This document shows positions 1 to 64,000 of a stretch of DNA of 64,000 bases, one piece after another (position 1 is the stretch's first letter; every line of letters begins with the position of its first letter). The notes beneath the pieces were generated by a model. That model had not been told where the DNA came from and did no database searches. It was given only the letters and a program-made list of their open reading frames with translations. The DNA lies in contig NZ_AWNH01000084.1 of assembly GCF_000482245.1 (NCBI RefSeq), positions 1 to 64,000 of the forward strand, given 5' to 3'. The translations under genes and the position numbers were made by a program. This DNA is from Leptolyngbya sp. Heron Island J. GTDB lineage: Bacteria > Cyanobacteriota > Cyanobacteriia > Phormidesmidales > Phormidesmidaceae.

Positions 1-591
1 CAATCAATTCTCTTTTTTTGTATCCATGCTCATGACAGGATTTCCCTCGTCTGTATACTGCTTACGCAAGGTGTCAATGTTCTCGAATTGCTCATTGCGT
101 TGGGGATGACTCGCCCCGGTTGCCAAGGTCTTGCGAGCTCGACGACGACGATAGTGATGTTTCTTGAGCAACTGGTCAACCACGGTTACACTGACATCTA
201 TCTGCTCGGCTTGAAGTAATTCAGCAATCTTCGGACGACTCAGATTCGTCCATTTCACGGTCTCATCTACTGGAGAGCCTGCGGTGTGATGCTCCATCAC
301 TTTCAAAAAAGCGGCATCGAGGCCATCGATGACATCAAACGCTGATTTGCGACCACCGCCACCACGGCGAATGCTCGGTTCCTCTAGATGGGCCCCATCA
401 TCCTCAAGTTCAGCCATTCCAGCCTTAATCGTGCGATAGTCACAGCCCAATACTCGACTGATATAGGCAATCCCTCCATGACCTAATTTGACTGCTTCAA
501 TGCCCGCATAGCGACGACGATCTTTTTCTGACAGTGACTGGTAATAACGCTGCATCTGGACTTCGATTTCAGCAGAATAGGACACAAGCAT
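1..591 (-). CDS. ISAzo13-type transposase, N-terminal frame (continues beyond left edge)
   Basis: This is the first 195 codons of an ISAzo13-family (Rhodopirellula-type DDE) transposase, which would cut and join IS ends. The N-terminal half shows the family's helix-turn-helix region (VKLGHGGIAYISRVLGCDYRT, about residues 34-54), the GGGGRK segment and the basic HHYRRRRARKTLATG stretch before the first catalytic strand. The frame ends right after SMDTKKEN at positions 4-6, where family members normally continue DTKKKELIGNF. The codons there are ACA AAA AAA G, a canonical -1 slippery site; slipping back one base reads KKREL-I-G and removes the stop. So the enzyme is probably either made by programmed -1 frameshifting or frame-broken. 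The rest lies left of the window. The terminal inverted repeat upstream could not be placed. Confidence 0.8.
22..29 (-). promoter_or_regulatory. Candidate -1 ribosomal frameshift site (A7G)
   Basis: On the minus strand the transposase reads ACA AAA AAA GAG AAT TGA. The heptamer A-AAA-AAA followed by G has both tRNAs in position to slip by -1. The -1 frame restores the family's KKxEL-I-G continuation, so the site sits exactly where the frame must change. Whether a stimulatory structure follows cannot be seen because the window ends. Confidence 0.5.
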
Positions 592-652
592 TGGTTCTCT
601 GAAACTACCTATTTTTTAGGCTATCCTACCTGTGCAAATGTGGATACTATAA

Positions 653-1441
653 AATCCTTATTCCTATCAACCTGCCAGTGATTCTTGGGAAGTCAATACC
701 TATGACACACTACCAACGATTGGTTTGGCTGATATACCTGTTGTTAATATAGGGCTTGAAGTTTTTAAGGCTCTTTATGAACAGCATCCACCATCAATTT
801 TCGGGATCCGTCAACGAGAGGGACATGAGATTATTCTTTTAGAAGATTCGACTATCGATTCTACTCCTATGAATCTCAATCTGTTCAAAAATGATGAGTA
901 TTTTGAGGCAATGTTGAGAGCACAGCAAGAAATGACGGCACTATTTCTTGAGCAGGATGCACCTGAAGAAGAGATTCCCGAAGCAGTGATTCAAGAAATG
1001 CAAGCTTTTCTATCGGAAGCTTTCGACTCATCTTTAGTTTCCATGTTGCCTGTGCAGAAGAATGTTCATAGCGGTGTGTATGTAATCCCTCTGTCTAGGG
1101 AGTTCCTAGAGGAAAGTGTGATGGCAGAGATGACACCTTTTATGAATCTCCTCGACTATGGGTTGCAGTTTATGAATTTCTCAGGATACTTCAATCCAGG
1201 ATCATTCCAGAATCTTATTATGGACCAAGAAAATCAAATCGCATCGTTCAACGCAAGTGTTTCTCTTGGCAACGTAGAGATTGACGGCAGAAAGACGGAT
1301 GCGATTTTGAACAATATCGGATTTATTGTCACGGGTCACGAGCGCGCCATCTTTGTCAATCTGATCTATCTGTCCGTGGACAATATAGCAGTGTACGAGT
1401 CTCTCCAAGATTTTCTCGAATCGCTTCGGTTTACAGGATGA
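653..1441 (+). pseudogene. Unknown protein, probably 5'-truncated beside the IS
   Basis: I do not recognise this 238-codon protein. The longest frame with an accepted start begins at a TTG (725), but the same frame stays open upstream to 653 (after a TAA at 650-652) and encodes protein-like sequence (PASDSWEVNTYDTLPTIG) with no ATG or GTG and no ribosome binding site. The transposase start is only about 60 bp further left, pointing away. The simplest reading is that an intact gene lost its 5' end when the IS inserted. The remaining part is acidic and soluble-looking, with amphipathic segments and a C-terminal alternation of strands and helices (NNIGFIVTGHERAIFVNLIYLS, then LQDFLESLRF). It lacks a signal peptide or membrane segment. 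It may still be translated from TTG 725. Confidence 0.5.
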
Positions 1442-1472
1442 AAAAGCTGCTTTTGTATGAGGATGCAGCCCT

Positions 1473-1625
1473 GTCAAACACCCCTGCTCCACCAATATTC
1501 AAAACCCCTGACGCCATTGGCTCAATTTCATGCAGATGCCAGAAGTCGGCCCCGATTAAAACGCCTAATATCCTCCCAGCAAAGGCAACAGCAGGCACTT
1601 GATCCCCGCTGCTAGCTGCGACCAT
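1473..1625 (-). pseudogene. Remnant of a DUF1614 membrane protein (C-terminal part)
   Basis: The minus strand encodes about 51 residues that resemble the C-terminal core of DUF1614 proteins: an xxVPAVAFAGxILGVLIGADFWHL segment followed by MASGVLNIGGAGVFD, where family members continue GVFDGI(F)L. After GVFD the similarity stops and the frame runs into unrelated sequence. It begins exactly at the stop codon of the upstream glycosyltransferase, so a deletion appears to have joined the two. It is too short to be functional. The family assignment is from memory of the IGADLL...SIGGAG.FDG signature. Confidence 0.5.
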
Positions 1626-2736
1626 TCGCTACAACGGCATCGAGTAAACTACTCAAATTCGTGATTCGCTGACGCAGGCGTTGGTTAGCTGTTCGTTGAG
1701 AACCAGTTTGGAGCTTGAGAGCTTGAGAGCGCAGCAATCCTATATTTTTCCGTAGTTCCGGTTGCTGACACCAATACTCGTAGGCAGGCATCGCCACCCT
1801 GTTCAGAAAATCCACCCAACGTTGAGTAATCGCTTGCGGCGTATAGGCTTGAGCCCGCTGATACCCATGGGCAACCATCGCCTGACGCAAATTTGAATTA
1901 TCCCGCAAACGGACTAACTGTTCCAGGACCTGGGATAGGGAATTAACCTCTAGATAATCAAGCGAACTCTCACGTTCTGCCCAGTAGGCACTATCACGAC
2001 CTAAAATAGCCGGAACCCCAGCTAGCCAGGCGTTATACAGTTTTGTTGCTGGCTTGTTGCAAAAATTTTGAGTTTGCCAATGCATCCGGGGGTCAAAACT
2101 GCGAACAGCGACGATCACATCAATATCACGGTAATCATGCCACCGATTATCGACGCTTTCTGCACCGTTTTCTCCACTACAGACCGGTCGCCACTGTAGC
2201 CCTAATTGAACCAGTCGTTCTTGCCAAATAGGGGACTGGAACTCTGGATCAAGGCTGTTTGGGTGACCGACAAAGGCAACGGTTTCAAATCGGTCTTGCC
2301 GCTCAGCATCACGGGGGAGTAGCCCTGACTGCGGCCAATGGGGCATAAACACTCGACAATGGGAAGCTTCCACCGGATTTTGGACCACATGCAACTGCGC
2401 ATGGACATGGGGATGGGCTTCTGACTTCAGGCAGATGAATAGCTGTCGAGGGCCTGGTTTTAATGATGCCCCTTGCAAAACATTGCTGTGAAACAACACA
2501 ATGCCCTCATCTGGGATGTGTTGGCTCAGTTCACAAGCAAACCCAGTTTCTTTCAATCGTAGATAGGTTTGCAGTGTCCAGGCATAAATGTCTAGCCTAA
2601 ACCCAGGCCAGTTATCATTCACGTGCTTTGGCCAAGTGGTTGGCCAGAACGGCTGCGGCAAATAAAAGACGATCTTGGGTTTGGCCCTAGAAACAATGTT
2701 TGATCTAGCCGTGGGAACGATATTGGGTCTGGTCAT
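1612..2736 (-). CDS. Glycosyltransferase-like protein (GT-B C-terminal fold)
   Basis: This 374-residue cytoplasmic protein resembles GT-B glycosyltransferases of surface-polysaccharide or glycan pathways. Near residue 25 is VFYLPQPFWPTTWPKHVNDNWPGF, a typical first-domain opening. The central part has VAFVGHPNSLDPEF, starting the second Rossmann domain, then DIDVIVAVRSFDPR and the donor-site-like NKPATKLYNAWLAGVPAILGRD, the best family indicator (K-P-x-x-K-L-x-N-A-W-x-A-G-V-P). The C-terminal 80 residues are helical and basic. No signal peptide or membrane segment is seen. Donor and acceptor cannot be inferred. It appears monocistronic; its stop abuts the DUF1614 remnant. The N-terminal repeat RPNIVPTARSNIVSRAKPKIV is unusual, and the true start may be further in. 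Confidence 0.7.
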   Translation of the reverse strand: MTRPNIVPTARSNIVSRAKPKIVFYLPQPFWPTTWPKHVNDNWPGFRLDIYAWTLQTYLRLKETGFACELSQHIPDEGIVLFHSNVLQGASLKPGPRQLFICLKSEAHPHVHAQLHVVQNPVEASHCRVFMPHWPQSGLLPRDAERQDRFETVAFVGHPNSLDPEFQSPIWQERLVQLGLQWRPVCSGENGAESVDNRWHDYRDIDVIVAVRSFDPRMHWQTQNFCNKPATKLYNAWLAGVPAILGRDSAYWAERESSLDYLEVNSLSQVLEQLVRLRDNSNLRQAMVAHGYQRAQAYTPQAITQRWVDFLNRVAMPAYEYWCQQPELRKNIGLLRSQALKLQTGSQRTANQRLRQRITNLSSLLDAVVANGRS

Positions 2737-3001
2737 GGGAGTTACCCTTTAGAGACGCTGGTGCTAGTCATAAATGTTGGCAGAGGTAAGCGGGATAAAA
2801 CGGATCACGCTATGGACTAGCACGGTTCGTTACAGGCTGTAATAATTCTGTGGCATGCAGTTACTTAGTTTTAAGAATATGCATCACTGGCTAGACTCTA
2901 TAGGAAGATAAAGCACAGTGCTTGTTCGGCCCTTCTGCCGGTAGAATAGAAGGGCTGAACAAGACAATAGACGCTAGCTCAGGTGAACTTTGGCAGAGCG
3001 C
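2737..3001. other. Intergenic region
   Basis: This stretch lies upstream of the glycosyltransferase and downstream of ppk2. It contains an imperfect inverted repeat around 2926-2960 (cggcccttctgccg / agaagggctg), which may act as the ppk2 terminator, although no clean T-tract follows on the minus strand. I see no gene in it. Confidence 0.4.
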
Positions 3002-3922
3002 CTAAAAGACCTGTGGAATATATAGCTCTTCCGGCAGCGTATGGCGATCATAGTCTGTGTTGAACACCCGCTTGGGGAGCTGGATGGTTTCCTGAGGTAC
3101 TTCAGTGTACGGCACCTGGGTTAGCAGATGCTGAATGCAGTTTAGACGTGCTCGTTTCTTGTCATTTGCTGGCACAACCCACCAAGGAGCCTCAGGAATA
3201 TTCGTCCGGGCAAACATCTCCTCTTTGGCTGCGGTGTAGTCTTCCCAGCGAATCCGAGACTGTAAATCCATAGGGCTCAACTTCCACTGTTTCAGCGGAT
3301 CATGAATGCGCATTAAGAAGCGCAGTTGCTGCTCATCATCCGCAATGGAGAACCAATACTTGATGAGGATGACGCCAGAGCGCACTAGTATCCTTTCGAA
3401 TTCAGTGACATCGCGGAAAAAAGCTTCCACCTGCTCAGGGGTGGCAAAGCCCATGACACGTTCTACTCCAGCGCGGTTGTACCAAGAGCGATCGAACAAT
3501 ACCATTTCTCCACCGGAGGGAAGGTGGGGAACATAGCGCTGAAAATACCACTGGGTTTTTTCACGCTCAGTCGGCTTCGGTAAAGCTACAACACGACAAA
3601 CACGAGGGTTCAAACGCTGAGTAATTCGTTTAATCACCCCACCCTTGCCGGCAGCGTCTCGTCCCTCGAAAATGACGGCAACTTTTGCTTGGGTGTCTTG
3701 AACCCAGTCATGCAGCTTGATCAGCTCTGCCTGCAACTTGAGCAGATTTAAAAAGTACTGCTTTCGGGGCAGAGTCTCTTTATGCTTCTCTTGATAGATT
3801 TTCTTGATCTCTAGGGAGAGTAAGGCCTCTTCGAGCTCAAGCTCATAATCTTCATCAAGGGTATCTTGGAGTTCAGCCTCCAGCCAGTCATTTTCCATTT
3901 GTGGATTATCACTCAGTGTCAC
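3002..3922 (-). CDS. ppk2: Polyphosphate kinase 2 family protein
   Basis: The product belongs to the PPK2 family, which transfers phosphate between polyphosphate and nucleotides in the cytoplasm. The P-loop GRDAAGKGG is at about residues 87-95, and the Walker B/lid signature VLFDRSWYNRAGVE is at about 141-154, both complete. The PPK2 blocks YFQRYVPHLPSGGEM and VRSGVILIKYWFSI are also present. I chose the GTG at 3920-3922 because AGGAG lies about eight bases upstream; the frame is open to 3994 and an ATG lies at 3898. From the GTG the protein has 306 residues, the size of single-domain PPK2 proteins. The acidic N-terminal extension (residues 14-34) is variable in the family. Whether it acts on GDP, ADP or AMP cannot be decided. 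The gene stands alone. Confidence 0.9.
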   Translation of the reverse strand: MTLSDNPQMENDWLEAELQDTLDEDYELELEEALLSLEIKKIYQEKHKETLPRKQYFLNLLKLQAELIKLHDWVQDTQAKVAVIFEGRDAAGKGGVIKRITQRLNPRVCRVVALPKPTEREKTQWYFQRYVPHLPSGGEMVLFDRSWYNRAGVERVMGFATPEQVEAFFRDVTEFERILVRSGVILIKYWFSIADDEQQLRFLMRIHDPLKQWKLSPMDLQSRIRWEDYTAAKEEMFARTNIPEAPWWVVPANDKKRARLNCIQHLLTQVPYTEVPQETIQLPKRVFNTDYDRHTLPEELYIPQVF

Positions 3923-3929
3923 GGTATTG

Positions 3930-3935
3930 CTCCTG
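3930..3935 (-). promoter_or_regulatory. Ribosome binding site deciding the ppk2 start
   Basis: AGGAG on the minus strand stands about eight bases before the GTG at 3922. Neither the upstream ATG (3994) nor the downstream ATG (3898) has a comparable site. Confidence 0.6.
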
Positions 3936-4129
3936 TGGTTATCTAAAGGAAAACTGCAGTCTCCGAGACCTGCAAATCGTGGCAAAAATCTCACCTTTCA
4001 CCGTAATGGATTTTGACGAAGTGGTCCCAAATATTTCCCCGTCATTCCTATGCAGGGGTGAAGTCATAGAGATGGGATACTACTATGTCACGTGTTAGTT
4101 CTGTTGTCTCCATGTCAGGGGTCTAGAAA

Positions 4130-5101
4130 ATGCAAGCGATTGTTCAGACTGAGTATGGTGCTCCTGATATTTTGCAATTGGTGGATGTAGCCAAACCTGT
4201 GCCTCAGGATAATGAAGTCCTGGTGAGCATAAAGGCGGCTTCAGTGGACGCGGGCATCTGGCATTTAATGCGGGGTACGCCGTTCCTGATTCGGTTGATT
4301 TATGGTGGTTTGCGGCAGCCCAAATACTCAGTTTTGGGGAGTGCGATCGCAGGTGAAGTTGAGGCCATTGGTCAGGCTGTTACCCAATTTTAGCCGGGAG
4401 ACACCGTATTCGGAGACTTATCAGAAAGCGGATTTGGTGGCTTCGCGGAGTATGTCTGCGTGCCAGCCACGACCCTCGCACCCAAGCCCAACAATTTGAC
4501 CTTTGAGGCAGCGGCAACTGTGCCGGTATCTGGCCTAGCAGCACTGCAAGCGCTACGCGATGTTGGTCAGGTGCAGGCAGGCCAGCGGGTTTTAATTGTG
4601 GGAGCGGCTGGCGGTGTAGGTTCCTTTGCCGTCCAAATTGCTAAAGCTTTCGAAGCTGACGTGACAGGTATCTGTAGCTCCCAAAAAGTAGAGATGGTAA
4701 GACATCTGGGTGCCGATCACGTCATTGACTACACCCAACCGGATGTGACCCAACCGAGTCAGCCCTATGACCTGATCGTAGATACAGCGGCCTATCGGTC
4801 TTTCACAGACTATTTGCCAGCATTGAAACCAGGCGGCACCTATGTGATGGTAGGCGGCTCTACATCAGCCTTCTTTCGGGCGATGCTGTTGGGGCCTTGG
4901 TTGGGTAAGCGACAACAACGCCAGGTAAAGTGTCTCACCTCCCAACCCAATCAAGAGGATTTGCTAACGTTGAAGCAGCTTGCCGAAACTGGCAAGGTGA
5001 ACCCGTTTGTCGATCGCACCTATCCTTTGAGCCAAGTCCCCCAGGCCATTCACGCTCTGGAGCAAAGACAGATTAAAGGGAAAGTCGCGATCACCATTTA
5101 A
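4130..5101 (+). pseudogene. Zinc-less MDR oxidoreductase interrupted by one in-frame TAG
   Basis: The frame encodes a 323-residue NAD(P)H-dependent alcohol dehydrogenase/quinone reductase of the medium-chain family, except for a TAG at 4391-4393 (codon 88). Before the stop is the GroES-like domain (MQAIVQTEYGAPDILQL, then SVDAGIWHLMRG and GSAIAGEVEAIG). Immediately after, in the same frame, the protein resumes with PGDTVFGDLSESGFGGFAEYV, then the Rossmann motif VLIVGAAGGVGSFAVQIAKA, GADHVIDYT, and the C-terminal end LEQRQIKGKVAIT. The affected position normally reads x in QF-x-PGD (Lys or Gln in relatives), so a single AAG or CAG to TAG change explains it. Everything else is intact, so the mutation is recent, a sequencing error, or tolerated by readthrough. 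The catalytic zinc ligands are absent, as in the QOR subgroup. Confidence 0.85.
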
Positions 5102-5457
5102 TCTGTCCCCTAACAGGGTTCTTGCCGGGTGACAATCAGCCGCCTTTTGCTCAGCCTGCGGACTGCAACCCATACACATAGCTCTAGCAGGCAGAAATAG
5201 AAATGAGGCCAGCATCGTAACTAAGGAATGAGGATGCAATTCGGGCCTAATTGTGTAATGAGCGCTATGGCATTTGCAACGTCTAAGCATCCAGGGTGTG
5301 TTAGGGTAATAAGCTGCAACTTAGTTCCGGTCTATTGTTGCAGCCTTGGCACTTGTTGACCCAAGTCATCCAACGCAAACCATACGTTTATTGCTCTTAA
5401 GACTGGTCCCAGCATTGCATTTGGGTTAGGGGCACATTTAGGAGCTACTAAAACCCT
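5102..5457. other. Intergenic region before the helicase gene
   Basis: No gene is seen here. It may hold the helicase promoter and a long leader; AGGAG at about 5440-5444 serves the ATG at 5458. No clear riboswitch or terminator structure was recognised. Confidence 0.4.
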
Positions 5458-6738
5458 ATGACATTTGAGACACTCGGTCTTGCTGCCCAACTTTTACGTG
5501 CTGTGGCTGAGGAAGGCTACACGGCAGCAACTCCGATTCAGGAGCGGGCGATTCCTGCCATTTTGCAAGGAAACGATATTTTCGCCAGTGCTCAGACGGG
5601 TACAGGTAAAACAGCAGGGTTTACCTTACCCTTGCTACAACGCCTCAGCAGCAGCACTCCTACCAAAACCCAACGAGCCCCGCGTGCCCTGATTTTGACT
5701 CCCACCCGTGAATTGGCGGCTCAAGTCAACAATAGTGTCAATACTTACGGCAAATACCTGCCAATTAAATCAGTGGTGGTGTTTGGTGGCGTCGGCATTG
5801 TGCGCCAAATTAAAGCATTGAAGCAGGGGTGTGACATTGTGGTCGCAACTCCAGGTCGCTTGCTGGACCATGTTAGTCAAGACACGATCGATCTATCTCA
5901 GATCGAGATGCTGGTGCTGGATGAGTGCGATCGCATGTTGGACATGGGGTTCATCCATGACATTCGCAAGATTTTGGCACAGCTGCCTGCATCACGGCAG
6001 ACCCTGATGTTTTCCGCCACATTTTCAACTGCTATCCGCAAACTAGCAAGTACGCTGTTGCACAATCCAGTGCAGATTGAAGTTGCCCCCCGGAACACGG
6101 CGGCTGAACAAGTTGAACAACTCGTGTATCCTGTTGATCGCACGCGTAAGCGAGAACTGCTCTCCTATTTAGTCGGCTTTAACAATTGGCAGCAGGTGCT
6201 TGTCTTCACCCGCACCAAACATGGTGCCAATCGTCTGGCCGAACAATTGGCTAAAGATGGCTTGAAAACAGCCGCCATTCACGGCAACAAAAGTCAGGCC
6301 GCTCGTACGCGTGCCTTACGAGACTTTAAGCAAGGTCAGGTTCGGGTACTGGTTGCCACCGATGTTGCCTCACGGGGATTAGACATTGACCAACTTCCCC
6401 ATGTCGTCAATTTTGAATTGCCCAATGTGCCGGAAGACTACGTACACCGTATTGGTCGAACTGGACGGGCTGGCAATGAAGGTCAAGCCATTTCCCTAGT
6501 CTCCAATGATGAACAATCTCTGTTAAAGGGAATTGAAAAGTTACTTAAGCGCAAACTCACCCAGTCTGTCCTTCCGGGGTATGAGCCAACGGCTGCCCCT
6601 AATCAGGGAGAGCAACCAAAGCGTCAACGCTCTAAGTCACGTCGGAGAAATTACAATTCATCCAACACTCAAGCACGCTCGGCTCAGGGTAAAAAGTCCC
6701 CCACTGGTAACCGCCGTAAACGGCTACGTAAGGCTTAA
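5458..6738 (+). CDS. ATP-dependent RNA helicase, RhlE-like, with DECD box
   Basis: The product unwinds RNA duplexes with ATP, as in RNA turnover, ribosome assembly and cold adaptation. All core motifs are present in order: [14 protein letters not shown] (Q motif), AQTGTGKT (I), PTRELAAQ (Ia), ATPGRLLDH (Ib), DECD (II, about residues 155-158), SATF (III), [17 protein letters not shown] (IV), [14 protein letters not shown] (V) and [10 protein letters not shown] (VI). Motif II is DECD rather than DEAD. Domain order and the short N-terminus match the RhlE subgroup rather than CsdA/DeaD with a DbpA domain. The C-terminal 60 residues are basic, Ser/Arg/Lys-rich and probably disordered, suited to RNA contact. 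The start ATG is preceded by AGGAG. The gene appears monocistronic. Confidence 0.92.
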
Positions 6739-6856
6739 TTCACAAACCGTTTAGAAAAGCAGGCAGGTTTCAAGAAGCAGGCTACTGGTTAGGAATCAAA
6801 TTGAGGCGGCTCAATGCAACTGATATAAAGCTTTTGGGTCAGATCTGACGCTAAAT
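6739..6856. other. Short intergenic spacer after the helicase
   Basis: No strong hairpin-plus-T terminator was found in these bases. They contain short repeats of agcaggc (about 6759 and 6776). Confidence 0.3.
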
Positions 6857-7141
6857 ATGATAGTTAAGTTAGGCAGACGAAGAAACCCTGAGGTGATGAT
6901 GGCGAACATACTTTTCATTGCTGGGCCTGGTTCCAAATATAGTCTCCCGGATGCGCCCGCAGGATTTTTTGATGGCTTGTGGCATGGTTTGATCTTGCCG
7001 ATCACCTTTATCATCAGCCTGTTTGATTCTGATGTCAGGATCTACGAGATCAACAATTCTGGACTCTGGTATGACTTTGGCTTCGTCCTCGGCGCGTCGT
7101 CGTCGCTGGGCGGCGGCGGCTCGGTAGTGAATGGGCGTTAG
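6857..7141 (+). CDS. Small conserved membrane protein of unknown function
   Basis: A 94-residue protein with one clear hydrophobic segment, GLWHGLILPITFIISLF (about residues 45-61), followed by DVRIYEINNSGLWYDFGFVLGASSSLGGGG. I recognise this as a widespread small bacterial family (pattern GxWHGxIxPITFIxSLFxxxVRIYExxNxGxWYDFGFLLG), but no function is known to me. The amino end (ANILFIAGPGSKYS, from about residue 15) is also partly hydrophobic. Two in-frame ATGs at 6896 and 6899 follow a GAGG and may be the real start, giving about 80 residues. The protein ends in a glycine-rich tail. A frame on the opposite strand of similar length (6869-7159) has a biased composition and is judged a shadow. 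The gene stands between the helicase and the carotenoid oxygenase and may share a transcript with either. Confidence 0.65.
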   Translation: MIVKLGRRRNPEVMMANILFIAGPGSKYSLPDAPAGFFDGLWHGLILPITFIISLFDSDVRIYEINNSGLWYDFGFVLGASSSLGGGGSVVNGR

Positions 7142-7251
7142 TGTGATGTCCTTATTCAAAGGATCTGTTGGCTCACCATCCCCAAAGACGAACTCTCGCT
7201 ATCCCTAATGGCTTCTGCGCTAAGATCGTGCAGAACTATAACTGCATTGAC

Positions 7252-8694
7252 ATGGTGCAAGCACACTTAGAGAAAAACGCCTCTCTAGTCAAGGATTGGG
7301 CCAGAGGTTACGAATCCCAAGTCAATGAATATAGCTATTGGCTCGATGAAGTTGAAGGGATGATTCCCTTGGAACTTCAGGGGACACTCTTCCGCAATGG
7401 TGCTGGCAGATTAGAGATCAACGGACAAAAGATCGGGCATCCTTTTGATGGGGATGGCATGGTTTGTTCCATTGCTTTTAATCAGGGTCGTACCTACTTC
7501 AAAAACCGATATGTCCGCACTGAAGGCTATCGCAAAGAACAAGCAGCTGGAAAAATACTGTATCGAGGGTTTGGCACCCAAAAACCTGGAGGGTGGCTTG
7601 CTAATATCTTTGATACTAATTTCAAAAATGCAGCTAATACGAACGTTATTTATTGGGGTGATAAACTATGGGCCATGTGGGAAGGCGGTCACCCTTACCA
7701 GCTCGTTCCTGAAACATTGGAAACTATTGGCGAAGACAGTCTTAATAGTTTATTAGAGCCCAATCAACCCTTCTCCGCTCATCCTAAAATCATCAACAAT
7801 CATTTTGTTAACTTTGGGGTTAAGGGAATTACATCCCAAACCTTAACTATTTTTGAGCTAGACAACCTTGGCAATAAATTAAAACAGTATTCCCATCCCT
7901 TAACAGGGTTTGCATTTTTGCACGATATGTTGGTAACAGATAATTACTGCATATTCATGCAACATCCCTTTCAAGTGAAAGGATTACCTTTCCTACTTGG
8001 GTTTAAGACGATAGAGCAGTGTTTTGAATTCAACCCTAAGCAACCGACCAAAATCATTGTAATTGCTCGCCATGGAGACCATAATCTAGAGATATTAGAA
8101 ACAGAAGCTTTCTTTGGCTTTCACCATGGCAATGCCTGGGAGAAAGATGGAAAAATATATTTAGAATCAATTTGCAGTCAATCTTTTCCTCAAACGCAAC
8201 AAGCGGAGTTAGCGTTAGAAAAAACTGACTTTGATCATTTCCCTAAGGGAGAACTATGGGAGTTTGAGTTAGACTTGGCTCAAAAGGCCGTAAGTCGTCG
8301 CAAAATTGAGACAAGAGGGTGTGAATTTCCTGCAGTGAATCCGATGTGGATAGGGAAAGAGCATCGTTATCTTTATATGAGTGCATGTGACAGTCCAACG
8401 GCAAGTGGTCCCCTGCAAGCCATTCTGAAACTAGACAAAGGCTCAGGAGAAAATCAGCTATGGAACCCAGCTCCGAGAGGATTTGCGGGTGAACCTATTT
8501 TTGTCCCTCGCCCTCATGGCATTGAGGAAGACGATGGATGGTTAATTTCCTTGGTTTATGATGCAGCGATACATCGATCTTATGTAGTTATTTTGGATGC
8601 GAAAGATCTTGATAATGTAATTGCGAAGTTACATCTTGAACATCATATTCCACACGGATTTCACGGAAATTGGATACCTAAAGTATTCGTTTAA
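7252..8694 (+). CDS. Carotenoid cleavage oxygenase (RPE65/apocarotenoid oxygenase family)
   Basis: The enzyme is a non-haem Fe(II) dioxygenase that cleaves a double bond of carotenoids, apocarotenoids or stilbenes. Numbering from the ATG at 7252 (480 residues), the expected four iron-binding histidines are H177 (FSAHPKI), H224 (FLHDMLV), H291/H292 (FHHGNAWE) and H471 (HGFHGNW). Other family blocks are LQGTLFRNGAGRLEI (LFRNGPG in relatives, so one Pro to Ala change) and HPFDGDGM. The open frame extends to a TTG at 7168, but MVQAHLEKNASLVKDWARGY is the typical cyanobacterial start, so the upstream 28 codons are left out. No strong ribosome binding site is seen. No signal peptide is present, so it is probably cytoplasmic or thylakoid-associated. 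Substrate specificity is not readable from sequence. Confidence 0.88.
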   Translation: MVQAHLEKNASLVKDWARGYESQVNEYSYWLDEVEGMIPLELQGTLFRNGAGRLEINGQKIGHPFDGDGMVCSIAFNQGRTYFKNRYVRTEGYRKEQAAGKILYRGFGTQKPGGWLANIFDTNFKNAANTNVIYWGDKLWAMWEGGHPYQLVPETLETIGEDSLNSLLEPNQPFSAHPKIINNHFVNFGVKGITSQTLTIFELDNLGNKLKQYSHPLTGFAFLHDMLVTDNYCIFMQHPFQVKGLPFLLGFKTIEQCFEFNPKQPTKIIVIARHGDHNLEILETEAFFGFHHGNAWEKDGKIYLESICSQSFPQTQQAELALEKTDFDHFPKGELWEFELDLAQKAVSRRKIETRGCEFPAVNPMWIGKEHRYLYMSACDSPTASGPLQAILKLDKGSGENQLWNPAPRGFAGEPIFVPRPHGIEEDDGWLISLVYDAAIHRSYVVILDAKDLDNVIAKLHLEHHIPHGFHGNWIPKVFV

Positions 8695-8716
8695 TCTATT
8701 GCGAAAGAGATTAGCC

Positions 8717-8845
8717 TTAATATTCACTCTTCTCCAACTTGCTAAGGGAGCTGCGGCAAGACCCTTGAATAATATCTTCAAGCCAAGCGACTCGGTTACC
8801 GGGATTAGGATGGGGGCTGAGAAATTCTGGCGGATGTCCGCGAGA
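8717..8845 (-). pseudogene. Remnant of an M48-type metallopeptidase C-terminus
   Basis: The minus strand has a short frame containing GHPPEFLSPHPNPGNRVAWL followed by EDIIQG. This matches the end of bacterial M48 peptidases, where PPEFLSTHPNPxxRI precedes the last helix. An in-frame stop lies just upstream (about 8848) and the HExxH catalytic part is absent. It is therefore a degraded end left between the carotenoid oxygenase and ridA genes. The assignment rests on one motif. Confidence 0.45.
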
Positions 8846-8909
8846 TCAAGTTGCTGCTCGGTCAGCTAAGGTTAAGCTTGGTGTTAGTTCGTCAGGAGCC
8901 AGCAGACAT

Positions 8910-9293
8910 ATGAATGTTGAACGTAAGAATTATGCTCACCTCGATACGCCTGTCGGTCCATATGTTCATGCTGTGAGCTATAACGGTTTGCTGTTTCTAT
9001 CAGGCTTAACGGCCTTTAATACACCAGCACAAAATCAGGGCCTCGCAACCCAGGCTCAAGTAGTTTTTGATCAGATCAAAAGCATACTTGACGCCGAAGG
9101 GACTAGCTTTAAGGATCTGATCAAGGTGACAATATTTGTGACGGAATTTGATGGGGTTGAGCAGCTTAGAAATGTCTTATTCAGCAGCTATGAAAACAAT
9201 CTACCTGCTAGCTCATTAGTGCAAGTTAAGAGTCTTTTTGCCCCAGAATTAAAGATAGAGGTTGAAGCTGTCGTGGCTCTCACTCATTCATAA
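8910..9293 (+). CDS. RidA/YjgF/YER057c/UK114 family protein, atypical active site
   Basis: The 127-residue product has the RidA fold, usually a trimer that hydrolyses reactive enamine/imine intermediates made by PLP enzymes. Family features are GPYVHAVSYNGLLFLSGLTA (residues 16-35), QAQVVFDQIKSIL, LIKVTIFVTEFDG and the C-terminal strand KIEVEAVVAL. The segment that carries the substrate-carboxylate-binding arginine in active RidA (PARxxxxV) reads PASSLVQV here, so the arginine is replaced by serine. That places it in a RidA-like subgroup whose imine deaminase activity is doubtful. No partner gene points to a pathway. The start ATG lies in catATGaatg with little ribosome binding sequence. Confidence 0.85.
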   Translation: MNVERKNYAHLDTPVGPYVHAVSYNGLLFLSGLTAFNTPAQNQGLATQAQVVFDQIKSILDAEGTSFKDLIKVTIFVTEFDGVEQLRNVLFSSYENNLPASSLVQVKSLFAPELKIEVEAVVALTHS

Positions 9294-9308
9294 TACAGTG
9301 AAGCAAAA

Positions 9309-9536
9309 TTGATCAAGGTACTGTATGCAGAGACTGGCGTTGAATTGTCTCCCAGTGCTGAGGTGACATCCTATCGAACCAACGGTGGCTTTTTTGGCTA
9401 CTGGAGCGGTTTTTTAAAAGCTGACGTGGACTGTCAGGATATGGCATCGCTCAGCAAATTATCGGGATATCTTTTTGATCGTCAAACGCCGTTTGCAGTC
9501 AGCTCAGCTCCTAAGGTTACAAAGCTAGATGTCTAG
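9309..9536 (+). CDS. Possible small protein downstream of ridA
   Basis: A 75-codon frame begins at a TTG 15 bases after the ridA stop and is in the same phase as ridA; the only break between them is the ridA TAA. The sequence (GGFFGYWSGFLKADVDCQDM) is not recognised. There is no ribosome binding site. It could be a translated small protein, a former C-terminal extension of the RidA protein, or chance. RidA proteins normally end where this one ends, which argues against a fusion. Confidence 0.3.
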   Translation: MIKVLYAETGVELSPSAEVTSYRTNGGFFGYWSGFLKADVDCQDMASLSKLSGYLFDRQTPFAVSSAPKVTKLDV

Positions 9537-9819
9537 CAGCAATCGCGTTTCACGATTTCAGTCGGGTCCTAAGTTGTTGAATACAATGCTGGTAGTGGAT
9601 CTAGGCAATCAATTTATGCTTTAGATGAAAAAACTGCACTGTATACTACCACTACTTTACAACCGATTAGATAGTTGGAAATCTGCTGCGATAACAATAG
9701 CTTCGCATTGCACACGGGCATAGACTGGAGATACTGTTTCCAATCGGTCAATGGTTCGATCTTGTTAATGTGAGCTGGGAGCGATCGCACTTCTCAATAG
9801 AAAATGCGATCGCATAGCC
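9537..9819. other. Intergenic region with HIP1 sites and a possible remnant
   Basis: Two HIP1-type octamers (gcgatcgc near 9781 and tgcgatcgc near 9806) flank a short A/T spacer and could pair as a hairpin. On the minus strand, about 9660-9765, a 30-residue stretch (DRLETVSPVYARVQCEAIVI) runs to a stop without a start and looks like a gene remnant. I cannot name it. Confidence 0.3.
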
Positions 9820-10059
9820 TTAACTCATGCGCACCTTCGTAGTCAAAATCACCATGACTTCATTGGGTTGCCCGGTGGGTAGTGGACGGCTCCAGTCGTT
9901 GGGTTCAGCGTAGTTGAGCTTATGCAGCTGTTTGATGGTGATCTGCACAAAACTCAAGGTGCCAAACAGCATGTGTCGACCGTGTTCGTAGGCGTAGTCT
10001 GGCAGCAGCGCAGGCTGGTATGTGGGCGCATCTGCGCCCTGAGTTGGGTCTTGAAACAT
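9820..10059 (-). CDS. Small hypothetical protein
   Basis: A 79-residue soluble protein beginning MFQDPTQGADAPTYQPALLP and ending VMVILTTKVRMS. It is balanced in composition, with a central amphipathic segment (MLFGTLSFVQITIKQLHKL). I do not recognise a domain. Reasons to believe it is real are its ordinary amino-acid composition, the ATG start and the lack of any better frame on the other strand. It could also be a fragment of a larger gene. Nothing in the neighbourhood suggests a role. Confidence 0.45.
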   Translation of the reverse strand: MFQDPTQGADAPTYQPALLPDYAYEHGRHMLFGTLSFVQITIKQLHKLNYAEPNDWSRPLPTGQPNEVMVILTTKVRMS

Positions 10060-10641
10060 GGTTCTGGGTCTCCGATATGGAACAAGGAAAGCCAGAACCT
10101 AACTCCCTAGCCCCCCACGACGTATTGCAAATCGCAGAGGGTAGGGCATAATATCCCAATCCCATGGATTGCTTCGGAATCTGTGGGTAGCCATCGGCTA
10201 GGTGTCGCTAGCACCTGCCGATGGTGCCAAGTCATTAGGTTCTAGTGGAACAGCTGCACTAGCAGCATTGGGTAACTTTAGAACGCTCACCAGACTTTCG
10301 TCAAGCTATTGATGAGCTGTGTAATACCTTCACTGAGGAATTAATTTGTTGGAAGTATTGGCATGTATCAGGTATAAGTTCTGTAAATAGAGGGTGTCAT
10401 CTCTCAAACGTGCCAGTTACTACACAAGAGATGTTGATAAAAGATGTTTCGAAATAAAAGAATAAAGTAATTCAAGTCCTTATATGTCGATAGATTCGAG
10501 CTTTGCTGCGGGGATTTTCTTAAAATCCTTGGCTACTAGTGCTTTTAGTCCGATCAGTTCTTATGTTGCAACAAGTTTATAGAAATGCAATTTGGCTATA
10601 ATCTCTAATGAACTCATCTCTATCCAAGTTCGCTCAAATTT
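10060..10641. other. Long intergenic region with a hairpin and a possible gene remnant
   Basis: A strong imperfect hairpin at 10190-10226 is listed separately. On the plus strand the stretch 10263-10457 is open for 64 codons and reads like protein (TLERSPDFRQAIDELCNTFT) but has no start or ribosome binding site, so it may be a decayed gene. The remaining AT-rich 180 bases before 10642 probably hold the promoter of the next gene. Confidence 0.35.
10190..10226. repeat. Imperfect hairpin (about 13 paired bases)
   Basis: The arm GCCATCGGCTAGGTG pairs with CACCTGCCGATGGTGC, apart from a small bulge, around a seven-base loop. No T-run follows on either strand, so a simple intrinsic terminator is unlikely. 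It could be a dispersed palindromic repeat or an end of a lost mobile element. Confidence 0.45.
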
Positions 10642-11298
10642 ATGGTTGATATCAATCAAGAACGCTTAAATCGTCTGTACCTTTTGGAAAAAATTTATGA
10701 TGAGAGTGGTGGAGATGAAAATTGTCCTGTAGGCACCCAACACATAGCTCGTGAATTGGGCTGGGATTTCAACGATTTAGATCGGGCTATGCAGTATCTT
10801 AAAGGCGATGGCTTGATCTCTTATAAAAATTTTCTTGATAACGCCAAAATTACTCATCTTGGGATCAAAGAAATTGAAAATGCAAGAACGAACCCTGATA
10901 AGCCTACTGAGCATTTCCCACCTTTCAATCTCATATATGTTGAAGGTAATGTAACAAATTCTCAATTGCAGCAGGCAACCTCACATAGTCAACAGACCCT
11001 CACAGTTGAAGCGCTACTCAAAGATTCAATTCTACAAACCCTATCTGAAATTAAGGCTTCTGTTAATGAATTAGGGCTAAAGGATCAAATCGAGAACGAC
11101 TTGATCGGTGAAATTGAGACCATTGAGGCTCAGTCTAAAGTTTCGAAATCGAAAAAAGGTGTTATTACAGCATCTCTTGAGGCTATTCGCAGTATTTTAA
11201 AGGGAACAGTTGAAAAAGCAGGAGCAGCAACTCTTGCGGCGCAATTGCCCCATTGGATTTCACAGATTAGTGACCATCTAAAACATTTAGGACATTAA
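10642..11298 (+). CDS. Unknown protein with winged-helix-like N-terminus
   Basis: The 218-residue product is not assigned to a named family. Residues 1-80 look like a small winged-helix or MarR-like fold (RLNRLYLLEKIYDESGGDE, then TQHIARELGWDFNDLDRAMQYLKGDGLISY), suggesting DNA or protein binding. A linker with the polar stretch GNVTNSQLQQATSHSQQ (about residues 101-117) follows; similar NSQ(I/L)QQ linkers occur in many uncharacterised bacterial proteins, some of them in defence-type loci. The C-terminal 90 residues are helical and end with a weakly hydrophobic segment (GAATLAAQLPHWI). There is no signal peptide. The AT-rich upstream region and lack of operon partners fit an accessory gene. 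Confidence 0.65.
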   Translation: MVDINQERLNRLYLLEKIYDESGGDENCPVGTQHIARELGWDFNDLDRAMQYLKGDGLISYKNFLDNAKITHLGIKEIENARTNPDKPTEHFPPFNLIYVEGNVTNSQLQQATSHSQQTLTVEALLKDSILQTLSEIKASVNELGLKDQIENDLIGEIETIEAQSKVSKSKKGVITASLEAIRSILKGTVEKAGAATLAAQLPHWISQISDHLKHLGH

Positions 11299-11497
11299 TT
11301 GCCTCAAAATTTCTCGATAGTTCATCCTGCCGCGATTGTCGTAGCTGTCAAGAATGTCCCCCAGAGATGTAAGGGCGACGATAGTTTGGTATCTTAATCT
11401 GGTTTTATCATGGAAGCTAAAATATCCAAATTTATGGGTGATGCTGATACAGACAGTGCGTTATCCGTACCCTACCCGGTTTGCGATCGCATCTGCC

Positions 11498-12076
11498 ATG
11501 CCTAATTGTGATTTTTTTGCCTACGGCGACGACCACCGTGTGATACTTGAGCACATCTTTAGGACGATGCCCTGTCGCATCTTTGAGCTGGCCTCCGAGG
11601 TTGATACCGAACTCGCAGAATTTCACTCGCTGGCTGATATTGAACACCGATATCAGATTAACGATTGGTCGCATGACCAACACCAGACACTGCACCTGCA
11701 ACTCTATGCCGAAGGTGCAGACGGTTACGTCAATTTCCGGCGCGTTGACTTGAATCCCAAAAAATGTGACGGTGCCACATACCGTTATTCCTGTAACGGC
11801 TGGGGACTAATCCAGCTCTATCTCGAATCGCCGCGCAACAGCATCCTGCGCAATTCCCACACCAACCACAACTCAGAAACGCGGGCTCACAATTGGGCTA
11901 CGACATATCCCGACATGGGTGATCCAGCCAGCTGGAACTGGGCGGTGGTGAATTCTTTCTCGCGTAAGCTGAATCGTTTTATCCGCAATTCTGGAGTCGA
12001 AAAACGGGGTTCTCGTGTGATTCTTCCCCATACAGCATTGTTGCTTGCCTCACAGAGGCTTACACTATTGGGATAG
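11498..12076 (+). CDS. Hypothetical protein
   Basis: A 192-residue soluble protein if started at the ATG at 11498 (MPNCDFFAYGDDHRVILEHIF); the frame is open back to an ATG at 11354, but that extension looks non-homologous and its DNA contains a HIP1 site. I recall small bacterial proteins beginning with a similar CDFxAYGDD opening, without known function. The middle has alternating strands (TLHLQLYAEGADGYVNFRRVDL) and a Trp-rich segment (THNHNSETRAHNW, then DPASWNWAVV), compatible with a beta-sandwich or immunity-type fold. No catalytic motif is evident. It is convergent with the ABC-transporter operon, with only 18 bases between the two stops. Confidence 0.6.
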   Translation: MPNCDFFAYGDDHRVILEHIFRTMPCRIFELASEVDTELAEFHSLADIEHRYQINDWSHDQHQTLHLQLYAEGADGYVNFRRVDLNPKKCDGATYRYSCNGWGLIQLYLESPRNSILRNSHTNHNSETRAHNWATTYPDMGDPASWNWAVVNSFSRKLNRFIRNSGVEKRGSRVILPHTALLLASQRLTLLG

Positions 12077-12094
12077 CGCCATCTCCAGTCCTGT

Positions 12095-13093
12095 CTACCC
12101 CACATAAAAATCGGCATCAGGCAGCTGGCCCTGGAGTAATTTAGGATTTACCTGCATCAGTGATTGGTAAAATACCTCCAGCTCGGGACGGGCCTCTACA
12201 GCCGGTACGAATTCAAATAGATTGGTTTTGAGAGATTGTTCGAGGATGGGGGCAGGGGTATCCATATATTTAGCACCCAGCTCGGCTGCATCCGTAGGAT
12301 TTTGTTGAATCCAGTCCAGGGAGTTGCGGAGTTCTGTTTGGATCATTGTTACCACATCGGGACTGTTGTCCACTAAGCTACTGAGAGCAGAAATGCCGGC
12401 CTGGGGAAAGCGGGCGGGTTGTCCGGTTACCTGACTCCAGGTTTGCTTAAAGTCTAAGCTATAGAATAGTTCTAGATCCTGCTGCTGGGCTTTAGCAACA
12501 ACATTACTGGCATGGGGTTCAGCAAATACGCCCACGTCCCCTGCGCCTGTTAACAACAGCTGAGCGGTGCTTTGAAAGTCTTGGGTAGATTGAATGGTGA
12601 GGTCCTGGTCGGGCTGCAGCCCTGATTGGGTGGCGAGAAAGCGGAAAATCATTTCTGGCATGCCTCCCTTGAAAGGAATCAGGACTGTTTTACCGCGCAG
12701 ATCTTCCCACTGGCCAAGCGCTCCATCGGCTGAGAGGACATAAATGTTGCCCCACACCATCACATTCAGTAGCTTAATTGGGAGGTCTTGGCGGTAGAGC
12801 CCTGCTGCCAGCAAGGTGGGATTGGCGGTGATTTGTCCCTGTCCTGAGGCCAGCAAGGCTTTTATTTGGTCATGATTACGCACAGAAAAGAATTCTATCT
12901 CTGCGATCGCATCCTGCAAACCACTGCGTTCAATCAAATAGGCCAGGGGAATGGTTAGCAAAATGGGCGATCCGCCTATACCGAGGGACGTGAGGTTGCT
13001 AGTGGTGGTAGTCGGTCGTCCGCAGCCAGCGGTAATCGATAACCCCAGGCTGGCAGTCATGAATTGGAGAAACTGACGGCGATCGCAAGTCAT
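12095..13093 (-). CDS. ABC transporter substrate-binding lipoprotein (NMT1/TauA-like)
   Basis: This is the periplasmic binding component of the transporter encoded just upstream. The N-terminus CDRRQFLQFMTASLGLSITAGC combines an RRxFL twin-arginine-like motif with a lipobox (TAGC, Cys at about 24), so it is probably a Tat-exported lipoprotein. The mature part follows the NMT1/SsuA/TauA pattern: HDQIKALLASGQGQITANPT, then WEDLRGKTVLIPFKGGMPEM and GDVGVFAEPHASNVV. The family includes binders of sulfonates, nitrate, bicarbonate, thiamine precursors and taurine; the ligand cannot be told. It overlaps the ATPase gene by four bases (ATGA), so translation is probably coupled. Confidence 0.85.
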   Translation of the reverse strand: MTCDRRQFLQFMTASLGLSITAGCGRPTTTTSNLTSLGIGGSPILLTIPLAYLIERSGLQDAIAEIEFFSVRNHDQIKALLASGQGQITANPTLLAAGLYRQDLPIKLLNVMVWGNIYVLSADGALGQWEDLRGKTVLIPFKGGMPEMIFRFLATQSGLQPDQDLTIQSTQDFQSTAQLLLTGAGDVGVFAEPHASNVVAKAQQQDLELFYSLDFKQTWSQVTGQPARFPQAGISALSSLVDNSPDVVTMIQTELRNSLDWIQQNPTDAAELGAKYMDTPAPILEQSLKTNLFEFVPAVEARPELEVFYQSLMQVNPKLLQGQLPDADFYVG

Positions 13094-13851
13094 AGAGTAA
13101 CACTCCTGATAGTTGAGACATTGACGGAGGTGAGATTAAAACTGGCGGCAATTTCAGGCAGGGTCTGGAGCTCTGATAGAGTTTGGTAAATGTAAGCTGG
13201 ATCACGTTGATGGGGAGGCCGCTGATTACACCAGCGATAGACAATGCGGGCCGGACACTGACAAAGCACCATCAGGTGATCCGCCATTACCGAGGCTTCT
13301 GTCAGGTCGTGGGTGACTAAAACAGCGGTGGCTTGCTGCTGCTGCACCCAGGTCACCACCAGCTGCTGTAGCTGCTGGCGCGTACCGATATCGAGGGAAC
13401 TAAAGGGCTCATCCAATAACAGTAGCTGCGGATTAATCGCAAATGCCCTGGCCAAATTGACCCGCTGTTTCATGCCGCCACTAAGCTGAGGCGGATAGAG
13501 AGAGACCGCCTCAGCTAGGCCGACGGTTTTTGCTAGCTGGTAGGCCCGCTGCAGCCGTTGTTGTCGGCTGATCCCTTGAGCTTTTAAGCCCAGGGCAATA
13601 TTCTCAACAACGGTATACCAAGGAAAGAGGCGAGGTTCTTGGAAGACGTAGGCGGTCCCCATGGGGGTGACGTGAACAGTCCCGGCCGTTGGCGACAGCA
13701 AGCCTGCCATCACATTAAGCAGGGTGGTCTTGCCACAGCCGGACGGTCCCATCAGCCCGATAATTTGGCCCGGTTCAGCGCCCAGGTGAATGGCTTCTAA
13801 AATTAGCCGGGAGCCGTAATAGTGATGGATATTGTCTAGCAGTTGTACCAT
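13090..13851 (-). CDS. ABC transporter ATP-binding protein (SsuB/TauB/NrtD-like)
   Basis: The 253-residue ATPase drives the importer whose permease gene ends two bases upstream. It shows Walker A GPSGCGKTTLLNVMAGL (about residues 34-50), a Q-loop VFQEPRLFPWYTVVENIALGL, signature LSGGMKQRVNLARA, Walker B LLLLDEPFSSLD and the switch histidine VTHDLTEA. The QEPRLFPW Q-loop is typical of the nitrate/sulfonate/taurine subfamily. All nucleotide-binding residues are present. The last 40 residues are divergent. Confidence 0.9.
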   Translation of the reverse strand: MVQLLDNIHHYYGSRLILEAIHLGAEPGQIIGLMGPSGCGKTTLLNVMAGLLSPTAGTVHVTPMGTAYVFQEPRLFPWYTVVENIALGLKAQGISRQQRLQRAYQLAKTVGLAEAVSLYPPQLSGGMKQRVNLARAFAINPQLLLLDEPFSSLDIGTRQQLQQLVVTWVQQQQATAVLVTHDLTEASVMADHLMVLCQCPARIVYRWCNQRPPHQRDPAYIYQTLSELQTLPEIAASFNLTSVNVSTIRSVTL

Positions 13852-13853
13852 CG

Positions 13854-14651
13854 TTATCCTCCCAGGTTGTTGGCTTGCTGCCAGGGTAAAATCTGCCGCT
13901 GTAGCCGTCGCAGCAGGGTATCCGAGGCGAGGACGAGACCAATGGTAATCACGATCCAGGCCATGACTTCAGCTGTGTCTAAATTGGCGCGGGCGGTATT
14001 CATTTCGGCTCCAATGCCCGTGGGGGTGGCCAACACTTCGGACATAATCGACACGCGCCAGGCAAGACTCAATCCGGCCACCAGGACCGGCAGCAGCCGC
14101 GATATGAGATGGGGCCAATAGAGGGACTGAAACCGGGATGTCCCGGAGAGCTGATACACCTGGGCGACGTCTACCAGGCTAGGGTCGAGGGTAATTACCG
14201 CATCGGCCACCCCGGCAAACACTATTGGCCCCACTGTGATCGCCACGGTAAAAATTGAGTTGGCGTTGCCCAGACCAAACCACACCATTGTTAAGACTAA
14301 CCAGGCGATGGGTGGGGTACCCAGCAGGGCAATGGCAATTGGGGTCAGGGCCGGACGCACCCAAGACTGACGACCTGTGGCCAGTCCCAACAGACCGCCA
14401 ATGCCCAGAGCCAAGATAAATCCAACTAGAACATGCAGGCTGGTGGCAGCGATCGCATCCCACAGGCGTCTTTCTAAGAGGAGCGATCTCAACACAACAG
14501 CGACCTCAACCGGCGGCGGCAAGATCACCCGACTATACTGCTGTGAGGCCCATTGCCAGACACCCAGCACCAGCGTCAGTGACCCCACCCCCCAGAGGTT
14601 GGACCGTAGCCGCGTCAACGTTTTCAAGACATCAGGTGGATTGGATAGCAT
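13854..14651 (-). CDS. ABC transporter permease (SsuC/TauC-like)
   Basis: The 265-residue inner-membrane protein has about six transmembrane segments (SLTLVLGVWQWASQ; TSLHVLVGFILALGIGGLLGLATG; TPIAIALLGTPPIAWLVLTMVWFGLG; FTVAITVGPIVFAGVADAVI; LPVLVAGLSLAWRVSIMSEVL; VMAWIVITIGLVLASDTLL). The cytoplasmic coupling loop lies around SGTSRFQSLYWPHLISRLLP. It begins seven bases after the porin stop, so porin, permease, ATPase and binding protein form one transcription unit in that order. Substrate unknown. Confidence 0.9.
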   Translation of the reverse strand: MLSNPPDVLKTLTRLRSNLWGVGSLTLVLGVWQWASQQYSRVILPPPVEVAVVLRSLLLERRLWDAIAATSLHVLVGFILALGIGGLLGLATGRQSWVRPALTPIAIALLGTPPIAWLVLTMVWFGLGNANSIFTVAITVGPIVFAGVADAVITLDPSLVDVAQVYQLSGTSRFQSLYWPHLISRLLPVLVAGLSLAWRVSIMSEVLATPTGIGAEMNTARANLDTAEVMAWIVITIGLVLASDTLLRRLQRQILPWQQANNLGG

Positions 14652-14658
14652 GGCCTAA

Positions 14659-16290
14659 CTAAAACTGAAATACGGTACGAAGACTACCCAGCCAAATGGT
14701 GTCATTGTCGCTGTTGTTTTCAGGATTAACCAACACAACAAAACCTGGAATTAAAGAAATATTTGGACTAATGCGATAGCGGTAAAACGCCTCCAGATGC
14801 CAGGTAGCATCCTCTTCGTCAGGACCGCCATCATTACTTAAAACCCGAGGTGGTTGTCCCACTAATACCCCACCAAAATGACCTTTCCCGCCCAAATGAG
14901 GCAGCCCCAGTGTCACCGCCCAATTGAGCGACGTGGCGTCATCGCCATCACTCACTGCCCCCCTGTCCGATTCAGCACTGGCTAAACTCAAACCAGCCCA
15001 GCCAGAAAGTATTGCATCTGCTCCCAGTTTTACGCTGGATTGCAGCCCAAAATGATTGGCTGATGTTGCAATGTTGTTGCCAAATGGAGCATTGGCTAAG
15101 CGACTGCCTGTGCCTGCCGCCACCGCCACTTCCCCCGATGGATAGTAAGAACGGGCGTAGACTGCCCCGAGTTTCACGGTATCAGTCGGTCGAAAATCCA
15201 GCTGGGCCAGCGCCGTATAGCCGCCACCAAACAGCCCCACCTCCGAGTTAGCCGTATCATCGCCCCGGGCTATATATCCGGCGGAGAGGGTGAGGTCAGA
15301 ACTGAGGTCATAAACTCCGGTGATGCCGGTACCCAGTGCTCCCTGATAGTAAATTGGATTAAATCGGCCAAAGCGGGAGACAGCTCCAGAAATCGGATTG
15401 GCAAAACCGGGATTAAAGGTGCTGGAGACATTCGCCTGGTAGGCTCCGCGGGTGGCATCAATGTGTAGACCTAGGCGATCGCTAACGGGAAAGCGATAAA
15501 ACAACTTGCCAATATCAAAGCTATTATTCGTGTCACGGTCAAACGTCAGTCGGGTCATATTTGTGCCAGTGACCGGTGCGTTTAACCGAGTTGGGTTCAA
15601 GGCATCCAGGCGAATTTTCAGCAAGTCCTGGCCGGTAAAGCTAGTGTTGAAATTCAACCGGGCTCGACTGCCAAACGTCATTGCGTCGGGAAGGTCATCG
15701 CCACTACCATTAGCTTGCTCATTGCCAGCCAGTTGTTCCAGAGAAAAGATGACTTCGCTACGTAGACGGGTAGTGGTTGAAAAACTGTTGGCAGCCAGGG
15801 CGGCAGCGTCGGCTTCCAGTTCCTCAAGGCGGGTTGCTAAAGTGGTTAACTCCTGGCTAAAGGATGTCTGCAGTCGCTGGATAGTGGCCATATCGGCCTC
15901 AGATATGATGCCTTCTGCCATGAGAGCGGTGACCTCTGATAGACACGTCTCTAAAAGAGCGGCAAACTCGTAGCGAGTCATAGTGCGATCGCCCCTAAAG
16001 GTGCCATCGGGATAGCCTGCCACACAGCCATACTGCTCCACCAGCCGTTGCAAAGCGCCATAGGCCCAATCGGACGGCAACACATCGGACAGCTCATTCA
16101 CCGTGATAGCTTCGCTTAGCCTATAAGTAGCGGGCTGTAACACCTCGGCAGGGGCGACAGCCTCCTCTGACACAGTCAACGCCGCTGAGGCGTCTACATC
16201 CTGCACCTCAGCGACTGTCGCCCAGGCTCCCTGGCTGCCAATGCTGATAGCAGCAATTGCCCCTGCCCCAAACTGTTTCCAAATCTTCAT
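14659..16290 (-). CDS. SLH-domain OprB-like outer-membrane porin
   Basis: This 543-residue porin has a signal peptide (about residues 1-25, ending GAWA), an SLH domain at about 65-120 (LSDVLPSDWAYGALQRLVE; GCVAGYPDGTFRGDRTMTRYEFAALL), a short coiled coil (about 125-170, IQRLQTSFSQELTTLATRLEEL) and an OprB-type beta-barrel to the C-terminal phenylalanine (LGSLRTVFQF). SLH-OprB proteins are the main cyanobacterial porins, several linked to inorganic ion or iron uptake. Being first in an operon with an ABC importer suggests it lets the same substrate through the outer membrane. The ATG is preceded by GAT rich sequence, without a strong ribosome binding site. Confidence 0.9.
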   Translation of the reverse strand: MKIWKQFGAGAIAAISIGSQGAWATVAEVQDVDASAALTVSEEAVAPAEVLQPATYRLSEAITVNELSDVLPSDWAYGALQRLVEQYGCVAGYPDGTFRGDRTMTRYEFAALLETCLSEVTALMAEGIISEADMATIQRLQTSFSQELTTLATRLEELEADAAALAANSFSTTTRLRSEVIFSLEQLAGNEQANGSGDDLPDAMTFGSRARLNFNTSFTGQDLLKIRLDALNPTRLNAPVTGTNMTRLTFDRDTNNSFDIGKLFYRFPVSDRLGLHIDATRGAYQANVSSTFNPGFANPISGAVSRFGRFNPIYYQGALGTGITGVYDLSSDLTLSAGYIARGDDTANSEVGLFGGGYTALAQLDFRPTDTVKLGAVYARSYYPSGEVAVAAGTGSRLANAPFGNNIATSANHFGLQSSVKLGADAILSGWAGLSLASAESDRGAVSDGDDATSLNWAVTLGLPHLGGKGHFGGVLVGQPPRVLSNDGGPDEEDATWHLEAFYRYRISPNISLIPGFVVLVNPENNSDNDTIWLGSLRTVFQF

Positions 16291-16617
16291 GCAGCTCTAT
16301 CAACCAGCGAATAATTCCCTGAGGATTATGTTGGAAGAAAAATGCAACTATGTCGTGAATGGCCACAGCAGACATGCTCCTATCCTCAGATTCTGCTCAA
16401 TGTAAGCACTGAAAATAAGTCATGTTTCTCAACTAGAGATTGAATTTAGATTTGTGTAGCAATAATTTGTTGTCTGACAGGGTGTCTTTTGACAATTCTT
16501 TTTTTAGACGCTAGTAAGCGGTCAGCATCACTCATCCACCCATCGACAGCCTCAACCTGGGACTTTATGTTTGGTCAATCCCCTTAGCTCTACCGTGAAT
16601 GCCGCTTCACTGCACGT
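16291..16617. other. Intergenic region upstream of the porin operon
   Basis: It should contain the porin operon promoter on the minus strand. I see no gene, and no clear operator such as a Fur box. Confidence 0.4.
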
Positions 16618-17235
16618 TTATTCGCCACTTTTCTGGTCAGAAAACATCGTCCGCCACATGTGCATGAGTACAGCTGTCTGCTCAGGCTTTTCGGCTTCTG
16701 GGTTAATATAGTTCAACATTGTTTCGGCATTAGAAACCACTGGCTTCGTTTCAAATCCGTCTCGTTCCACAAACATTTTTTCAATCACGCCGTCTTTCAC
16801 TAGCATGGAATAGCGCAAAGAGCGGTAACCCATGCCTTTACTAGAAAGGTTGACCATCATCTTCATCTCGCGGGTAAAGTCACCGTTGACATCGGGAATA
16901 AAGCGTATCTGATCGGCTCCTTCTTTTTCTGCCCAAGTTGCGAGTGAAAACGGATCATTGACCGCAATGCAAAGGATATCATCCACACCGTTGGTGCGAA
17001 ATACCCTGGCATACTGGTTGTAGCCTAATAGTTGAATCGGAGAATAAGGATAGGTAAAGGCTCCCGGTACTGCAAATACCACCACGGTTTTACGATCAAA
17101 GAGATCTGCTGTCGAAAGCTCGTACCACTCTCCCTCAGCAAACATTCGAAAGGTGACTTGAGGAACCCGCTGGCCTTCACGATTGAATACCACTTTCCTA
17201 GCTCCGTACTTGTATTCAACCTGTCTAAAAGACAA
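16618..17235 (-). CDS. Peroxiredoxin-fold (Prx5/PrxII-like) protein lacking the peroxidatic cysteine
   Basis: The 205-residue protein has the redoxin fold of type II peroxiredoxins: GEWYELSTADLFDRKTVVVFAVPGAFT, the GYNQYA helix, DDILCIAVNDPFSLATWAE and RFIPDVNGDFTREMKMMV. In active enzymes the loop reads PGAFTPTCSxxHLPGY, with the peroxidatic cysteine. Here it reads PGAFTYPYSPIQLLGY, so the cysteine is tyrosine. The only cysteine is in the ILCIAVND strand, where it cannot play the same part. It is therefore unlikely to reduce peroxides by the usual route. It is next to katG in the same direction, but about 230 bases separate them and a hairpin follows katG, so they may not share a transcript. 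The frame looks intact, with no sign of decay. Confidence 0.8.
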   Translation of the reverse strand: MSFRQVEYKYGARKVVFNREGQRVPQVTFRMFAEGEWYELSTADLFDRKTVVVFAVPGAFTYPYSPIQLLGYNQYARVFRTNGVDDILCIAVNDPFSLATWAEKEGADQIRFIPDVNGDFTREMKMMVNLSSKGMGYRSLRYSMLVKDGVIEKMFVERDGFETKPVVSNAETMLNYINPEAEKPEQTAVLMHMWRTMFSDQKSGE

Positions 17236-17464
17236 CGCTCCAATATACCCATAAATATGCAGCCGCTAACCAGAGCAACAGGTCGTCGCCTAGCAGTTCA
17301 AAAAACTCTAAAATGAAGAGAACTCCACGAAATAGTTGACAGGTTGATTCATTCATGGTTTATTGGCTTCCACCTGCGTTCAGAATTTTTTGAGGTTTGT
17401 AGAGCCTCCTCTGAACATTGGAGGAGGCTCTGCTCAAAACCCCTTACAGCCCTATGGGCTCAGA
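17236..17464. other. Spacer between katG and the peroxiredoxin-like gene
   Basis: It contains the katG-distal hairpin and presumably the promoter of the peroxiredoxin-like gene. No gene is seen. Confidence 0.4.
17401..17431 (-). terminator. Hairpin downstream of katG
   Basis: AGAGCCTCCTC pairs perfectly with GAGGAGGCTCT (11 bp, nine-base loop) starting about 34 bases after the katG stop. No T-run follows directly on the minus strand, so it may be a weak terminator or a 3'-end stabilising structure. Confidence 0.5.
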
Positions 17465-19795
<2,331 letters not shown>

Positions 19796-19799
19796 TCAC

Positions 19800-20254
19800 A
19801 AGATGATCTAAAACAATAATAATCCTTATTTTCTAAGAAAGGTCAACTTCTAAAAAACTTAATTTTATAGGTTTTTTCCTATAAAAATTAAGATAAAAAT
19901 ACCTTTGATTTTAGTGATAATTCTTCTTTCTTTTGATTTGATCTAGTAAGTGATTCCTGAAGAATATAAATCTTCGAAACCATCGACTTTCAATCTAATG
20001 TGATTGCTAATTGCCTATATTTATTAGCGATTTTATAGATTCTAAAATTGGCTTCTAGCTCTATCTGAAGAATACTTATCTTGCATAAAAACCTTGATTT
20101 CTGGGACATAGCTTTCATTTCTCAAAGATTTTCAGTCTGAAACTACAGCTAGCATGCTGACATTTAACAGGTTTGAAATGCTGCATGTTTTAGGTTATTT
20201 AAAAGGCATTTAATTCGCAAGGAAATACTAGTAGAGTGATTTTTTTAGTTGATA
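19800..20254. other. AT-rich region upstream of katG
   Basis: No gene is seen. It contains a 14-bp inverted repeat around a T6 loop (19858-19892) and a short AATAA-TCC-TTATT palindrome (19818-19830) that could bind a Fur/PerR-type regulator. The latter is too short to be more than a suggestion. Confidence 0.35.
19858..19892. promoter_or_regulatory. AT-rich hairpin upstream of katG
   Basis: CTTAATTTTATAGG, then T6, then CCTATAAAAATTAAG form a stem of 14 pairs with one extra A. It lies about 165-200 bases before the katG start. It may be a regulatory structure in the leader, an operator, or a dispersed repeat. Confidence 0.35.
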
Positions 20255-20554
20255 TCAGTCGCAATCGTGTGGATATATTTGAAATTTGACCATCCAGCCT
20301 AAACGATTGAAAAACTGAACTAATCTATCTATCGTAAAGCGGGTAAAGTTGCCATTAAACAGATGGGACACCTCAGGTTGCCGGATAGCGAGCAATGTTG
20401 CGAGTTCCCTTTGCTTTAGTCTTTTCTTGATTAGAATCTTACGTAATTCATGACCTAACTCTGTACGCAGATCTAATGCAGCTTGACTATGCCCCGCTCG
20501 TGCCGAGTTACGCGTGGTCTGGGTAATAGAACCTTTCTTCACGTGTTTCATCAT
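20255..20554 (-). CDS. Small HTH protein, XRE/HigA-like antitoxin type
   Basis: The 99-residue protein has a helix-turn-helix of the XRE type at about residues 36-80 (LRKILIKKRLKQRELATLLAIRQPEVSHLFNGNFTRFTIDRLVQFFNRLG). This is the arrangement of HigA-type antitoxins and of phage-like regulators (HTH_37 group). The C-terminal MVKFQIYPHDCD is a typical short dimerisation strand. HigB/RelE toxins are normally encoded immediately upstream, but no such frame is present upstream (20555-20957) or downstream. So it is an orphan antitoxin or a stand-alone repressor. The N-terminal 30 residues are basic and probably disordered. Confidence 0.75.
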   Translation of the reverse strand: MMKHVKKGSITQTTRNSARAGHSQAALDLRTELGHELRKILIKKRLKQRELATLLAIRQPEVSHLFNGNFTRFTIDRLVQFFNRLGWMVKFQIYPHDCD

Positions 20555-20957
20555 GATCTTTTATCTAGCTCCTAAACAACCTGACGCTTAACGAAATACT
20601 CCTACTCAAACTCAAAGCGGCTGATACTGCCCTAGAGTCAACCTGATGAATTTAAGATGTAGTCCTATTTAAGAATAATTCTAACTTAAGAGGAAATCAA
20701 TAAGTTTATTTACTCATTTACCCCTATGCAAGCAACCTACTGGCGGTGATCTCAGGTTCTTCCTTGTATACATATCTAGGAGATCTACTGGAAATTAGCT
20801 CCATGCTTTGCATTAGCCCACTCTACGAGAAGCCCCTCAGGCGTCTACATCCTAAATCCTTCTCCCCCAGGGAGAAGGATTTAGGATGAGAGCTCGATAT
20901 CTTGAGTTATCCTTCAATTTATGGATACACGGTAGCTCCCATAAGAGAACAAGAGTT
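20555..20957. other. Intergenic region between HTH and TPR genes
   Basis: No gene is seen. It contains the 18-bp palindrome listed at 20849-20887. Confidence 0.4.
20849..20887. repeat. Perfect 18-bp palindrome with 3-base loop
   Basis: ATCCTAAATCCTTCTCCC, CCA, GGGAGAAGGATTTAGGAT form a perfect hairpin. Similar CCTTCTCCC-GGGAGAAGG palindromes are common dispersed repeats in cyanobacterial intergenic regions. No T-run follows, so it is more likely a repeat than a terminator. Confidence 0.7.
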
Positions 20958-21644
20958 TTAATAAGTCTCAAGCTGAGCGAGCAAAGATTTTTGTAAAGCT
21001 AGAAGCAAATTTTTATCCTCGCTGGAATTAATTTTTTCGAATAATTTGAAAGCCTTGAGGTATATCTGCTTAGCCCTATATGAATGATGCGTTATTTCAT
21101 ACACGCGAGCTATGTGGAAGAAATTCAGCACTTCGAAATATTTTGCTTTTTTACAGTCTGTAAGAGAAAGAGAAGTCTGAAGAATTTCTATACTGGCTTT
21201 ATGGCAAGCGATCGCAAATAAGTACTGTTTACAAGATGCATAAACATTAGCCATATAAAAGAGAGTGATCGCTTCATTGAGCAGATCACCCATATGTTGA
21301 CAACTTTCAGTAACTTGTTTTAATAGCTTGAGAGCTAAGCGAGGATAATTTTGGTGATAATAGGCCATAGCCACATTGGACAGGGCCGGAATTGCTAGAG
21401 CCTCAGATTTAAGTTGCCAGAACGTATGAATAGCTGCTGTACATGAATGCTTTTGTGCTGTAACATCACCCCGTAATCGATATAGTTCACTCAGATGGTT
21501 CAAAAGCCTACCGGCGTTGAGATAGTCATTTTCTTGCTCAAAGATAGCTAATGCTATCCGGTATTGTTCAAAAGCGAGATCAATTTGACTCAAATGCAAA
21601 TGTAGAATGCCTAGAGTCCAGCAATGGTAAGCAGAAGAATCCAT
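20958..21644 (-). CDS. TPR-repeat protein
   Basis: This 228-residue protein is built of about five tetratricopeptide-like helical repeats (WTLGILHLHLSQIDLAFEQYRIALAIFEQ; AGRLLNHLSELYRLRGDVTAQKH; SNVAMAYYHQNYPRLALKLLKQV; ITLFYMANVYASCKQYLFAIACHKA; FFHIARVYEITHHSYRAKQIYLKAFKLFEK). TPR arrays bind other proteins. There is no signal peptide. It is transcribed divergently from the SARP-like regulator (243 bases apart). Many SARP-type regulators carry a C-terminal TPR domain, so this may be a separated partner module; that is an inference. It looks like the second half of a longer protein, but no frame continues upstream. Confidence 0.7.
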   Translation of the reverse strand: MDSSAYHCWTLGILHLHLSQIDLAFEQYRIALAIFEQENDYLNAGRLLNHLSELYRLRGDVTAQKHSCTAAIHTFWQLKSEALAIPALSNVAMAYYHQNYPRLALKLLKQVTESCQHMGDLLNEAITLFYMANVYASCKQYLFAIACHKASIEILQTSLSLTDCKKAKYFEVLNFFHIARVYEITHHSYRAKQIYLKAFKLFEKINSSEDKNLLLALQKSLLAQLETY

Positions 21645-21887
21645 ATTTGATAGTGAGCAAACTTACGCCATAGAGCACTAGGGGCAGCACGGTAGCGTTA
21701 ACTATCTCGATGATAAAAGCAACCAACGATATGATCTGGGAGATTAGCTGTCATATCCGACACATATTTAAGCGAAGGGCATTACATAAAACTGCATAGC
21801 AGCTTTGATGGCATCGGCAACGTCTCCGCAGCGATTGTTTTTTAGGGTAATAGTGACATTGCATCACCAAGAGCGTAACCAAAAGAT
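21645..21887. other. Divergent promoter region
   Basis: The region separates the TPR gene (minus) and the SARP-like regulator (plus) and should contain both promoters. No convincing operator repeat was recognised. Confidence 0.4.
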
Positions 21888-22643
21888 ATGAGCCTTTGGA
21901 CCGTTCAGCTGCTGGGACAATTTCAGCTAAAAGATCCTGCTGGAATTACCCAACCATTTCGCACCCAAAAGACAGCTAAACTATTAGCCTTTTTAGTGTT
22001 CTTTCATGAAAAGAGCCATTCCCGTGAACAACTTGCAGATATGCTATGGCCTGAAAGCCCTCCTGAAAGAGCTCGTAACAGCTTGCGTGTCTCCTTATAC
22101 TCCTTGCGACAACAGCTTTCCTTACAAAAGAACGAAGTACTTTTCTGTAATAGCGATACTGTTCAGATAAATTCACAGTATTTTACTGTGGATACCTGGC
22201 AGATTGAAGCATTACTGTCACAGGCCAAAAATTGCACCAAGGCTCATCAACGTTTGAGCTATCTAGAAAAGATTGTTCAAAGAGATTATGGGTTATTTTT
22301 ACAACAGTATGATGATCATTGGATAACATCTGAACGTTATTATTGGCAGACAATATACCTGGATACCCTACATCAACTCGTCGATGAGTTTTTAGAAATT
22401 GGACAGTACACGGTGGCTGCCGCCTACGCCCAGATGGCGATAAAAGCCGATCCCTATGCTGAGCAAGCCCATGTGGATTTGATGAGAGCCCATGTGGCAA
22501 TGGGTCGTCCCGTTGCTGCTCGACAACAATATTTAGAACTTAAGCGCCTCTTTCAGAAAGAATTAAATCTGCCACTTTCTGACTTTGTCTATGACATCGC
22601 CAAAAAACTTGGGCTATGTAATGGCATTCTGACATTTTTGTAA
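21888..22643 (+). CDS. SARP-like transcriptional regulator (winged helix + BTAD)
   Basis: The 251-residue protein has an N-terminal OmpR/SARP-type winged helix (residues 3-90: WTVQLLGQFQLKD; AKLLAFLVFFHEKSHSREQLADMLWP; RARNSLRVSLYSLRQQL) and a C-terminal bacterial transcriptional activator domain (about 100-245, ending AHVAMGRPVAARQQYLELKRLFQKELNLPLS). Such regulators activate nearby genes by binding direct repeats. It lies 80 bases upstream of a TPS exoprotein gene in the same direction, followed by its TpsB, so the local TPS genes are the likely targets. A shortened paralogue lies at 26826-27167. No strong ribosome binding site precedes the ATG. Confidence 0.85.
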   Translation: MSLWTVQLLGQFQLKDPAGITQPFRTQKTAKLLAFLVFFHEKSHSREQLADMLWPESPPERARNSLRVSLYSLRQQLSLQKNEVLFCNSDTVQINSQYFTVDTWQIEALLSQAKNCTKAHQRLSYLEKIVQRDYGLFLQQYDDHWITSERYYWQTIYLDTLHQLVDEFLEIGQYTVAAAYAQMAIKADPYAEQAHVDLMRAHVAMGRPVAARQQYLELKRLFQKELNLPLSDFVYDIAKKLGLCNGILTFL

Positions 22644-22728
22644 TGGCACTGTAATGGTGTATCGATACCATCCCTAGAAATACTCAAATAGTATGTCCAG
22701 TGCTTAAACCGAAGGAGAACTATTGGCT

Positions 22729-24921
22729 ATGCGACGACACAAGGTATGCTTAGCGTTTGCGATCGCATTAGGTAGTTGGCTAGCTGCAGCACAAAGCGTA
22801 TTCGGTCAACCAATTACGGCAGCAGATGACGGTACCGGCACAGCCGTCATCTCTAACGGTAATCAGTTCGATATTACTGGCGGCAGTCTCTCAGGAGATG
22901 GGACCAATTTATTCCACAGCTTTACCAATTTTGGCTTAAGTGCTGAACAAGTCGCCAATTTTATGGCAGATCCTGCCCTATACAATATTCTTAGCCGAGT
23001 TGTCGGTGGCAATGCCTCCATGATTGACGGCACCGTGCAGGTCAGCGGCGGCAATGCCAATTTATATCTTATGAATCCCGCCGGTATCATCTTTGGCGAG
23101 ACGGCTCAAATTAATGTCCCTGCAGACTTTGTCGCCACCACAGCAGATAGTATCGGTTTTGGTGAGGAATTATTTACCATGGTTGACAATGTTAGCTATG
23201 TCGATCTGATGGGTAGCCCCACCAGCCTTAATTTTGATGCCGCCACCCTTGGTACCGTCATGAATTCAGGTGAGCTAGCCGTTGAAGATGGACATACGCT
23301 GACCCTGGCGGGCGATCGCATCATCAATTTAGGCACAATTGAAGCTCCCGGCGGCACGGTTACCCTGGCCGCCGTACCGGAACAGGGACAATTGCGCATC
23401 TCCCAGGCAGGTGCTGTCATTAGTCTGGGCGTAGATGCCGAGACTTGGCAAAGCAACAGCGAAATTGCTTCCTTTGCGCCGTTACTGACTGGAGGTGAGC
23501 TCCCCTTAGCCACCCAAGTAAACGTTAACGCCAATGGCCAAATAACCCTGGCCGGAGCCGAAAACCCAGGCACTGCGGTTGTTAGCGGCACAGTCAGTAC
23601 CGCTGCTGCAGATGATGTAGGGGGCACCGTTCAGATTGTCGGACCCCAGATTGCCCTAATTGATGCAACGGTCGATGCCTCGGGGCACACGGGCGGTGGC
23701 ACCGTCTTAGTCGGCGGCGAGTATCGAGGGCAAGGAACATTACCCACCGCCACCAATACCCTGGTGGATGCAAACAGCACCATCTCAGCCAGTGCGGGCA
23801 ATACAGGCAATGGTGGTGAAGTCATTGTCTGGGCGGATGACACCACAGCATTAGCCGGGGAGATTGACGCCCGAGGCGGTATCGACAAGGGCGATGGCGG
23901 CTTTGTAGAAGTCTCTGGAGCAGAACATCTCATTTATCAAGGTACTGTAGACACCACCGCCACCAATGGCCAAATGGGCACATTACTGTTAGACCCGACA
24001 GATGTTGTAATTACCCCAGGCGGCACGACCGTTGGTTTTACAGGTCAATTACTAGCTGGTGATGCCAGTCCTACAACAATTTCGCAAAATCAGCTGCAGG
24101 CATTGCCTGGTAATACTAACGTTATTATTCAGGCCACCAATAGCATAACAATTGAGCCTTTACAGCCCCAGGGATTACCAGGTTTACCAGCCAGTCTTGA
24201 CTTTCAAGAAGGTAGCGGTTCCATCAGCTTTGAAGCAGGTGGCCCCATCACCATGAACCCTAACGATTCGATTGTCACTTTTGGTCGCGACATCAACATC
24301 ACAGGCAGTGAACTTACCCTCGGCAACATTGATGCCTCTGGTGCAGCGATCTATTCTTCTCGTGTTTTTATTCGTAATGGTGATGGTGGCAATGTCAACC
24401 TTACAGCAACCACAGGCAATATCTCAGCAGAGACAGTAGGCTCTGACGGTGGACTACTAACAGGTGGTAATGCTGGTGATATTATCATCAACACACCGGG
24501 TAGTTTTACAACCCGCGGGGTCAGTGCTTTGGCTGTTGGCTCTAGCTCAGCGGGTGATATTACCATTAATGCTGGCAGTGTTGATATCGATTTTGCAGAG
24601 GTCTTAGCTGGTAGCTTTAGGATATCCAATGGCAATGATGGAACTCTGACCATTAATGGACAGCCCTTGGCAGGTACCACCTTCACTAATATTACTGGTA
24701 GTGGTAACAACATTAATTTTGGCCTGGATGGTCTGGGTGGAACGGGACCTTTAGGAAACTTTTCCAACCCAATTTCTGGGGAAACCGCTTCTAATTTAAC
24801 CTGGATGGAAGGCTTTGTTTCAGCTCAAGAGCATTGGAATAACGTCATGAGAGATATTCGTCGTTGGGATGCTGGACGTAGCTACTGCATTACCACTGAC
24901 CCAGAATGTGGGTTGTACTAA
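22729..24921 (+). CDS. TPS exoprotein (TpsA), filamentous haemagglutinin N-terminal domain, short form
   Basis: This large secreted protein would cross the outer membrane through a TpsB pore and fold as a right-handed beta-helix on the surface. It has a signal peptide (KVCLAFAIALGSWLAAAQSVFG) and the TPS secretion domain up to about residue 170, with NLFHSFTNF, ILSRVVGGNAS and the signature NPAGIIFG at about 118-125. Repeats rich in Gly, Asn and Thr follow. It ends GRSYCITTDPECGLY, with two cysteines six residues apart at the extreme C-terminus. At 730 residues it is half the size of the other three TpsA proteins here. GAAGGAG precedes the start; TTG at 22723 is nearer to it than the ATG at 22729. 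The TpsB gene follows 80 bases downstream, so the two form a classical pair. Confidence 0.9.
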   Translation: MRRHKVCLAFAIALGSWLAAAQSVFGQPITAADDGTGTAVISNGNQFDITGGSLSGDGTNLFHSFTNFGLSAEQVANFMADPALYNILSRVVGGNASMIDGTVQVSGGNANLYLMNPAGIIFGETAQINVPADFVATTADSIGFGEELFTMVDNVSYVDLMGSPTSLNFDAATLGTVMNSGELAVEDGHTLTLAGDRIINLGTIEAPGGTVTLAAVPEQGQLRISQAGAVISLGVDAETWQSNSEIASFAPLLTGGELPLATQVNVNANGQITLAGAENPGTAVVSGTVSTAAADDVGGTVQIVGPQIALIDATVDASGHTGGGTVLVGGEYRGQGTLPTATNTLVDANSTISASAGNTGNGGEVIVWADDTTALAGEIDARGGIDKGDGGFVEVSGAEHLIYQGTVDTTATNGQMGTLLLDPTDVVITPGGTTVGFTGQLLAGDASPTTISQNQLQALPGNTNVIIQATNSITIEPLQPQGLPGLPASLDFQEGSGSISFEAGGPITMNPNDSIVTFGRDINITGSELTLGNIDASGAAIYSSRVFIRNGDGGNVNLTATTGNISAETVGSDGGLLTGGNAGDIIINTPGSFTTRGVSALAVGSSSAGDITINAGSVDIDFAEVLAGSFRISNGNDGTLTINGQPLAGTTFTNITGSGNNINFGLDGLGGTGPLGNFSNPISGETASNLTWMEGFVSAQEHWNNVMRDIRRWDAGRSYCITTDPECGLY

Positions 24922-25001
24922 AAAGCTCTCCTTTGAATTCCAAGAAACAAATTGGATAGAAACAAAAGTGTTGCTTAATAGGTTTTATCAGTTGTAGAAA
25001 C

Positions 25002-26702
25002 ATGTTGCGCCTTAAAAATTCTTTCTTTCGAGCGATTCTCCAAGGGTTTGGACTTATTTTTTTCTTTGGATACCCATCTATTGAACAAGTGGTTGCGATG
25101 GAAGCAGAGCCATTGTCAGTAAGACCAAAAAAATCAGATACAACCACCATATCTGAAGAGACAGATATACTCTCACAACTTACACAAGCTACTCCATCGA
25201 GTCCATCAGACCTGATTCCGATCAGTCGGGTTACAGTCATTGGCAGCACTTTGTTTTCTCAAGAAAGTTTGGCTCCCTTAGTCACTCCCCTAGAAGGCAA
25301 TTCTGTTACCTTAAATGACTTACAACAGGTTGCGGAACGCATAACATCACTCTATCAAGAACAGGGTTATCTTACGTCCCAAGCGATTGTTCCAGAACAG
25401 ACACTAACCGATGGCATGGTTGAAATCCAGGTCATTGAGGGATATTTAGGAGATATTAATATCCAGGGTCTGCAAAAAACTAAGTCTGATTATGTTCTAG
25501 CCCGTTTAAATTTAGCGGATACAGAACCATTAAACGTGGTTGAACTAGACAATCAGCTGCGTCTACTGCGACTAAACTCGTTGTTTGATCGTATAGAATC
25601 CACATTGGAAGCCGGTGAAAATGTAGGGGAAAGTATACTGACAATCACAGTAGATGAAGCTCCAAACTTTTATGGCGAGGTTAGCGTTGACAATTACTCT
25701 CCTCCGAGTGTTGGTAGTGAACGCTATGGAGCTATGCTGGGTTATCGAAACTTGACTGGATTAGGAGATGACTTATCTGTAGATTTTAAACGCTCCTTTA
25801 CAGGAGGGTCTAACCTTTGGGATATTGCCTATCAAATTCCAGTTAGTCCCAGAGATGGAACCATACGTCTGCGAACAGCATTCTCGGATACTAGATTAAC
25901 CGAATCTCCTTTAGATGCCTTTGATATTGAAGGAGAAAATGAACGCTATGAGATTACCTGGCGAGAGCCACTCATTCGCAAACCAAACGAGGAATTTGCC
26001 CTTTCTCTGGGGCTCAGTTATCAGGATGGTCGTACATTTGCGTTTGACCGACCAACGGCTATTTCCATCGGTGCCGAGGAAGATGGCACCACGCGCACGG
26101 CCATAGTACGCTTTGGACAAGATTACCTAAGGTGGGATTCCCAAGGAGCCTGGAACTTTCGATCTCTGTTTAATCTAGGAACAGGTTTGTTTGATTCGAC
26201 TACTAATGATGGTGACATCCCTGATGGTCAATTTCTTAGTTGGTTGGGGCAGGTACAGCGGTTACAACGTCTGAGTGAGGATCATCTACTGATTATTCGA
26301 GGAGGCTTACAGTTAGCCTCTGATAGCCTACTGACCTCTGAACAATTTGTAATTGGCGGTGGTGAGTCCCTCCGTGGCTATCGACAAAACATCCGCACAG
26401 GAGATAACGGATTTCGGTTATCTGTAGAAGATCGTATCACCCTAGATCGCAACCAAGAACAACAATCAACGCTACAGCTGATTCCATTTGTTGAAATGGG
26501 GGCTGTTTGGAATAACAATGACAATCCTAACCCACAACCATCCCAGCGATTTTTGGCCAGTATCGGTACCGGGTTGGCCTGGCAGCCAACCGATGGTTTG
26601 AACCTACGATTGGACTATGGTCTGCCCCTAGTTGATTTAGACGATCGTGGTGACAATATTCAGGACGATGGCTTTCACTTTAGTGCTAGCTATAGCTTCT
26701 AG
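25002..26702 (+). CDS. TpsB outer-membrane transporter (ShlB/FhaC/HecB family)
   Basis: The 566-residue protein is the secretion pore for TPS exoproteins. It has a signal peptide (about 1-32), a proline/serine-rich linker, two POTRA domains (first about 67-145: ISRVTVIGSTLFSQESLAPLV, then LYQEQGYLTSQAIVPEQ; second about 148-220: GDINIQGLQKTKSDYVLARLNL) and a 16-strand barrel. The conserved loop-6 motif appears as GGGESLRGYRQN (LRGY; usually VRGY). It ends with phenylalanine (FHFSASYSF), the signal for the BAM complex. The gene directly follows a TpsA gene in the same direction. It could also serve the two TpsA genes at 29.7-38.1 kb. Confidence 0.95.
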   Translation: MLRLKNSFFRAILQGFGLIFFFGYPSIEQVVAMEAEPLSVRPKKSDTTTISEETDILSQLTQATPSSPSDLIPISRVTVIGSTLFSQESLAPLVTPLEGNSVTLNDLQQVAERITSLYQEQGYLTSQAIVPEQTLTDGMVEIQVIEGYLGDINIQGLQKTKSDYVLARLNLADTEPLNVVELDNQLRLLRLNSLFDRIESTLEAGENVGESILTITVDEAPNFYGEVSVDNYSPPSVGSERYGAMLGYRNLTGLGDDLSVDFKRSFTGGSNLWDIAYQIPVSPRDGTIRLRTAFSDTRLTESPLDAFDIEGENERYEITWREPLIRKPNEEFALSLGLSYQDGRTFAFDRPTAISIGAEEDGTTRTAIVRFGQDYLRWDSQGAWNFRSLFNLGTGLFDSTTNDGDIPDGQFLSWLGQVQRLQRLSEDHLLIIRGGLQLASDSLLTSEQFVIGGGESLRGYRQNIRTGDNGFRLSVEDRITLDRNQEQQSTLQLIPFVEMGAVWNNNDNPNPQPSQRFLASIGTGLAWQPTDGLNLRLDYGLPLVDLDDRGDNIQDDGFHFSASYSF

Positions 26703-26825
26703 CCTGGCCAGGCTACTCTCGGTCAAAACCATTGCACAAAACTGCATACACCTTGGGCGAGACTAGCAAACTTCAGCTTTATCACCTCACCTAAAGTTTT
26801 GATGTAGGCAACTATAACAAACGGG

Positions 26826-27167
26826 GTGACAACCGCTATGGCCACTTGGATAGTCAAACTATTGGGTCAATTTCAGCTAAAAGACGCCGCTGATACAATG
26901 CAACCATTGCACAATCAAGATGCCGTAAGATTGCTGGCATACTTGCTCTACTTTCATCAACGTAGCCACTCATATAACCAAGTGGTAGAAGTACTCTGGC
27001 CTCATCTTGATACAATCAAAAGGAGAAACGTATTTCAAACCTCTCAACGACAATACTCAGCTTTCATTCACATCTTTAGTCAAGAACTGGAGTGTTCTGT
27101 CTCTGCAGTTGCCAGCGAGTTAGCTCAGCGATTTAATCTCTATCAGCCAACAGTAAATTTTTCGTAG
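26826..27167 (+). CDS. Internally deleted SARP-like regulator
   Basis: The 113-residue protein is a paralogue of the regulator at 21888. Both begin ATWIVKLLGQFQLKD / LWTVQLLGQFQLKD, and the winged helix is recognisable (DAVRLLAYLLYFHQRSHSYNQVVEVLWP). At about residue 75 the sequence jumps from the recognition-helix region straight to the last helices of the BTAD domain (QRQYSAFIHIFSQELECSVSAVASELAQRF, matching ARQQYLELKRLFQKEL in the full-length copy). About 130 residues are missing in frame. It may be a functional mini-regulator or competitor, or a decaying duplicate. Its start is an ATG at 26838 (third codon later) or 26826. The S8 protease gene follows 300 bases downstream. Confidence 0.6.
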   Translation: MTTAMATWIVKLLGQFQLKDAADTMQPLHNQDAVRLLAYLLYFHQRSHSYNQVVEVLWPHLDTIKRRNVFQTSQRQYSAFIHIFSQELECSVSAVASELAQRFNLYQPTVNFS

Positions 27168-27466
27168 TACCCTTTCTAGTTTCTCTTTTAGAGCTTTGAT
27201 AAATGGCTCCCCAATCCCTTACGTATCAGCAAGTCACGAAATGGAAGAAGAATGATCATCTTGAATGCTTTTCTATTGCGGGTTAGAAGCCAGCTGCTGG
27301 TACCTGACTTCTAACTTGGCATGTTTCTGCAATAATGCTGGTCCTTATCGCCGCAAGGAATGGTTCAAAGCTACCACATTCAAAGCTTTGCCAAATTTTA
27401 TTGTAGTGACATAAGCGATAGAGACAGTCATCTTTTGCTTATATACCCCTTCGTAAACCAAGTCTC
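27168..27466. other. Intergenic region before the RTX protease
   Basis: It contains an inverted repeat GTTAGAAG (27282-27289) and CTTCTAAC (27308-27315) that could end the preceding transcript. The protease promoter should follow. No gene is seen. Confidence 0.4.
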
Positions 27467-29704
27467 ATGGCTAGAATTCCTTCTGATCCTCTCTTTGCAG
27501 CTCAATGGCATCTCCAAAATACAACCCCTGGTCTGTTAGATCTAAACGTTGTTGATGTATGGGATGACTATACAGGTAAGGGCGTTGATGTTGCAGTTAT
27601 TGATGACGCTTTGCAACGGTCTCATCGTGATCTAGACGGTAATTACTCCAGTGCAAAAGACTGGGATTTTGACAATAATGATACCGATCCAACCGGCATC
27701 AATGGCAAAAATCATGGAACTGCCGTTGCAGGCATTATTAGTGCCAATGCAGGGAACGGCATTGGTGGTGTTGGAGTTGCTTACGATTCAACTCTGTTCG
27801 GCTTTCAGACATACAACCAAATCTCTAATCGATTTCTTAGCCAGGTCGCCACTGCTATCAACAACGCTTCTGGGTTGTTGAGAACCAATGGAATTAATCG
27901 TGAGGCAGATATTGTCAACATGAGCATAGGGACAGGCAAAGGAGAATTTAACTTTTTTGATACTCGCTTTAACTCGGCTATCTTAAATAACTTAAACACA
28001 GCAATAGATAATGCAGCCGTAGTAGGTCGTGATGGTCTTGGCACAATTTTAGTAAAATCAGCCGGAAACTCCCGAGATCTCAATTACGATACAAATGCAG
28101 TCTCGTGGAATGCCAATCCTCACACCATTTCTGTCGCCGCTGTCGATCAAGACGGCTTTATTTCTAGCTACAGTACACACGGAGCTTCCATACTTATATC
28201 TGGGTTTGGCACTCCTAGAGAAGTCGTAACAACAGATCGCACAGGCAGAAGCGGTTATGCTCCAGGGGACTACACAACATTTGACGGCACCTCAGCCGCT
28301 GCGCCTATGGTATCGGGTGTAATTGCTCTCATGTTAGAAGCCAATCCGTTTTTAGGTTGGCGAGATGTACAAGAGATTTTGGCTTATTCTGCACGTCATG
28401 TAGGTTCCGATGTGGGTGACGGCACGCGTGGCGATGAAGAATATGCTTGGAGCTTTAATGGCGCGACAAACTGGAACGGTGGTGGGTTGCACTTTTCCAA
28501 TGACTATGGATTTGGCCTGGTTGATGCAAAAGCAGCTGTACGGCTGGCAGAAACTTGGGTTGGCACACCCCAAACCAGTTTTAATGATGTATCTATTTCT
28601 CAAGATTTCTTAGACAGAACAGGCACCGTCGGCACCTCCGGTGCAGCATTTAGTCGGGTAATTACCAACAATATTGATATTGAACATGTGGAGGTTGATG
28701 TTAGCTTTGTGCGGTGGCATGACCTAGGCGATCTGCAACTGCGCCTGGTTTCACCCGATGGCACATCTAGTATTCTAGTGGATGCTAGTGGTGAGAATAA
28801 CGGTAGTGCTACGGGTGGTTTTGGTTCTGGTCGCTGGCAGTTTTATTCTAACGCCTTCTGGGGAGAAGACACCGTCGGCACTTGGACCGTGGAAGTTTTC
28901 GATGTCGACAATCCTAATTCATCCCCCATTACTATCAACGATATCGATATTACTTTTCGTGGTAAGACCGCATCATTAAATGACACGTTTGTCTTCACTG
29001 AAGAGTATTCTGATTATGCCGCTGGATCGTTTGGTCATACCCGAGTCTTTGATGGTGGTTCAGGTATAGACACTATCAATGCCGCAGCTGTAGATACTTC
29101 TACCTTAATTAATTTAGAAGCAGGCTACGGTTTTACAGATGGCGTTTCGATTCGTGTTAGTAATATTGAAAATGTGTTTACAGGTGACGGTAACGACTAT
29201 CTGATTGGCAATGCTGCCAACAATCAGCTAATAGGAATGCGGGGACATGATAATCTCTATGGTAACAGCGGCAATGACCTACTGCTGGGCGGTGCTGGTA
29301 ATGATTGGGTTGATGGTGGTTTAGGTAACGACTATTTGAATGGAACAAATCACTTTTCTCAAGGAACAGGAGAACGGGATACCTTAGTTAGTGGCAGTAT
29401 GAATGACCGAGATATCTTTGTCTTAGGCGAACGTCAAAATGGCGAAGGTCGTGTTTTTTATAATGATCAGGGTGTTAATGACTTTGCTCTGCTCCAAGAT
29501 TTTGATGTGTATAACTTTGTTGGTGACGTGGCTGATACTATTCAACTAATGGGTAGTGCTGCATCGTATTCCATCTCTAACGTCAGAGTCGGTAGTGCTA
29601 TAGGCGCAGGAATTAGCTTTGCCAATGACTTGATTGGGATTGTGGAAGATGTAAGTGCATCAAGCCTGAATTTAGCGGACTCAAACCAGTTTACTTATGT
29701 GTAA
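27467..29704 (+). CDS. Subtilisin-like S8 protease with P-domain and RTX calcium-binding repeats
   Basis: The 745-residue protein is a secreted serine protease. The catalytic triad is D46 (VDVAVIDDAL), H83 (GKNHGTAVAG) and S276 (FDGTSAAAPMVSG), with the oxyanion N201 (SAGNS). Residues about 370-500 form a proprotein-convertase P-domain (VEVDVSFVRWHDLGDLQLRLVSPDGT; TWTVEVFDVDNPN). Residues about 560-640 contain RTX nonapeptides (GDGNDYLIG, GNSGNDLLLGGAGNDW, GGLGNDYLNG) that bind Ca2+. There is no signal peptide and the protein begins almost directly with the catalytic domain, which fits type I secretion through a C-terminal signal. A type I exporter is not in the window. It lies between the regulator/TpsAB genes and two further TpsA genes. 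Confidence 0.92.
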   Translation: MARIPSDPLFAAQWHLQNTTPGLLDLNVVDVWDDYTGKGVDVAVIDDALQRSHRDLDGNYSSAKDWDFDNNDTDPTGINGKNHGTAVAGIISANAGNGIGGVGVAYDSTLFGFQTYNQISNRFLSQVATAINNASGLLRTNGINREADIVNMSIGTGKGEFNFFDTRFNSAILNNLNTAIDNAAVVGRDGLGTILVKSAGNSRDLNYDTNAVSWNANPHTISVAAVDQDGFISSYSTHGASILISGFGTPREVVTTDRTGRSGYAPGDYTTFDGTSAAAPMVSGVIALMLEANPFLGWRDVQEILAYSARHVGSDVGDGTRGDEEYAWSFNGATNWNGGGLHFSNDYGFGLVDAKAAVRLAETWVGTPQTSFNDVSISQDFLDRTGTVGTSGAAFSRVITNNIDIEHVEVDVSFVRWHDLGDLQLRLVSPDGTSSILVDASGENNGSATGGFGSGRWQFYSNAFWGEDTVGTWTVEVFDVDNPNSSPITINDIDITFRGKTASLNDTFVFTEEYSDYAAGSFGHTRVFDGGSGIDTINAAAVDTSTLINLEAGYGFTDGVSIRVSNIENVFTGDGNDYLIGNAANNQLIGMRGHDNLYGNSGNDLLLGGAGNDWVDGGLGNDYLNGTNHFSQGTGERDTLVSGSMNDRDIFVLGERQNGEGRVFYNDQGVNDFALLQDFDVYNFVGDVADTIQLMGSAASYSISNVRVGSAIGAGISFANDLIGIVEDVSASSLNLADSNQFTYV

Positions 29705-29745
29705 GTTGTTGGCAGTCTTGTTGTTGTCTACAAAAATTAGGGCGA

Positions 29746-32700
29746 TCAGCGACACTCTCGACTCATTACCAGACGACCATCAGCCAGTCGATAGAGCTGT
29801 TGTGGTTCACTAATCGAGAGTTCGCTGTCGTTTTCAATAATTGGCTGTACGATACTTAGACTATAGGGCGATTGAGGACTACTAGGCTGCTGAGGCAGGC
29901 CATCGCCACCAGTTAGAGTAAAGCTACTTGCTGTATTGTCGCTACGAGCGATGCAGCTGCTGGCCACTAAAGCCTCTGGGCTGACAAGGTTATCAGGCAA
30001 TTCACTAAGGCTATTCTGAATAAAAGTACTATCGCTAATTGTAATTTGACCTGATTCAAGTCCTCCACTGGCATTGATGTCAACTAATTCATTCCCGTCT
30101 AAGGCAAGGAATTCCTCTAGAGTGGAGGCTCTGGACGCAGAATTAAGATTTTGACTAAATAATGTCGTTTGACTTAAATCGATGGCTCCACCAAAACCAT
30201 CAACGGAAAAAGTAACAATATCACTATCTTCTAGTGCAACTATGAAATCGGAAACGATTGTCAGATCGCCACCTTGACCTGTCCCACTGGCAACAATAGT
30301 TGCGATATCTCCATCATTTCGCAGAAAAATACCCTGTGCTTGAATGTCAATTTGCCCCCCAGAACTAGTTAGTGCAGTTGTAGAGATTGTTCCATCATCT
30401 ATCCGGATTTTATCTAAAATATTGAGTTCTATTGAACCTGCAATACCAAGTCCACTGCTACCTGCATTTATCGAGGCTCCATCAGTAATAGATAACTCTG
30501 GCCCAAATATACGAATTGTTCCTCCTTTTCCCTCTGCCATCGGTTCCGCAGAACTAAATACCCCGCTAGCGATACCATTTTCACCAATTCCATTGATTAA
30601 TACAGCTTCTCTAGCGTTTAAGGTGATATCACCCGCATCGCCTGTAAAGCTTGTTGTCGAGAGCAGTCTAGCGCTATCTGAAATCTCAATTGTGTCAGCG
30701 TCAATCTCAAGCATTCCTCCCTGGCCTGCCCCCCCGATGGCAACTCCACTTACTATTCCACTAGGTAAGCCAGTAGCAGATGACGAGCCACTTACGACAA
30801 AGGATGAGTCTACATAAATGTCAATATTACCTGCGTTACCTACACTACCTGTAATTGAACTCAAAGCAGCCCCATTGGTAATCTTGACAGAATTTGCATC
30901 TATATCAATCATTCCAGCGTTACCAGTTGAGTTAGAGCCCGCTGCAGTTTGAATCAAACTCCGACTTAGAAAGACTTGTCCATTTTGTGCTGAGACAACG
31001 CTTTCTCCATCTAGAAAAATATCTTGCTCGGCCTGAATTTGGACATCTCCTGCATTTCCTTGACCACCTGTAACTGTGGCAATAGTAGCACCGTCTCTAA
31101 TTGCAATAGAATCTGTTCTTATAATGATATTGTTGGCTTCTCCTGTGGAGCCATCTCTGGCAACTGTAGTTATAGTACTTGGTCTTCCATTGAGACCAAT
31201 ACCCTGCACAGATACTTGCTCTGCAGAAATTATGATGCTTCCTGCACTTCCTGCATTTTCAGTTTCAGCATTGATTTCTCCACCATTAGTAAGTGATAGT
31301 ATTCCGGTCTTTATCTCAATATCACCACCAGTACCTGGTGAAACTGTTCCACTTAGAATGCCTGAGTTGCCTAAGGTCGGATTAGCAGCAACTCCGTCAA
31401 TATCAACTCTTTCACCAGCATTAATTGAAATTCGACCAGCATCGCCTTGTCCACCAGTAGCAGAAGATATAAAACCACCATTTTCTAAGGAGAGAGTATT
31501 TGTTACTACTTCAATTTCTCCGGCGTTCATAGACAGCGGATTTATTGCACTACTAGTAATAGCACTGCGATTTTGATCAGAACCATTCCCCCTAACTACA
31601 ATAGAGTCTTCGGCGTTGATAGTAATTTTTCCTCCTATTCCAAGACCACTAGTCGCCGTAAGTAAATCAGCACCGTTCTCTAGAGTTAAAGAGCCTGCCT
31701 TAAAGAAGATATCACCAGCATCGCCTTCTACATTTTCTAGAACACTACTGATCAATAATACATCTCCAGACAGGAGAGCCCTGTCTGTTATATCAAGTAT
31801 GATATTTCCTGCATCTCCTTGACCATCTGGCAAACCATCAATAGCCTGGCGAACAAAGGTCTGTATTACGGCATTATCTAAAACTTCTAGTGAATTGGCA
31901 TCAATAAAAACTTCCCCTCCATTACCCACTGCTCCAGCCTCAACAATAGTCTCAATGCCGCTATTTTCCTTGAGAATAAGAGGACCTTGAATGATAAGCT
32001 CTATATCCCCTGCACTACCTTGCCCTTGAGTTCTAGATGTTAAACCTGAACCATTTAAAAGAGATAATGAATTGGCATTAACTTGAATTTTTCCACCATT
32101 TCCGGTAGCACCTAAGCCTAGTGTTGTAGCAATAACAGACGGAATTGCTCCTGTAGCGCTATCAATAGTTATTGGGCCATCAATATTTAGAGTGATACTA
32201 CCTGCATCTCCTTGGCCCGGTAATGGAGCTGAATCCTGACCTCGAACAATAGCTTGAATCTGGGCTGTGTTAGATAGCAATAGAGATCCTGCTGTGAGAG
32301 TAATATCACCGCCATCAGCAACTGCACCATTACCAACATTACTCTGTATGCCAGAAAAAGCTTGGTCAATCCCGACTATTTCAACCTCTTCCTCAATTTT
32401 AATGTCTATATCACCAGCATCTATAGTGCCAAAAGTGTTAGTAGCAATTGCTGAACCATTTAGGAGTCTCAGATTTTGAGCTTCAATATTGACAACACCA
32501 GGCTCTAAGAGAGCATCATCAATAGCCTCACCGTTACTAAAAATTAAACTATCATTAAGTATAATTGATTCATCACTCGATAGTGTGATGTTGCCACCGA
32601 CGAGCCCTTCTGCTGTGATGGAAGAACCTGGCAATAGTTCAATCTCTTCTGTGGATAGGGTAACTATGTCTCCACCGTTTCCTATAAAAGGAGTGAACCC

Positions 32701-34158
32701 TGGAAAAGCGGAGGTAGTGATAGAACCATCAATTGTAGTTCTACCTTTTGAGTCGATTGCAACATCTCCCCCATTCAAAAGATCTCCACTACTAACTGCT
32801 ACACCAAAAAGTGTTGCAGAAAGCGCAATGTTCCCAGCGATATTAGGATTGCTTTCATGCTGATTAGTTAATAAAACCCTTCCTGATAAAGGGTTGCCAA
32901 CTTCATCAATCATAGTGATCGACCCTAAGTTGATATCTGCTCTAGTCGGTGGTGCGTTAGTGAAGACAGGGATAACTGGAATAGGAAATGGGTCCAAAAA
33001 ATTCCCCACGCCGACAATGCTATTGCCTTCAATGGCTGAAGGATCAATACCGGCCCGTATATCCAACGTAGGTTCTATCCTACCGTTTACGGGGAATGGT
33101 GCCCCATTCGATAAGGTAAATTCTTCATCGATTGCACCTTCAATCGGATCTGCTCCCGTAATCTGGATCAGTGTCGGTATATTGACACTACCAGCAGCTA
33201 AAACCTGAAGCGATGCCCCAACATAAGCATCAAACTCGACATCACCAAGCGACTGAATGATAGGATCCCGAGGGCTGAGAAGCCTACCAAGACTGCTATC
33301 TGATTGTTCAATACGAAAGCTGCCACCACTAAAATAATGGGCATCTCCCTCCACTGGATTAGCAGAGCGGAGTGTCATATTTTCATAGGAAAATAAACCA
33401 CTGTCTGGATGACTTAGGGCAACAATATCAACACTTTCATTACCTTGTACCAGTAAGTTCTCACCAGCAAAACCGATGAAAGGAACTTCTGTTGTGTCGC
33501 GGATTTTGAGTGTGTCGGTTGCCAACAAAGAGACATCGCCTGCACCAGCAACTTGAGCTTCTAGGTCCAAATTATTGCTTGCAAATACCAGATCCCCTCC
33601 TACAGCAATTGAGCCACGATTAACGATATCACCTGAATTAGCTGTTAGATAATTCCAAAAAGATACGCTGGGATTGATAGTCAACAGCTGACTTTGTTCT
33701 GGAGCAGTGGCACTAAACACCTCATCACCCAGCTCAACTGCTTCAGCTGTCGTCGCATACAGTGAACCTTCTATATCCAAACTGACATCAGGCCCAAATA
33801 CGATACCGTTGGGATTAATCAAAAACAGATCAGCACTGCCGTCTACGCCTAGAGTACCAAAAATGTCTGAAGCATCATTGCCTGTAACCCGGCTTAGGAT
33901 AGATTCAATCTCGGCTGGATTAACAAAGTAAACGCGCTGGCCCTCATTGACATTAAAGTCAGTAAAACTGTGAAACAGGTTACTACCTCTTTCAGCTCCG
34001 CCTTCAATCAGGTCTGCAACGTTGCCTCTAACATCAACACCGGGCGTGAGGATAGAGTTTTCATTGCCAAGGGTGGTATCAGGAACAATCTGTGCTTGGG
34101 CTGGCACTGCTATTGAACAAGTCAGCAGACAGGCAAAAGATAAACTGTATTTATTCAT
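29746..34158 (-). CDS. TPS exoprotein (TpsA), about 1470 residues
   Basis: A large surface beta-helix protein secreted by the two-partner route. Numbered from the ATG at 34158, it has a signal peptide (1-22, ending PAQAQ), the haemagglutination-activity/TPS domain (about 24-180) with NLFHSFTDFNV, ILSRVTGNDAS and NPNGIVFG (115-122), then some 1200 residues of repeats around (A)GNG/DAGDIxxxxxSLxLxNGAxI. The end has LVASSCIARS and, 80 residues later, GRLVMSRECR, so one cysteine is almost at the C-terminus. The ATG lies inside the upstream gene's last codons (TATGAATAA), overlapping by eight bases, with no ribosome binding site; translation is probably coupled. The frame could start at a GTG 18 bases earlier. 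No TpsB gene follows. Confidence 0.92.
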   Translation of the reverse strand: MNKYSLSFACLLTCSIAVPAQAQIVPDTTLGNENSILTPGVDVRGNVADLIEGGAERGSNLFHSFTDFNVNEGQRVYFVNPAEIESILSRVTGNDASDIFGTLGVDGSADLFLINPNGIVFGPDVSLDIEGSLYATTAEAVELGDEVFSATAPEQSQLLTINPSVSFWNYLTANSGDIVNRGSIAVGGDLVFASNNLDLEAQVAGAGDVSLLATDTLKIRDTTEVPFIGFAGENLLVQGNESVDIVALSHPDSGLFSYENMTLRSANPVEGDAHYFSGGSFRIEQSDSSLGRLLSPRDPIIQSLGDVEFDAYVGASLQVLAAGSVNIPTLIQITGADPIEGAIDEEFTLSNGAPFPVNGRIEPTLDIRAGIDPSAIEGNSIVGVGNFLDPFPIPVIPVFTNAPPTRADINLGSITMIDEVGNPLSGRVLLTNQHESNPNIAGNIALSATLFGVAVSSGDLLNGGDVAIDSKGRTTIDGSITTSAFPGFTPFIGNGGDIVTLSTEEIELLPGSSITAEGLVGGNITLSSDESIILNDSLIFSNGEAIDDALLEPGVVNIEAQNLRLLNGSAIATNTFGTIDAGDIDIKIEEEVEIVGIDQAFSGIQSNVGNGAVADGGDITLTAGSLLLSNTAQIQAIVRGQDSAPLPGQGDAGSITLNIDGPITIDSATGAIPSVIATTLGLGATGNGGKIQVNANSLSLLNGSGLTSRTQGQGSAGDIELIIQGPLILKENSGIETIVEAGAVGNGGEVFIDANSLEVLDNAVIQTFVRQAIDGLPDGQGDAGNIILDITDRALLSGDVLLISSVLENVEGDAGDIFFKAGSLTLENGADLLTATSGLGIGGKITINAEDSIVVRGNGSDQNRSAITSSAINPLSMNAGEIEVVTNTLSLENGGFISSATGGQGDAGRISINAGERVDIDGVAANPTLGNSGILSGTVSPGTGGDIEIKTGILSLTNGGEINAETENAGSAGSIIISAEQVSVQGIGLNGRPSTITTVARDGSTGEANNIIIRTDSIAIRDGATIATVTGGQGNAGDVQIQAEQDIFLDGESVVSAQNGQVFLSRSLIQTAAGSNSTGNAGMIDIDANSVKITNGAALSSITGSVGNAGNIDIYVDSSFVVSGSSSATGLPSGIVSGVAIGGAGQGGMLEIDADTIEISDSARLLSTTSFTGDAGDITLNAREAVLINGIGENGIASGVFSSAEPMAEGKGGTIRIFGPELSITDGASINAGSSGLGIAGSIELNILDKIRIDDGTISTTALTSSGGQIDIQAQGIFLRNDGDIATIVASGTGQGGDLTIVSDFIVALEDSDIVTFSVDGFGGAIDLSQTTLFSQNLNSASRASTLEEFLALDGNELVDINASGGLESGQITISDSTFIQNSLSELPDNLVSPEALVASSCIARSDNTASSFTLTGGDGLPQQPSSPQSPYSLSIVQPIIENDSELSISEPQQLYRLADGRLVMSRECR

Positions 34159-37100
34159 AGGAGGTAGGTGTATCACAGTTGCGACTCATTACTAAACGAC
34201 CATCGATTAGACGATAGATAGCTTGCGGTTCGGTAAGGGAAGAAGAACTATCAATTGTTTCTTCAATGGGTTGAACAGTGTTAACACTGTAGGTCTGAAT
34301 AGGAGAGCTATTAGGTTGTTGGGGTAAACTGTCACTACCGGTAATTACTAAGCTACTGGCAACGTCACTACTGCGGGAAATACAGCTGCCGGCTACTAAT
34401 GTTTCTGGATTGACCAAATTGTCAGGAAGTTCGGTGAGACTATCTTCAATAAAGCTAACGTCAGCGAGAGAAATCGTACCTGAAGCAATACCACCAGTTG
34501 CGTTGATATCCACGCGATCATTGCCATCTAGCGTACGCGGATCGGTACCGGATGGGGTAAATTGGAAATTCTCGCCAAAGAAGGCTGTACGGCTAAGATC
34601 GACGTCACCACCACGACCGTCGGCAGCAAAGGCAAGAATGTCACTGTCATCTAAAGCAACTAACGCATCAGCGACAATTTCAATATCTCCCCCATCATTG
34701 GCACCAGAGTTGACAAAGGTTTGAATATCACTATCTTCAAACAAGAAAATATTGTCCGAAGAGATTTGGATTTGTCCCCCTGCATTAAATGCAGAATCAG
34801 TTGTGATCGAGCCATTGCGAGCTTGAATATCATCTTGCACAATGACCAATATATTCCCTGCATCCCCATCCCCATCGCTACTGGCACCAATACTACCCTC
34901 AAAGATCTCTAACTTTTCAGTTGCTACACGAATATCGCCGCCTTGGCCGCCAGCAGTATTGATAAGACCACTAAAAATGCCGCTAAGTTGACCACCTCCA
35001 GGATTACTATTTTCTAAACGGAGAGTATCGCGGATAGTCAAAAAAATGTCGCCACCTTCTCCTCGTCCTCTTACACCACTAAAAATTTGAGCTCCATCCA
35101 AAATTAAATTGGCAGCATCAAATCGGATATCTCCTCCCTGACCTACACCAGAATCACCAATACTGCCAAAAATACCACTGGCAAAAAAGCGAGTTGGATT
35201 TCTAAAGTCCTCAATTCGAGCAGTTTCGCGAATATTTAGAGTTACATCTCCGGCCTCACCAATACCCGAAATACCACTACCTATTTGTGCTCTGTTCCGA
35301 ACTTCTAGATTGGTCGCGCTCAGTTCAATATCTCCACCTTTGCCTTGTCCACCTTCTACAACGGTACTAAACACTCCACTAGACTCGCCAGTAAAAGGAT
35401 CAATTCCATCAAATTGAGCGGTTTCACGAATGTCTAAAATGATATCTCCTGCTGTACCAATTCCGGCAAGACTAGTGCTTAATCTTGCGCCGTTTAAAAC
35501 TTCTAGATTGCCAGCATTGATGCGTACATCGCCCCCATTGCCCACTGCATCAAAACCAATATCGCTAGTTGCACCACTGATGCGCCCTATTGGATCTCTA
35601 CCTTCAAATCGAGCGGTTTCACGAATATTTAAAATTACATTCCCCGCGTCACCTATCCCGAAGCTATTGGCACTCAGTATTGCACCATTGAGAACGTCTA
35701 AATTAGTTGCACGCAGGACTACGTTGCCACCACGCCCTGGTTCGCTGGAGTCATATTCACTTGTCGCCTGACTTGTTTGATCAAATCGAGCTGTTCCGCG
35801 AATGTCGAAGATAACATTACCTGCATTACCGACGCCGCCAAAGTTAGAAGCAGCTATTACGGTACCGCCAAGAACTTCCAAGTCATTGGCCTCTATGCGA
35901 ATTTCACCGGCTTGACCTTGGGCATTAGGCTGAATACCAGTAAATACTCCACTAAAGTTGAGCACAGCATCATTACTATCAAATCGAGCCGTTTCACGAA
36001 TATTTAGAGTGATATTCCCGGCATCTCCGATGCCAAATGTGGATGAACGCAGAGTGGCACCATTGAGCAGTTCAAAATTATCAGCTTCAATGTAGATATC
36101 ACCAGCCTGGCCTTGTCTACCCCTCTGAATATTACTAAAAACACCACTTCTAGCGAATGTCCGAGGATCAAGCCCATCAAAACGAACATTTTCGCGAATC
36201 TCTAACCGTATATTTCCGGCATCACCTACTCCAAAGGTTGATGCGTTAATTTGTGCCCCATCCAATACAAGCAAATTCTCCGCTGTAACTTGTATCTCGC
36301 TTCCACGCCCTTGGGAGCCTGGTCCCACAAAACCCACAATGCCGCTTGATAAACCACTGGATGGATTAACGCCTTGTAGCAGAGCCGTATTTGAAATGTT
36401 GAGAGTTATATTACTGGCTTCACCATTGCCAAACAATGTGCCATCTATTTGTGCACCATTCAGTACTGATAAATTTCTAGCAGTCACTCTAATCTCTCCT
36501 GCTGTTCCTTGTCCGCCAATAGCGATATTATTGGCAAGTCCTGGGAAGGTAACACTAATCGTGTCTGCTAGCGTGATGTCACCCTCTGCTACTAAGACAA
36601 GATCTCCGGTACTGTTTGACCCTAAGAGAGTAATATCCGTATCAGTAACAGTAATATCGCCGCGTGAATCTAGAAATATAGAACCTGCATCTACAGCTGT
36701 AATATTAATCCCTGACTGGTCGAAGCCAAATCCGGTAGGATCATTACCGACAACCTGAATGCCACCACCAGGCAACGCTGTATTAGGCTCATAGCGATTT
36801 GTTAGCAGAATTAGCCCATTGGATTCTGCTACACGAATGCTGCCTACTTCTATATTGGCGTCTGAAGGGTCAGCTGTCAGGGTGGGAGCCACAGGCTGAG
36901 GAAAGAAGAAATTACCATCAGTAAAAGAATCGAAGGGGCTCAACCCTGATGGATTTGGGATGGGTAGTATACCGATAGCATCTGGCCTTACTCCGGCTCT
37001 GATATCCACCGTTGGCTGGCTCCCCCCATCGATCTCAACTATAGTTCCATCGGCAAGCTCAAGGGTGTCTTGTAAAAAGTCAATTCCCTGGATACCTGGA

Positions 37101-38149
37101 TCAGGAGCTATAACAATAGCTTCGTTAAAGGTGACAGAGCCTCCGGCAATGATGTGAAGTGAACTGCCGAGATAACTGTCAAACGCTACATCTCCTAAGC
37201 TACGAATAATGGGATCAACAGGACTGGTTAAGTTGCTTAAGGTATTGTCTAAATTTTCAATCCGAAAATTGCCGCCACTAAAAAAATGGGTATCTCCGCT
37301 CACTGCATTTGTGGAGCGCAGCACCATATCTCCATAGGAAAACAGCTGACTATCTGGATGACTGAGGGCAACAATATCAACCTGTTCATTGCCTTGGACG
37401 AGTAAATCAGCACCGGCTGCGGCGATAAATGGGGTTTCAGCGGTATCGCGAATTTTGACCGTATCTGTGGCCAGGAGAGAAACATTTCCCAGACCGGCCA
37501 GCTGGGCCTCCAAAGCCAGACTGTTACCTGCTAGGACTAGATTGCTGCCCGCTACAAGCTGTCCACGATTGGTGATGTCACCAGAATTGGCTGTTAAGTA
37601 GTTCCAAAAGGATACGCTGGGGCTGATGGCCAATAGCTGGCTCTGCTCTGGCGCGATCGCACTAAATACCCCATCACCAATCTCAACCGATTCAGCCGTC
37701 GTTGCATAAAACGAACCGTCTATATCTAGGCTGACATCGGGTCCAAAAATAATGCCGTTAGGATTAATCAAAAACAAATCGGCACTGCCATCCACACCCA
37801 AGGTGCCACGAATGTCGGAGGCGTTATTGCCGGTCACTCGACTCAGGATAGACTCAATGTTGATCGGATTAGCAAAGTAAACCCGTTGAGCATCGTTAAC
37901 ATTAAACTCACTGAAGCTATGGAATAAGTTTGTTCCTCGGGTAGCGCCTCCCTCAATCAGGTCAGCCAATTCTCCTCTCACGTCATCGGCAGAGATGATC
38001 GAACTCTCCCCACCCAGGGTTTGATCGGGAATCAGCTGCGCCTGGGCCGATAAATCCCAGAGCATGACACCACTGACAACTAACGAAGCCGCATATAACC
38101 GGAGACTGGACATGACCATGCACCCATTACCAGCCAGGAATTCTATCAT
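34151..38149 (-). CDS. TPS exoprotein (TpsA), about 1330 residues
   Basis: A paralogue of the next gene, sharing its architecture and much of its first 400 residues: signal peptide ending SAQAQ, TPS domain with RGTNLFHSFSEFNV, ILSRVTGNNAS and INPNGIIFGP, then a stretch GNEQVDIVALSHPDSQLFSYGDM also found in the paralogue, and beta-helix repeats of the type GxGxAGDIxLxIRETARFxGxxP. The C-terminus repeats LVAGSCISRSS and GRLVMSRNCD, ending seven residues after the final cysteine. The start is uncertain: ATG codons occur at 38149, 38119 and 38113, and the hydrophobic signal begins after the second. The two genes form one unit with overlapping ends, without their own TpsB. Confidence 0.9.
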   Translation of the reverse strand: MIEFLAGNGCMVMSSLRLYAASLVVSGVMLWDLSAQAQLIPDQTLGGESSIISADDVRGELADLIEGGATRGTNLFHSFSEFNVNDAQRVYFANPINIESILSRVTGNNASDIRGTLGVDGSADLFLINPNGIIFGPDVSLDIDGSFYATTAESVEIGDGVFSAIAPEQSQLLAISPSVSFWNYLTANSGDITNRGQLVAGSNLVLAGNSLALEAQLAGLGNVSLLATDTVKIRDTAETPFIAAAGADLLVQGNEQVDIVALSHPDSQLFSYGDMVLRSTNAVSGDTHFFSGGNFRIENLDNTLSNLTSPVDPIIRSLGDVAFDSYLGSSLHIIAGGSVTFNEAIVIAPDPGIQGIDFLQDTLELADGTIVEIDGGSQPTVDIRAGVRPDAIGILPIPNPSGLSPFDSFTDGNFFFPQPVAPTLTADPSDANIEVGSIRVAESNGLILLTNRYEPNTALPGGGIQVVGNDPTGFGFDQSGINITAVDAGSIFLDSRGDITVTDTDITLLGSNSTGDLVLVAEGDITLADTISVTFPGLANNIAIGGQGTAGEIRVTARNLSVLNGAQIDGTLFGNGEASNITLNISNTALLQGVNPSSGLSSGIVGFVGPGSQGRGSEIQVTAENLLVLDGAQINASTFGVGDAGNIRLEIRENVRFDGLDPRTFARSGVFSNIQRGRQGQAGDIYIEADNFELLNGATLRSSTFGIGDAGNITLNIRETARFDSNDAVLNFSGVFTGIQPNAQGQAGEIRIEANDLEVLGGTVIAASNFGGVGNAGNVIFDIRGTARFDQTSQATSEYDSSEPGRGGNVVLRATNLDVLNGAILSANSFGIGDAGNVILNIRETARFEGRDPIGRISGATSDIGFDAVGNGGDVRINAGNLEVLNGARLSTSLAGIGTAGDIILDIRETAQFDGIDPFTGESSGVFSTVVEGGQGKGGDIELSATNLEVRNRAQIGSGISGIGEAGDVTLNIRETARIEDFRNPTRFFASGIFGSIGDSGVGQGGDIRFDAANLILDGAQIFSGVRGRGEGGDIFLTIRDTLRLENSNPGGGQLSGIFSGLINTAGGQGGDIRVATEKLEIFEGSIGASSDGDGDAGNILVIVQDDIQARNGSITTDSAFNAGGQIQISSDNIFLFEDSDIQTFVNSGANDGGDIEIVADALVALDDSDILAFAADGRGGDVDLSRTAFFGENFQFTPSGTDPRTLDGNDRVDINATGGIASGTISLADVSFIEDSLTELPDNLVNPETLVAGSCISRSSDVASSLVITGSDSLPQQPNSSPIQTYSVNTVQPIEETIDSSSSLTEPQAIYRLIDGRLVMSRNCDTPTSYE

Positions 38150-38693
38150 GACTGTTCAGTGCGTGATGTTACGGACAGATACGCAGCAATAAAACGTTGT
38201 ACAAAAGCATAGCTATGGGGTAGCGTACGCACCCAAAATTCGCAGTTATAAGTTATACGTACGCATTTTTCCGCATGGGCACGACTTATGATTCTAATTG
38301 GCAGAAAAGTGCACGGTGATGCTCACAAATCAACGGTCAGCTTGGGCACAACCTGAAACCCCTAGACCTGCCTACGCTCATAGGGTGTATGTGGGGTTAG
38401 ACGGTAAGCTATCATTGCCAACCTGCTGGTCACTGAGCCCGCGAAGACTGTATTAATCGAGGTAGCTGTGATCATGACAATTGCGGGTTCGATGCACAGT
38501 CAATCATTGGCCAATATGACTGAGATAAAGCACCTGAAGGAAATCTTTTGTAGTCTGACAGTAGGACGATTGGAGATTGTTACTAACGCCTCTGAACTGG
38601 TGGGCTAACTTTGCTGGAAAGAGCCCTAAAGACTGCTAAGACTCACTCGATTTGGTTCATACTATTAGCAGCTCTAAGGAGATAACGAGAACA
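38150..38693. other. Divergent intergenic region between tpsA and the two-component genes
   Basis: About 540 bases carry the promoters of the tandem tpsA pair (minus) and the response regulator (plus). The sequence cgtacgca occurs twice (near 38226 and 38260), 35 bases apart, which might be regulator sites. The neighbouring response regulator is an obvious candidate. No gene is seen. Confidence 0.4.
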
Positions 38694-39353
38694 ATGGCGC
38701 AAGCATCTACAAAGACATTTGTGGTGGTGGATGACCACGACTCGGTATTGGAAGGTACCTGTCGTGTGCTGCAGGCGCAGTATCCCGATGCTAAGCTCTC
38801 GACAGCCAGCAAAGCCGATGAGGTAGAAGTGCTGATTCAGGATACTCAGCCGGATTTAGTGGTGATGGATCTCTCGATTCCTGAAAAAGAGGGGGGCAAA
38901 TCGCAAACGGAAACGGGCTTGAATTTATTGCGATCGCTCCTCCAAAACTATCCCACACTGCACTTTGTGGTACAAAGCGCCCATGTCAAAACCTTAATTC
39001 GGCTCAAATCACTGATTGACAAACACCAGGCCGGGTTTACCATCGCCGATAAAAGCCTGTCTAGTTCGGAAATGCTGATTAAAGTAGACTGGGCCCTCAA
39101 TGGGCTGCTGTATACTCCCCCTGAAATGCGTTTGGGGCTGGAGGTAAAACCCGAATGGCTAAAAATGTTGCAGCTGGCCTTTACCGATGGGTTAACCGAT
39201 AAAGCAATTGCCCAGCAAATGAATGTGGCAGAACGGACGGTGCGCCACTATTGGACCCGCGTGCAGGATGCGCTGGGTGTCTATCCGGATGAGGGCACCA
39301 ACATTCGTGTGCAAACCTACAACAAAGCCCGACAGATGGGACTGTTAGACTAG
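38694..39353 (+). CDS. NarL/FixJ-family response regulator
   Basis: The 219-residue protein has a receiver domain with the acidic pocket VVVDDHD (residues 10-16) and phosphoacceptor D59 (LVVMDLSIPE), and a C-terminal LuxR-type helix-turn-helix (LAFTDGLTDKAIAQQMNVAERTVRHYWTRVQDAL). It is a DNA-binding partner of the histidine kinase 30 bases downstream. An insertion around EKEGGKSQTETG after the phospho-site is unusual for NarL proteins. AAGGAG upstream supports the ATG at 38694; the frame is open 14 codons earlier. It lies in the middle of the TPS island, so the divergent tpsA pair and the CHAT/DUF928 genes are plausible targets. Confidence 0.92.
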   Translation: MAQASTKTFVVVDDHDSVLEGTCRVLQAQYPDAKLSTASKADEVEVLIQDTQPDLVVMDLSIPEKEGGKSQTETGLNLLRSLLQNYPTLHFVVQSAHVKTLIRLKSLIDKHQAGFTIADKSLSSSEMLIKVDWALNGLLYTPPEMRLGLEVKPEWLKMLQLAFTDGLTDKAIAQQMNVAERTVRHYWTRVQDALGVYPDEGTNIRVQTYNKARQMGLLD

Positions 39354-39383
39354 TTTGCTGGCTAAACGCTACACTGTGCATCT

Positions 39384-41255
39384 ATGAAATTCTCCTGGCT
39401 TTCTAACTGGCGATTCAGCCTTTTACCGGGACTCTCGGTGACGGGGATGATCATCCTGATCCGGCTATTGGGCTGGCTGCAGCCCTTGGAATGGAAGGCT
39501 CTGGACTATCACTTACGTCTCCGACCGGCGGAAGCTACCGATTCAAGGATTACGCTAATTGCTATCACCGAGGATGATATCCAAACGACTCTCAATCATC
39601 CCATTTCAGACGAGGATCTGTCGGCACTGATTGAGACTTTACAAACCTATGAGCCTCGGGTGATTGGTATTGATATCTTTCGAGATCGGCCTGTGCGTGA
39701 GGGATATCAACGCCTGGTACAGACGCTACAGTCATTCGACAATATTATCGGTATCTATAGAGTTGGGACGAATACCACTGTGCCGCCACCGTCAGCTTTG
39801 CCAGAAGAACAAATCGGGTTTGCCGATGCCATTATCGATAACGATGGGTTTTTGAGACGGAGTTTATTGGGCCGGTCGGACGAGCAAAACAACTATCGGT
39901 TTTCGTTGACAATTCGGCTTGCTATCAGATATCTGGCCGATGATGGTCTGCAACTTGATAATGGGGTGCGTGATCCTGAGACAATGCGGTTTGGCACAAC
40001 AGAAATTCCTCGGTTTCGCTCTAATGTGGGTGGCTACGTGCGTACCGACCAGGGGGGAAATCAAACTCTGATCAATTTTCGGGCCGGGCCTGAGCCGTTT
40101 GAGAGAATTACCTATAAAACCCTGATGTCCGGGCAGGTAGACCCGGATTTACTGCGCGATCGCATCGTCTTAATTGGCTATACTGCAGCCAGTGTGAAAG
40201 ATTTTGTCAGCTCAGGGGCCATCGCTGGGGTCAATCCCAGTTTAGTACCCGGCATGGATGCCCAGGCCCATGCGGTGAGTCAGATTTTAAGTGCTGTCTA
40301 TGAGGATCGAGCTTTTTTGCAGACCCTACCGGACGGGGTGGAGTATACTCTCATTTTCATTAGTGGTCTGGTGGGATTGACCCTGGCCCAGTGGCGACGC
40401 CGACCGCTGGTGCATTTTCTGGTGATTGCTATGATCGGCGGGGCGGGTGTGCTGCTTAGCTATGGCCTGATACTGACCAGCTGGTGGGTACCGACCATGC
40501 CGATGATGGCTGTGTTTCTCGTCAATGCTGCCTTTTTGTACCCGTTTTACCAGGCCCAGGCTCAGTTGCGATCGCAGCTAGAAAACCGGCAAGCCTTGAT
40601 TAACCAAACCTACAACACCATTCACAATGGGCCACTCCAAACCCTGGCTCAAATGATCAGCACCTGGCCCGTGGAGCAACCTGCCCCCGATGCTTTGCGC
40701 ACAGAGCTGCACAGGTTAAATCATGAACTGCGGGAGATTTATGAAACCATGCAACAGGAGAGTCTTTTACCCACGGGACAGCTGGTTTTGGGCGGTCACC
40801 AGGCCCTGGATTTACAAATGCCGCTAGATGAGCTGCTGCGGGAAGCCTACCATATTACCCTGGAGCGTCACCGAGACTTTTTTGAACCACTCCTCAAGAT
40901 CGTGGCCTTTGAGCCCATGGATGATTCCCAGCTGAGTGTGGATCAAAAGCGCGGGTTGGGCCGGTTTTTAGAAGAAGCCCTGATCAATGTACACAAATAT
41001 GCCAAAGATACCACCCGCCTCACCATAGACTGTCGTCAGCAAGAAGGGTATAACACTATCAAAATCATTGATAATGGTCAGGGCATGAAACCAGAGAACT
41101 CGGCCAAATTAGCCTCGGCTGGCGGCTATGGTACCCGCCAGGCCCAACAGCTGGCCCGTAGTCTCCATGGAACATTTAGCCGCACTGATGTGAATCCCAA
41201 AGGGGTGTGCTGTGAACTACGCTGGTCTATTCGCCAAGCCTGGTGGCGACGCTAA
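39384..41255 (+). CDS. CHASE2-domain sensor histidine kinase
   Basis: The 623-residue inner-membrane kinase has an N-terminal membrane anchor (residues 12-32), an extracytoplasmic CHASE2 domain (about 45-310: ITLIAITEDDIQ; PRVIGIDIFRDRP; LRDRIVLIGYTAASVKDFV), three closely spaced membrane segments (about 320-390) and a cytoplasmic kinase of the NarX/HisKA_3 type. The phosphoacceptor is H414 in NTIHNGPLQTLAQM. The ATPase domain has the N-box EEALINVHKYAKD and the G-box IIDNGQGM, and ends GGYGTRQAQQLARSLHGTF. CHASE2 is a sensor module of unknown ligand. It follows the response regulator in the same direction and should form a pair with it. Confidence 0.93.
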   Translation: MKFSWLSNWRFSLLPGLSVTGMIILIRLLGWLQPLEWKALDYHLRLRPAEATDSRITLIAITEDDIQTTLNHPISDEDLSALIETLQTYEPRVIGIDIFRDRPVREGYQRLVQTLQSFDNIIGIYRVGTNTTVPPPSALPEEQIGFADAIIDNDGFLRRSLLGRSDEQNNYRFSLTIRLAIRYLADDGLQLDNGVRDPETMRFGTTEIPRFRSNVGGYVRTDQGGNQTLINFRAGPEPFERITYKTLMSGQVDPDLLRDRIVLIGYTAASVKDFVSSGAIAGVNPSLVPGMDAQAHAVSQILSAVYEDRAFLQTLPDGVEYTLIFISGLVGLTLAQWRRRPLVHFLVIAMIGGAGVLLSYGLILTSWWVPTMPMMAVFLVNAAFLYPFYQAQAQLRSQLENRQALINQTYNTIHNGPLQTLAQMISTWPVEQPAPDALRTELHRLNHELREIYETMQQESLLPTGQLVLGGHQALDLQMPLDELLREAYHITLERHRDFFEPLLKIVAFEPMDDSQLSVDQKRGLGRFLEEALINVHKYAKDTTRLTIDCRQQEGYNTIKIIDNGQGMKPENSAKLASAGGYGTRQAQQLARSLHGTFSRTDVNPKGVCCELRWSIRQAWWRR

Positions 41256-41540
41256 CCTCAATGGTCTTAGCGGTTTTGCCCAAAAAGTATTGATGACCGA
41301 CCTGCTTGTTAAACTTTGTGGATGATATCGCCATTTTTGGCCTCACCTGTCTCGATATGTGCTGGACTTGATAAGAGTAGTTAAGTACTGTTCTATTAGT
41401 TTTAACCGTGGTGTACTGGACCCTGGGTTTATGGCATCACTATGGTCGTCGATGTGTTCAAAACCAAGTTTGAGTGATGTCGCCACCCGCCACCAAAATC
41501 CGTAATCTTTGCTGTTGACTGGTTCTCTCAACCTAGCTTG
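41256..41540. other. Intergenic region before the DUF928 gene
   Basis: It separates the kinase and the DUF928 gene. I see no gene, hairpin or clear operator. Confidence 0.4.
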
Positions 41541-42401
41541 ATGCCTATGGCTGCCCCGAAACTTCGCTTGTTTGTTTTAGTCCTCGCCTCTGCCATTGTT
41601 TTTAGTAGCCCAGGTCTTGTATCCATCGTCCAGGCGACCCAATCCCTGTCGCCAACAATTCAGGCCAGCCCTCAACTGCGAGCTGACTTTACGCCGCCGT
41701 CCGATTCTAGTCTCGATCGCGATACGGTTTTAACCTCCACTGGCACGTACTTTACGCCGCCGCCAGATCCTCAGCCCGCCTCAGGCCCCACTATACCCAC
41801 GGGTACCCGTCGGGGTGGATGTTTAGGTCCAACAGCAACAGCTTTTACCATTTTTGGCCCCAGCTCTGCTGATAATATTTTGGGGCATACCACCTCAGAA
41901 CGGCCTACCTTTGCATGGCATCTACCGGAAATTGAAGGGACATTCCCAGTTGTGTTTCGCCTACTGGCTCCCGATGCTGACGATATTCCCGTCGCGATTT
42001 ATGAAACAACGCTGGACTACACCCCTGGGTTTATAAGCCACCAGCTCCCCGCCACAGAGCCTGCTCTGTCCTCTGGAGTAGAATATCGCTGGCAGGTCAT
42101 CATTGAGTGCAATCCGGCCTATCCATCCCGCGCCATCCGACAAGAATTGTTTTTTGAGGTGGTACCGACTACGGCTGCGCTATCCCAGGCATTGGCGGCG
42201 GCTACTACAGCGGCAGAGCGAGCTATTGCCTATGGCCAGACGGGGGTGTGGTACAATGCGATCGCACAGGTTGCCAACGCGACTACACCAGCTGAACAAC
42301 AGACTCGCTTAGGACTGTTAACCGACTTAGCTAGCTCTTTGCCAGCCACTGAAGAACAACTGAGCCAAGACATTTTAGAAATTGTCGAAGCTGCCCCCTA
42401 A
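41541..42401 (+). CDS. DUF928 protein, exported
   Basis: The product belongs to DUF928, a cyanobacterial family of unknown function often found near CHASE2, CHAT and TPS genes. It has a signal peptide (KLRLFVLVLASAIVFSSPGLVSIVQA), a proline-rich spacer with two copies of YFTPPPD/DFTPPSD, then the family core: RRGGCLGPTATAFTIFGP, the strand TTSERPTFAWHLP and GVEYRWQVIIECNPAYPSR, an Ig/fibronectin-like beta-sandwich pattern with two conserved cysteines. Helices at the end (AERAIAYGQTGVWYNAIAQVAN) match the family tail. Position: directly after the sensor kinase and convergent with the CHAT protease; the two stop codons share four bases (CTAA). It probably resides in the periplasm. Confidence 0.88.
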   Translation: MPMAAPKLRLFVLVLASAIVFSSPGLVSIVQATQSLSPTIQASPQLRADFTPPSDSSLDRDTVLTSTGTYFTPPPDPQPASGPTIPTGTRRGGCLGPTATAFTIFGPSSADNILGHTTSERPTFAWHLPEIEGTFPVVFRLLAPDADDIPVAIYETTLDYTPGFISHQLPATEPALSSGVEYRWQVIIECNPAYPSRAIRQELFFEVVPTTAALSQALAAATTAAERAIAYGQTGVWYNAIAQVANATTPAEQQTRLGLLTDLASSLPATEEQLSQDILEIVEAAP

Positions 42402-45106
42402 AGCCAGTTACCAATCAAGATAAAGGGAGCCCATCGATAGGGGTGGGCTTTGATAATATCATCGGATTGCAGCATGGCTAGCTGAGCCTGGCGCAGGGCT
42501 TGCGCCTTAGTTAGGCCTGGCTGCTGCAGTTGGTCATAAAAGTTGGTGACAATCTCGGCGGTGGAGGCATCGTTGACGGCCCATAGAGTTGCGATCGCGC
42601 TGCGCACTCCGGCCCGTACTGCCACCCCCGCTAATCCCAGGGTGGACCGATTACCCCCAACAGCAGTCTCACAGGCTGTTAGCATCAGTAGTTCAATCGG
42701 CTCACGGGTGGGATCATTCACATTGCGAATCAGCTCATCTAACTGGCTAATGGTCAGGGTTTGGTTAAACTGTCCGCTAGCATCCTTGGCCCCCAATACT
42801 ACAAAATTATCTTCCGGTGCAAAGCCAAAGGTGCCATGGGTTGCCATGTGCAAGATTCGATAATCTGTTTCTGCTAACGCCTGCTGCAGGGTCTCAACCG
42901 CAAACTCATTATTAAGCAGGGTTTTTGTATTAGGCAGCTGTTTAGAAATTGCCTCTAGCTCCTGCTCCACCCCTGGCAGTGGAATAAATTCTCGCTCAGG
43001 CGGCACAATTGAAGCGTCACTGGTACCCAGCAACAACGCCCTCAGCTCGCGACGCTCTAGCTGCTCTGGTGTAGTCAGAGTTAAGCTGGGTGTTGTTGCC
43101 ACCGCAAACTTTTCAATCAAAAACTCACTGCCATCATAGAGTGCGGCCATCGGCACACTACGCAGCAGACCATCGTTAACAAACACCAAGGTTTCCACAT
43201 TAGCCAGATCCGCTTCAAACGGACGAATTAGCCAATCATATAGCTGTTGTGCTTCATCAGACCTAAAGCGCAAATCACGCTCGCCCAGCTCTAAGCTCCG
43301 GCGAAACTCATTGACGGTCGTATTAACAACGTCTGGAGCAACGGATATCTGCGTCACTTTGCGAGCACCGTTCGGTAAACTCAAAATCACTGTCAGCGGG
43401 CGCTCATCCGCAGCCGCCACGGCCTTACCCAATGCCAGTGGTTCATCTTGATCCGACAGGGCCGTACTCAATACAGCTGTGGCACTACTCTGACCCACTT
43501 CATCCGCCCGCACTTCCGCTGGCACAATCACACAGTCATTGGCAAAGTAGCTTTGCAGTTCAGCCACCTTAAGAGAGTCCAATGTGGTCAATGCTTTCTC
43601 CAATTCCGTAAAGGCCGATTCCCCTTCATTCAGGGTGACCTGTTTGGGGACCGTTGCCAGATTCAGGGTCGTATACTGACGATAAATGGGCTCAACCGTA
43701 TCACGAAAGTCAAATTGCAGATCGCGATTTGCACTGAGAATGTCGCTGCGGAGCTGTTCTAAACGGGCCACTGCTTGACCATAGGCCTGACTGGCCTCAG
43801 TGCGTTTACCCTGGGCGCTATAGATTCGTCCTAGCTGCCACTCCCACAGATACAGACTATCCTGCGCTGCCCGGTCCTGGTCAGCCGCCAGCCGTGCCTG
43901 CTGTGTTTTGTTTATGGCCGGATCATAGCGCTGGCTACGTTCATCCAGGCTGCCAAGCTTCCCCAACGCAAAGGATTGAATCCTCGGATTTTCTGTTGCT
44001 TCACCAATGGCAAGGGCCTGCTCCAATAAAGCTGTTGCCGCCTGTTCCACCCGCGGTGCAGGCGGTGTCTGGCTCAGTGTAAGCTGAGATTGTCGGATCG
44101 CCAGGGGATCTAACAGATCGGCCAGCTGGATGGCTGCAAAGGCTTTAGCTTGAGAATTGGGTAACTGGTCCAGGCTGGCCCTGGCCAGCTGATGGTGGCG
44201 GCGAGCTTCGTCTATATTTTCAGCTCGCTCATAGGCTGGGATCAGGTTTAGCAGAGCGTGTAGCGCGGTTTGTAACTCTCGTTGGTCAATGGCGAGCTGA
44301 TAGCTCTTCTGAAAATAGTCAATCGCCTGGTTGTTAAATTTATCCGCCTCAACCTGTAGCTCATTTGCGGCTAAGTTATCTTTTCTCTGGGCTGCGTCAC
44401 TAGCTCGGCGGTAGTTGACCAAAGCAAGACTGGTGGCTGTATTACCTAAACTATTGAGCAGTGGGGCCTCTAGGGCTGTTTCTCCCAGCTCACGACTGAG
44501 GCTATGGCCCTGTTCTAGATAATTCTGGGCTGCATTGGGGTTGCCACTGGCCCGATAGGCTTCTCCTAAACTCCCCAGGGCGGCAATCTGTCCAAGTGTG
44601 TCATTGGCTGTGATGGCAATTTCTAGCGCACTGCCGGTCTGACATGCTCCCGCATCGGGCGCTGTACCACACAGTAAAGTAATGGCCCGACGATGCTGCC
44701 CCAAACGACCATAGGCCTGGGCTTGTTCGGTGAGGAGCTGACCGAGCTTTTTGCGATCGCCCAATGTTTCAACCGTAGCAATCGCTTGTTCCCAATAGGC
44801 TACTTCCTCAGAAGTACGCCCCATTTGCTGATAAACCCGCGCCAGGTTCTCAGTCACAATCGCCAGCGCCGGCAGGTCCTGGGCAATCTCATAAGCTTGA
44901 TGTGCCCTCAGCCATGGGGCAACAGCCGCCAGATAGTTACCGGCATTGTAATAGTCCACCCCGGTTTGCACCAGTTCCCGAGCATCTGTCGCCTGGGCAA
45001 CAGCCGCCGATCGGGTAAATGGATGCCCCAGCCAGAGAGTAATCAATAGGCTTAGAGCACAAAGGGCTACGCAGGCACGACGGATAGATGACCTCAGGCG
45101 GTGCAT
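42398..45106 (-). CDS. TPR-CHAT caspase-like protease, exported
   Basis: The 902-residue protein combines a signal peptide (about residues 1-39, basic start RLRSSIRRACVALCALSLLITLWL, then AVAQA), some ten TPR repeats (about 45-440) and a C-terminal CHAT domain (about 600-902). CHAT domains are caspase-like cysteine proteases; the catalytic His757 (ILHMATHGTFGF) and Cys812 (LMLTACETAVGG) are both present. The ending WAPFILIGNWL is typical. TPR arrays normally control or target the protease. The signal peptide places it in the periplasm, unlike the cytoplasmic gasdermin-activating proteases of defence systems. Substrate is unknown; the TpsA proteins, passing through the same compartment, are candidates by neighbourhood. 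Its 3' end overlaps the DUF928 stop. Confidence 0.92.
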   Translation of the reverse strand: MHRLRSSIRRACVALCALSLLITLWLGHPFTRSAAVAQATDARELVQTGVDYYNAGNYLAAVAPWLRAHQAYEIAQDLPALAIVTENLARVYQQMGRTSEEVAYWEQAIATVETLGDRKKLGQLLTEQAQAYGRLGQHRRAITLLCGTAPDAGACQTGSALEIAITANDTLGQIAALGSLGEAYRASGNPNAAQNYLEQGHSLSRELGETALEAPLLNSLGNTATSLALVNYRRASDAAQRKDNLAANELQVEADKFNNQAIDYFQKSYQLAIDQRELQTALHALLNLIPAYERAENIDEARRHHQLARASLDQLPNSQAKAFAAIQLADLLDPLAIRQSQLTLSQTPPAPRVEQAATALLEQALAIGEATENPRIQSFALGKLGSLDERSQRYDPAINKTQQARLAADQDRAAQDSLYLWEWQLGRIYSAQGKRTEASQAYGQAVARLEQLRSDILSANRDLQFDFRDTVEPIYRQYTTLNLATVPKQVTLNEGESAFTELEKALTTLDSLKVAELQSYFANDCVIVPAEVRADEVGQSSATAVLSTALSDQDEPLALGKAVAAADERPLTVILSLPNGARKVTQISVAPDVVNTTVNEFRRSLELGERDLRFRSDEAQQLYDWLIRPFEADLANVETLVFVNDGLLRSVPMAALYDGSEFLIEKFAVATTPSLTLTTPEQLERRELRALLLGTSDASIVPPEREFIPLPGVEQELEAISKQLPNTKTLLNNEFAVETLQQALAETDYRILHMATHGTFGFAPEDNFVVLGAKDASGQFNQTLTISQLDELIRNVNDPTREPIELLMLTACETAVGGNRSTLGLAGVAVRAGVRSAIATLWAVNDASTAEIVTNFYDQLQQPGLTKAQALRQAQLAMLQSDDIIKAHPYRWAPFILIGNWL

Positions 45107-45338
45107 AGGGAGAAAGTCTTATTGACCGAGTTCGTAATTACAGTATCAGATGTAATTTAGGATGGGTCTTCTTTGAGTATCTTTGCAATATTCGTTATTA
45201 AACCTTGGTTGTTTTTGTCCTATTCCGACTTCACACCTCTTAACGCCTGAGCTTTACATTAAAACTGGATCTGAAATAGATGTTCTATAGTGAGGCGTAA
45301 TCGGAGTTAGTTTTTCAATCAGTCTAGCCAGCACAACG
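45107..45338. other. Divergent promoter region (CHAT protease / tpsA)
   Basis: Both flanking genes are transcribed away from this 230-base region. No clear operator was recognised. Confidence 0.4.
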
Positions 45339-48300
45339 ATGGTAGCCCCTCCATACTTGCACTCATTGCTAAAGTCCATTCATTCGACGGCGGCCCTAGT
45401 ATCCATCAGCCTGTCTTTACCCCCAGTGGCCTTCGCATTACCAGTCCCCGACGCCACCCTGGGTACTCAAAATATTCCCCTAGGACCAACCGTTGTTCAA
45501 ATTAATGGCGGTACCACGGTTGGTCAAAATCTCTTTCATAGTTTTGCTTCTTTTGATATCGATACAGGTGAAGCTGTATTTTTTGCCAGTCCTGCTGACA
45601 TTAACCATATTTTTAGCCGCGTTACAGGAGATGGCCCATCGACCATTGATGGCCTACTAGGGACTATCGGCTCAGATGCGGATCTGTTTTTGATGAATCC
45701 AAATGGAGTCATGTTTGGTCCTAACGCTAGCCTGAATGTGCAAGGATCTTTTATTGTCACAACAGCAGATATCATTGGGTTTGGAGAGACTGGCAGATTT
45801 AGTGCAGGGGCTCCAGTAACAGATCAGCTATTGGCCATTGATCCATCAGTCTTTTTATTTAGCGGTCCAACACCACCCGCAGCCATTACCAGCCAATCAC
45901 GTATCAATACAGGGGTGGATGCTTCGGGGGCTATCACGGTATTGGGACTCAGGGTTCCAGAAAATTCTGGCCTTGTTTTTTTAGGGGGAGACATAGCGCT
46001 AGAAGGTGGCGGCGTCAATGCACCAAGCGGTTTATATGCGCCAGGTGGCCGCATTGAACTAGGTGCGATCGCGGACAATGGTGCAGTTGAATTTAATGCA
46101 GCTAGCGGCACATTAACACTGCCAGAATCCTTGGAAAGAGCAGATATAACCCTCTCTAATCACGCTAGTATCCGCACATTCGCAGAAGCAGGTGGAGATA
46201 TTTCAGTATATACAGACGATTTGGAGTTATCAGATTTTAGTGTCATTAGTACAGGTATTGTCGCCCCAATCGGGACCATTGGTGGCCAAGCCGGTAAGCT
46301 GTTAATCGACAGTACTGGAACTGTCACTGTGGATCAAAGTACGATTAGCAGCGTGGTTGCTGGCGTTGGAGAAGGCGGTGATGTAACGATTCGGGCTGAA
46401 AACATTAACCTACTCAACGGAGGTAGTACGGGAACTGCTGGCATTGGCACTGGCAGTGCCGGTAATGTCACCCTGGAGGCAACCAATAATATTGTTTTCT
46501 CTGGTCAGAATCCTGTTAATGGTTCACCCAGTGGCCTCTTAGCTTCAGTTGTTTCTCTCCCAGGTATTACATCCCAAGGAGATGGAGGAAATATCTTACT
46601 ACGAGCAAACTCTATCGATTTGCAAGATAGAGCTTTTATTGGAAGTATCGTTACTTCAGTACCTGGTAGTCCAATCACAACAGGCGACTCAGGAGATATT
46701 GTAATTATTACCAATGATCTCTCCATGCAGGATGGCTCACAAATTCGGAGTAGTTCTGGAGGGTCTGGTAATGCAGGAGATATTGTCGTCACAGCTAATA
46801 ACAATGTTATTGTAACGGGAGCAGCAGCCGATGAAAATATTCAAAGCGGTCTGTTCAGCACCGTTGAGTTTGGAGCCCAAGGATCAGGAGGCGATATTAC
46901 AGTTAATGCCCGTAGATTGGATGTTTTAGGTGGAGCTGTCATTAATGCAAGCACGAGTGGCATAGGAGACACTGGCAATGTCACCATTGATATACAGGAT
47001 TCACTTCTGATTGATGGTGCAACCCCGATTAATCAACGTCCTAGTTTGATAGGTGGTGAAGTTAGTATGGGTGCTACTGGCAATGGCAACTTAGTGCGTA
47101 TCTCAGCCGAAACATTAGCGGTTCGTAATGGGGGCGGGGTTAGTGCGGGTACCTTTGGTAATGGTTCGGCTGGTGATATCGAGATTGATGTCCGAGACAT
47201 CATCGTTTTAGAGGGTACTAATGCTGATGAAACTTGGCAGAGCAACGTTTCCAGTGCGGTTGGGCAAGGAGCCCAAGGGACGGGAGGTGACATCACCATT
47301 AATGCCAACTCCTTGAATATATTAGAAGGGGCAGTGGTCAATGCCAGCACTTTTGGAACAGGCGACACGGGGAGTATCGTCGTTAATATACAGGATTCAA
47401 TTCTGATTGATGGGACAACCCCGATCAATCAATTTCCTGGTGGAATAGGTGGCGAAGTTGTTGTGGGTGCTACTGGCAATGGCAACTTAGTGCGTGTCTC
47501 AGCCAAAACATTAGCGGTTCGTAATGGGGGGCTTGTTAGTGCAGGGACATTTGGTAATGGTTCGGCTGGTGATATTGAGATTGATGTCCGAGACACCATT
47601 GTTTTAGAGGGTGCCAATGCTGATGAAACTCGGCGGAGCGGTATTGCTAGTGTCGTTGGACAAGGAGCTCAAGGGACGGGAGGTGACATCACCATTAATG
47701 CCCACTCCTTGGATGTATTAGAAGGGGCAGTGGTTAATACCAGCACTATTGGAACAGGCGATACGGGAAGTATCGTTGTTAATATACAGGATTCAATTTT
47801 GATTGATGGGACAACCCCGATCACTCAATTTCCCAGTGGAATCGGTGGCGAAGTTGTTGTGGGTGCTACTGGCAATAGCAACTTAGTGCGTATCTCAGCC
47901 GAAACATTAGCGGTTCGTAACGGGGGGCTTGTTAGTGCAGGGACATTTGGTAATGGTTCGGCTGGTGATATCGAGATTGATGTCCGAGACACCATTGTTT
48001 TAGAGGGTGCCAATGCTGATGAAACTCGGCAGAGCGGCATTGCGAGTGTCGTTGGACAAGGAGTCCAAGGGACGGGAGGTGACATCACCATTAATGCCAA
48101 CTCCTTGGACATATTAGAAGGGGCAGTGGTCAATGCCAGCACTTTTGGAATAGGCGATACAGGGGTTGTTACCATTGATGTGCAAGATTCAATTTTGATT
48201 GATGGGACAACCTCACTCAATCAATTTCCCAGTGGAATCAGTGGCGAAGTTTTTGTGGGTGCTATTGGCAATGGCAACTTAGTGCGTGTTTCAGCCGAAA

Positions 48301-49895
48301 CATTAGCGGTTCGTAATGGAGGGTTTGTTAGTGCAGCTACCTTTGGTGATGGCTCAGCTGGTGATGTCGAGATTGATGTACGAGACACTATTGTTTTAGA
48401 AGGTGCCAATGCTGATGAAACTCGGCAGAGCGGCGTTTCCAGTGTAGTTGGACAAGGGGCACAGGGAAATGGCGGAAACTTGAGAATCTTAGCTGAGACA
48501 TTGCAGGTGTTAGATGGAGCCTTAGTTACTGCAAGCGTTTTTGGTACAGGAACGGCAGGTAATGTCGTGATAGATACTCAAGGAGGACAAACAGTTGTTT
48601 CTGGGGCAACATCCGGTGGATTGAGTAGCCTGATTCTGAGTCGGCTGGAAGCTGGAGGAGAAGGTCGTGGAGGCAATGTTCGCATTGACACGGATAGGCT
48701 AGAAATTAGTAATACGGCAGCCGTTTCTGCCAGTACTCAAGGGAGAGGCAATGCCGGTGACGTTGTCATCAACGCCAGAGAGTCTATTGATATCAACTCA
48801 GTGATTGAACCCAGCACGGTCGTAGCCAATACCAGCGGTGTATTCACACGAAATTTTAATCTTGGCATATTGGGAACAGGCGCAGGGGGAGATATTGTTA
48901 TCTCTACGCCAGAGCTAACCCTGCGGGAAGGCGGTGTGTTAGATGCTCAAACTGCCAATGATCAATCTGGTGGAGATATCCAGGTTGATGTCGATAGTCT
49001 ATCGCTGCTGCAGGGGGGACAAATCTTAGTGGCTAGCAGTGGTTCGGGTTCCTCAGGCACAGTTAGAATCAATGCAAGGGAAAACGTAGAAATTAGTGGC
49101 ACCGATCCTGGATTTGCAGAACGTAGTCTCTCCCTTGCGGCCCTTGGAGAAAATTATGAACCGGAAAGCAGCATCTCTTCTATTTCCCTTGGTACCGGTA
49201 GTACAGGAAACATTATCATTAATTCGCCTACTCTTGTGCTAACAGATGAAGGAGAACTGGTTGCTGAATCAGCGACTGTGGATGGTGGTGATATTATTCT
49301 TAACCTTGAGGACCTTCTTCTCCTGCGCAATGGGAGTCAAATCACCGCAACTGCGGGCATAGCTCAGGGGGAAGGTAGGGGCGGTAATATTACTATTAAT
49401 TCACCTTTTATTGTCGCTATTCCGTCCGAAAACAGCGACATCACGGCCAATGCGTTCGCTGGCTCTGGGGGCCAGGTTCGTATTACCGCCGATGGGATTT
49501 TCGGCATCGAACCTCGATCAGAGCTTACCCCTCTCAGCGATATTACCGCTAGTTCTGCCCTCGGCGTTGTTGGCGGTAGTGTGACACTTAATTCACCAGA
49601 TACAAGCTTTATTCAAAATAGTCTAACGGAGCTGCCAGATACCCTGGTTAACTCAGACACCCTCGTTGCTAGTAGCTGTGTAGCCCGCAACCAGGAAACG
49701 GGTGGCACTTTTATTATTACTGGCAACAATCTAGCTAATGCCCCAAATACTGCATCACCTATCTACACTACAGGCACCGTCCAAACACCCAACACCAACA
49801 CTGCACAATCAATATCCCAAGCTGCTATTGTCGAACCAACAGCCATATACCAAACGGCAAATGGTCGCCTAATCATGAGCCGGGAATGCTCATGA
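45339..49895 (+). CDS. TPS exoprotein (TpsA) with 396-bp internal repeats
   Basis: The largest exoprotein of the window (1518 residues). It has a signal peptide ending near VAFALP, a TPS domain with QNLFHSFASFDI, IFSRVTGDGPS and NPNGVMFG (120-127), and a long beta-helix. Residues about 500-1050 contain near-identical units of 132 residues, each with GNGNLVRxSAETLAVRNGG, GNGSAGDIEIDVRDTIVLEG and GTGGDITINANSLDILEGAVV. The C-terminus follows the local pattern, LVASSCVARN and GRLIMSRECS. It is transcribed divergently from the CHAT protease and is followed, on the other strand, by the S8 protease and then by a TpsB gene (52348), which is its likely transporter. The start has no clear ribosome binding site. 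Confidence 0.92.
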   Translation: MVAPPYLHSLLKSIHSTAALVSISLSLPPVAFALPVPDATLGTQNIPLGPTVVQINGGTTVGQNLFHSFASFDIDTGEAVFFASPADINHIFSRVTGDGPSTIDGLLGTIGSDADLFLMNPNGVMFGPNASLNVQGSFIVTTADIIGFGETGRFSAGAPVTDQLLAIDPSVFLFSGPTPPAAITSQSRINTGVDASGAITVLGLRVPENSGLVFLGGDIALEGGGVNAPSGLYAPGGRIELGAIADNGAVEFNAASGTLTLPESLERADITLSNHASIRTFAEAGGDISVYTDDLELSDFSVISTGIVAPIGTIGGQAGKLLIDSTGTVTVDQSTISSVVAGVGEGGDVTIRAENINLLNGGSTGTAGIGTGSAGNVTLEATNNIVFSGQNPVNGSPSGLLASVVSLPGITSQGDGGNILLRANSIDLQDRAFIGSIVTSVPGSPITTGDSGDIVIITNDLSMQDGSQIRSSSGGSGNAGDIVVTANNNVIVTGAAADENIQSGLFSTVEFGAQGSGGDITVNARRLDVLGGAVINASTSGIGDTGNVTIDIQDSLLIDGATPINQRPSLIGGEVSMGATGNGNLVRISAETLAVRNGGGVSAGTFGNGSAGDIEIDVRDIIVLEGTNADETWQSNVSSAVGQGAQGTGGDITINANSLNILEGAVVNASTFGTGDTGSIVVNIQDSILIDGTTPINQFPGGIGGEVVVGATGNGNLVRVSAKTLAVRNGGLVSAGTFGNGSAGDIEIDVRDTIVLEGANADETRRSGIASVVGQGAQGTGGDITINAHSLDVLEGAVVNTSTIGTGDTGSIVVNIQDSILIDGTTPITQFPSGIGGEVVVGATGNSNLVRISAETLAVRNGGLVSAGTFGNGSAGDIEIDVRDTIVLEGANADETRQSGIASVVGQGVQGTGGDITINANSLDILEGAVVNASTFGIGDTGVVTIDVQDSILIDGTTSLNQFPSGISGEVFVGAIGNGNLVRVSAETLAVRNGGFVSAATFGDGSAGDVEIDVRDTIVLEGANADETRQSGVSSVVGQGAQGNGGNLRILAETLQVLDGALVTASVFGTGTAGNVVIDTQGGQTVVSGATSGGLSSLILSRLEAGGEGRGGNVRIDTDRLEISNTAAVSASTQGRGNAGDVVINARESIDINSVIEPSTVVANTSGVFTRNFNLGILGTGAGGDIVISTPELTLREGGVLDAQTANDQSGGDIQVDVDSLSLLQGGQILVASSGSGSSGTVRINARENVEISGTDPGFAERSLSLAALGENYEPESSISSISLGTGSTGNIIINSPTLVLTDEGELVAESATVDGGDIILNLEDLLLLRNGSQITATAGIAQGEGRGGNITINSPFIVAIPSENSDITANAFAGSGGQVRITADGIFGIEPRSELTPLSDITASSALGVVGGSVTLNSPDTSFIQNSLTELPDTLVNSDTLVASSCVARNQETGGTFIITGNNLANAPNTASPIYTTGTVQTPNTNTAQSISQAAIVEPTAIYQTANGRLIMSRECS
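46860..48480 (+). repeat. Tandem 396-bp repeats inside tpsA (about four copies)
   Basis: The DNA block beginning ggtgctactggcaatggcaa recurs near 47069, 47465, 47861 and 48257, i.e. every 396 bases (132 codons, in frame). Copies differ at only a few positions, such as accacc/actcac and ggcaatagcaa. The first and last copies are more diverged at the outer edges. Copy number is likely to vary by recombination. Confidence 0.85.
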
Positions 49896-49953
49896 GAAAA
49901 GAGGGAGTATTAACCTCCCCATAACCACACAAACTACCTGAGAGCATTGAGTT
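49896..49953. terminator. Convergent gene ends without clear terminator
   Basis: The tpsA (plus) and protease (minus) stops are 58 bases apart. A short AGGGAG...CTCCCC pairing is possible (49909-49921), but it is weak and no T-run follows. Confidence 0.2.
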
Positions 49954-51963
49954 CTAAGCAACAAAATCAAACTCAGGGGTTAATACATCAGATAACGACA
50001 GCTGAGCCACAAACTCTTCTAATGCCTGGGCATGCTCTCTGGTTACTTCTGCGGTGGAACGTTGAGCCCATGAGCGGTCAATGGTATGCTCCACTAAGCC
50101 GACTGTACTCTCCGTTGAGAAGGTTAAGATTGCATCCCCTAGATCCTCATTGCCGCCGAAGTTATTCTGCAAAGCAGGGGTCGTAAACTGTTCTACTAAA
50201 CCAGCTACGATCGCAGCCCAGTCCATCTCGGCAACCGCCGGCTCAGCGGTCCCTAGCGCCTCGGTTTTAGCTGGACTCAGGAAGTCGATTACCTCCGCTA
50301 GCTCAGCCATGAAACTAGTCTGAGCGCTTGGTGTAGATCCTGATGTAACTGCGATCGCGAGTGCCCGACGCACAGCAGCATCTGCATTCACAAAACCAAA
50401 GCCAGAACCAATATCATAGCCAGCGGGTCCGAGATCAAAGGCCGTTTCTGCCATAATCTGGTGTACCTGGGTTGCAGATAGATACGGATTTGCACTCCAT
50501 ACTAAAGAAGCTACACCTGCCACATTGGGCGCTGCAGCTGATGTCCCATTAAAGAGACTTTCAAAGTCAAAGGTACCGCCTGCACTAGGTGAGTTAGCTC
50601 TTGCTGCCAATACTTCCGATGGTCCCATCAGCGACAAACCTGCCCCATAGTTAGAGCCCCAACCGCCTAGATATGAGATGCGATCGCCTGGATTGGTGAG
50701 ATTACCAAAGCGATCCTGCGTTCCCCAGGATGCGCCAACCGCAATCACATTGGCATAGTTTTGTCCCAGGGCAGCGGGTTGACTGATCCCATGTCTGTTG
50801 TCATTACCCGCCGCAATGACAAATAGCGCATTGTTTTGGTTAGTTGCGATCAACTGTTCCAGGCCTTGATTTAACCCACTACTGCTTAAACTCATATTGA
50901 TTACCAGGCGCTGGCCCTGACTGTTAGCATAGTTAATCATTTCCTGAGTCGCCTGGACTAAGCTCATATCTCCGACATTGTTATCTAAAACATCAATACT
51001 AAATACTGTTGAATTCCAATTAATACCGCTCATACCATAGCCATTGTTAGTAGCGGCACTGATAATACTCTGAACGCCGGTACCATGAGAGTTAAGGCGT
51101 GGCCCTGAGCCACTCCGGAAAAATTCGTCGACAACATTATTAGAAAAATAGACCATATTGGCTGCGTTTAAGTCTGGATGAAAGCCTCCAGCATAAGGGT
51201 TATAGCCTAATCCACTATCCTGCACACCCACTAAGACGTTAGAGTTACCCTGAGTAAACCGCCAGGCATTATGTACCCCCATCATGTGCAGATTCCACTG
51301 AGATGAAAATCCTGAATCGTTAGGATCGACTGATAGATCTATCGCTCCATCAGCAAATTGAATCGAATCAAGACCCTCAAACAAAATTTGGCTGCCGTTA
51401 CTGAGTTGAAGAGAATCAAAGACCCGAGCACCATTGCCAGTATCAAAAAGAACACCACCAGATTCTACTGGAGACCAGCCAATAACAGATTGTGTAGAGA
51501 TGTTTGATAGATCAAGAACGTCCCACAATCCACGTCCATAGTCAACATTACCGTTACCAGAAATAACAGTCAAAGACTGGCTAAGATCTACTTGAAACCT
51601 GTCGGCTCGCAGAGAGCCATATAAATAAGAAGGACTGGTTGTCGACTGGCTCCAGCTGTTATCGGTTGAAAACGTACCTACGACATCGCCAGTTAAAGAG
51701 TCAGCCGCTGTTGATGCGCTAACGGATATGGGTAGGGGCTCAGCAATAGTCAGCGTGTCTGCAAAAGCCAAAGAATCCATTGAGAGAGAATCGGAGTTCT
51801 CCCAATGGGCCAATAATCCTTCATCCAAACCTATCTCGTTCAACGCTGACACACCGGATGGGTGTGTTGTGAGTTCTAAGTCACTGCCTGTATTTACCGT
51901 TGACTGTAGAGAATCTAGCGAAGTTTGATCAAAATTAGAATCTAGCAAGGGCTGCTCTAGCAT
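49954..51963 (-). CDS. Subtilisin-like S8 protease
   Basis: The 669-residue serine protease has the triad D249 (LVGVQDSGLGY), H293 (LNSHGTGVQS) and S475 (FNGTSAAAPNVAG), with N387 (IAAGNDN) in the oxyanion hole. The 230-residue N-terminal region lacks a classical signal peptide and contains DLSQSLTVISGNGNVDYGRG and LEGLDSIQFADGAIDL-type strands, similar to the ends of calcium-binding RTX domains. The C-terminal 110 residues are probably a secretion or anchoring domain. AAGGA eight bases before the ATG supports this start. It is convergent with a tpsA and divergent from a tpsB, and differs in architecture from the RTX/P-domain protease at 27.5 kb. Extracellular processing of TPS proteins is a plausible role but unproven. 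Confidence 0.9.
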   Translation of the reverse strand: MLEQPLLDSNFDQTSLDSLQSTVNTGSDLELTTHPSGVSALNEIGLDEGLLAHWENSDSLSMDSLAFADTLTIAEPLPISVSASTAADSLTGDVVGTFSTDNSWSQSTTSPSYLYGSLRADRFQVDLSQSLTVISGNGNVDYGRGLWDVLDLSNISTQSVIGWSPVESGGVLFDTGNGARVFDSLQLSNGSQILFEGLDSIQFADGAIDLSVDPNDSGFSSQWNLHMMGVHNAWRFTQGNSNVLVGVQDSGLGYNPYAGGFHPDLNAANMVYFSNNVVDEFFRSGSGPRLNSHGTGVQSIISAATNNGYGMSGINWNSTVFSIDVLDNNVGDMSLVQATQEMINYANSQGQRLVINMSLSSSGLNQGLEQLIATNQNNALFVIAAGNDNRHGISQPAALGQNYANVIAVGASWGTQDRFGNLTNPGDRISYLGGWGSNYGAGLSLMGPSEVLAARANSPSAGGTFDFESLFNGTSAAAPNVAGVASLVWSANPYLSATQVHQIMAETAFDLGPAGYDIGSGFGFVNADAAVRRALAIAVTSGSTPSAQTSFMAELAEVIDFLSPAKTEALGTAEPAVAEMDWAAIVAGLVEQFTTPALQNNFGGNEDLGDAILTFSTESTVGLVEHTIDRSWAQRSTAEVTREHAQALEEFVAQLSLSDVLTPEFDFVA

Positions 51964-52347
51964 TTGCCTGTCCTTTTGAAAGACTATAGCAATACAATAG
52001 GCAGACTCAACCGCTGCTTCACCAGAGCTTTAGGTCAGACTAAGGGCCGAGAACAACCATTCCCTTTGCAGAAAACTGACAGACACCTAAATCTTAGCTA
52101 ACGTGCTTTGGCAGCTATCTGCCACATAGTACCCGATGGCAGAAATTTGGCAGCTATTTCATCTACCCATCCACCCTCTCGGGTGTTACAGGAAACCCAT
52201 CAACGGCTACAGACCCCTGCTTTACGGTGTGGCCTGTAATCCTTACCCAGGCCCTGCCTACATGCGCCTTTAATCTTTAATATCAAGTTTTTCAAAATTA
52301 TTCAACAATAGTAATTCTCTGAGCAGTGTAAATTCAGCTAATCGCGT
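51964..52347. other. Divergent intergenic region (S8 protease / tpsB)
   Basis: It contains promoters for both neighbours. The words ggcagctatctgcca and ggcagctatttc occur near 52110 and 52150, a possible paired site. No gene is seen. Confidence 0.4.
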
Positions 52348-52380
52348 ATGATATGCAACGGTTCAGTCTACAGAACACGG

Positions 52381-54135
52381 ATGTTTATCATCGTGCCTAA
52401 CTCCCGAATTGTGATTGTCCTGCTTAGCTGGTTGACCATTACTGGCTCAGCTGTCATCGCCCAAACGCCTACGCCTCTCCCCCCAAATTTACCGGATCTG
52501 CCCTCCCCAGAAGAAGAAGCGCTGCCCTCTCCAGAGAGTATCCCAGCTGAAGAGCCGACGACGCCTGAAGATGCCCCGTTACAAATCGAACAACCGCCAC
52601 CGGAAGAGGTTACCGATATTTTGAATCTTGATGTCTGTCCTGCCCTGGTAGATACCTCAGAGCTGTCGTTTCTGGCCACTGAGATCACCGTTGTTGGCAG
52701 TACCGTATTAGAGTCCGCCATTGCCGAACAGGTAGATTGCTATCTTGGTCAAGAGATTCGTCTATCGGATCTATTTAATTTACGCGCACGTATTACAAAG
52801 CTCTATCTAGATGCAGGCTACATTACTTCTGGAGCCTTTATTCCTAATAATCAGGACCTGACCAGTGGCAGTGTTCAAATCCAAGTAATTGAAGGAGCAA
52901 TTGAAGCACTGCAGGTGAATGGGTTAAAGCGCCTGCAGCAAAGCTATATTCGTCAACAGCTATCGCGGGCTATGGCCCCACCATTTAATCAACGGGATTT
53001 AGAACAGGGATTACAGCTTTTACAGCTTGATCCGGTTTTAGCCCGAGTCAATGCTGAATTAACGGCAGGGAGCGGACCGGGTCGCAGTCTGTTGATTTTA
53101 GATTTACAAGAAGCTGAGACCTTTAATCTCTCCCTATCAACCAATAATTATCGATCTCCCAGCATCGGCTCCACAGGTGTTAATCTTGGTGTCACTGTCA
53201 GTCATCCTCTGGGGCTGGGCGATCGGCTATCAGCTAGCTATGGCATCACAGAGGGCCTAAATCTGTATGATGTCACCTATTCTATTCCCGTTAATGGGAA
53301 AAACGGCACTGTACAATTTAGAGCGAGCAATAGTGATAGTGAAATTGTGCAGGATGTGTTTCGTGATGTGGGTATTCGCAGCGAAACAACGACACTCTCA
53401 GCTGGATTTCGTCAGCCCCTGGTGCGCACCCCTGCAGAAGAGTTTGCTCTGGGGCTAGATTTTGAATGGAAACGCAGTCGTAGCTTTATTTTGGATGATA
53501 TTCCCTTTTCTTTTTCTTTAGGGCCTGAGGAAGGTCGCTCCCAGGTGAGTGCTGTTCGATTTTATCAAGACTGGGTGAAGCGGAGCCAGTCGAGGGTATT
53601 GGCGGCGCGATCGCAATTTAGCGTGGGGCTTGATATCTTAGATGCTACAACTAATGATTCTGGCATTGATGGGCGCTTTTTCAGTTGGTTAGGTCAGTTT
53701 CAGTGGATTGAACAAGTCTCGCCTCGCTTTTTGGTGCTCACCCGCATTGGCGCTCAGCTGACGCCAGATGCGTTATTGCCGATTGAACGTTTTAGCCTAG
53801 GCGGTATCAGCACCGTGCGCGGCTACAGCCAAAATCAGCTGGTGTCCGACAATGCGGTGACAGGTTCCGTCGAATTTCGTATTCCTGTGACCAGAGATCC
53901 TAATACTGTCCAGCTGACTCCTTTTATAGAAGCTGGTATCGGTTGGAATAATCAAATTCCAGACCCAGATCCATCGTTCTTAGCCAGTCTTGGCTTAGGA
54001 GCACGCTGGGCTGTGAGTCCTGATCTATCAGTTCGTCTAGATTATGGGATTCCCCTGGTAGATGCCGATAATACTGGCGACTCGTTACAAGAAAATGGAC
54101 TGTATTTTTTGGTAGACTATCGCCCTAACTTTTAG
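52381..54135 (+). CDS. TpsB outer-membrane transporter (ShlB/FhaC/HecB family)
   Basis: A second secretion pore for TPS proteins. From the ATG at 52381 it has a signal peptide (ending SAVIAQ), a long Pro/Glu-rich linker (TPTPLPPNLPDLPSPEEE and on), POTRA1 (EITVVGSTVLESAIAEQV; LYLDAGYITSGAFIPNNQ), POTRA2 (EALQVNGLKRLQQSYIRQQL) and a 16-strand barrel with the canonical loop-6 motif GGISTVRGYSQN. The last residue is phenylalanine (LVDYRPNF). It differs clearly from the TpsB at 25002, including an extra cysteine pair (LDVCPALVD, QVDCYLG) near POTRA1. It is 2.5 kb downstream of the largest TpsA, separated by the divergent protease. An earlier ATG at 52348 is in frame. Confidence 0.95.
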   Translation: MFIIVPNSRIVIVLLSWLTITGSAVIAQTPTPLPPNLPDLPSPEEEALPSPESIPAEEPTTPEDAPLQIEQPPPEEVTDILNLDVCPALVDTSELSFLATEITVVGSTVLESAIAEQVDCYLGQEIRLSDLFNLRARITKLYLDAGYITSGAFIPNNQDLTSGSVQIQVIEGAIEALQVNGLKRLQQSYIRQQLSRAMAPPFNQRDLEQGLQLLQLDPVLARVNAELTAGSGPGRSLLILDLQEAETFNLSLSTNNYRSPSIGSTGVNLGVTVSHPLGLGDRLSASYGITEGLNLYDVTYSIPVNGKNGTVQFRASNSDSEIVQDVFRDVGIRSETTTLSAGFRQPLVRTPAEEFALGLDFEWKRSRSFILDDIPFSFSLGPEEGRSQVSAVRFYQDWVKRSQSRVLAARSQFSVGLDILDATTNDSGIDGRFFSWLGQFQWIEQVSPRFLVLTRIGAQLTPDALLPIERFSLGGISTVRGYSQNQLVSDNAVTGSVEFRIPVTRDPNTVQLTPFIEAGIGWNNQIPDPDPSFLASLGLGARWAVSPDLSVRLDYGIPLVDADNTGDSLQENGLYFLVDYRPNF

Positions 54136-54527
54136 CATTGCTGCTCTTTGAACATTTTTCAATCAATTGTCGATATCTGCTAATGCACTGACTGAAGGCG
54201 ATCGTGACTCTTCAGGTGATCTTTTTACTGCAAGAAAAATCATCAGCTAGCTTTTCTTGCCTGCGATATTATGTCTTCAGTTTGTTATGGTTATCTGTCT
54301 TAATTCTATTGTCGGCGGCATCATAGTCGTCTTACCATACTTGTTATCTGCCACTTTCCAAACTAATGGCGACATGGCTGTCCTGTTGTTGGCTAAAAAG
54401 AGAGTTGCTCAGTAATTGTAAATCTTGGTGTCGAAAAACTGTCGTAAACACGGTTTCTGTCTATGCTTACGACAGTTTTCTGTTGCTCAGTCTCACCATT
54501 AGATTTCTGTTTATGCTTGAGCCATAT
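54136..54527. other. Intergenic region with a long hairpin
   Basis: It lies between the convergent tpsB and pentapeptide genes. The hairpin at 54435-54479 is listed separately. A short plus-strand frame (54366-54620) crosses it but has no support. Confidence 0.4.
54435..54479. terminator. 13-bp perfect inverted repeat between convergent genes
   Basis: AAAACTGTCGTAA and TTACGACAGTTTT pair perfectly around a 19-base loop. The A-rich left and T-rich right arms make it a possible bidirectional terminator for tpsB (plus) and the pentapeptide gene (minus); the large loop is unusual. Confidence 0.45.
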
Positions 54528-54854
54528 CTAATTGCAATAGCCTTTGACCGCATCCATCAGGATAGCTCCACAGAAATTTGTACCTTTAGTTGTCACATTA
54601 TAAAGGCGAGCATGGCGTAAATTAGCCCCTTGTAGATTAGCGTCGTTGAGATTAACAGAATCTAAACGAGCCCATCTAAGGTCGGCATTACTCAAATCTG
54701 CACCGGCCAAATTAGCATTCCGAATATCCACCCCCTTTAACCGACAACCAGGGCAGCTTTTAGTCATCCTCAGCGCCAGCACTTTGATCGGGGTTTCAGC
54801 CTGAAGCAAAAACAGGATTACACCTGTGGCGAGTAACACTCGGATGAACTTCAT
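54528..54854 (-). CDS. Small exported pentapeptide-repeat protein
   Basis: The 108-residue protein has a signal peptide or N-terminal anchor (MKFIRVLLATGVILFLLQAETPIKVLAL), then SCPGCRLKGVDI and about ten A(D/N)LXX pentapeptides (NANLAGADLSNADLRWARLDSVNLNDANLQGANLRHARL), which form a quadrilateral beta-helix. It ends FCGAILMDAVKGYCN; the four cysteines (two in SCPGC, two near the end) suggest disulfides in an exported protein. Many cyanobacteria carry such small pentapeptide proteins; their role is unknown. The location inside the surface-protein island is the only context. Confidence 0.82.
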   Translation of the reverse strand: MKFIRVLLATGVILFLLQAETPIKVLALRMTKSCPGCRLKGVDIRNANLAGADLSNADLRWARLDSVNLNDANLQGANLRHARLYNVTTKGTNFCGAILMDAVKGYCN

Positions 54855-54996
54855 GGCGCTCCTTCTGTATTTGAATTAATCGAGGTGCCCTTAATTATAA
54901 AATTTGGGGTCAATCAAAGGTGAAGTGTCTTAACTTATGTAGTGTGAACTTATGTTGTGTGAGTAATTTAGAGTCTGATAATAACATCTTAGATTT

Positions 54997-57933
54997 GTGG
55001 TGTGCTCTGTTATGGCATATGTAGCATGGAATCAGCTCCCAAAAATATCCCTATATACTGTCTTACTATTATTACTAAGCCCTACAGTCATTGATGCCCA
55101 GGAACCTGAGGTCATTGAGGCGACGACTACAATTTCTCCTCGGGTCGGCGTTGATTTCAATACTCCTCGCCATGGTGATGATGAGCGCAGTTTTGGGCGA
55201 GTGACCGGCTTTATTCCCCTATGGCAAACACCCGGAAACGGGTTGACGTTTTTGGACACTGCCATCCGCCTTAATAGCACAGGTGATCTAGGCGGTACAG
55301 TATCCGTTGGACAGCGATTTTTGCAAGGAGACCTGGTGCTCGGTGGTCACCTTTCCTACGATATTCGTGATACCGGCAACAATACCTTTAATCAGCTGGG
55401 GCTAGGAATAGAAGCCTTTGGGGATAAGTGGGATGTCCATCTAAATGGCTACCTACCCGTTGGTGATACTCAGCAGTCTGCCGGGAGCACAGGTGGCACT
55501 GACCAGGTAACCGATACGCAATTTCAAGGTAATCAGCTGGTATTCATTACGGCGGGTGGCGGCTCAGAGTTTCTAGAAAGTGCCTGGGGCGGTGTGGACC
55601 TAGATGCTGGCATGCAGCTAGCTGATTGGGCCGACTGGGGCCAACTCTGGGGCTACGGTGGCATTTACTATCACGGAGATGCTATTGGGGGACGTCTGCG
55701 GGTCGATCATCGGGTGCAGGACTGGATGCGGCTGGGACTGGGGGTGCAAAGTGATGATAATTTTGGGACCCGAGGGTTCTTTTCCATTGGCTTTAGTTGG
55801 GGCGGTGGCTCTGGTAGTGATGCTACTGACGAGTCCGTTTCACTGTGGGCACGGGCAGCAGAGAGTGTTACTCGTAATAGTTCCATCATTGTCAAGGAAA
55901 GTGAAGTGGTAACAGCCACAGCAGGGACCCAAGTCGCTGTGAATCCAACTACGGGGCAAGCCTATAATTTTCAGCATGTCACCCCCGATTCCACATCCAC
56001 AGCAGGGGATGGCACGATTGAAAATCCTGCAGCGAATGTCAGTTTGGTCAATGCCCAAACAGGGGACATCATTTATGTTAGGGAGGGCGATAGCCGGACA
56101 AATCCCCTGGCCTCCTTTACTGTGCCAGCGGGTGTGGTGGCGATTTCGGATGCGAACCTAGAAACCATCGCGACCCAGTCCGGGACTGTGACCTTACCCG
56201 GTTCAGGTACCGGCATTTTGCCCCTGGTGGATGCTATGGGTAGCGATGTTGGCATTACTCTTGTTGGCGGGAACAACCGCCTCTCTGGGTTTGAGATCAC
56301 TGGGGCTAGCGACGCTAATATTCTTGTCGATAGTTCGAATAATGCATTAATAGAAAACAATTTTAGCCGCGACGATCTAGATGATGGAATTGAGGTCACT
56401 AATTCTAGCAATGTGATATTGACCAATAACATCTTTAGTAACAGTGGTGATGATGCTATAGACCTGGAAAACTCAGCCAATGCAGTCATTAGCAACAACA
56501 CGATTAGTGGTAGTACTGTTGATGGTATAGATATCCTCAACTCAGCCGGATTGATCATCAATAACAATACGATTATTGATAGTGGCGGCATCGGTATTGC
56601 TCTCGAAGAATCTTCTGATGCGGTGATTCAGAGCAATACCATCACTAACTCTGTTGAAGCCGGTATTGGATTATTTGCATCAGCAAATGCAGCGGTAGAA
56701 GATAATTCAATCGATGGGGGTGATTTTGGTATATTGGCCGTTGAATCTGATAATGCGGTGATTCAGAACAATGTCGTTAGCAATACGGTATTGTCAGGTA
56801 TAGAAGTTGTTGATTCAAATGATGTAACCGTTGCCGATAATACAATTAATAACAATGGTGAGCTGGGTATATTTATCGATGCCTCAGATAGTACTTTGGT
56901 CCAAAATAACCAGATTACTGAAAGTATCCTTGGCGGTGTCGACTTAAGATTTGCAACCAATGCCAGAGTCATTGGCAATACGATTAGTGACAGTGGTAGC
57001 GGTGCTATTTTTGTGTTTGACAGTGAGACCATCACGATTCAAGACAACCAGGTAACAAACACAGCAACTGACATCACAGCTGACGATATCGTCGGAGCTA
57101 TTTTTCTGCAGGAAGTGGTTGGCACAGTTGATATTAGTGGCAACACGGTTACAGGCACTACTGGTACCAATGAATTTGATGGTCAAGGAATTGCCATCGG
57201 CAACTCTACCGGTGATATTGTTCTCACAATCGACGATAATGATGTTAATAACAATCAAGGCGACGGCATTGGCATCGCTTTGATTGACCTATTCACCCCT
57301 GCTCCTGGGGATGCTACGGCTGAGATTACTATTACCAATAACAGAGTTGAAAATAATGGTGTCGCCGCGCCTTTACGGGGAGATGGTATTAGGATAGCGG
57401 TGGAAGAAGATGGGGTGATCAATAGTCTCTTAATTGAAAACAATACTTTAACTGGCAATTTTGATGACGGCATTGACATCAGTGCAGGCTTGGCTCAATT
57501 GGCGACAATTATCGTGCCCAATCCTAATATTTCCAGCAGTAATGCTCAAATCCTAAATGCTGTGATTCGCAATAATGAGATTACTGATAGTTTGAATGGA
57601 CAAGGGATAGTATTACGGAGCGTTGGAGATAATAGTAACGTTGTGATTTCCGTCGAAGATAACATCCTGGCTAACAATACCTTGGGTGGTCTGGAAGCGA
57701 CTTCGACCGACACCAATGGCGCACCTGAAACCAGGTTATGCCTGGCTCTCAACAACAATACCAGCGATGGTGATTATACGCTGATTGAAACGTTGCCCTT
57801 GTTGGTTATAACGTCTAGCAACTTCACTGTGGTTAATCGAGATGGTGTGGCTGGTGCGAATACAGGGCCGGTAATATTCAGTCCAATTATTGGTGACTTT
57901 GACACCGTTGCCAACATTGCTGCTTGCCCGTAG
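54997..57933 (+). CDS. Inverse-autotransporter-like protein with beta-helix passenger
   Basis: The 978-residue protein appears to be a type Ve (intimin/invasin-like) surface protein: barrel first, passenger after. It has a signal peptide (LYTVLLLLLSPTVIDAQ), then a barrel-like region at about 45-275 with alternating aromatic strands (SPRVGVDFNTPRHG, GRVTGFIPLWQTPGNGLTFLD, LVLGGHLSYDIRD, WDVHLNGYLPVGDT, GYGGIYYHG, FFSIGFSWGG), and a following segment VTRNSSIIVKESEVV resembling the conserved linker after inverse-autotransporter barrels. From about 420 to 950 there are about 20 right-handed beta-helix repeats of PbH1 type (NNxIxxSxxxGIxxxxSxxAxIxNN). The last cysteines are near the C-terminus. 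Start is GTG 54997 or ATG 55012. It is the last gene of the surface island and is unrelated to TpsA proteins in order of parts. Confidence 0.8.
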   Translation: MVCSVMAYVAWNQLPKISLYTVLLLLLSPTVIDAQEPEVIEATTTISPRVGVDFNTPRHGDDERSFGRVTGFIPLWQTPGNGLTFLDTAIRLNSTGDLGGTVSVGQRFLQGDLVLGGHLSYDIRDTGNNTFNQLGLGIEAFGDKWDVHLNGYLPVGDTQQSAGSTGGTDQVTDTQFQGNQLVFITAGGGSEFLESAWGGVDLDAGMQLADWADWGQLWGYGGIYYHGDAIGGRLRVDHRVQDWMRLGLGVQSDDNFGTRGFFSIGFSWGGGSGSDATDESVSLWARAAESVTRNSSIIVKESEVVTATAGTQVAVNPTTGQAYNFQHVTPDSTSTAGDGTIENPAANVSLVNAQTGDIIYVREGDSRTNPLASFTVPAGVVAISDANLETIATQSGTVTLPGSGTGILPLVDAMGSDVGITLVGGNNRLSGFEITGASDANILVDSSNNALIENNFSRDDLDDGIEVTNSSNVILTNNIFSNSGDDAIDLENSANAVISNNTISGSTVDGIDILNSAGLIINNNTIIDSGGIGIALEESSDAVIQSNTITNSVEAGIGLFASANAAVEDNSIDGGDFGILAVESDNAVIQNNVVSNTVLSGIEVVDSNDVTVADNTINNNGELGIFIDASDSTLVQNNQITESILGGVDLRFATNARVIGNTISDSGSGAIFVFDSETITIQDNQVTNTATDITADDIVGAIFLQEVVGTVDISGNTVTGTTGTNEFDGQGIAIGNSTGDIVLTIDDNDVNNNQGDGIGIALIDLFTPAPGDATAEITITNNRVENNGVAAPLRGDGIRIAVEEDGVINSLLIENNTLTGNFDDGIDISAGLAQLATIIVPNPNISSSNAQILNAVIRNNEITDSLNGQGIVLRSVGDNSNVVISVEDNILANNTLGGLEATSTDTNGAPETRLCLALNNNTSDGDYTLIETLPLLVITSSNFTVVNRDGVAGANTGPVIFSPIIGDFDTVANIAACP

Positions 57934-58080
57934 CGTTAGCGGCCTGGCTGGCATGATACTCGTCAGAGGTGACTTCCTTGAGCTGTGCGTTGATGCCTAC
58001 ATCATCTAAATACTGGGCAAATAGCTTGTGCATTTTAACAGGAGCCCCTGGCTGGAGTATTGCAGGTTGATTACCAATGG
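57934..58080 (-). pseudogene. Possible gene remnant
   Basis: On the minus strand a stretch reads like protein (QPAILQPGAPVKMHKLFAQY, then LDDVGINAQLKEVTSDEYH) but has no start and runs into the end of the beta-helix gene. I do not recognise the family. Confidence 0.3.
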
Positions 58081-58085
58081 GCTGC

Positions 58086-58256
58086 CGTCTAAGCGATCGC
58101 GATTGCCATCCCCATCAGTATCTTCGGCAACTCTGCCTTGCTCCTATAAAGACTGGCCTGGCTACTCTCGACTAAATGAGCCAAATACCCCATAGAGGTT
58201 TGGGCCACATGGAAGCGTAAACCATCTAAAATAACGGGAATAACGCGCATTCTCAT
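58086..58256 (-). pseudogene. Remnant of a phosphodiesterase/nucleotide pyrophosphatase-like gene
   Basis: The 56 codons from an ATG encode RVIPVILDGLRFHVAQTSMGYLAHLVES and SKAELP, the N-terminus of the alkaline phosphatase-superfamily phosphodiesterases (metal-binding D in VILDG, then MGYLxxL and SELP). After SKAELP, where relatives continue SxSRPLYE, the sequence departs and ends at a stop. The metal-binding Asp is present but most of the enzyme is gone. It is divergent from phnF and has a Pho box about 120 bases upstream, so it was probably a phosphate-starvation gene of this locus. Confidence 0.55.
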
Positions 58257-58302
58257 GTCGAGCTAAACAACAAACGATTCATCGTAAAACTGGACAGCTT
58301 TT

Positions 58303-58320
58303 CTTAAGGCAACCCTTAAG
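58303..58320. repeat. 18-bp palindrome upstream of phnF
   Basis: CTTAAGG, CAAC, CCTTAAG. It has the same 7-4-7 geometry as the palindrome before phnC but a different sequence. It could be an operator or chance. Confidence 0.35.
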
Positions 58321-58373
58321 GTAGTGTGCAAGACAGAACTCCCTGCTAACACTAATACAGCTGATAATTAGAT

Positions 58374-58403
58374 AGGTTAAAAGCGGGTTAAACTGTGGGT
58401 AAT
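58374..58403 (-). promoter_or_regulatory. Candidate Pho box (reverse orientation) before phnF
   Basis: On the minus strand three 8-base units spaced by three bases read ATTACCCA, TTTAACCC and TTTAACCT. The cyanobacterial Pho box consists of such repeats of (C/T)TTAA(C/T)(C/T)(T/A); the three units match at 6, 7 and 8 positions. It ends 13 bases before the phnF ATG and points towards the phosphodiesterase remnant. Confidence 0.55.
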
Positions 58404-58416
58404 AACAAAACAAACG

Positions 58417-59133
58417 ATGCGCCAAGACGCCTTACCTCTATATCTACAAATTGCTGACGAACTACGACGTAACATCGAGGAATCGGTGTTTAATGTCGGG
58501 GATCAATTACCAACAGAACTGGAACTCAGTAAACGCTTTGGGGTGCATCGTCACACCCTGCGCCGCGCCGTTGAGGTGCTACGCCAGGAAGGTCTGGTAG
58601 ATGTAGAACGAGGTCGTGGCACCTTTGTGGTTGCCCCCATTGCCCTACCCATTGGTAAACGTGTTCGCTTTAATGAAGCACTTAAGGCCCAGGCGTTAAC
58701 GCCCACCTGGCAGGTACTCAGAATCGTTGATATCAAAGCCGATCCAAAGTTATCCACCCACCTGGAGCTGGAGCTGGGAGCTGCCGTAATTTTGTATGAG
58801 CGGCTGGGGCTGACTGACAATCTGCCCATCAACATCAGCAGTAGCTATTTTCCCGGTGAGCGCTTTCCAGAACTGACTAAGCACTGTGAAACCTACCGTT
58901 CCATTTCCCAGATGCTACTCAAAGAATATAACTGTGACCATCTGCGTCGGTCTACCCGAATTTCAGCACGCATGGCTCGTCCCCGTGATGCGCGGCTACT
59001 CAAAATGCCCGCCAACAGCCCGATTTTGTTATCCGAGTCGATTAATGTTGACCAAACTGGCTCGGTTATAGAATATGGCGTCACCCGCTTCCGGGGCGAT
59101 CGCATGGAGCTGGTAATGGATCACAACGTTTAG
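58417..59133 (+). CDS. phnF: GntR-family (HutC subfamily, UTRA) regulator, PhnF-like
   Basis: The 238-residue regulator has an N-terminal GntR winged helix (PLYLQIADELRRNIEESVFNVGDQLPTELELSKRFGVHRHTLRRAVEVLRQEGLVDVERGRGTFV split over residues 7-71) and a UTRA ligand-binding domain (about 85-235: VRFNEALKAQALTPTWQV, LELELGAAVILYERLGL, ISSSYFPGERFPELT, GVTRFRGDRMELVMD). PhnF proteins control phosphonate uptake and use genes. Its gene is followed 307 bases later by phnC, in the same direction, and a HutC-type operator lies in that gap. The PhnF name is by context; the ligand is unknown. Confidence 0.85.
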   Translation: MRQDALPLYLQIADELRRNIEESVFNVGDQLPTELELSKRFGVHRHTLRRAVEVLRQEGLVDVERGRGTFVVAPIALPIGKRVRFNEALKAQALTPTWQVLRIVDIKADPKLSTHLELELGAAVILYERLGLTDNLPINISSSYFPGERFPELTKHCETYRSISQMLLKEYNCDHLRRSTRISARMARPRDARLLKMPANSPILLSESINVDQTGSVIEYGVTRFRGDRMELVMDHNV

Positions 59134-59241
59134 AAAACAATGGGTACCAGACCGTTGCTAAGGGGGGCACGGTGACGACCCAATCTGAACCATGATCGAA
59201 GCGGCAGCGAATAATTGTTAACAAATGCTGTAATCTCAGCT

Positions 59242-59271
59242 CTTAACCTGAATTTACCCCAATGTTAACTT
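59242..59271 (+). promoter_or_regulatory. Pho box upstream of phnC
   Basis: CTTAACCT-GAA-TTTACCCC-AAT-GTTAACTT: three 8-base units spaced by three bases. The units match (C/T)TTAA(C/T)(C/T)(T/A) at 8, 6 and 7 positions. A fourth looser unit (TTGGTTTA) continues the phase. This is the site type bound by PhoB/SphR in cyanobacteria. It lies 170-200 bases before the phnC start. Confidence 0.7.
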
Positions 59272-59329
59272 ACCTTGGTTTATCTCTTAAGCTGCTAGCG
59301 ATGACAATGTCATTGAACAGATTTAGTTA

Positions 59330-59347
59330 TAGATGTCTATACATCTA
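59330..59347. promoter_or_regulatory. HutC-subfamily GntR operator candidate (PhnF site)
   Basis: TAGATGT-CTAT-ACATCTA is a perfect 18-bp palindrome. Its centre ATGTCTATACAT fits the published HutC-type consensus NyGTMTAKACNy at every position. It lies between the Pho box and phnC, where a repressor would block transcription; phnF is the adjacent HutC-type gene. Confidence 0.65.
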
Positions 59348-59440
59348 AATTTTTAGAGCTTGCAAAAGCCTTTTAGGGTTGCTGGTGGCAGGTTCCTGCT
59401 CCAGGTGCTCCTTTGAGAAGCTATACCACCGGTCGAGTCA

Positions 59441-60256
59441 ATGAATTCAGAGATGATGTCAACCCAGACTGCTGTCCAGGTCAGCAATTTATCCAAAACC
59501 TTTAGAGGTCAGCCTGCTTTACAGGATGTCAGCATGCGTGTAGCTACGGGTGAGATGGTGGCTCTGGTCGGGGCATCGGGCTCGGGTAAATCTACACTAC
59601 TGCGTAATCTCAATGGTTTGCAGCAGGCTGATGCTGGTCGAGTGGAGATATTTGGAAATGTGTTGCAGCTAGAAGGTGAACTCCATTCCAAAGCCCGTCA
59701 GCTGCGCAGTCAAATCGGTTTTATTTTTCAACAGTTTAATTTAGTAAACCGGCTAACAGCCCTAGACAATGTGCTGGCGGGCAATCTGTCCCAGGTCCCT
59801 GTGTGGCGCTCCCTGGTTCGCAACTTTACTAAGGTAGAAAAGATGCGAGCCCTGTCTGCCCTGGAGCGAGTGGGGATTTTGGAACAGGCTCATAAACGGG
59901 CATCCGCACTCTCCGGTGGTCAACAGCAGCGTGTGGCCATCGCTCGCTGTTTGATGCAAGGAGCCAAAATTATTTTGGCCGATGAACCGATTGCTTCCCT
60001 GGACCCGGATTCGGCACGTAAGGTCATGGAGCTGTTGACCATTCTTAATAAAGAGCAAGGTATCACCGTTGTTACTTCACTACACCAGGTACAAGTGGTG
60101 CAGCGCTATTTTCAGCGTTCCATCGCCCTCCGCCAGGGGCAAGTTTGTTTTGACGGTTATACGGTTGATTTGGATGCAGCTCGCCTCAACAGCATTTATG
60201 GATCAGCCGCTGAAGAGTTGGTAATGAGCGGTCACAGTGAGGTGTTTGCTAGCTAG
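59441..60256 (+). CDS. phnC: Phosphonate/phosphite-type ABC transporter ATPase
   Basis: The 271-residue ATPase powers the importer with PhnD and PhnE. It shows Walker A GASGSGKSTLLRNLNGL (about residues 43-59), the Q-loop IGFIFQQFNLVNRLTALDNVLAG, the signature LSGGQQQRVAIARCL, Walker B IILADEPIASLDP and the switch TSLHQVQVV. The QQFNLVxRLxxLxNVLxG segment is characteristic of PhnC. The start is an ATG at 59441, 59453 or 59456; none has a strong ribosome binding site. Confidence 0.93.
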   Translation: MNSEMMSTQTAVQVSNLSKTFRGQPALQDVSMRVATGEMVALVGASGSGKSTLLRNLNGLQQADAGRVEIFGNVLQLEGELHSKARQLRSQIGFIFQQFNLVNRLTALDNVLAGNLSQVPVWRSLVRNFTKVEKMRALSALERVGILEQAHKRASALSGGQQQRVAIARCLMQGAKIILADEPIASLDPDSARKVMELLTILNKEQGITVVTSLHQVQVVQRYFQRSIALRQGQVCFDGYTVDLDAARLNSIYGSAAEELVMSGHSEVFAS

Positions 60257-60328
60257 CAGCCTCTCATTACTTGGGAGTTCTCCCACACATGGTTACAAAC
60301 AACGGATAGGATCAAAGGAACACAAATT

Positions 60329-61387
60329 ATGGCTATTACTTCCTGGCGTCGATTCGCCTCTTTGTTGGCGATGTCTACAATGATGATCAGCACGCTGGCA
60401 GCCTGTAGTGGTGCTGGTGATGTGACTAATACAGCAATAGATACTGCTAGTTCGGTTACTGAAGGTGGCACCTGTGCAGCGGATATTGCCGAAATTGAGT
60501 TTGGGATTATCTCCACTGAGTCGGCTGATAACCTGAAACCAGTTTGGGAACCGCTGTTGGCCGATATGACTGAGGCCGTAGGACGTCCGGTTAAAGGGTT
60601 TTATGCAACTGACTATGCCGGTGTGATCGAAGGGATGGGAGCTGGTAAAGTTCACATCGCCTGGTACGGTGGTAAGTCTTATATTGAAGCAGCTGAACGT
60701 TCTGGGGCGGAAGCGTTTGCTCAGACGGTCGCCCTGGATGGGACTAAGGGATATTATTCTCATTTGATTACCAACAAGGAGAACTCCATTGTTAATGAGA
60801 TTGACCTGGAGGCCGGTGATGGCGACAAGTATATTGTTGAGAATGCCGCTGACCTGACCTTTGCTTTTAACGATCCTAATTCCACATCTGGATTCTTGGT
60901 ACCTAGCTACTATGTGTTTGCTGAGCAGGGTGCTAACGCTGACAGAATCTTTAGCGAGCTAATTTTTGCGGGTAGTCATGAAGCTACTGCATTGGCTGTT
61001 GCTGAAAATCAGGTAGATGTGGCCACTAACAACAGTGAGAACCTGGATCGATTGAAGGAAACTGCTCCAGATGCCCTTGAGAAGATTCAGATTATTTGGA
61101 CATCCCCTGTAATTCCTAGCGATCCTCTGGCCTATCGTCAGGATCTACCGGATTGTTTGAAGGATTCTATTAAAGATTTCTTCTACACCTATGACAACCA
61201 GGAGGTGCTTGAAGGTTTGCAGTGGACTAAGCTAGACCCTGCTGGTGATGAAAATTGGAACACAATTCGTGAATTACAAATCGCTAAGGATATTCTGGAA
61301 GTGCAGAATGATGAAAATCTCAGCGATACTGATAAACAGACGCAGCTGGATGAGTTAAACCAAAAGCTGGAGGCTGTTAAGAACTAA
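60329..61387 (+). CDS. phnD: Phosphonate/phosphite-type binding lipoprotein
   Basis: PhnD is the periplasmic binding protein. The signal peptide has a lipobox LAACSGAG (Cys about 26). Family features include IEFGIISTESADNLKPVWEPLLADMTEAVGRPVKGFYATDYAGVIEGMGAGKVHIAWYG (split over about 55-115), the NDPNSTSGFLVPSYY motif that binds the phosphorus oxyanion, and AVAENQVDVATNNS. The NPNSTSGF-type motif and GGKSYIEA fit phosphonate binders such as PhnD rather than clear PtxB, but phosphite cannot be excluded. A GGA-containing sequence precedes the ATG. The transcript carries a hairpin just after this gene. Confidence 0.93.
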   Translation: MAITSWRRFASLLAMSTMMISTLAACSGAGDVTNTAIDTASSVTEGGTCAADIAEIEFGIISTESADNLKPVWEPLLADMTEAVGRPVKGFYATDYAGVIEGMGAGKVHIAWYGGKSYIEAAERSGAEAFAQTVALDGTKGYYSHLITNKENSIVNEIDLEAGDGDKYIVENAADLTFAFNDPNSTSGFLVPSYYVFAEQGANADRIFSELIFAGSHEATALAVAENQVDVATNNSENLDRLKETAPDALEKIQIIWTSPVIPSDPLAYRQDLPDCLKDSIKDFFYTYDNQEVLEGLQWTKLDPAGDENWNTIRELQIAKDILEVQNDENLSDTDKQTQLDELNQKLEAVKN

Positions 61388-61410
61388 TCTCTTACTCACC
61401 AAATATGTCT

Positions 61411-61444
61411 AACACGGGTAGCCAAAAGCTACCTGTGTTTTCTT
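61411..61444 (+). terminator. Partial terminator/hairpin between phnD and phnE
   Basis: AACACGGGTAGC, CAAAA, GCTACCTGTGTT form a 12-pair stem (one G-U pair) followed by TTTCTT. It begins 24 bases after the phnD stop. It would lower phnE expression and protect the phnD mRNA end. It also makes the ATG at 61405, just before the stem, an unlikely phnE start. Confidence 0.6.
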
Positions 61445-61464
61445 GCTATTTACTTGTTAATGTC

Positions 61465-62304
61465 ATGTCTAAGTCGGTTGCTAACTCTCAATCCCAGTCT
61501 GATAGTCTTGTTTCGGCGGAGGTCATGCATGTGCTGGCCCAGGAGAAAAAACTAGTGACGCCAATACGGATTGTGTGGTTGCTAGTTGCGATCGCAGTCT
61601 TAGCCTACGCTGCCCAAAAAAGTGATCTCAGTTTTGTCGAGTTAGCCGAAGGTACGGGCAACATGGCTGAATATGTCAGCCGTTACTTTCCCCCCGACTT
61701 CACCGACTGGAGGTTTTACCTCTCAGACATTTTAGAAACCATCGGCATGGGTATCTGGGGCACCCTGATGGCGTCTATTCTGGCGGTGCCCCTAGCGATT
61801 ATGGCTGCCGAAAACGTTGCCCCACTTTGGCTGGTCTTTATCATTCGCCGATTTATGGACGCCATGCGGGCCATTAATGAAGTTGTTTTTGCCTTGATTT
61901 TTGTGGTCGCTGTTGGGCTAGGTCCCTTTGCTGGTGTGCTGGCCTTGTTTGTTCATACCACGGGCACCCTCGGCAAACTATTCTCAGAAGCCATTGAAGC
62001 CATTGACCCTGGCCCAGTAGAAGGCATTCGAGCGACCGGTGCCTCCAAGCTACAGGAAATTATCTTTGGGGTCGTTCCCCAGGTAATTCCCCTATGGACA
62101 TCCTTTACCCTCTATCGGTTTGAAGCCAACGTTCGCTCAGCATCTGTATTGGGCATCGTGGGGGCAGGTGGTATTGGCGTTTCACTTTACCAAAGTTTTC
62201 GAGCGTTTAAGTATGGCAAAGTTTCTGCTATTTTGATTATTTTAATCCTGGCCGTAAGCCTGATTGATACAGCGTCAGCTAAAATTCGTCAACGCCTGAT
62301 CTAG
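61465..62304 (+). CDS. phnE: Phosphonate/phosphite-type ABC transporter permease
   Basis: The 279-residue inner-membrane permease has six predicted membrane segments: IVWLLVAIAVLAYAAQ, then IGMGIWGTLMASILAVPLAIMAA, INEVVFALIFVVAVGLGPFAGVLALFVHT, and the last pair around ASVLGIVGAGGIGVSLY and ILIILILAVSLIDTA. The EAA coupling loop is EAIDPGPVEGIRATGASKLQEIIFGVVPQ. The motif FMDAMRAINEVVFALIF is typical for PhnE. An ATG at 61405 is in frame, but it overlaps the hairpin and adds 20 residues that do not look homologous, so 61465 is preferred. Confidence 0.92.
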   Translation: MSKSVANSQSQSDSLVSAEVMHVLAQEKKLVTPIRIVWLLVAIAVLAYAAQKSDLSFVELAEGTGNMAEYVSRYFPPDFTDWRFYLSDILETIGMGIWGTLMASILAVPLAIMAAENVAPLWLVFIIRRFMDAMRAINEVVFALIFVVAVGLGPFAGVLALFVHTTGTLGKLFSEAIEAIDPGPVEGIRATGASKLQEIIFGVVPQVIPLWTSFTLYRFEANVRSASVLGIVGAGGIGVSLYQSFRAFKYGKVSAILIILILAVSLIDTASAKIRQRLI

Positions 62305-62313
62305 GAGGAACGC

Positions 62314-62676
62314 GTGGGAATTGAACTGTTGCTATATTTAAGCCTGGGTCTTGGTGTTGGTACTCTCAGTGGTCTCATTGGCATTGGCGGGGGTGTTTTG
62401 ATTACCCCCGCTTTAATCTATCTATTTGGATTTTCACAGCACAATGCCCAGGGCACCACGTTAGCTCTACTGGTTCCTCCCATCGGTCTGTTGGGAGCCT
62501 GGACTTACTTTCAGCAAGGCCATGTTGATGTGAGAGCGGCTACACTTATCTGTCTTGGATTTGTGTTTGGAGGACTCATGGGAGCAAAGTTAGCCATTGG
62601 CTTGCCAGAACAATTATTGCAACGAGTCTTTGGCGTTTCGCTAATTGCAGTCGGTATCCGGATGCTCAGTCGTTAG
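62314..62676 (+). CDS. TSUP (TauE/SafE) family transporter, half-size
   Basis: A 120-residue membrane protein of the TauE/SafE group (sulfite/organosulfonate exporters). It has four hydrophobic segments and the signature LSGLIGIGGGVLITPALIYLFGFSQHNAQGTTLAL (split over about 19-52). Full TSUP members have about 250 residues with two such halves; this is one complete half. It starts with GTG, nine bases after the phnE stop, behind a strong AGGAGG, so it belongs to the phn operon. It may move a phosphonate-derived or related anion; this is inference. A strong terminator follows. Confidence 0.85.
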   Translation: MGIELLLYLSLGLGVGTLSGLIGIGGGVLITPALIYLFGFSQHNAQGTTLALLVPPIGLLGAWTYFQQGHVDVRAATLICLGFVFGGLMGAKLAIGLPEQLLQRVFGVSLIAVGIRMLSR

Positions 62677-62701
62677 AGGATTGCACAAAATCGACAACAA
62701 G

Positions 62702-62737
62702 AAAACGATATCCCGATCAAATCGGGATATCGTTTTT
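62702..62737. terminator. Strong intrinsic terminator after the phn operon
   Basis: AAAACGATATCCCGAT, CAA, ATCGGGATATCGTTTT is a perfect 16-pair stem with T5 on the plus strand and the equivalent A/T ends for the minus strand. It can end both the phn operon and the convergent PTPA-CTERM gene. Confidence 0.9.
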
Positions 62738-62758
62738 CCTATATACGCAACAAACTGG

Positions 62759-63277
62759 CTAAACTTGCTCAGCCTGGGCCACATTACGTTTGCGGATAGC
62801 TGCCATGCCCATGCCGATTAGACCGGGCAGGAGAGCTGGGGTAGGAATGGGAGCTGGCATATCGTTATTGCCGCCGTTGTTGCCGCCATTATTACCGCCG
62901 TTGTTACCGCCGTTATTGCCGCCACCAGGATTATTGGGTTCCATAAAACTGCTTGATATGGAGTTGCTATCCCCATCACCGTTCAAGAGTTCCAACAAGA
63001 TCCAAGCAACAATCCCCATCGCCATCAGCTCGTTAAGCGCAGAATTGCCTCCCATAGTTTCACCTGTAGTACCCTGGGAAAGTAGACTTGGAGGGCTAAT
63101 GTCGAAATCTGATTCACCAAAACCAACCGGTTGATTATTTAGAGAGTTGGAGAATGCGGGATTTGTGAACGTATTATAGTTGTTAGAACGGAGGCTAAAT
63201 GCATGGGCAGACCCAGCAGTTGAAATTAGAGCTGTTGTGACAGCACCTAGTGCTACACAAGAAATTCTTTTGAACAT
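62759..63277 (-). CDS. PTPA-CTERM (cyanobacterial PEP-CTERM) sorting-signal protein
   Basis: The 172-residue exported protein has a signal peptide (MFKRISCVALGAVTTALISTAGSAHA), a low-complexity body, five GGNN repeats, and the C-terminal tripartite sorting signal PAPIPTPALLPGLIGMGMAAIRKR. The PTPALLPGLIGxG form is the cyanobacterial PEP-CTERM subclass, recognised by a cyanoexosortase that cleaves and transfers the protein. A central hydrophobic stretch (MGIVAWILLELL) is present. No exosortase gene is in the window. Its function as a structural or matrix protein is only inferred. The ATG at 63277 was chosen over the upstream TTG. Confidence 0.85.
   Translation of the reverse strand: MFKRISCVALGAVTTALISTAGSAHAFSLRSNNYNTFTNPAFSNSLNNQPVGFGESDFDISPPSLLSQGTTGETMGGNSALNELMAMGIVAWILLELLNGDGDSNSISSSFMEPNNPGGGNNGGNNGGNNGGNNGGNNDMPAPIPTPALLPGLIGMGMAAIRKRNVAQAEQV
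62863..62924 (-). repeat. 12-bp tandem repeats encoding Gly-Gly-Asn-Asn
   Basis: About five copies of a 12-base unit such as ccgccgttgttg, with third-base variation, encode GGNN in the PTPA-CTERM protein. They probably vary by slippage. Confidence 0.8.
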
Positions 63278-63286
63278 AGTCATCAA

Positions 63287-63911
63287 GTAACAAGAAGAAC
63301 AACAAAACCATGGAATGAATAAGCCTCATTATTAGTAGATGACTTAAGGAACCCAACTTAGTAGAGGCTACACGCTAGAGGTGCAAAATTTCCCAAAACT
63401 AAGGCTACAACGTACTAAAGCTTGAAAAAAGTTCATTTTCATACTTTCAGCTTCCCCAACTTTATTCAAAGTGATAGCTAGGGTTCAGAAGAATAAAAGT
63501 TGAAATGCTTCTCCATAGTCAAAACTTGATAGAAAATAGCTTTCAGTACATTATTAATAGATAAAAAATCGCATTATTTAGAGGATGTATAAAGAGTATT
63601 GGAAGATGGGCTTACAGCGAATATCGAGAGTGAGCGCTATTGGTTGAGCCCCTCCACCTAGCTCATCTGCCCTTGCCAAAGGGAGAACACTTCAGAACAT
63701 AATTCATGCTGGTGTTCTATTTATCTGCTAACCTTTTTGTTCAGTGGTTAGATTCTCGCTCTAATTAAATAGTGCGTTGTTTCTAATTCCACAGTGAATG
63801 CAGGTTTAGTTAGGACAATTTGACAACTCAAAATCTGAGCACTTCAGCCCTCTCTTTCATCCCTCCGTTTTCATACTTTTGCCTTTTTCTATATGCCTTT
63901 AAACTAAAAAA
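63287..63911. other. Intergenic region
   Basis: I see no gene in this AT-rich 600-base stretch. The first part should contain the promoter of the PTPA-CTERM gene. Confidence 0.4.
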
Positions 63912-63947
63912 AGGGTTAAGTCTCCTTATCATCAGAGACTTAACCCT
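63905..63947 (-). terminator. Intrinsic terminator for a minus-strand gene beyond the right edge
   Basis: AGGGTTAAGTCTC and GAGACTTAACCCT form a perfect 13-bp stem with a 10-base loop. On the minus strand it is followed by TTTTTTT. A possible gene end (QKLIKTE, then TAA) is seen on the minus strand at about 63977-64000. Confidence 0.75.
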
Positions 63948-63976
63948 ATAACCACCATGTTGGTTGCAAATAACAG

Positions 63977-64000
63977 TTATTCGGTTTTTATAAGCTTTTG
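63977..64000 (-). CDS. Possible C-terminus of a gene entering from the right
   Basis: The minus strand reads CAA AAG CTT ATA AAA ACC GAA TAA in one frame, just upstream of the terminator. Only seven codons are inside the window, so the frame choice is a guess. Confidence 0.25.
   Translation of the reverse strand, partial: QKLIKTE

Follow-up and report, generated by a model that had tools for sequence, protein, structure and literature searches.

The control region in front of the phnCDE-TauE transport operon of the marine cyanobacterium Leptolyngbya sp. Heron Island J very probably integrates two inputs, activation by SphR and repression by PhnF. The region lies in a stretch of 64,000 nucleotides (referred to as the window in the following), which is part of a cyanobacterial assembly of 8.06 Mb. 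The plus strand carries, in this order, phnF, phnC, phnD, phnE and a half-size TauE/SafE gene, and the gap of 307 bp between phnF and phnC (59134-59440) contains both a tandem Pho array and a HutC-type operator. The relevant features are as follows.

58374-58403, minus strand: second Pho array (21/24), its end lying 13 bp ahead of the start codon of phnF; with conserved counterparts in L051-L054 and L056
58417-59133, plus strand: phnF, GntR/HutC-family regulator (TIGR02325; Pfam GntR and UTRA)
59242-59271, plus strand: three-unit Pho (SphR-type) array; conserved in L051, L052, L053 and L056
59275-59293, plus strand: in-phase continuation of the Pho array, with TTGGTTTA at 59275 (5/8) and CTTAAGCT at 59286-59293 (7/8)
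59303-59308, plus strand: weak candidate for a -10 element, GACAAT (pattern NANAAT in five relatives)
59330-59347, plus strand: putative HutC/PhnF-type operator TAGATGTCTATACATCTA, fitting the HutC consensus and conserved
59441-60256, plus strand: phnC, transporter ATPase (TIGR02315 above cut-off)
60329-61387, plus strand: phnD, phosphonate-binding protein (TIGR03431 above cut-off)
61405-62304, plus strand: phnE, permease (TIGR01097 above cut-off)
62314-62676, plus strand: half-size TauE/SafE gene (Pfam TauE), the final gene of the cluster, retained in relatives

The Pho array before phnC is composed of the units CTTAACCT at 59242, TTTACCCC at 59253 and GTTAACTT at 59264, which are spaced 11 bp apart and match the unit consensus YTTAAYYW quoted in PMC9846622 at 8, 6 and 7 of 8 positions, reproducing the values of an earlier sequence-only reading; against the stricter CTTAACCT, the scores are 8, 5 and 6. 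In two respects, the array has the properties of a cyanobacterial SphR Pho box, consisting of at least three tandem 8-bp repeats with 3-bp linkers and occupying a conserved position in a phosphorus-acquisition promoter (before phnC in five genomes). It is continued in phase up to 59293, including the unit CTTAAGCT, which had escaped that reading, while the second and fourth units are weak (6/8 and 5/8). The segment 59275-59293 is so well conserved, spacer included, that it may also contain core-promoter elements. Three-unit Pho sites of this quality are expected 0.0003 times per 307-bp gap under an order-3 null and 0.06 times per 64 kb; the window contains two, each scoring 21/24 and both at phn genes, namely the array at 59242-59271 and the one on the reverse strand at 58374-58403. 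When the three-unit pattern is relaxed to allow up to three mismatches, the array at 59242 is the sole match in the 8.06-Mb genome, which counts as supporting evidence because the pattern was composed after the array had been seen.

The core GTCTATAC of the operator matches GTMTAKAC, the central part of the HutC-subfamily consensus NyGTMTAKACNy (PMC4494728), and lies inside an inverted repeat, which bears out the earlier assignment to the operators of HutC-subfamily GntR regulators. The site is no perfect 18-bp palindrome as had been stated, since 16 of the 18 positions of TAGATGTCTATACATCTA agree with its reverse complement; the family consensus does not demand perfection. The distance of 58 bases between the three-unit Pho array and the operator (59271 to 59330) had been given correctly, and the operator is located 36 bp past the last in-phase Pho unit. 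The sequence TGTMTAKACA is expected by chance 0.001 times per phnF-phnC gap. Another inverted repeat, ATGACAATGTCAT (59301-59313), was considered as a second operator and dropped, as it is not conserved in the relatives.

The phnF-phnC layout is common to five genomes (the window, L051, L052, L053 and L056), and the starts of CTTAACCT and of TGTCTA(T/G)ACA are 92 bp apart in all five of them, while the distance from the operator to phnC, its start being taken from the longest open reading frame, ranges from 93 to 181 bp. Invariant columns comprise 8/8 of the first Pho unit, 17/19 of the segment 59275-59293 and 9/10 of the operator core, compared with 2/20 in the flank just upstream and 0/17 just downstream. 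The site is real and seems to be functional. Two further conserved traits of the locus are a block CTTAAGGCAACCCTTAAGGTAGTGTGC at 58283-58325, upstream of phnF, which is present in three relatives, and the half-size TauE/SafE gene, which closes the phn cluster in relatives as well (L041, L051, L052, L055). The metagenome-assembled genome RM1_1_2 (L055) carries the TauE/SafE gene directly after phnF; phnCDE are absent there, and a phnG remnant of 40 residues lies nearby.

The product of phnF reaches 205.3 bits against the PhnF equivalog model TIGR02325 (cut-off 156.8), combines a GntR helix-turn-helix domain (PF00392) with a UTRA effector domain (PF07702), and shares 93-94% identity with its counterparts in Leptolyngbya sp. 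PCC 7375 and Adonisia turfae CCMR0081. Residues R45, H46, T47 and R49 of its recognition helix are invariant across the relatives, and both curated models and relatives of solved structure already assign the protein to PhnF. The genome encodes many PhoB-like regulators, none of which scores above the PhoB cut-off; the gene at C112:124386 is only a candidate for SphR, and the best match to the PhoB model, on contig C72, adjoins a kinase and was not taken as SphR.

HutC-family regulators are usually repressors that are released by a ligand. In the proposed mechanism, phosphate starvation would lead to binding of phosphorylated SphR to the tandem array at 59242-59293 and to recruitment of RNA polymerase, while PhnF, produced from the adjoining upstream gene, would occupy 59330-59347 beyond the Pho array and block transcription, given where we infer the operator to lie relative to the phnC transcription start. 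Induction would be completed by the release of PhnF, probably upon binding of a phosphonate or of a phosphorylated ligand related to it. Dual control by the Pho regulator and PhnF, as advanced in the sequence-only reading, is well supported by the conservation of both sites at fixed spacing in five genomes, their recurrence at phosphonate operons and the adjoining gene for a PhnF equivalog. Full expression of phnCDE would then probably be limited to conditions of scarce phosphate and released repressor; the further claim that these genes need both inputs would amount to a strict AND gate, which may apply here. The helical phasing of Pho units relative to operators was also considered across the promoters and set aside, because the sample is too small.

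The recurrence is seen at several other loci of this genome. The C-P lyase genes are located elsewhere, on contig C59 (phnG-L and phnM), where an operator precedes the phnG start by 46 bp and phnM is preceded by a Pho box and then an operator, both arrangements being conserved in Leptolyngbya sp. PCC 7375 and Adonisia. On contig C96, the gene for a second PhnF (PhnF2) is flanked by phnX and by an aminoethylphosphonate-type transporter; an operator lies between phnX and phnF2, and the transporter is preceded by a Pho box and an operator. Pairs of Pho box and operator accordingly recur before phnM and before this transporter, and the two elements adopt another geometry at phnG. Exact TGTMTAKACATCTA sites occur at five distinct positions genome-wide, three of which belong to phosphonate operons; the exact operator matches at C8:76180 (near a copper-type ATPase) and C117:69905 were regarded as chance matches, as phosphonate genes are not nearby. 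A Pho box is also found upstream of a PstS-like gene of the same genome, and neither Pho box nor operator was found at a lone second phnD (contig C12) or at a ptx-like transporter (contig C70). The second phnD (L013 8630-9721) scores above the PhnD cut-off and has no adjoining phnC or phnE. In the cluster on contig C96 (L012 3422-10722), phnX lies beside genes for an FAD-dependent oxidoreductase, the second PhnF and the transporter, and no phnW was seen; the oxidoreductase may take the place of the transaminase. In G170, a member of the same family, and in several more distant cyanobacteria whose phnF and C-P lyase genes are divergent, one gap holds both operator and Pho box. Among 386 sampled cyanobacteria, phnF and phnG occur in the identical 10 genomes. 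SphR and PhnF would also be expected to coordinate the C-P lyase genes at their separate locus (phnG-L, phnM), and the aminoethylphosphonate-type operon may likewise be coordinated by PhnF or by the paralogue PhnF2.

It seems unlikely that the Pho array alone governs phnCDE, with starvation by itself fully inducing uptake and the operator serving PhnF feedback or fine tuning, although the expression data from Nodularia lend some weight to this idea. In genome G284, taken as Nodularia spumigena CCY9414, phnDCE is preceded by a Pho-like box (20/24; L132 8279-8308, minus strand, about 360 bp before phnD) and lacks an operator, and RNA-seq under phosphate limitation recorded log2 changes of +7.2 for phnD and +4.7 for phnC (PMC9846622), indicating that uptake genes can dispense with PhnF under starvation alone. 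The same study, which itself states that a conserved P-box was not found, recorded +1.5 for phnG, +0.9 for phnJ and -0.35 for phnF (PMC9846622), and the phnF-phnG gap of G284 contains a Pho box abutting an operator, behind which phnG and phnJ are located. In strain UHCC 0039, methylphosphonate was needed for sustained induction of phnJ, and phnD rose without phosphate (PMC5955973). This pattern fits gating by PhnF but is not proof of it, because the Pho box in the phnF-phnG gap faces phnF rather than phnG, so that the weak rise of phnG could also reflect orientation. In the lineage of Leptolyngbya, however, the nearly invariant operator core and its fixed spacing to the Pho array argue for a real role in the control of phnC.

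Unlikely as well is an assignment of the operator to PhnF2, alone or shared with PhnF, by which aminoethylphosphonate would govern phnCDE via PhnF2. PhnF2 is 47% identical to PhnF, shares its recognition-helix residues and has the same GTCTAGAC core at its own locus; yet the phnF gene lies directly upstream of the operator in question, and PhnF together with this operator is present in the relatives MAG.088 and G388, where PhnF2 was not detected. That both motifs arose by chance in an AT-rich gap is hardly credible, since their shortness and degeneracy and the two weak Pho units are outweighed by the low expectations per gap (about 0.0003 and 0.001) and by the conservation of both in five genomes, which effectively refutes this explanation.

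Dual control by SphR and PhnF may be complicated by the second Pho array at 58374-58403, which had been overlooked previously and because of which the phosphate and PhnF inputs may not be independent. Conserved Pho arrays on the reverse strand are present at both phnF and phnG within the genus, and G170 has one at phnG as well; further instances at these genes are L002 5836-5876, L099 1269-1310, L100 11692-11721 and L102 408-449. The array at phnG separates the PhnF operator from the start codon, and a sigma70-like promoter (TTGCAT, 16-17 bp, AATAAT) is located upstream of the operator; phnF retains its reverse array although the window has no divergent gene there. Classical activation by SphR from such positions is hard to picture, which makes these arrays puzzling; they may serve anti-repression, form a roadblock, or be a relic of the divergent phnF promoter that has been conserved. 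It is conceivable, if rather doubtful, that phosphorylated SphR does not act as a classical activator at these arrays but as an anti-repressor displacing PhnF or as a roadblock cutting its synthesis; if true, one regulator would work in opposite geometries within a single regulon.

For Mycobacterium smegmatis, Gebhard and Cook reportedly proposed in 2008 a dual control involving SenX3-RegX3, and the PhnF site of this species is said to have the same GTATAGAC core as the operator described here. Both systems have a gene for a HutC-family PhnF beside the phn transporter genes and a PhnF-type site in the promoter, but phnF is divergent in M. smegmatis, where the shared gap has two PhnF sites, whereas it is co-directional here, with one clear site before phnC. 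PhnDCE of M. smegmatis carries phosphate, with C-P lyase absent, whereas phnG-M are present here with the same operators; in addition, an SphR-type protein takes the part of the phosphate regulator, and these operators also mark the C-P lyase and aminoethylphosphonate-type operons. According to a review, PhnF represses phnDCE of M. smegmatis and phosphate limitation induces it (PMC7866108). In cyanobacteria, Pho boxes were predicted before the phn operons of PCC 7120, IMS101 and Synechococcus B' as part of the SphR regulon (Su et al., 2007; PMC1906773); these share the tandem 8-bp units resembling CTTAACCT and spaced 11 bp apart, but neither repressor operators nor reverse-strand arrays at start codons were described. 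The survey of HutC-subfamily operators (Suvorova et al., 2015; PMC4494728) agrees with the present case in the consensus and in a regulator with matching helix-turn-helix and UTRA domains, and includes one cyanobacterial regulator of this subfamily, so the regulon considered here was essentially unsampled. E. coli has the corresponding transporter, regulator and C-P lyase genes in phnCDEFGHIJKLMNOP, likewise under a Pho box, but there they form a single operon whose Pho box precedes phnC, whereas several dispersed transcription units with an operator each are found here.

No report of such dual control in cyanobacteria was found in the literature searched, and the best reading is that a kind of control with a mycobacterial precedent is extended here to a dispersed C-P lyase regulon. 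If this is right, phnJ transcripts would be a readout of phosphonate availability only where PhnF operators occur, which would bear on the use of phnJ as a marker of methane release from methylphosphonate.
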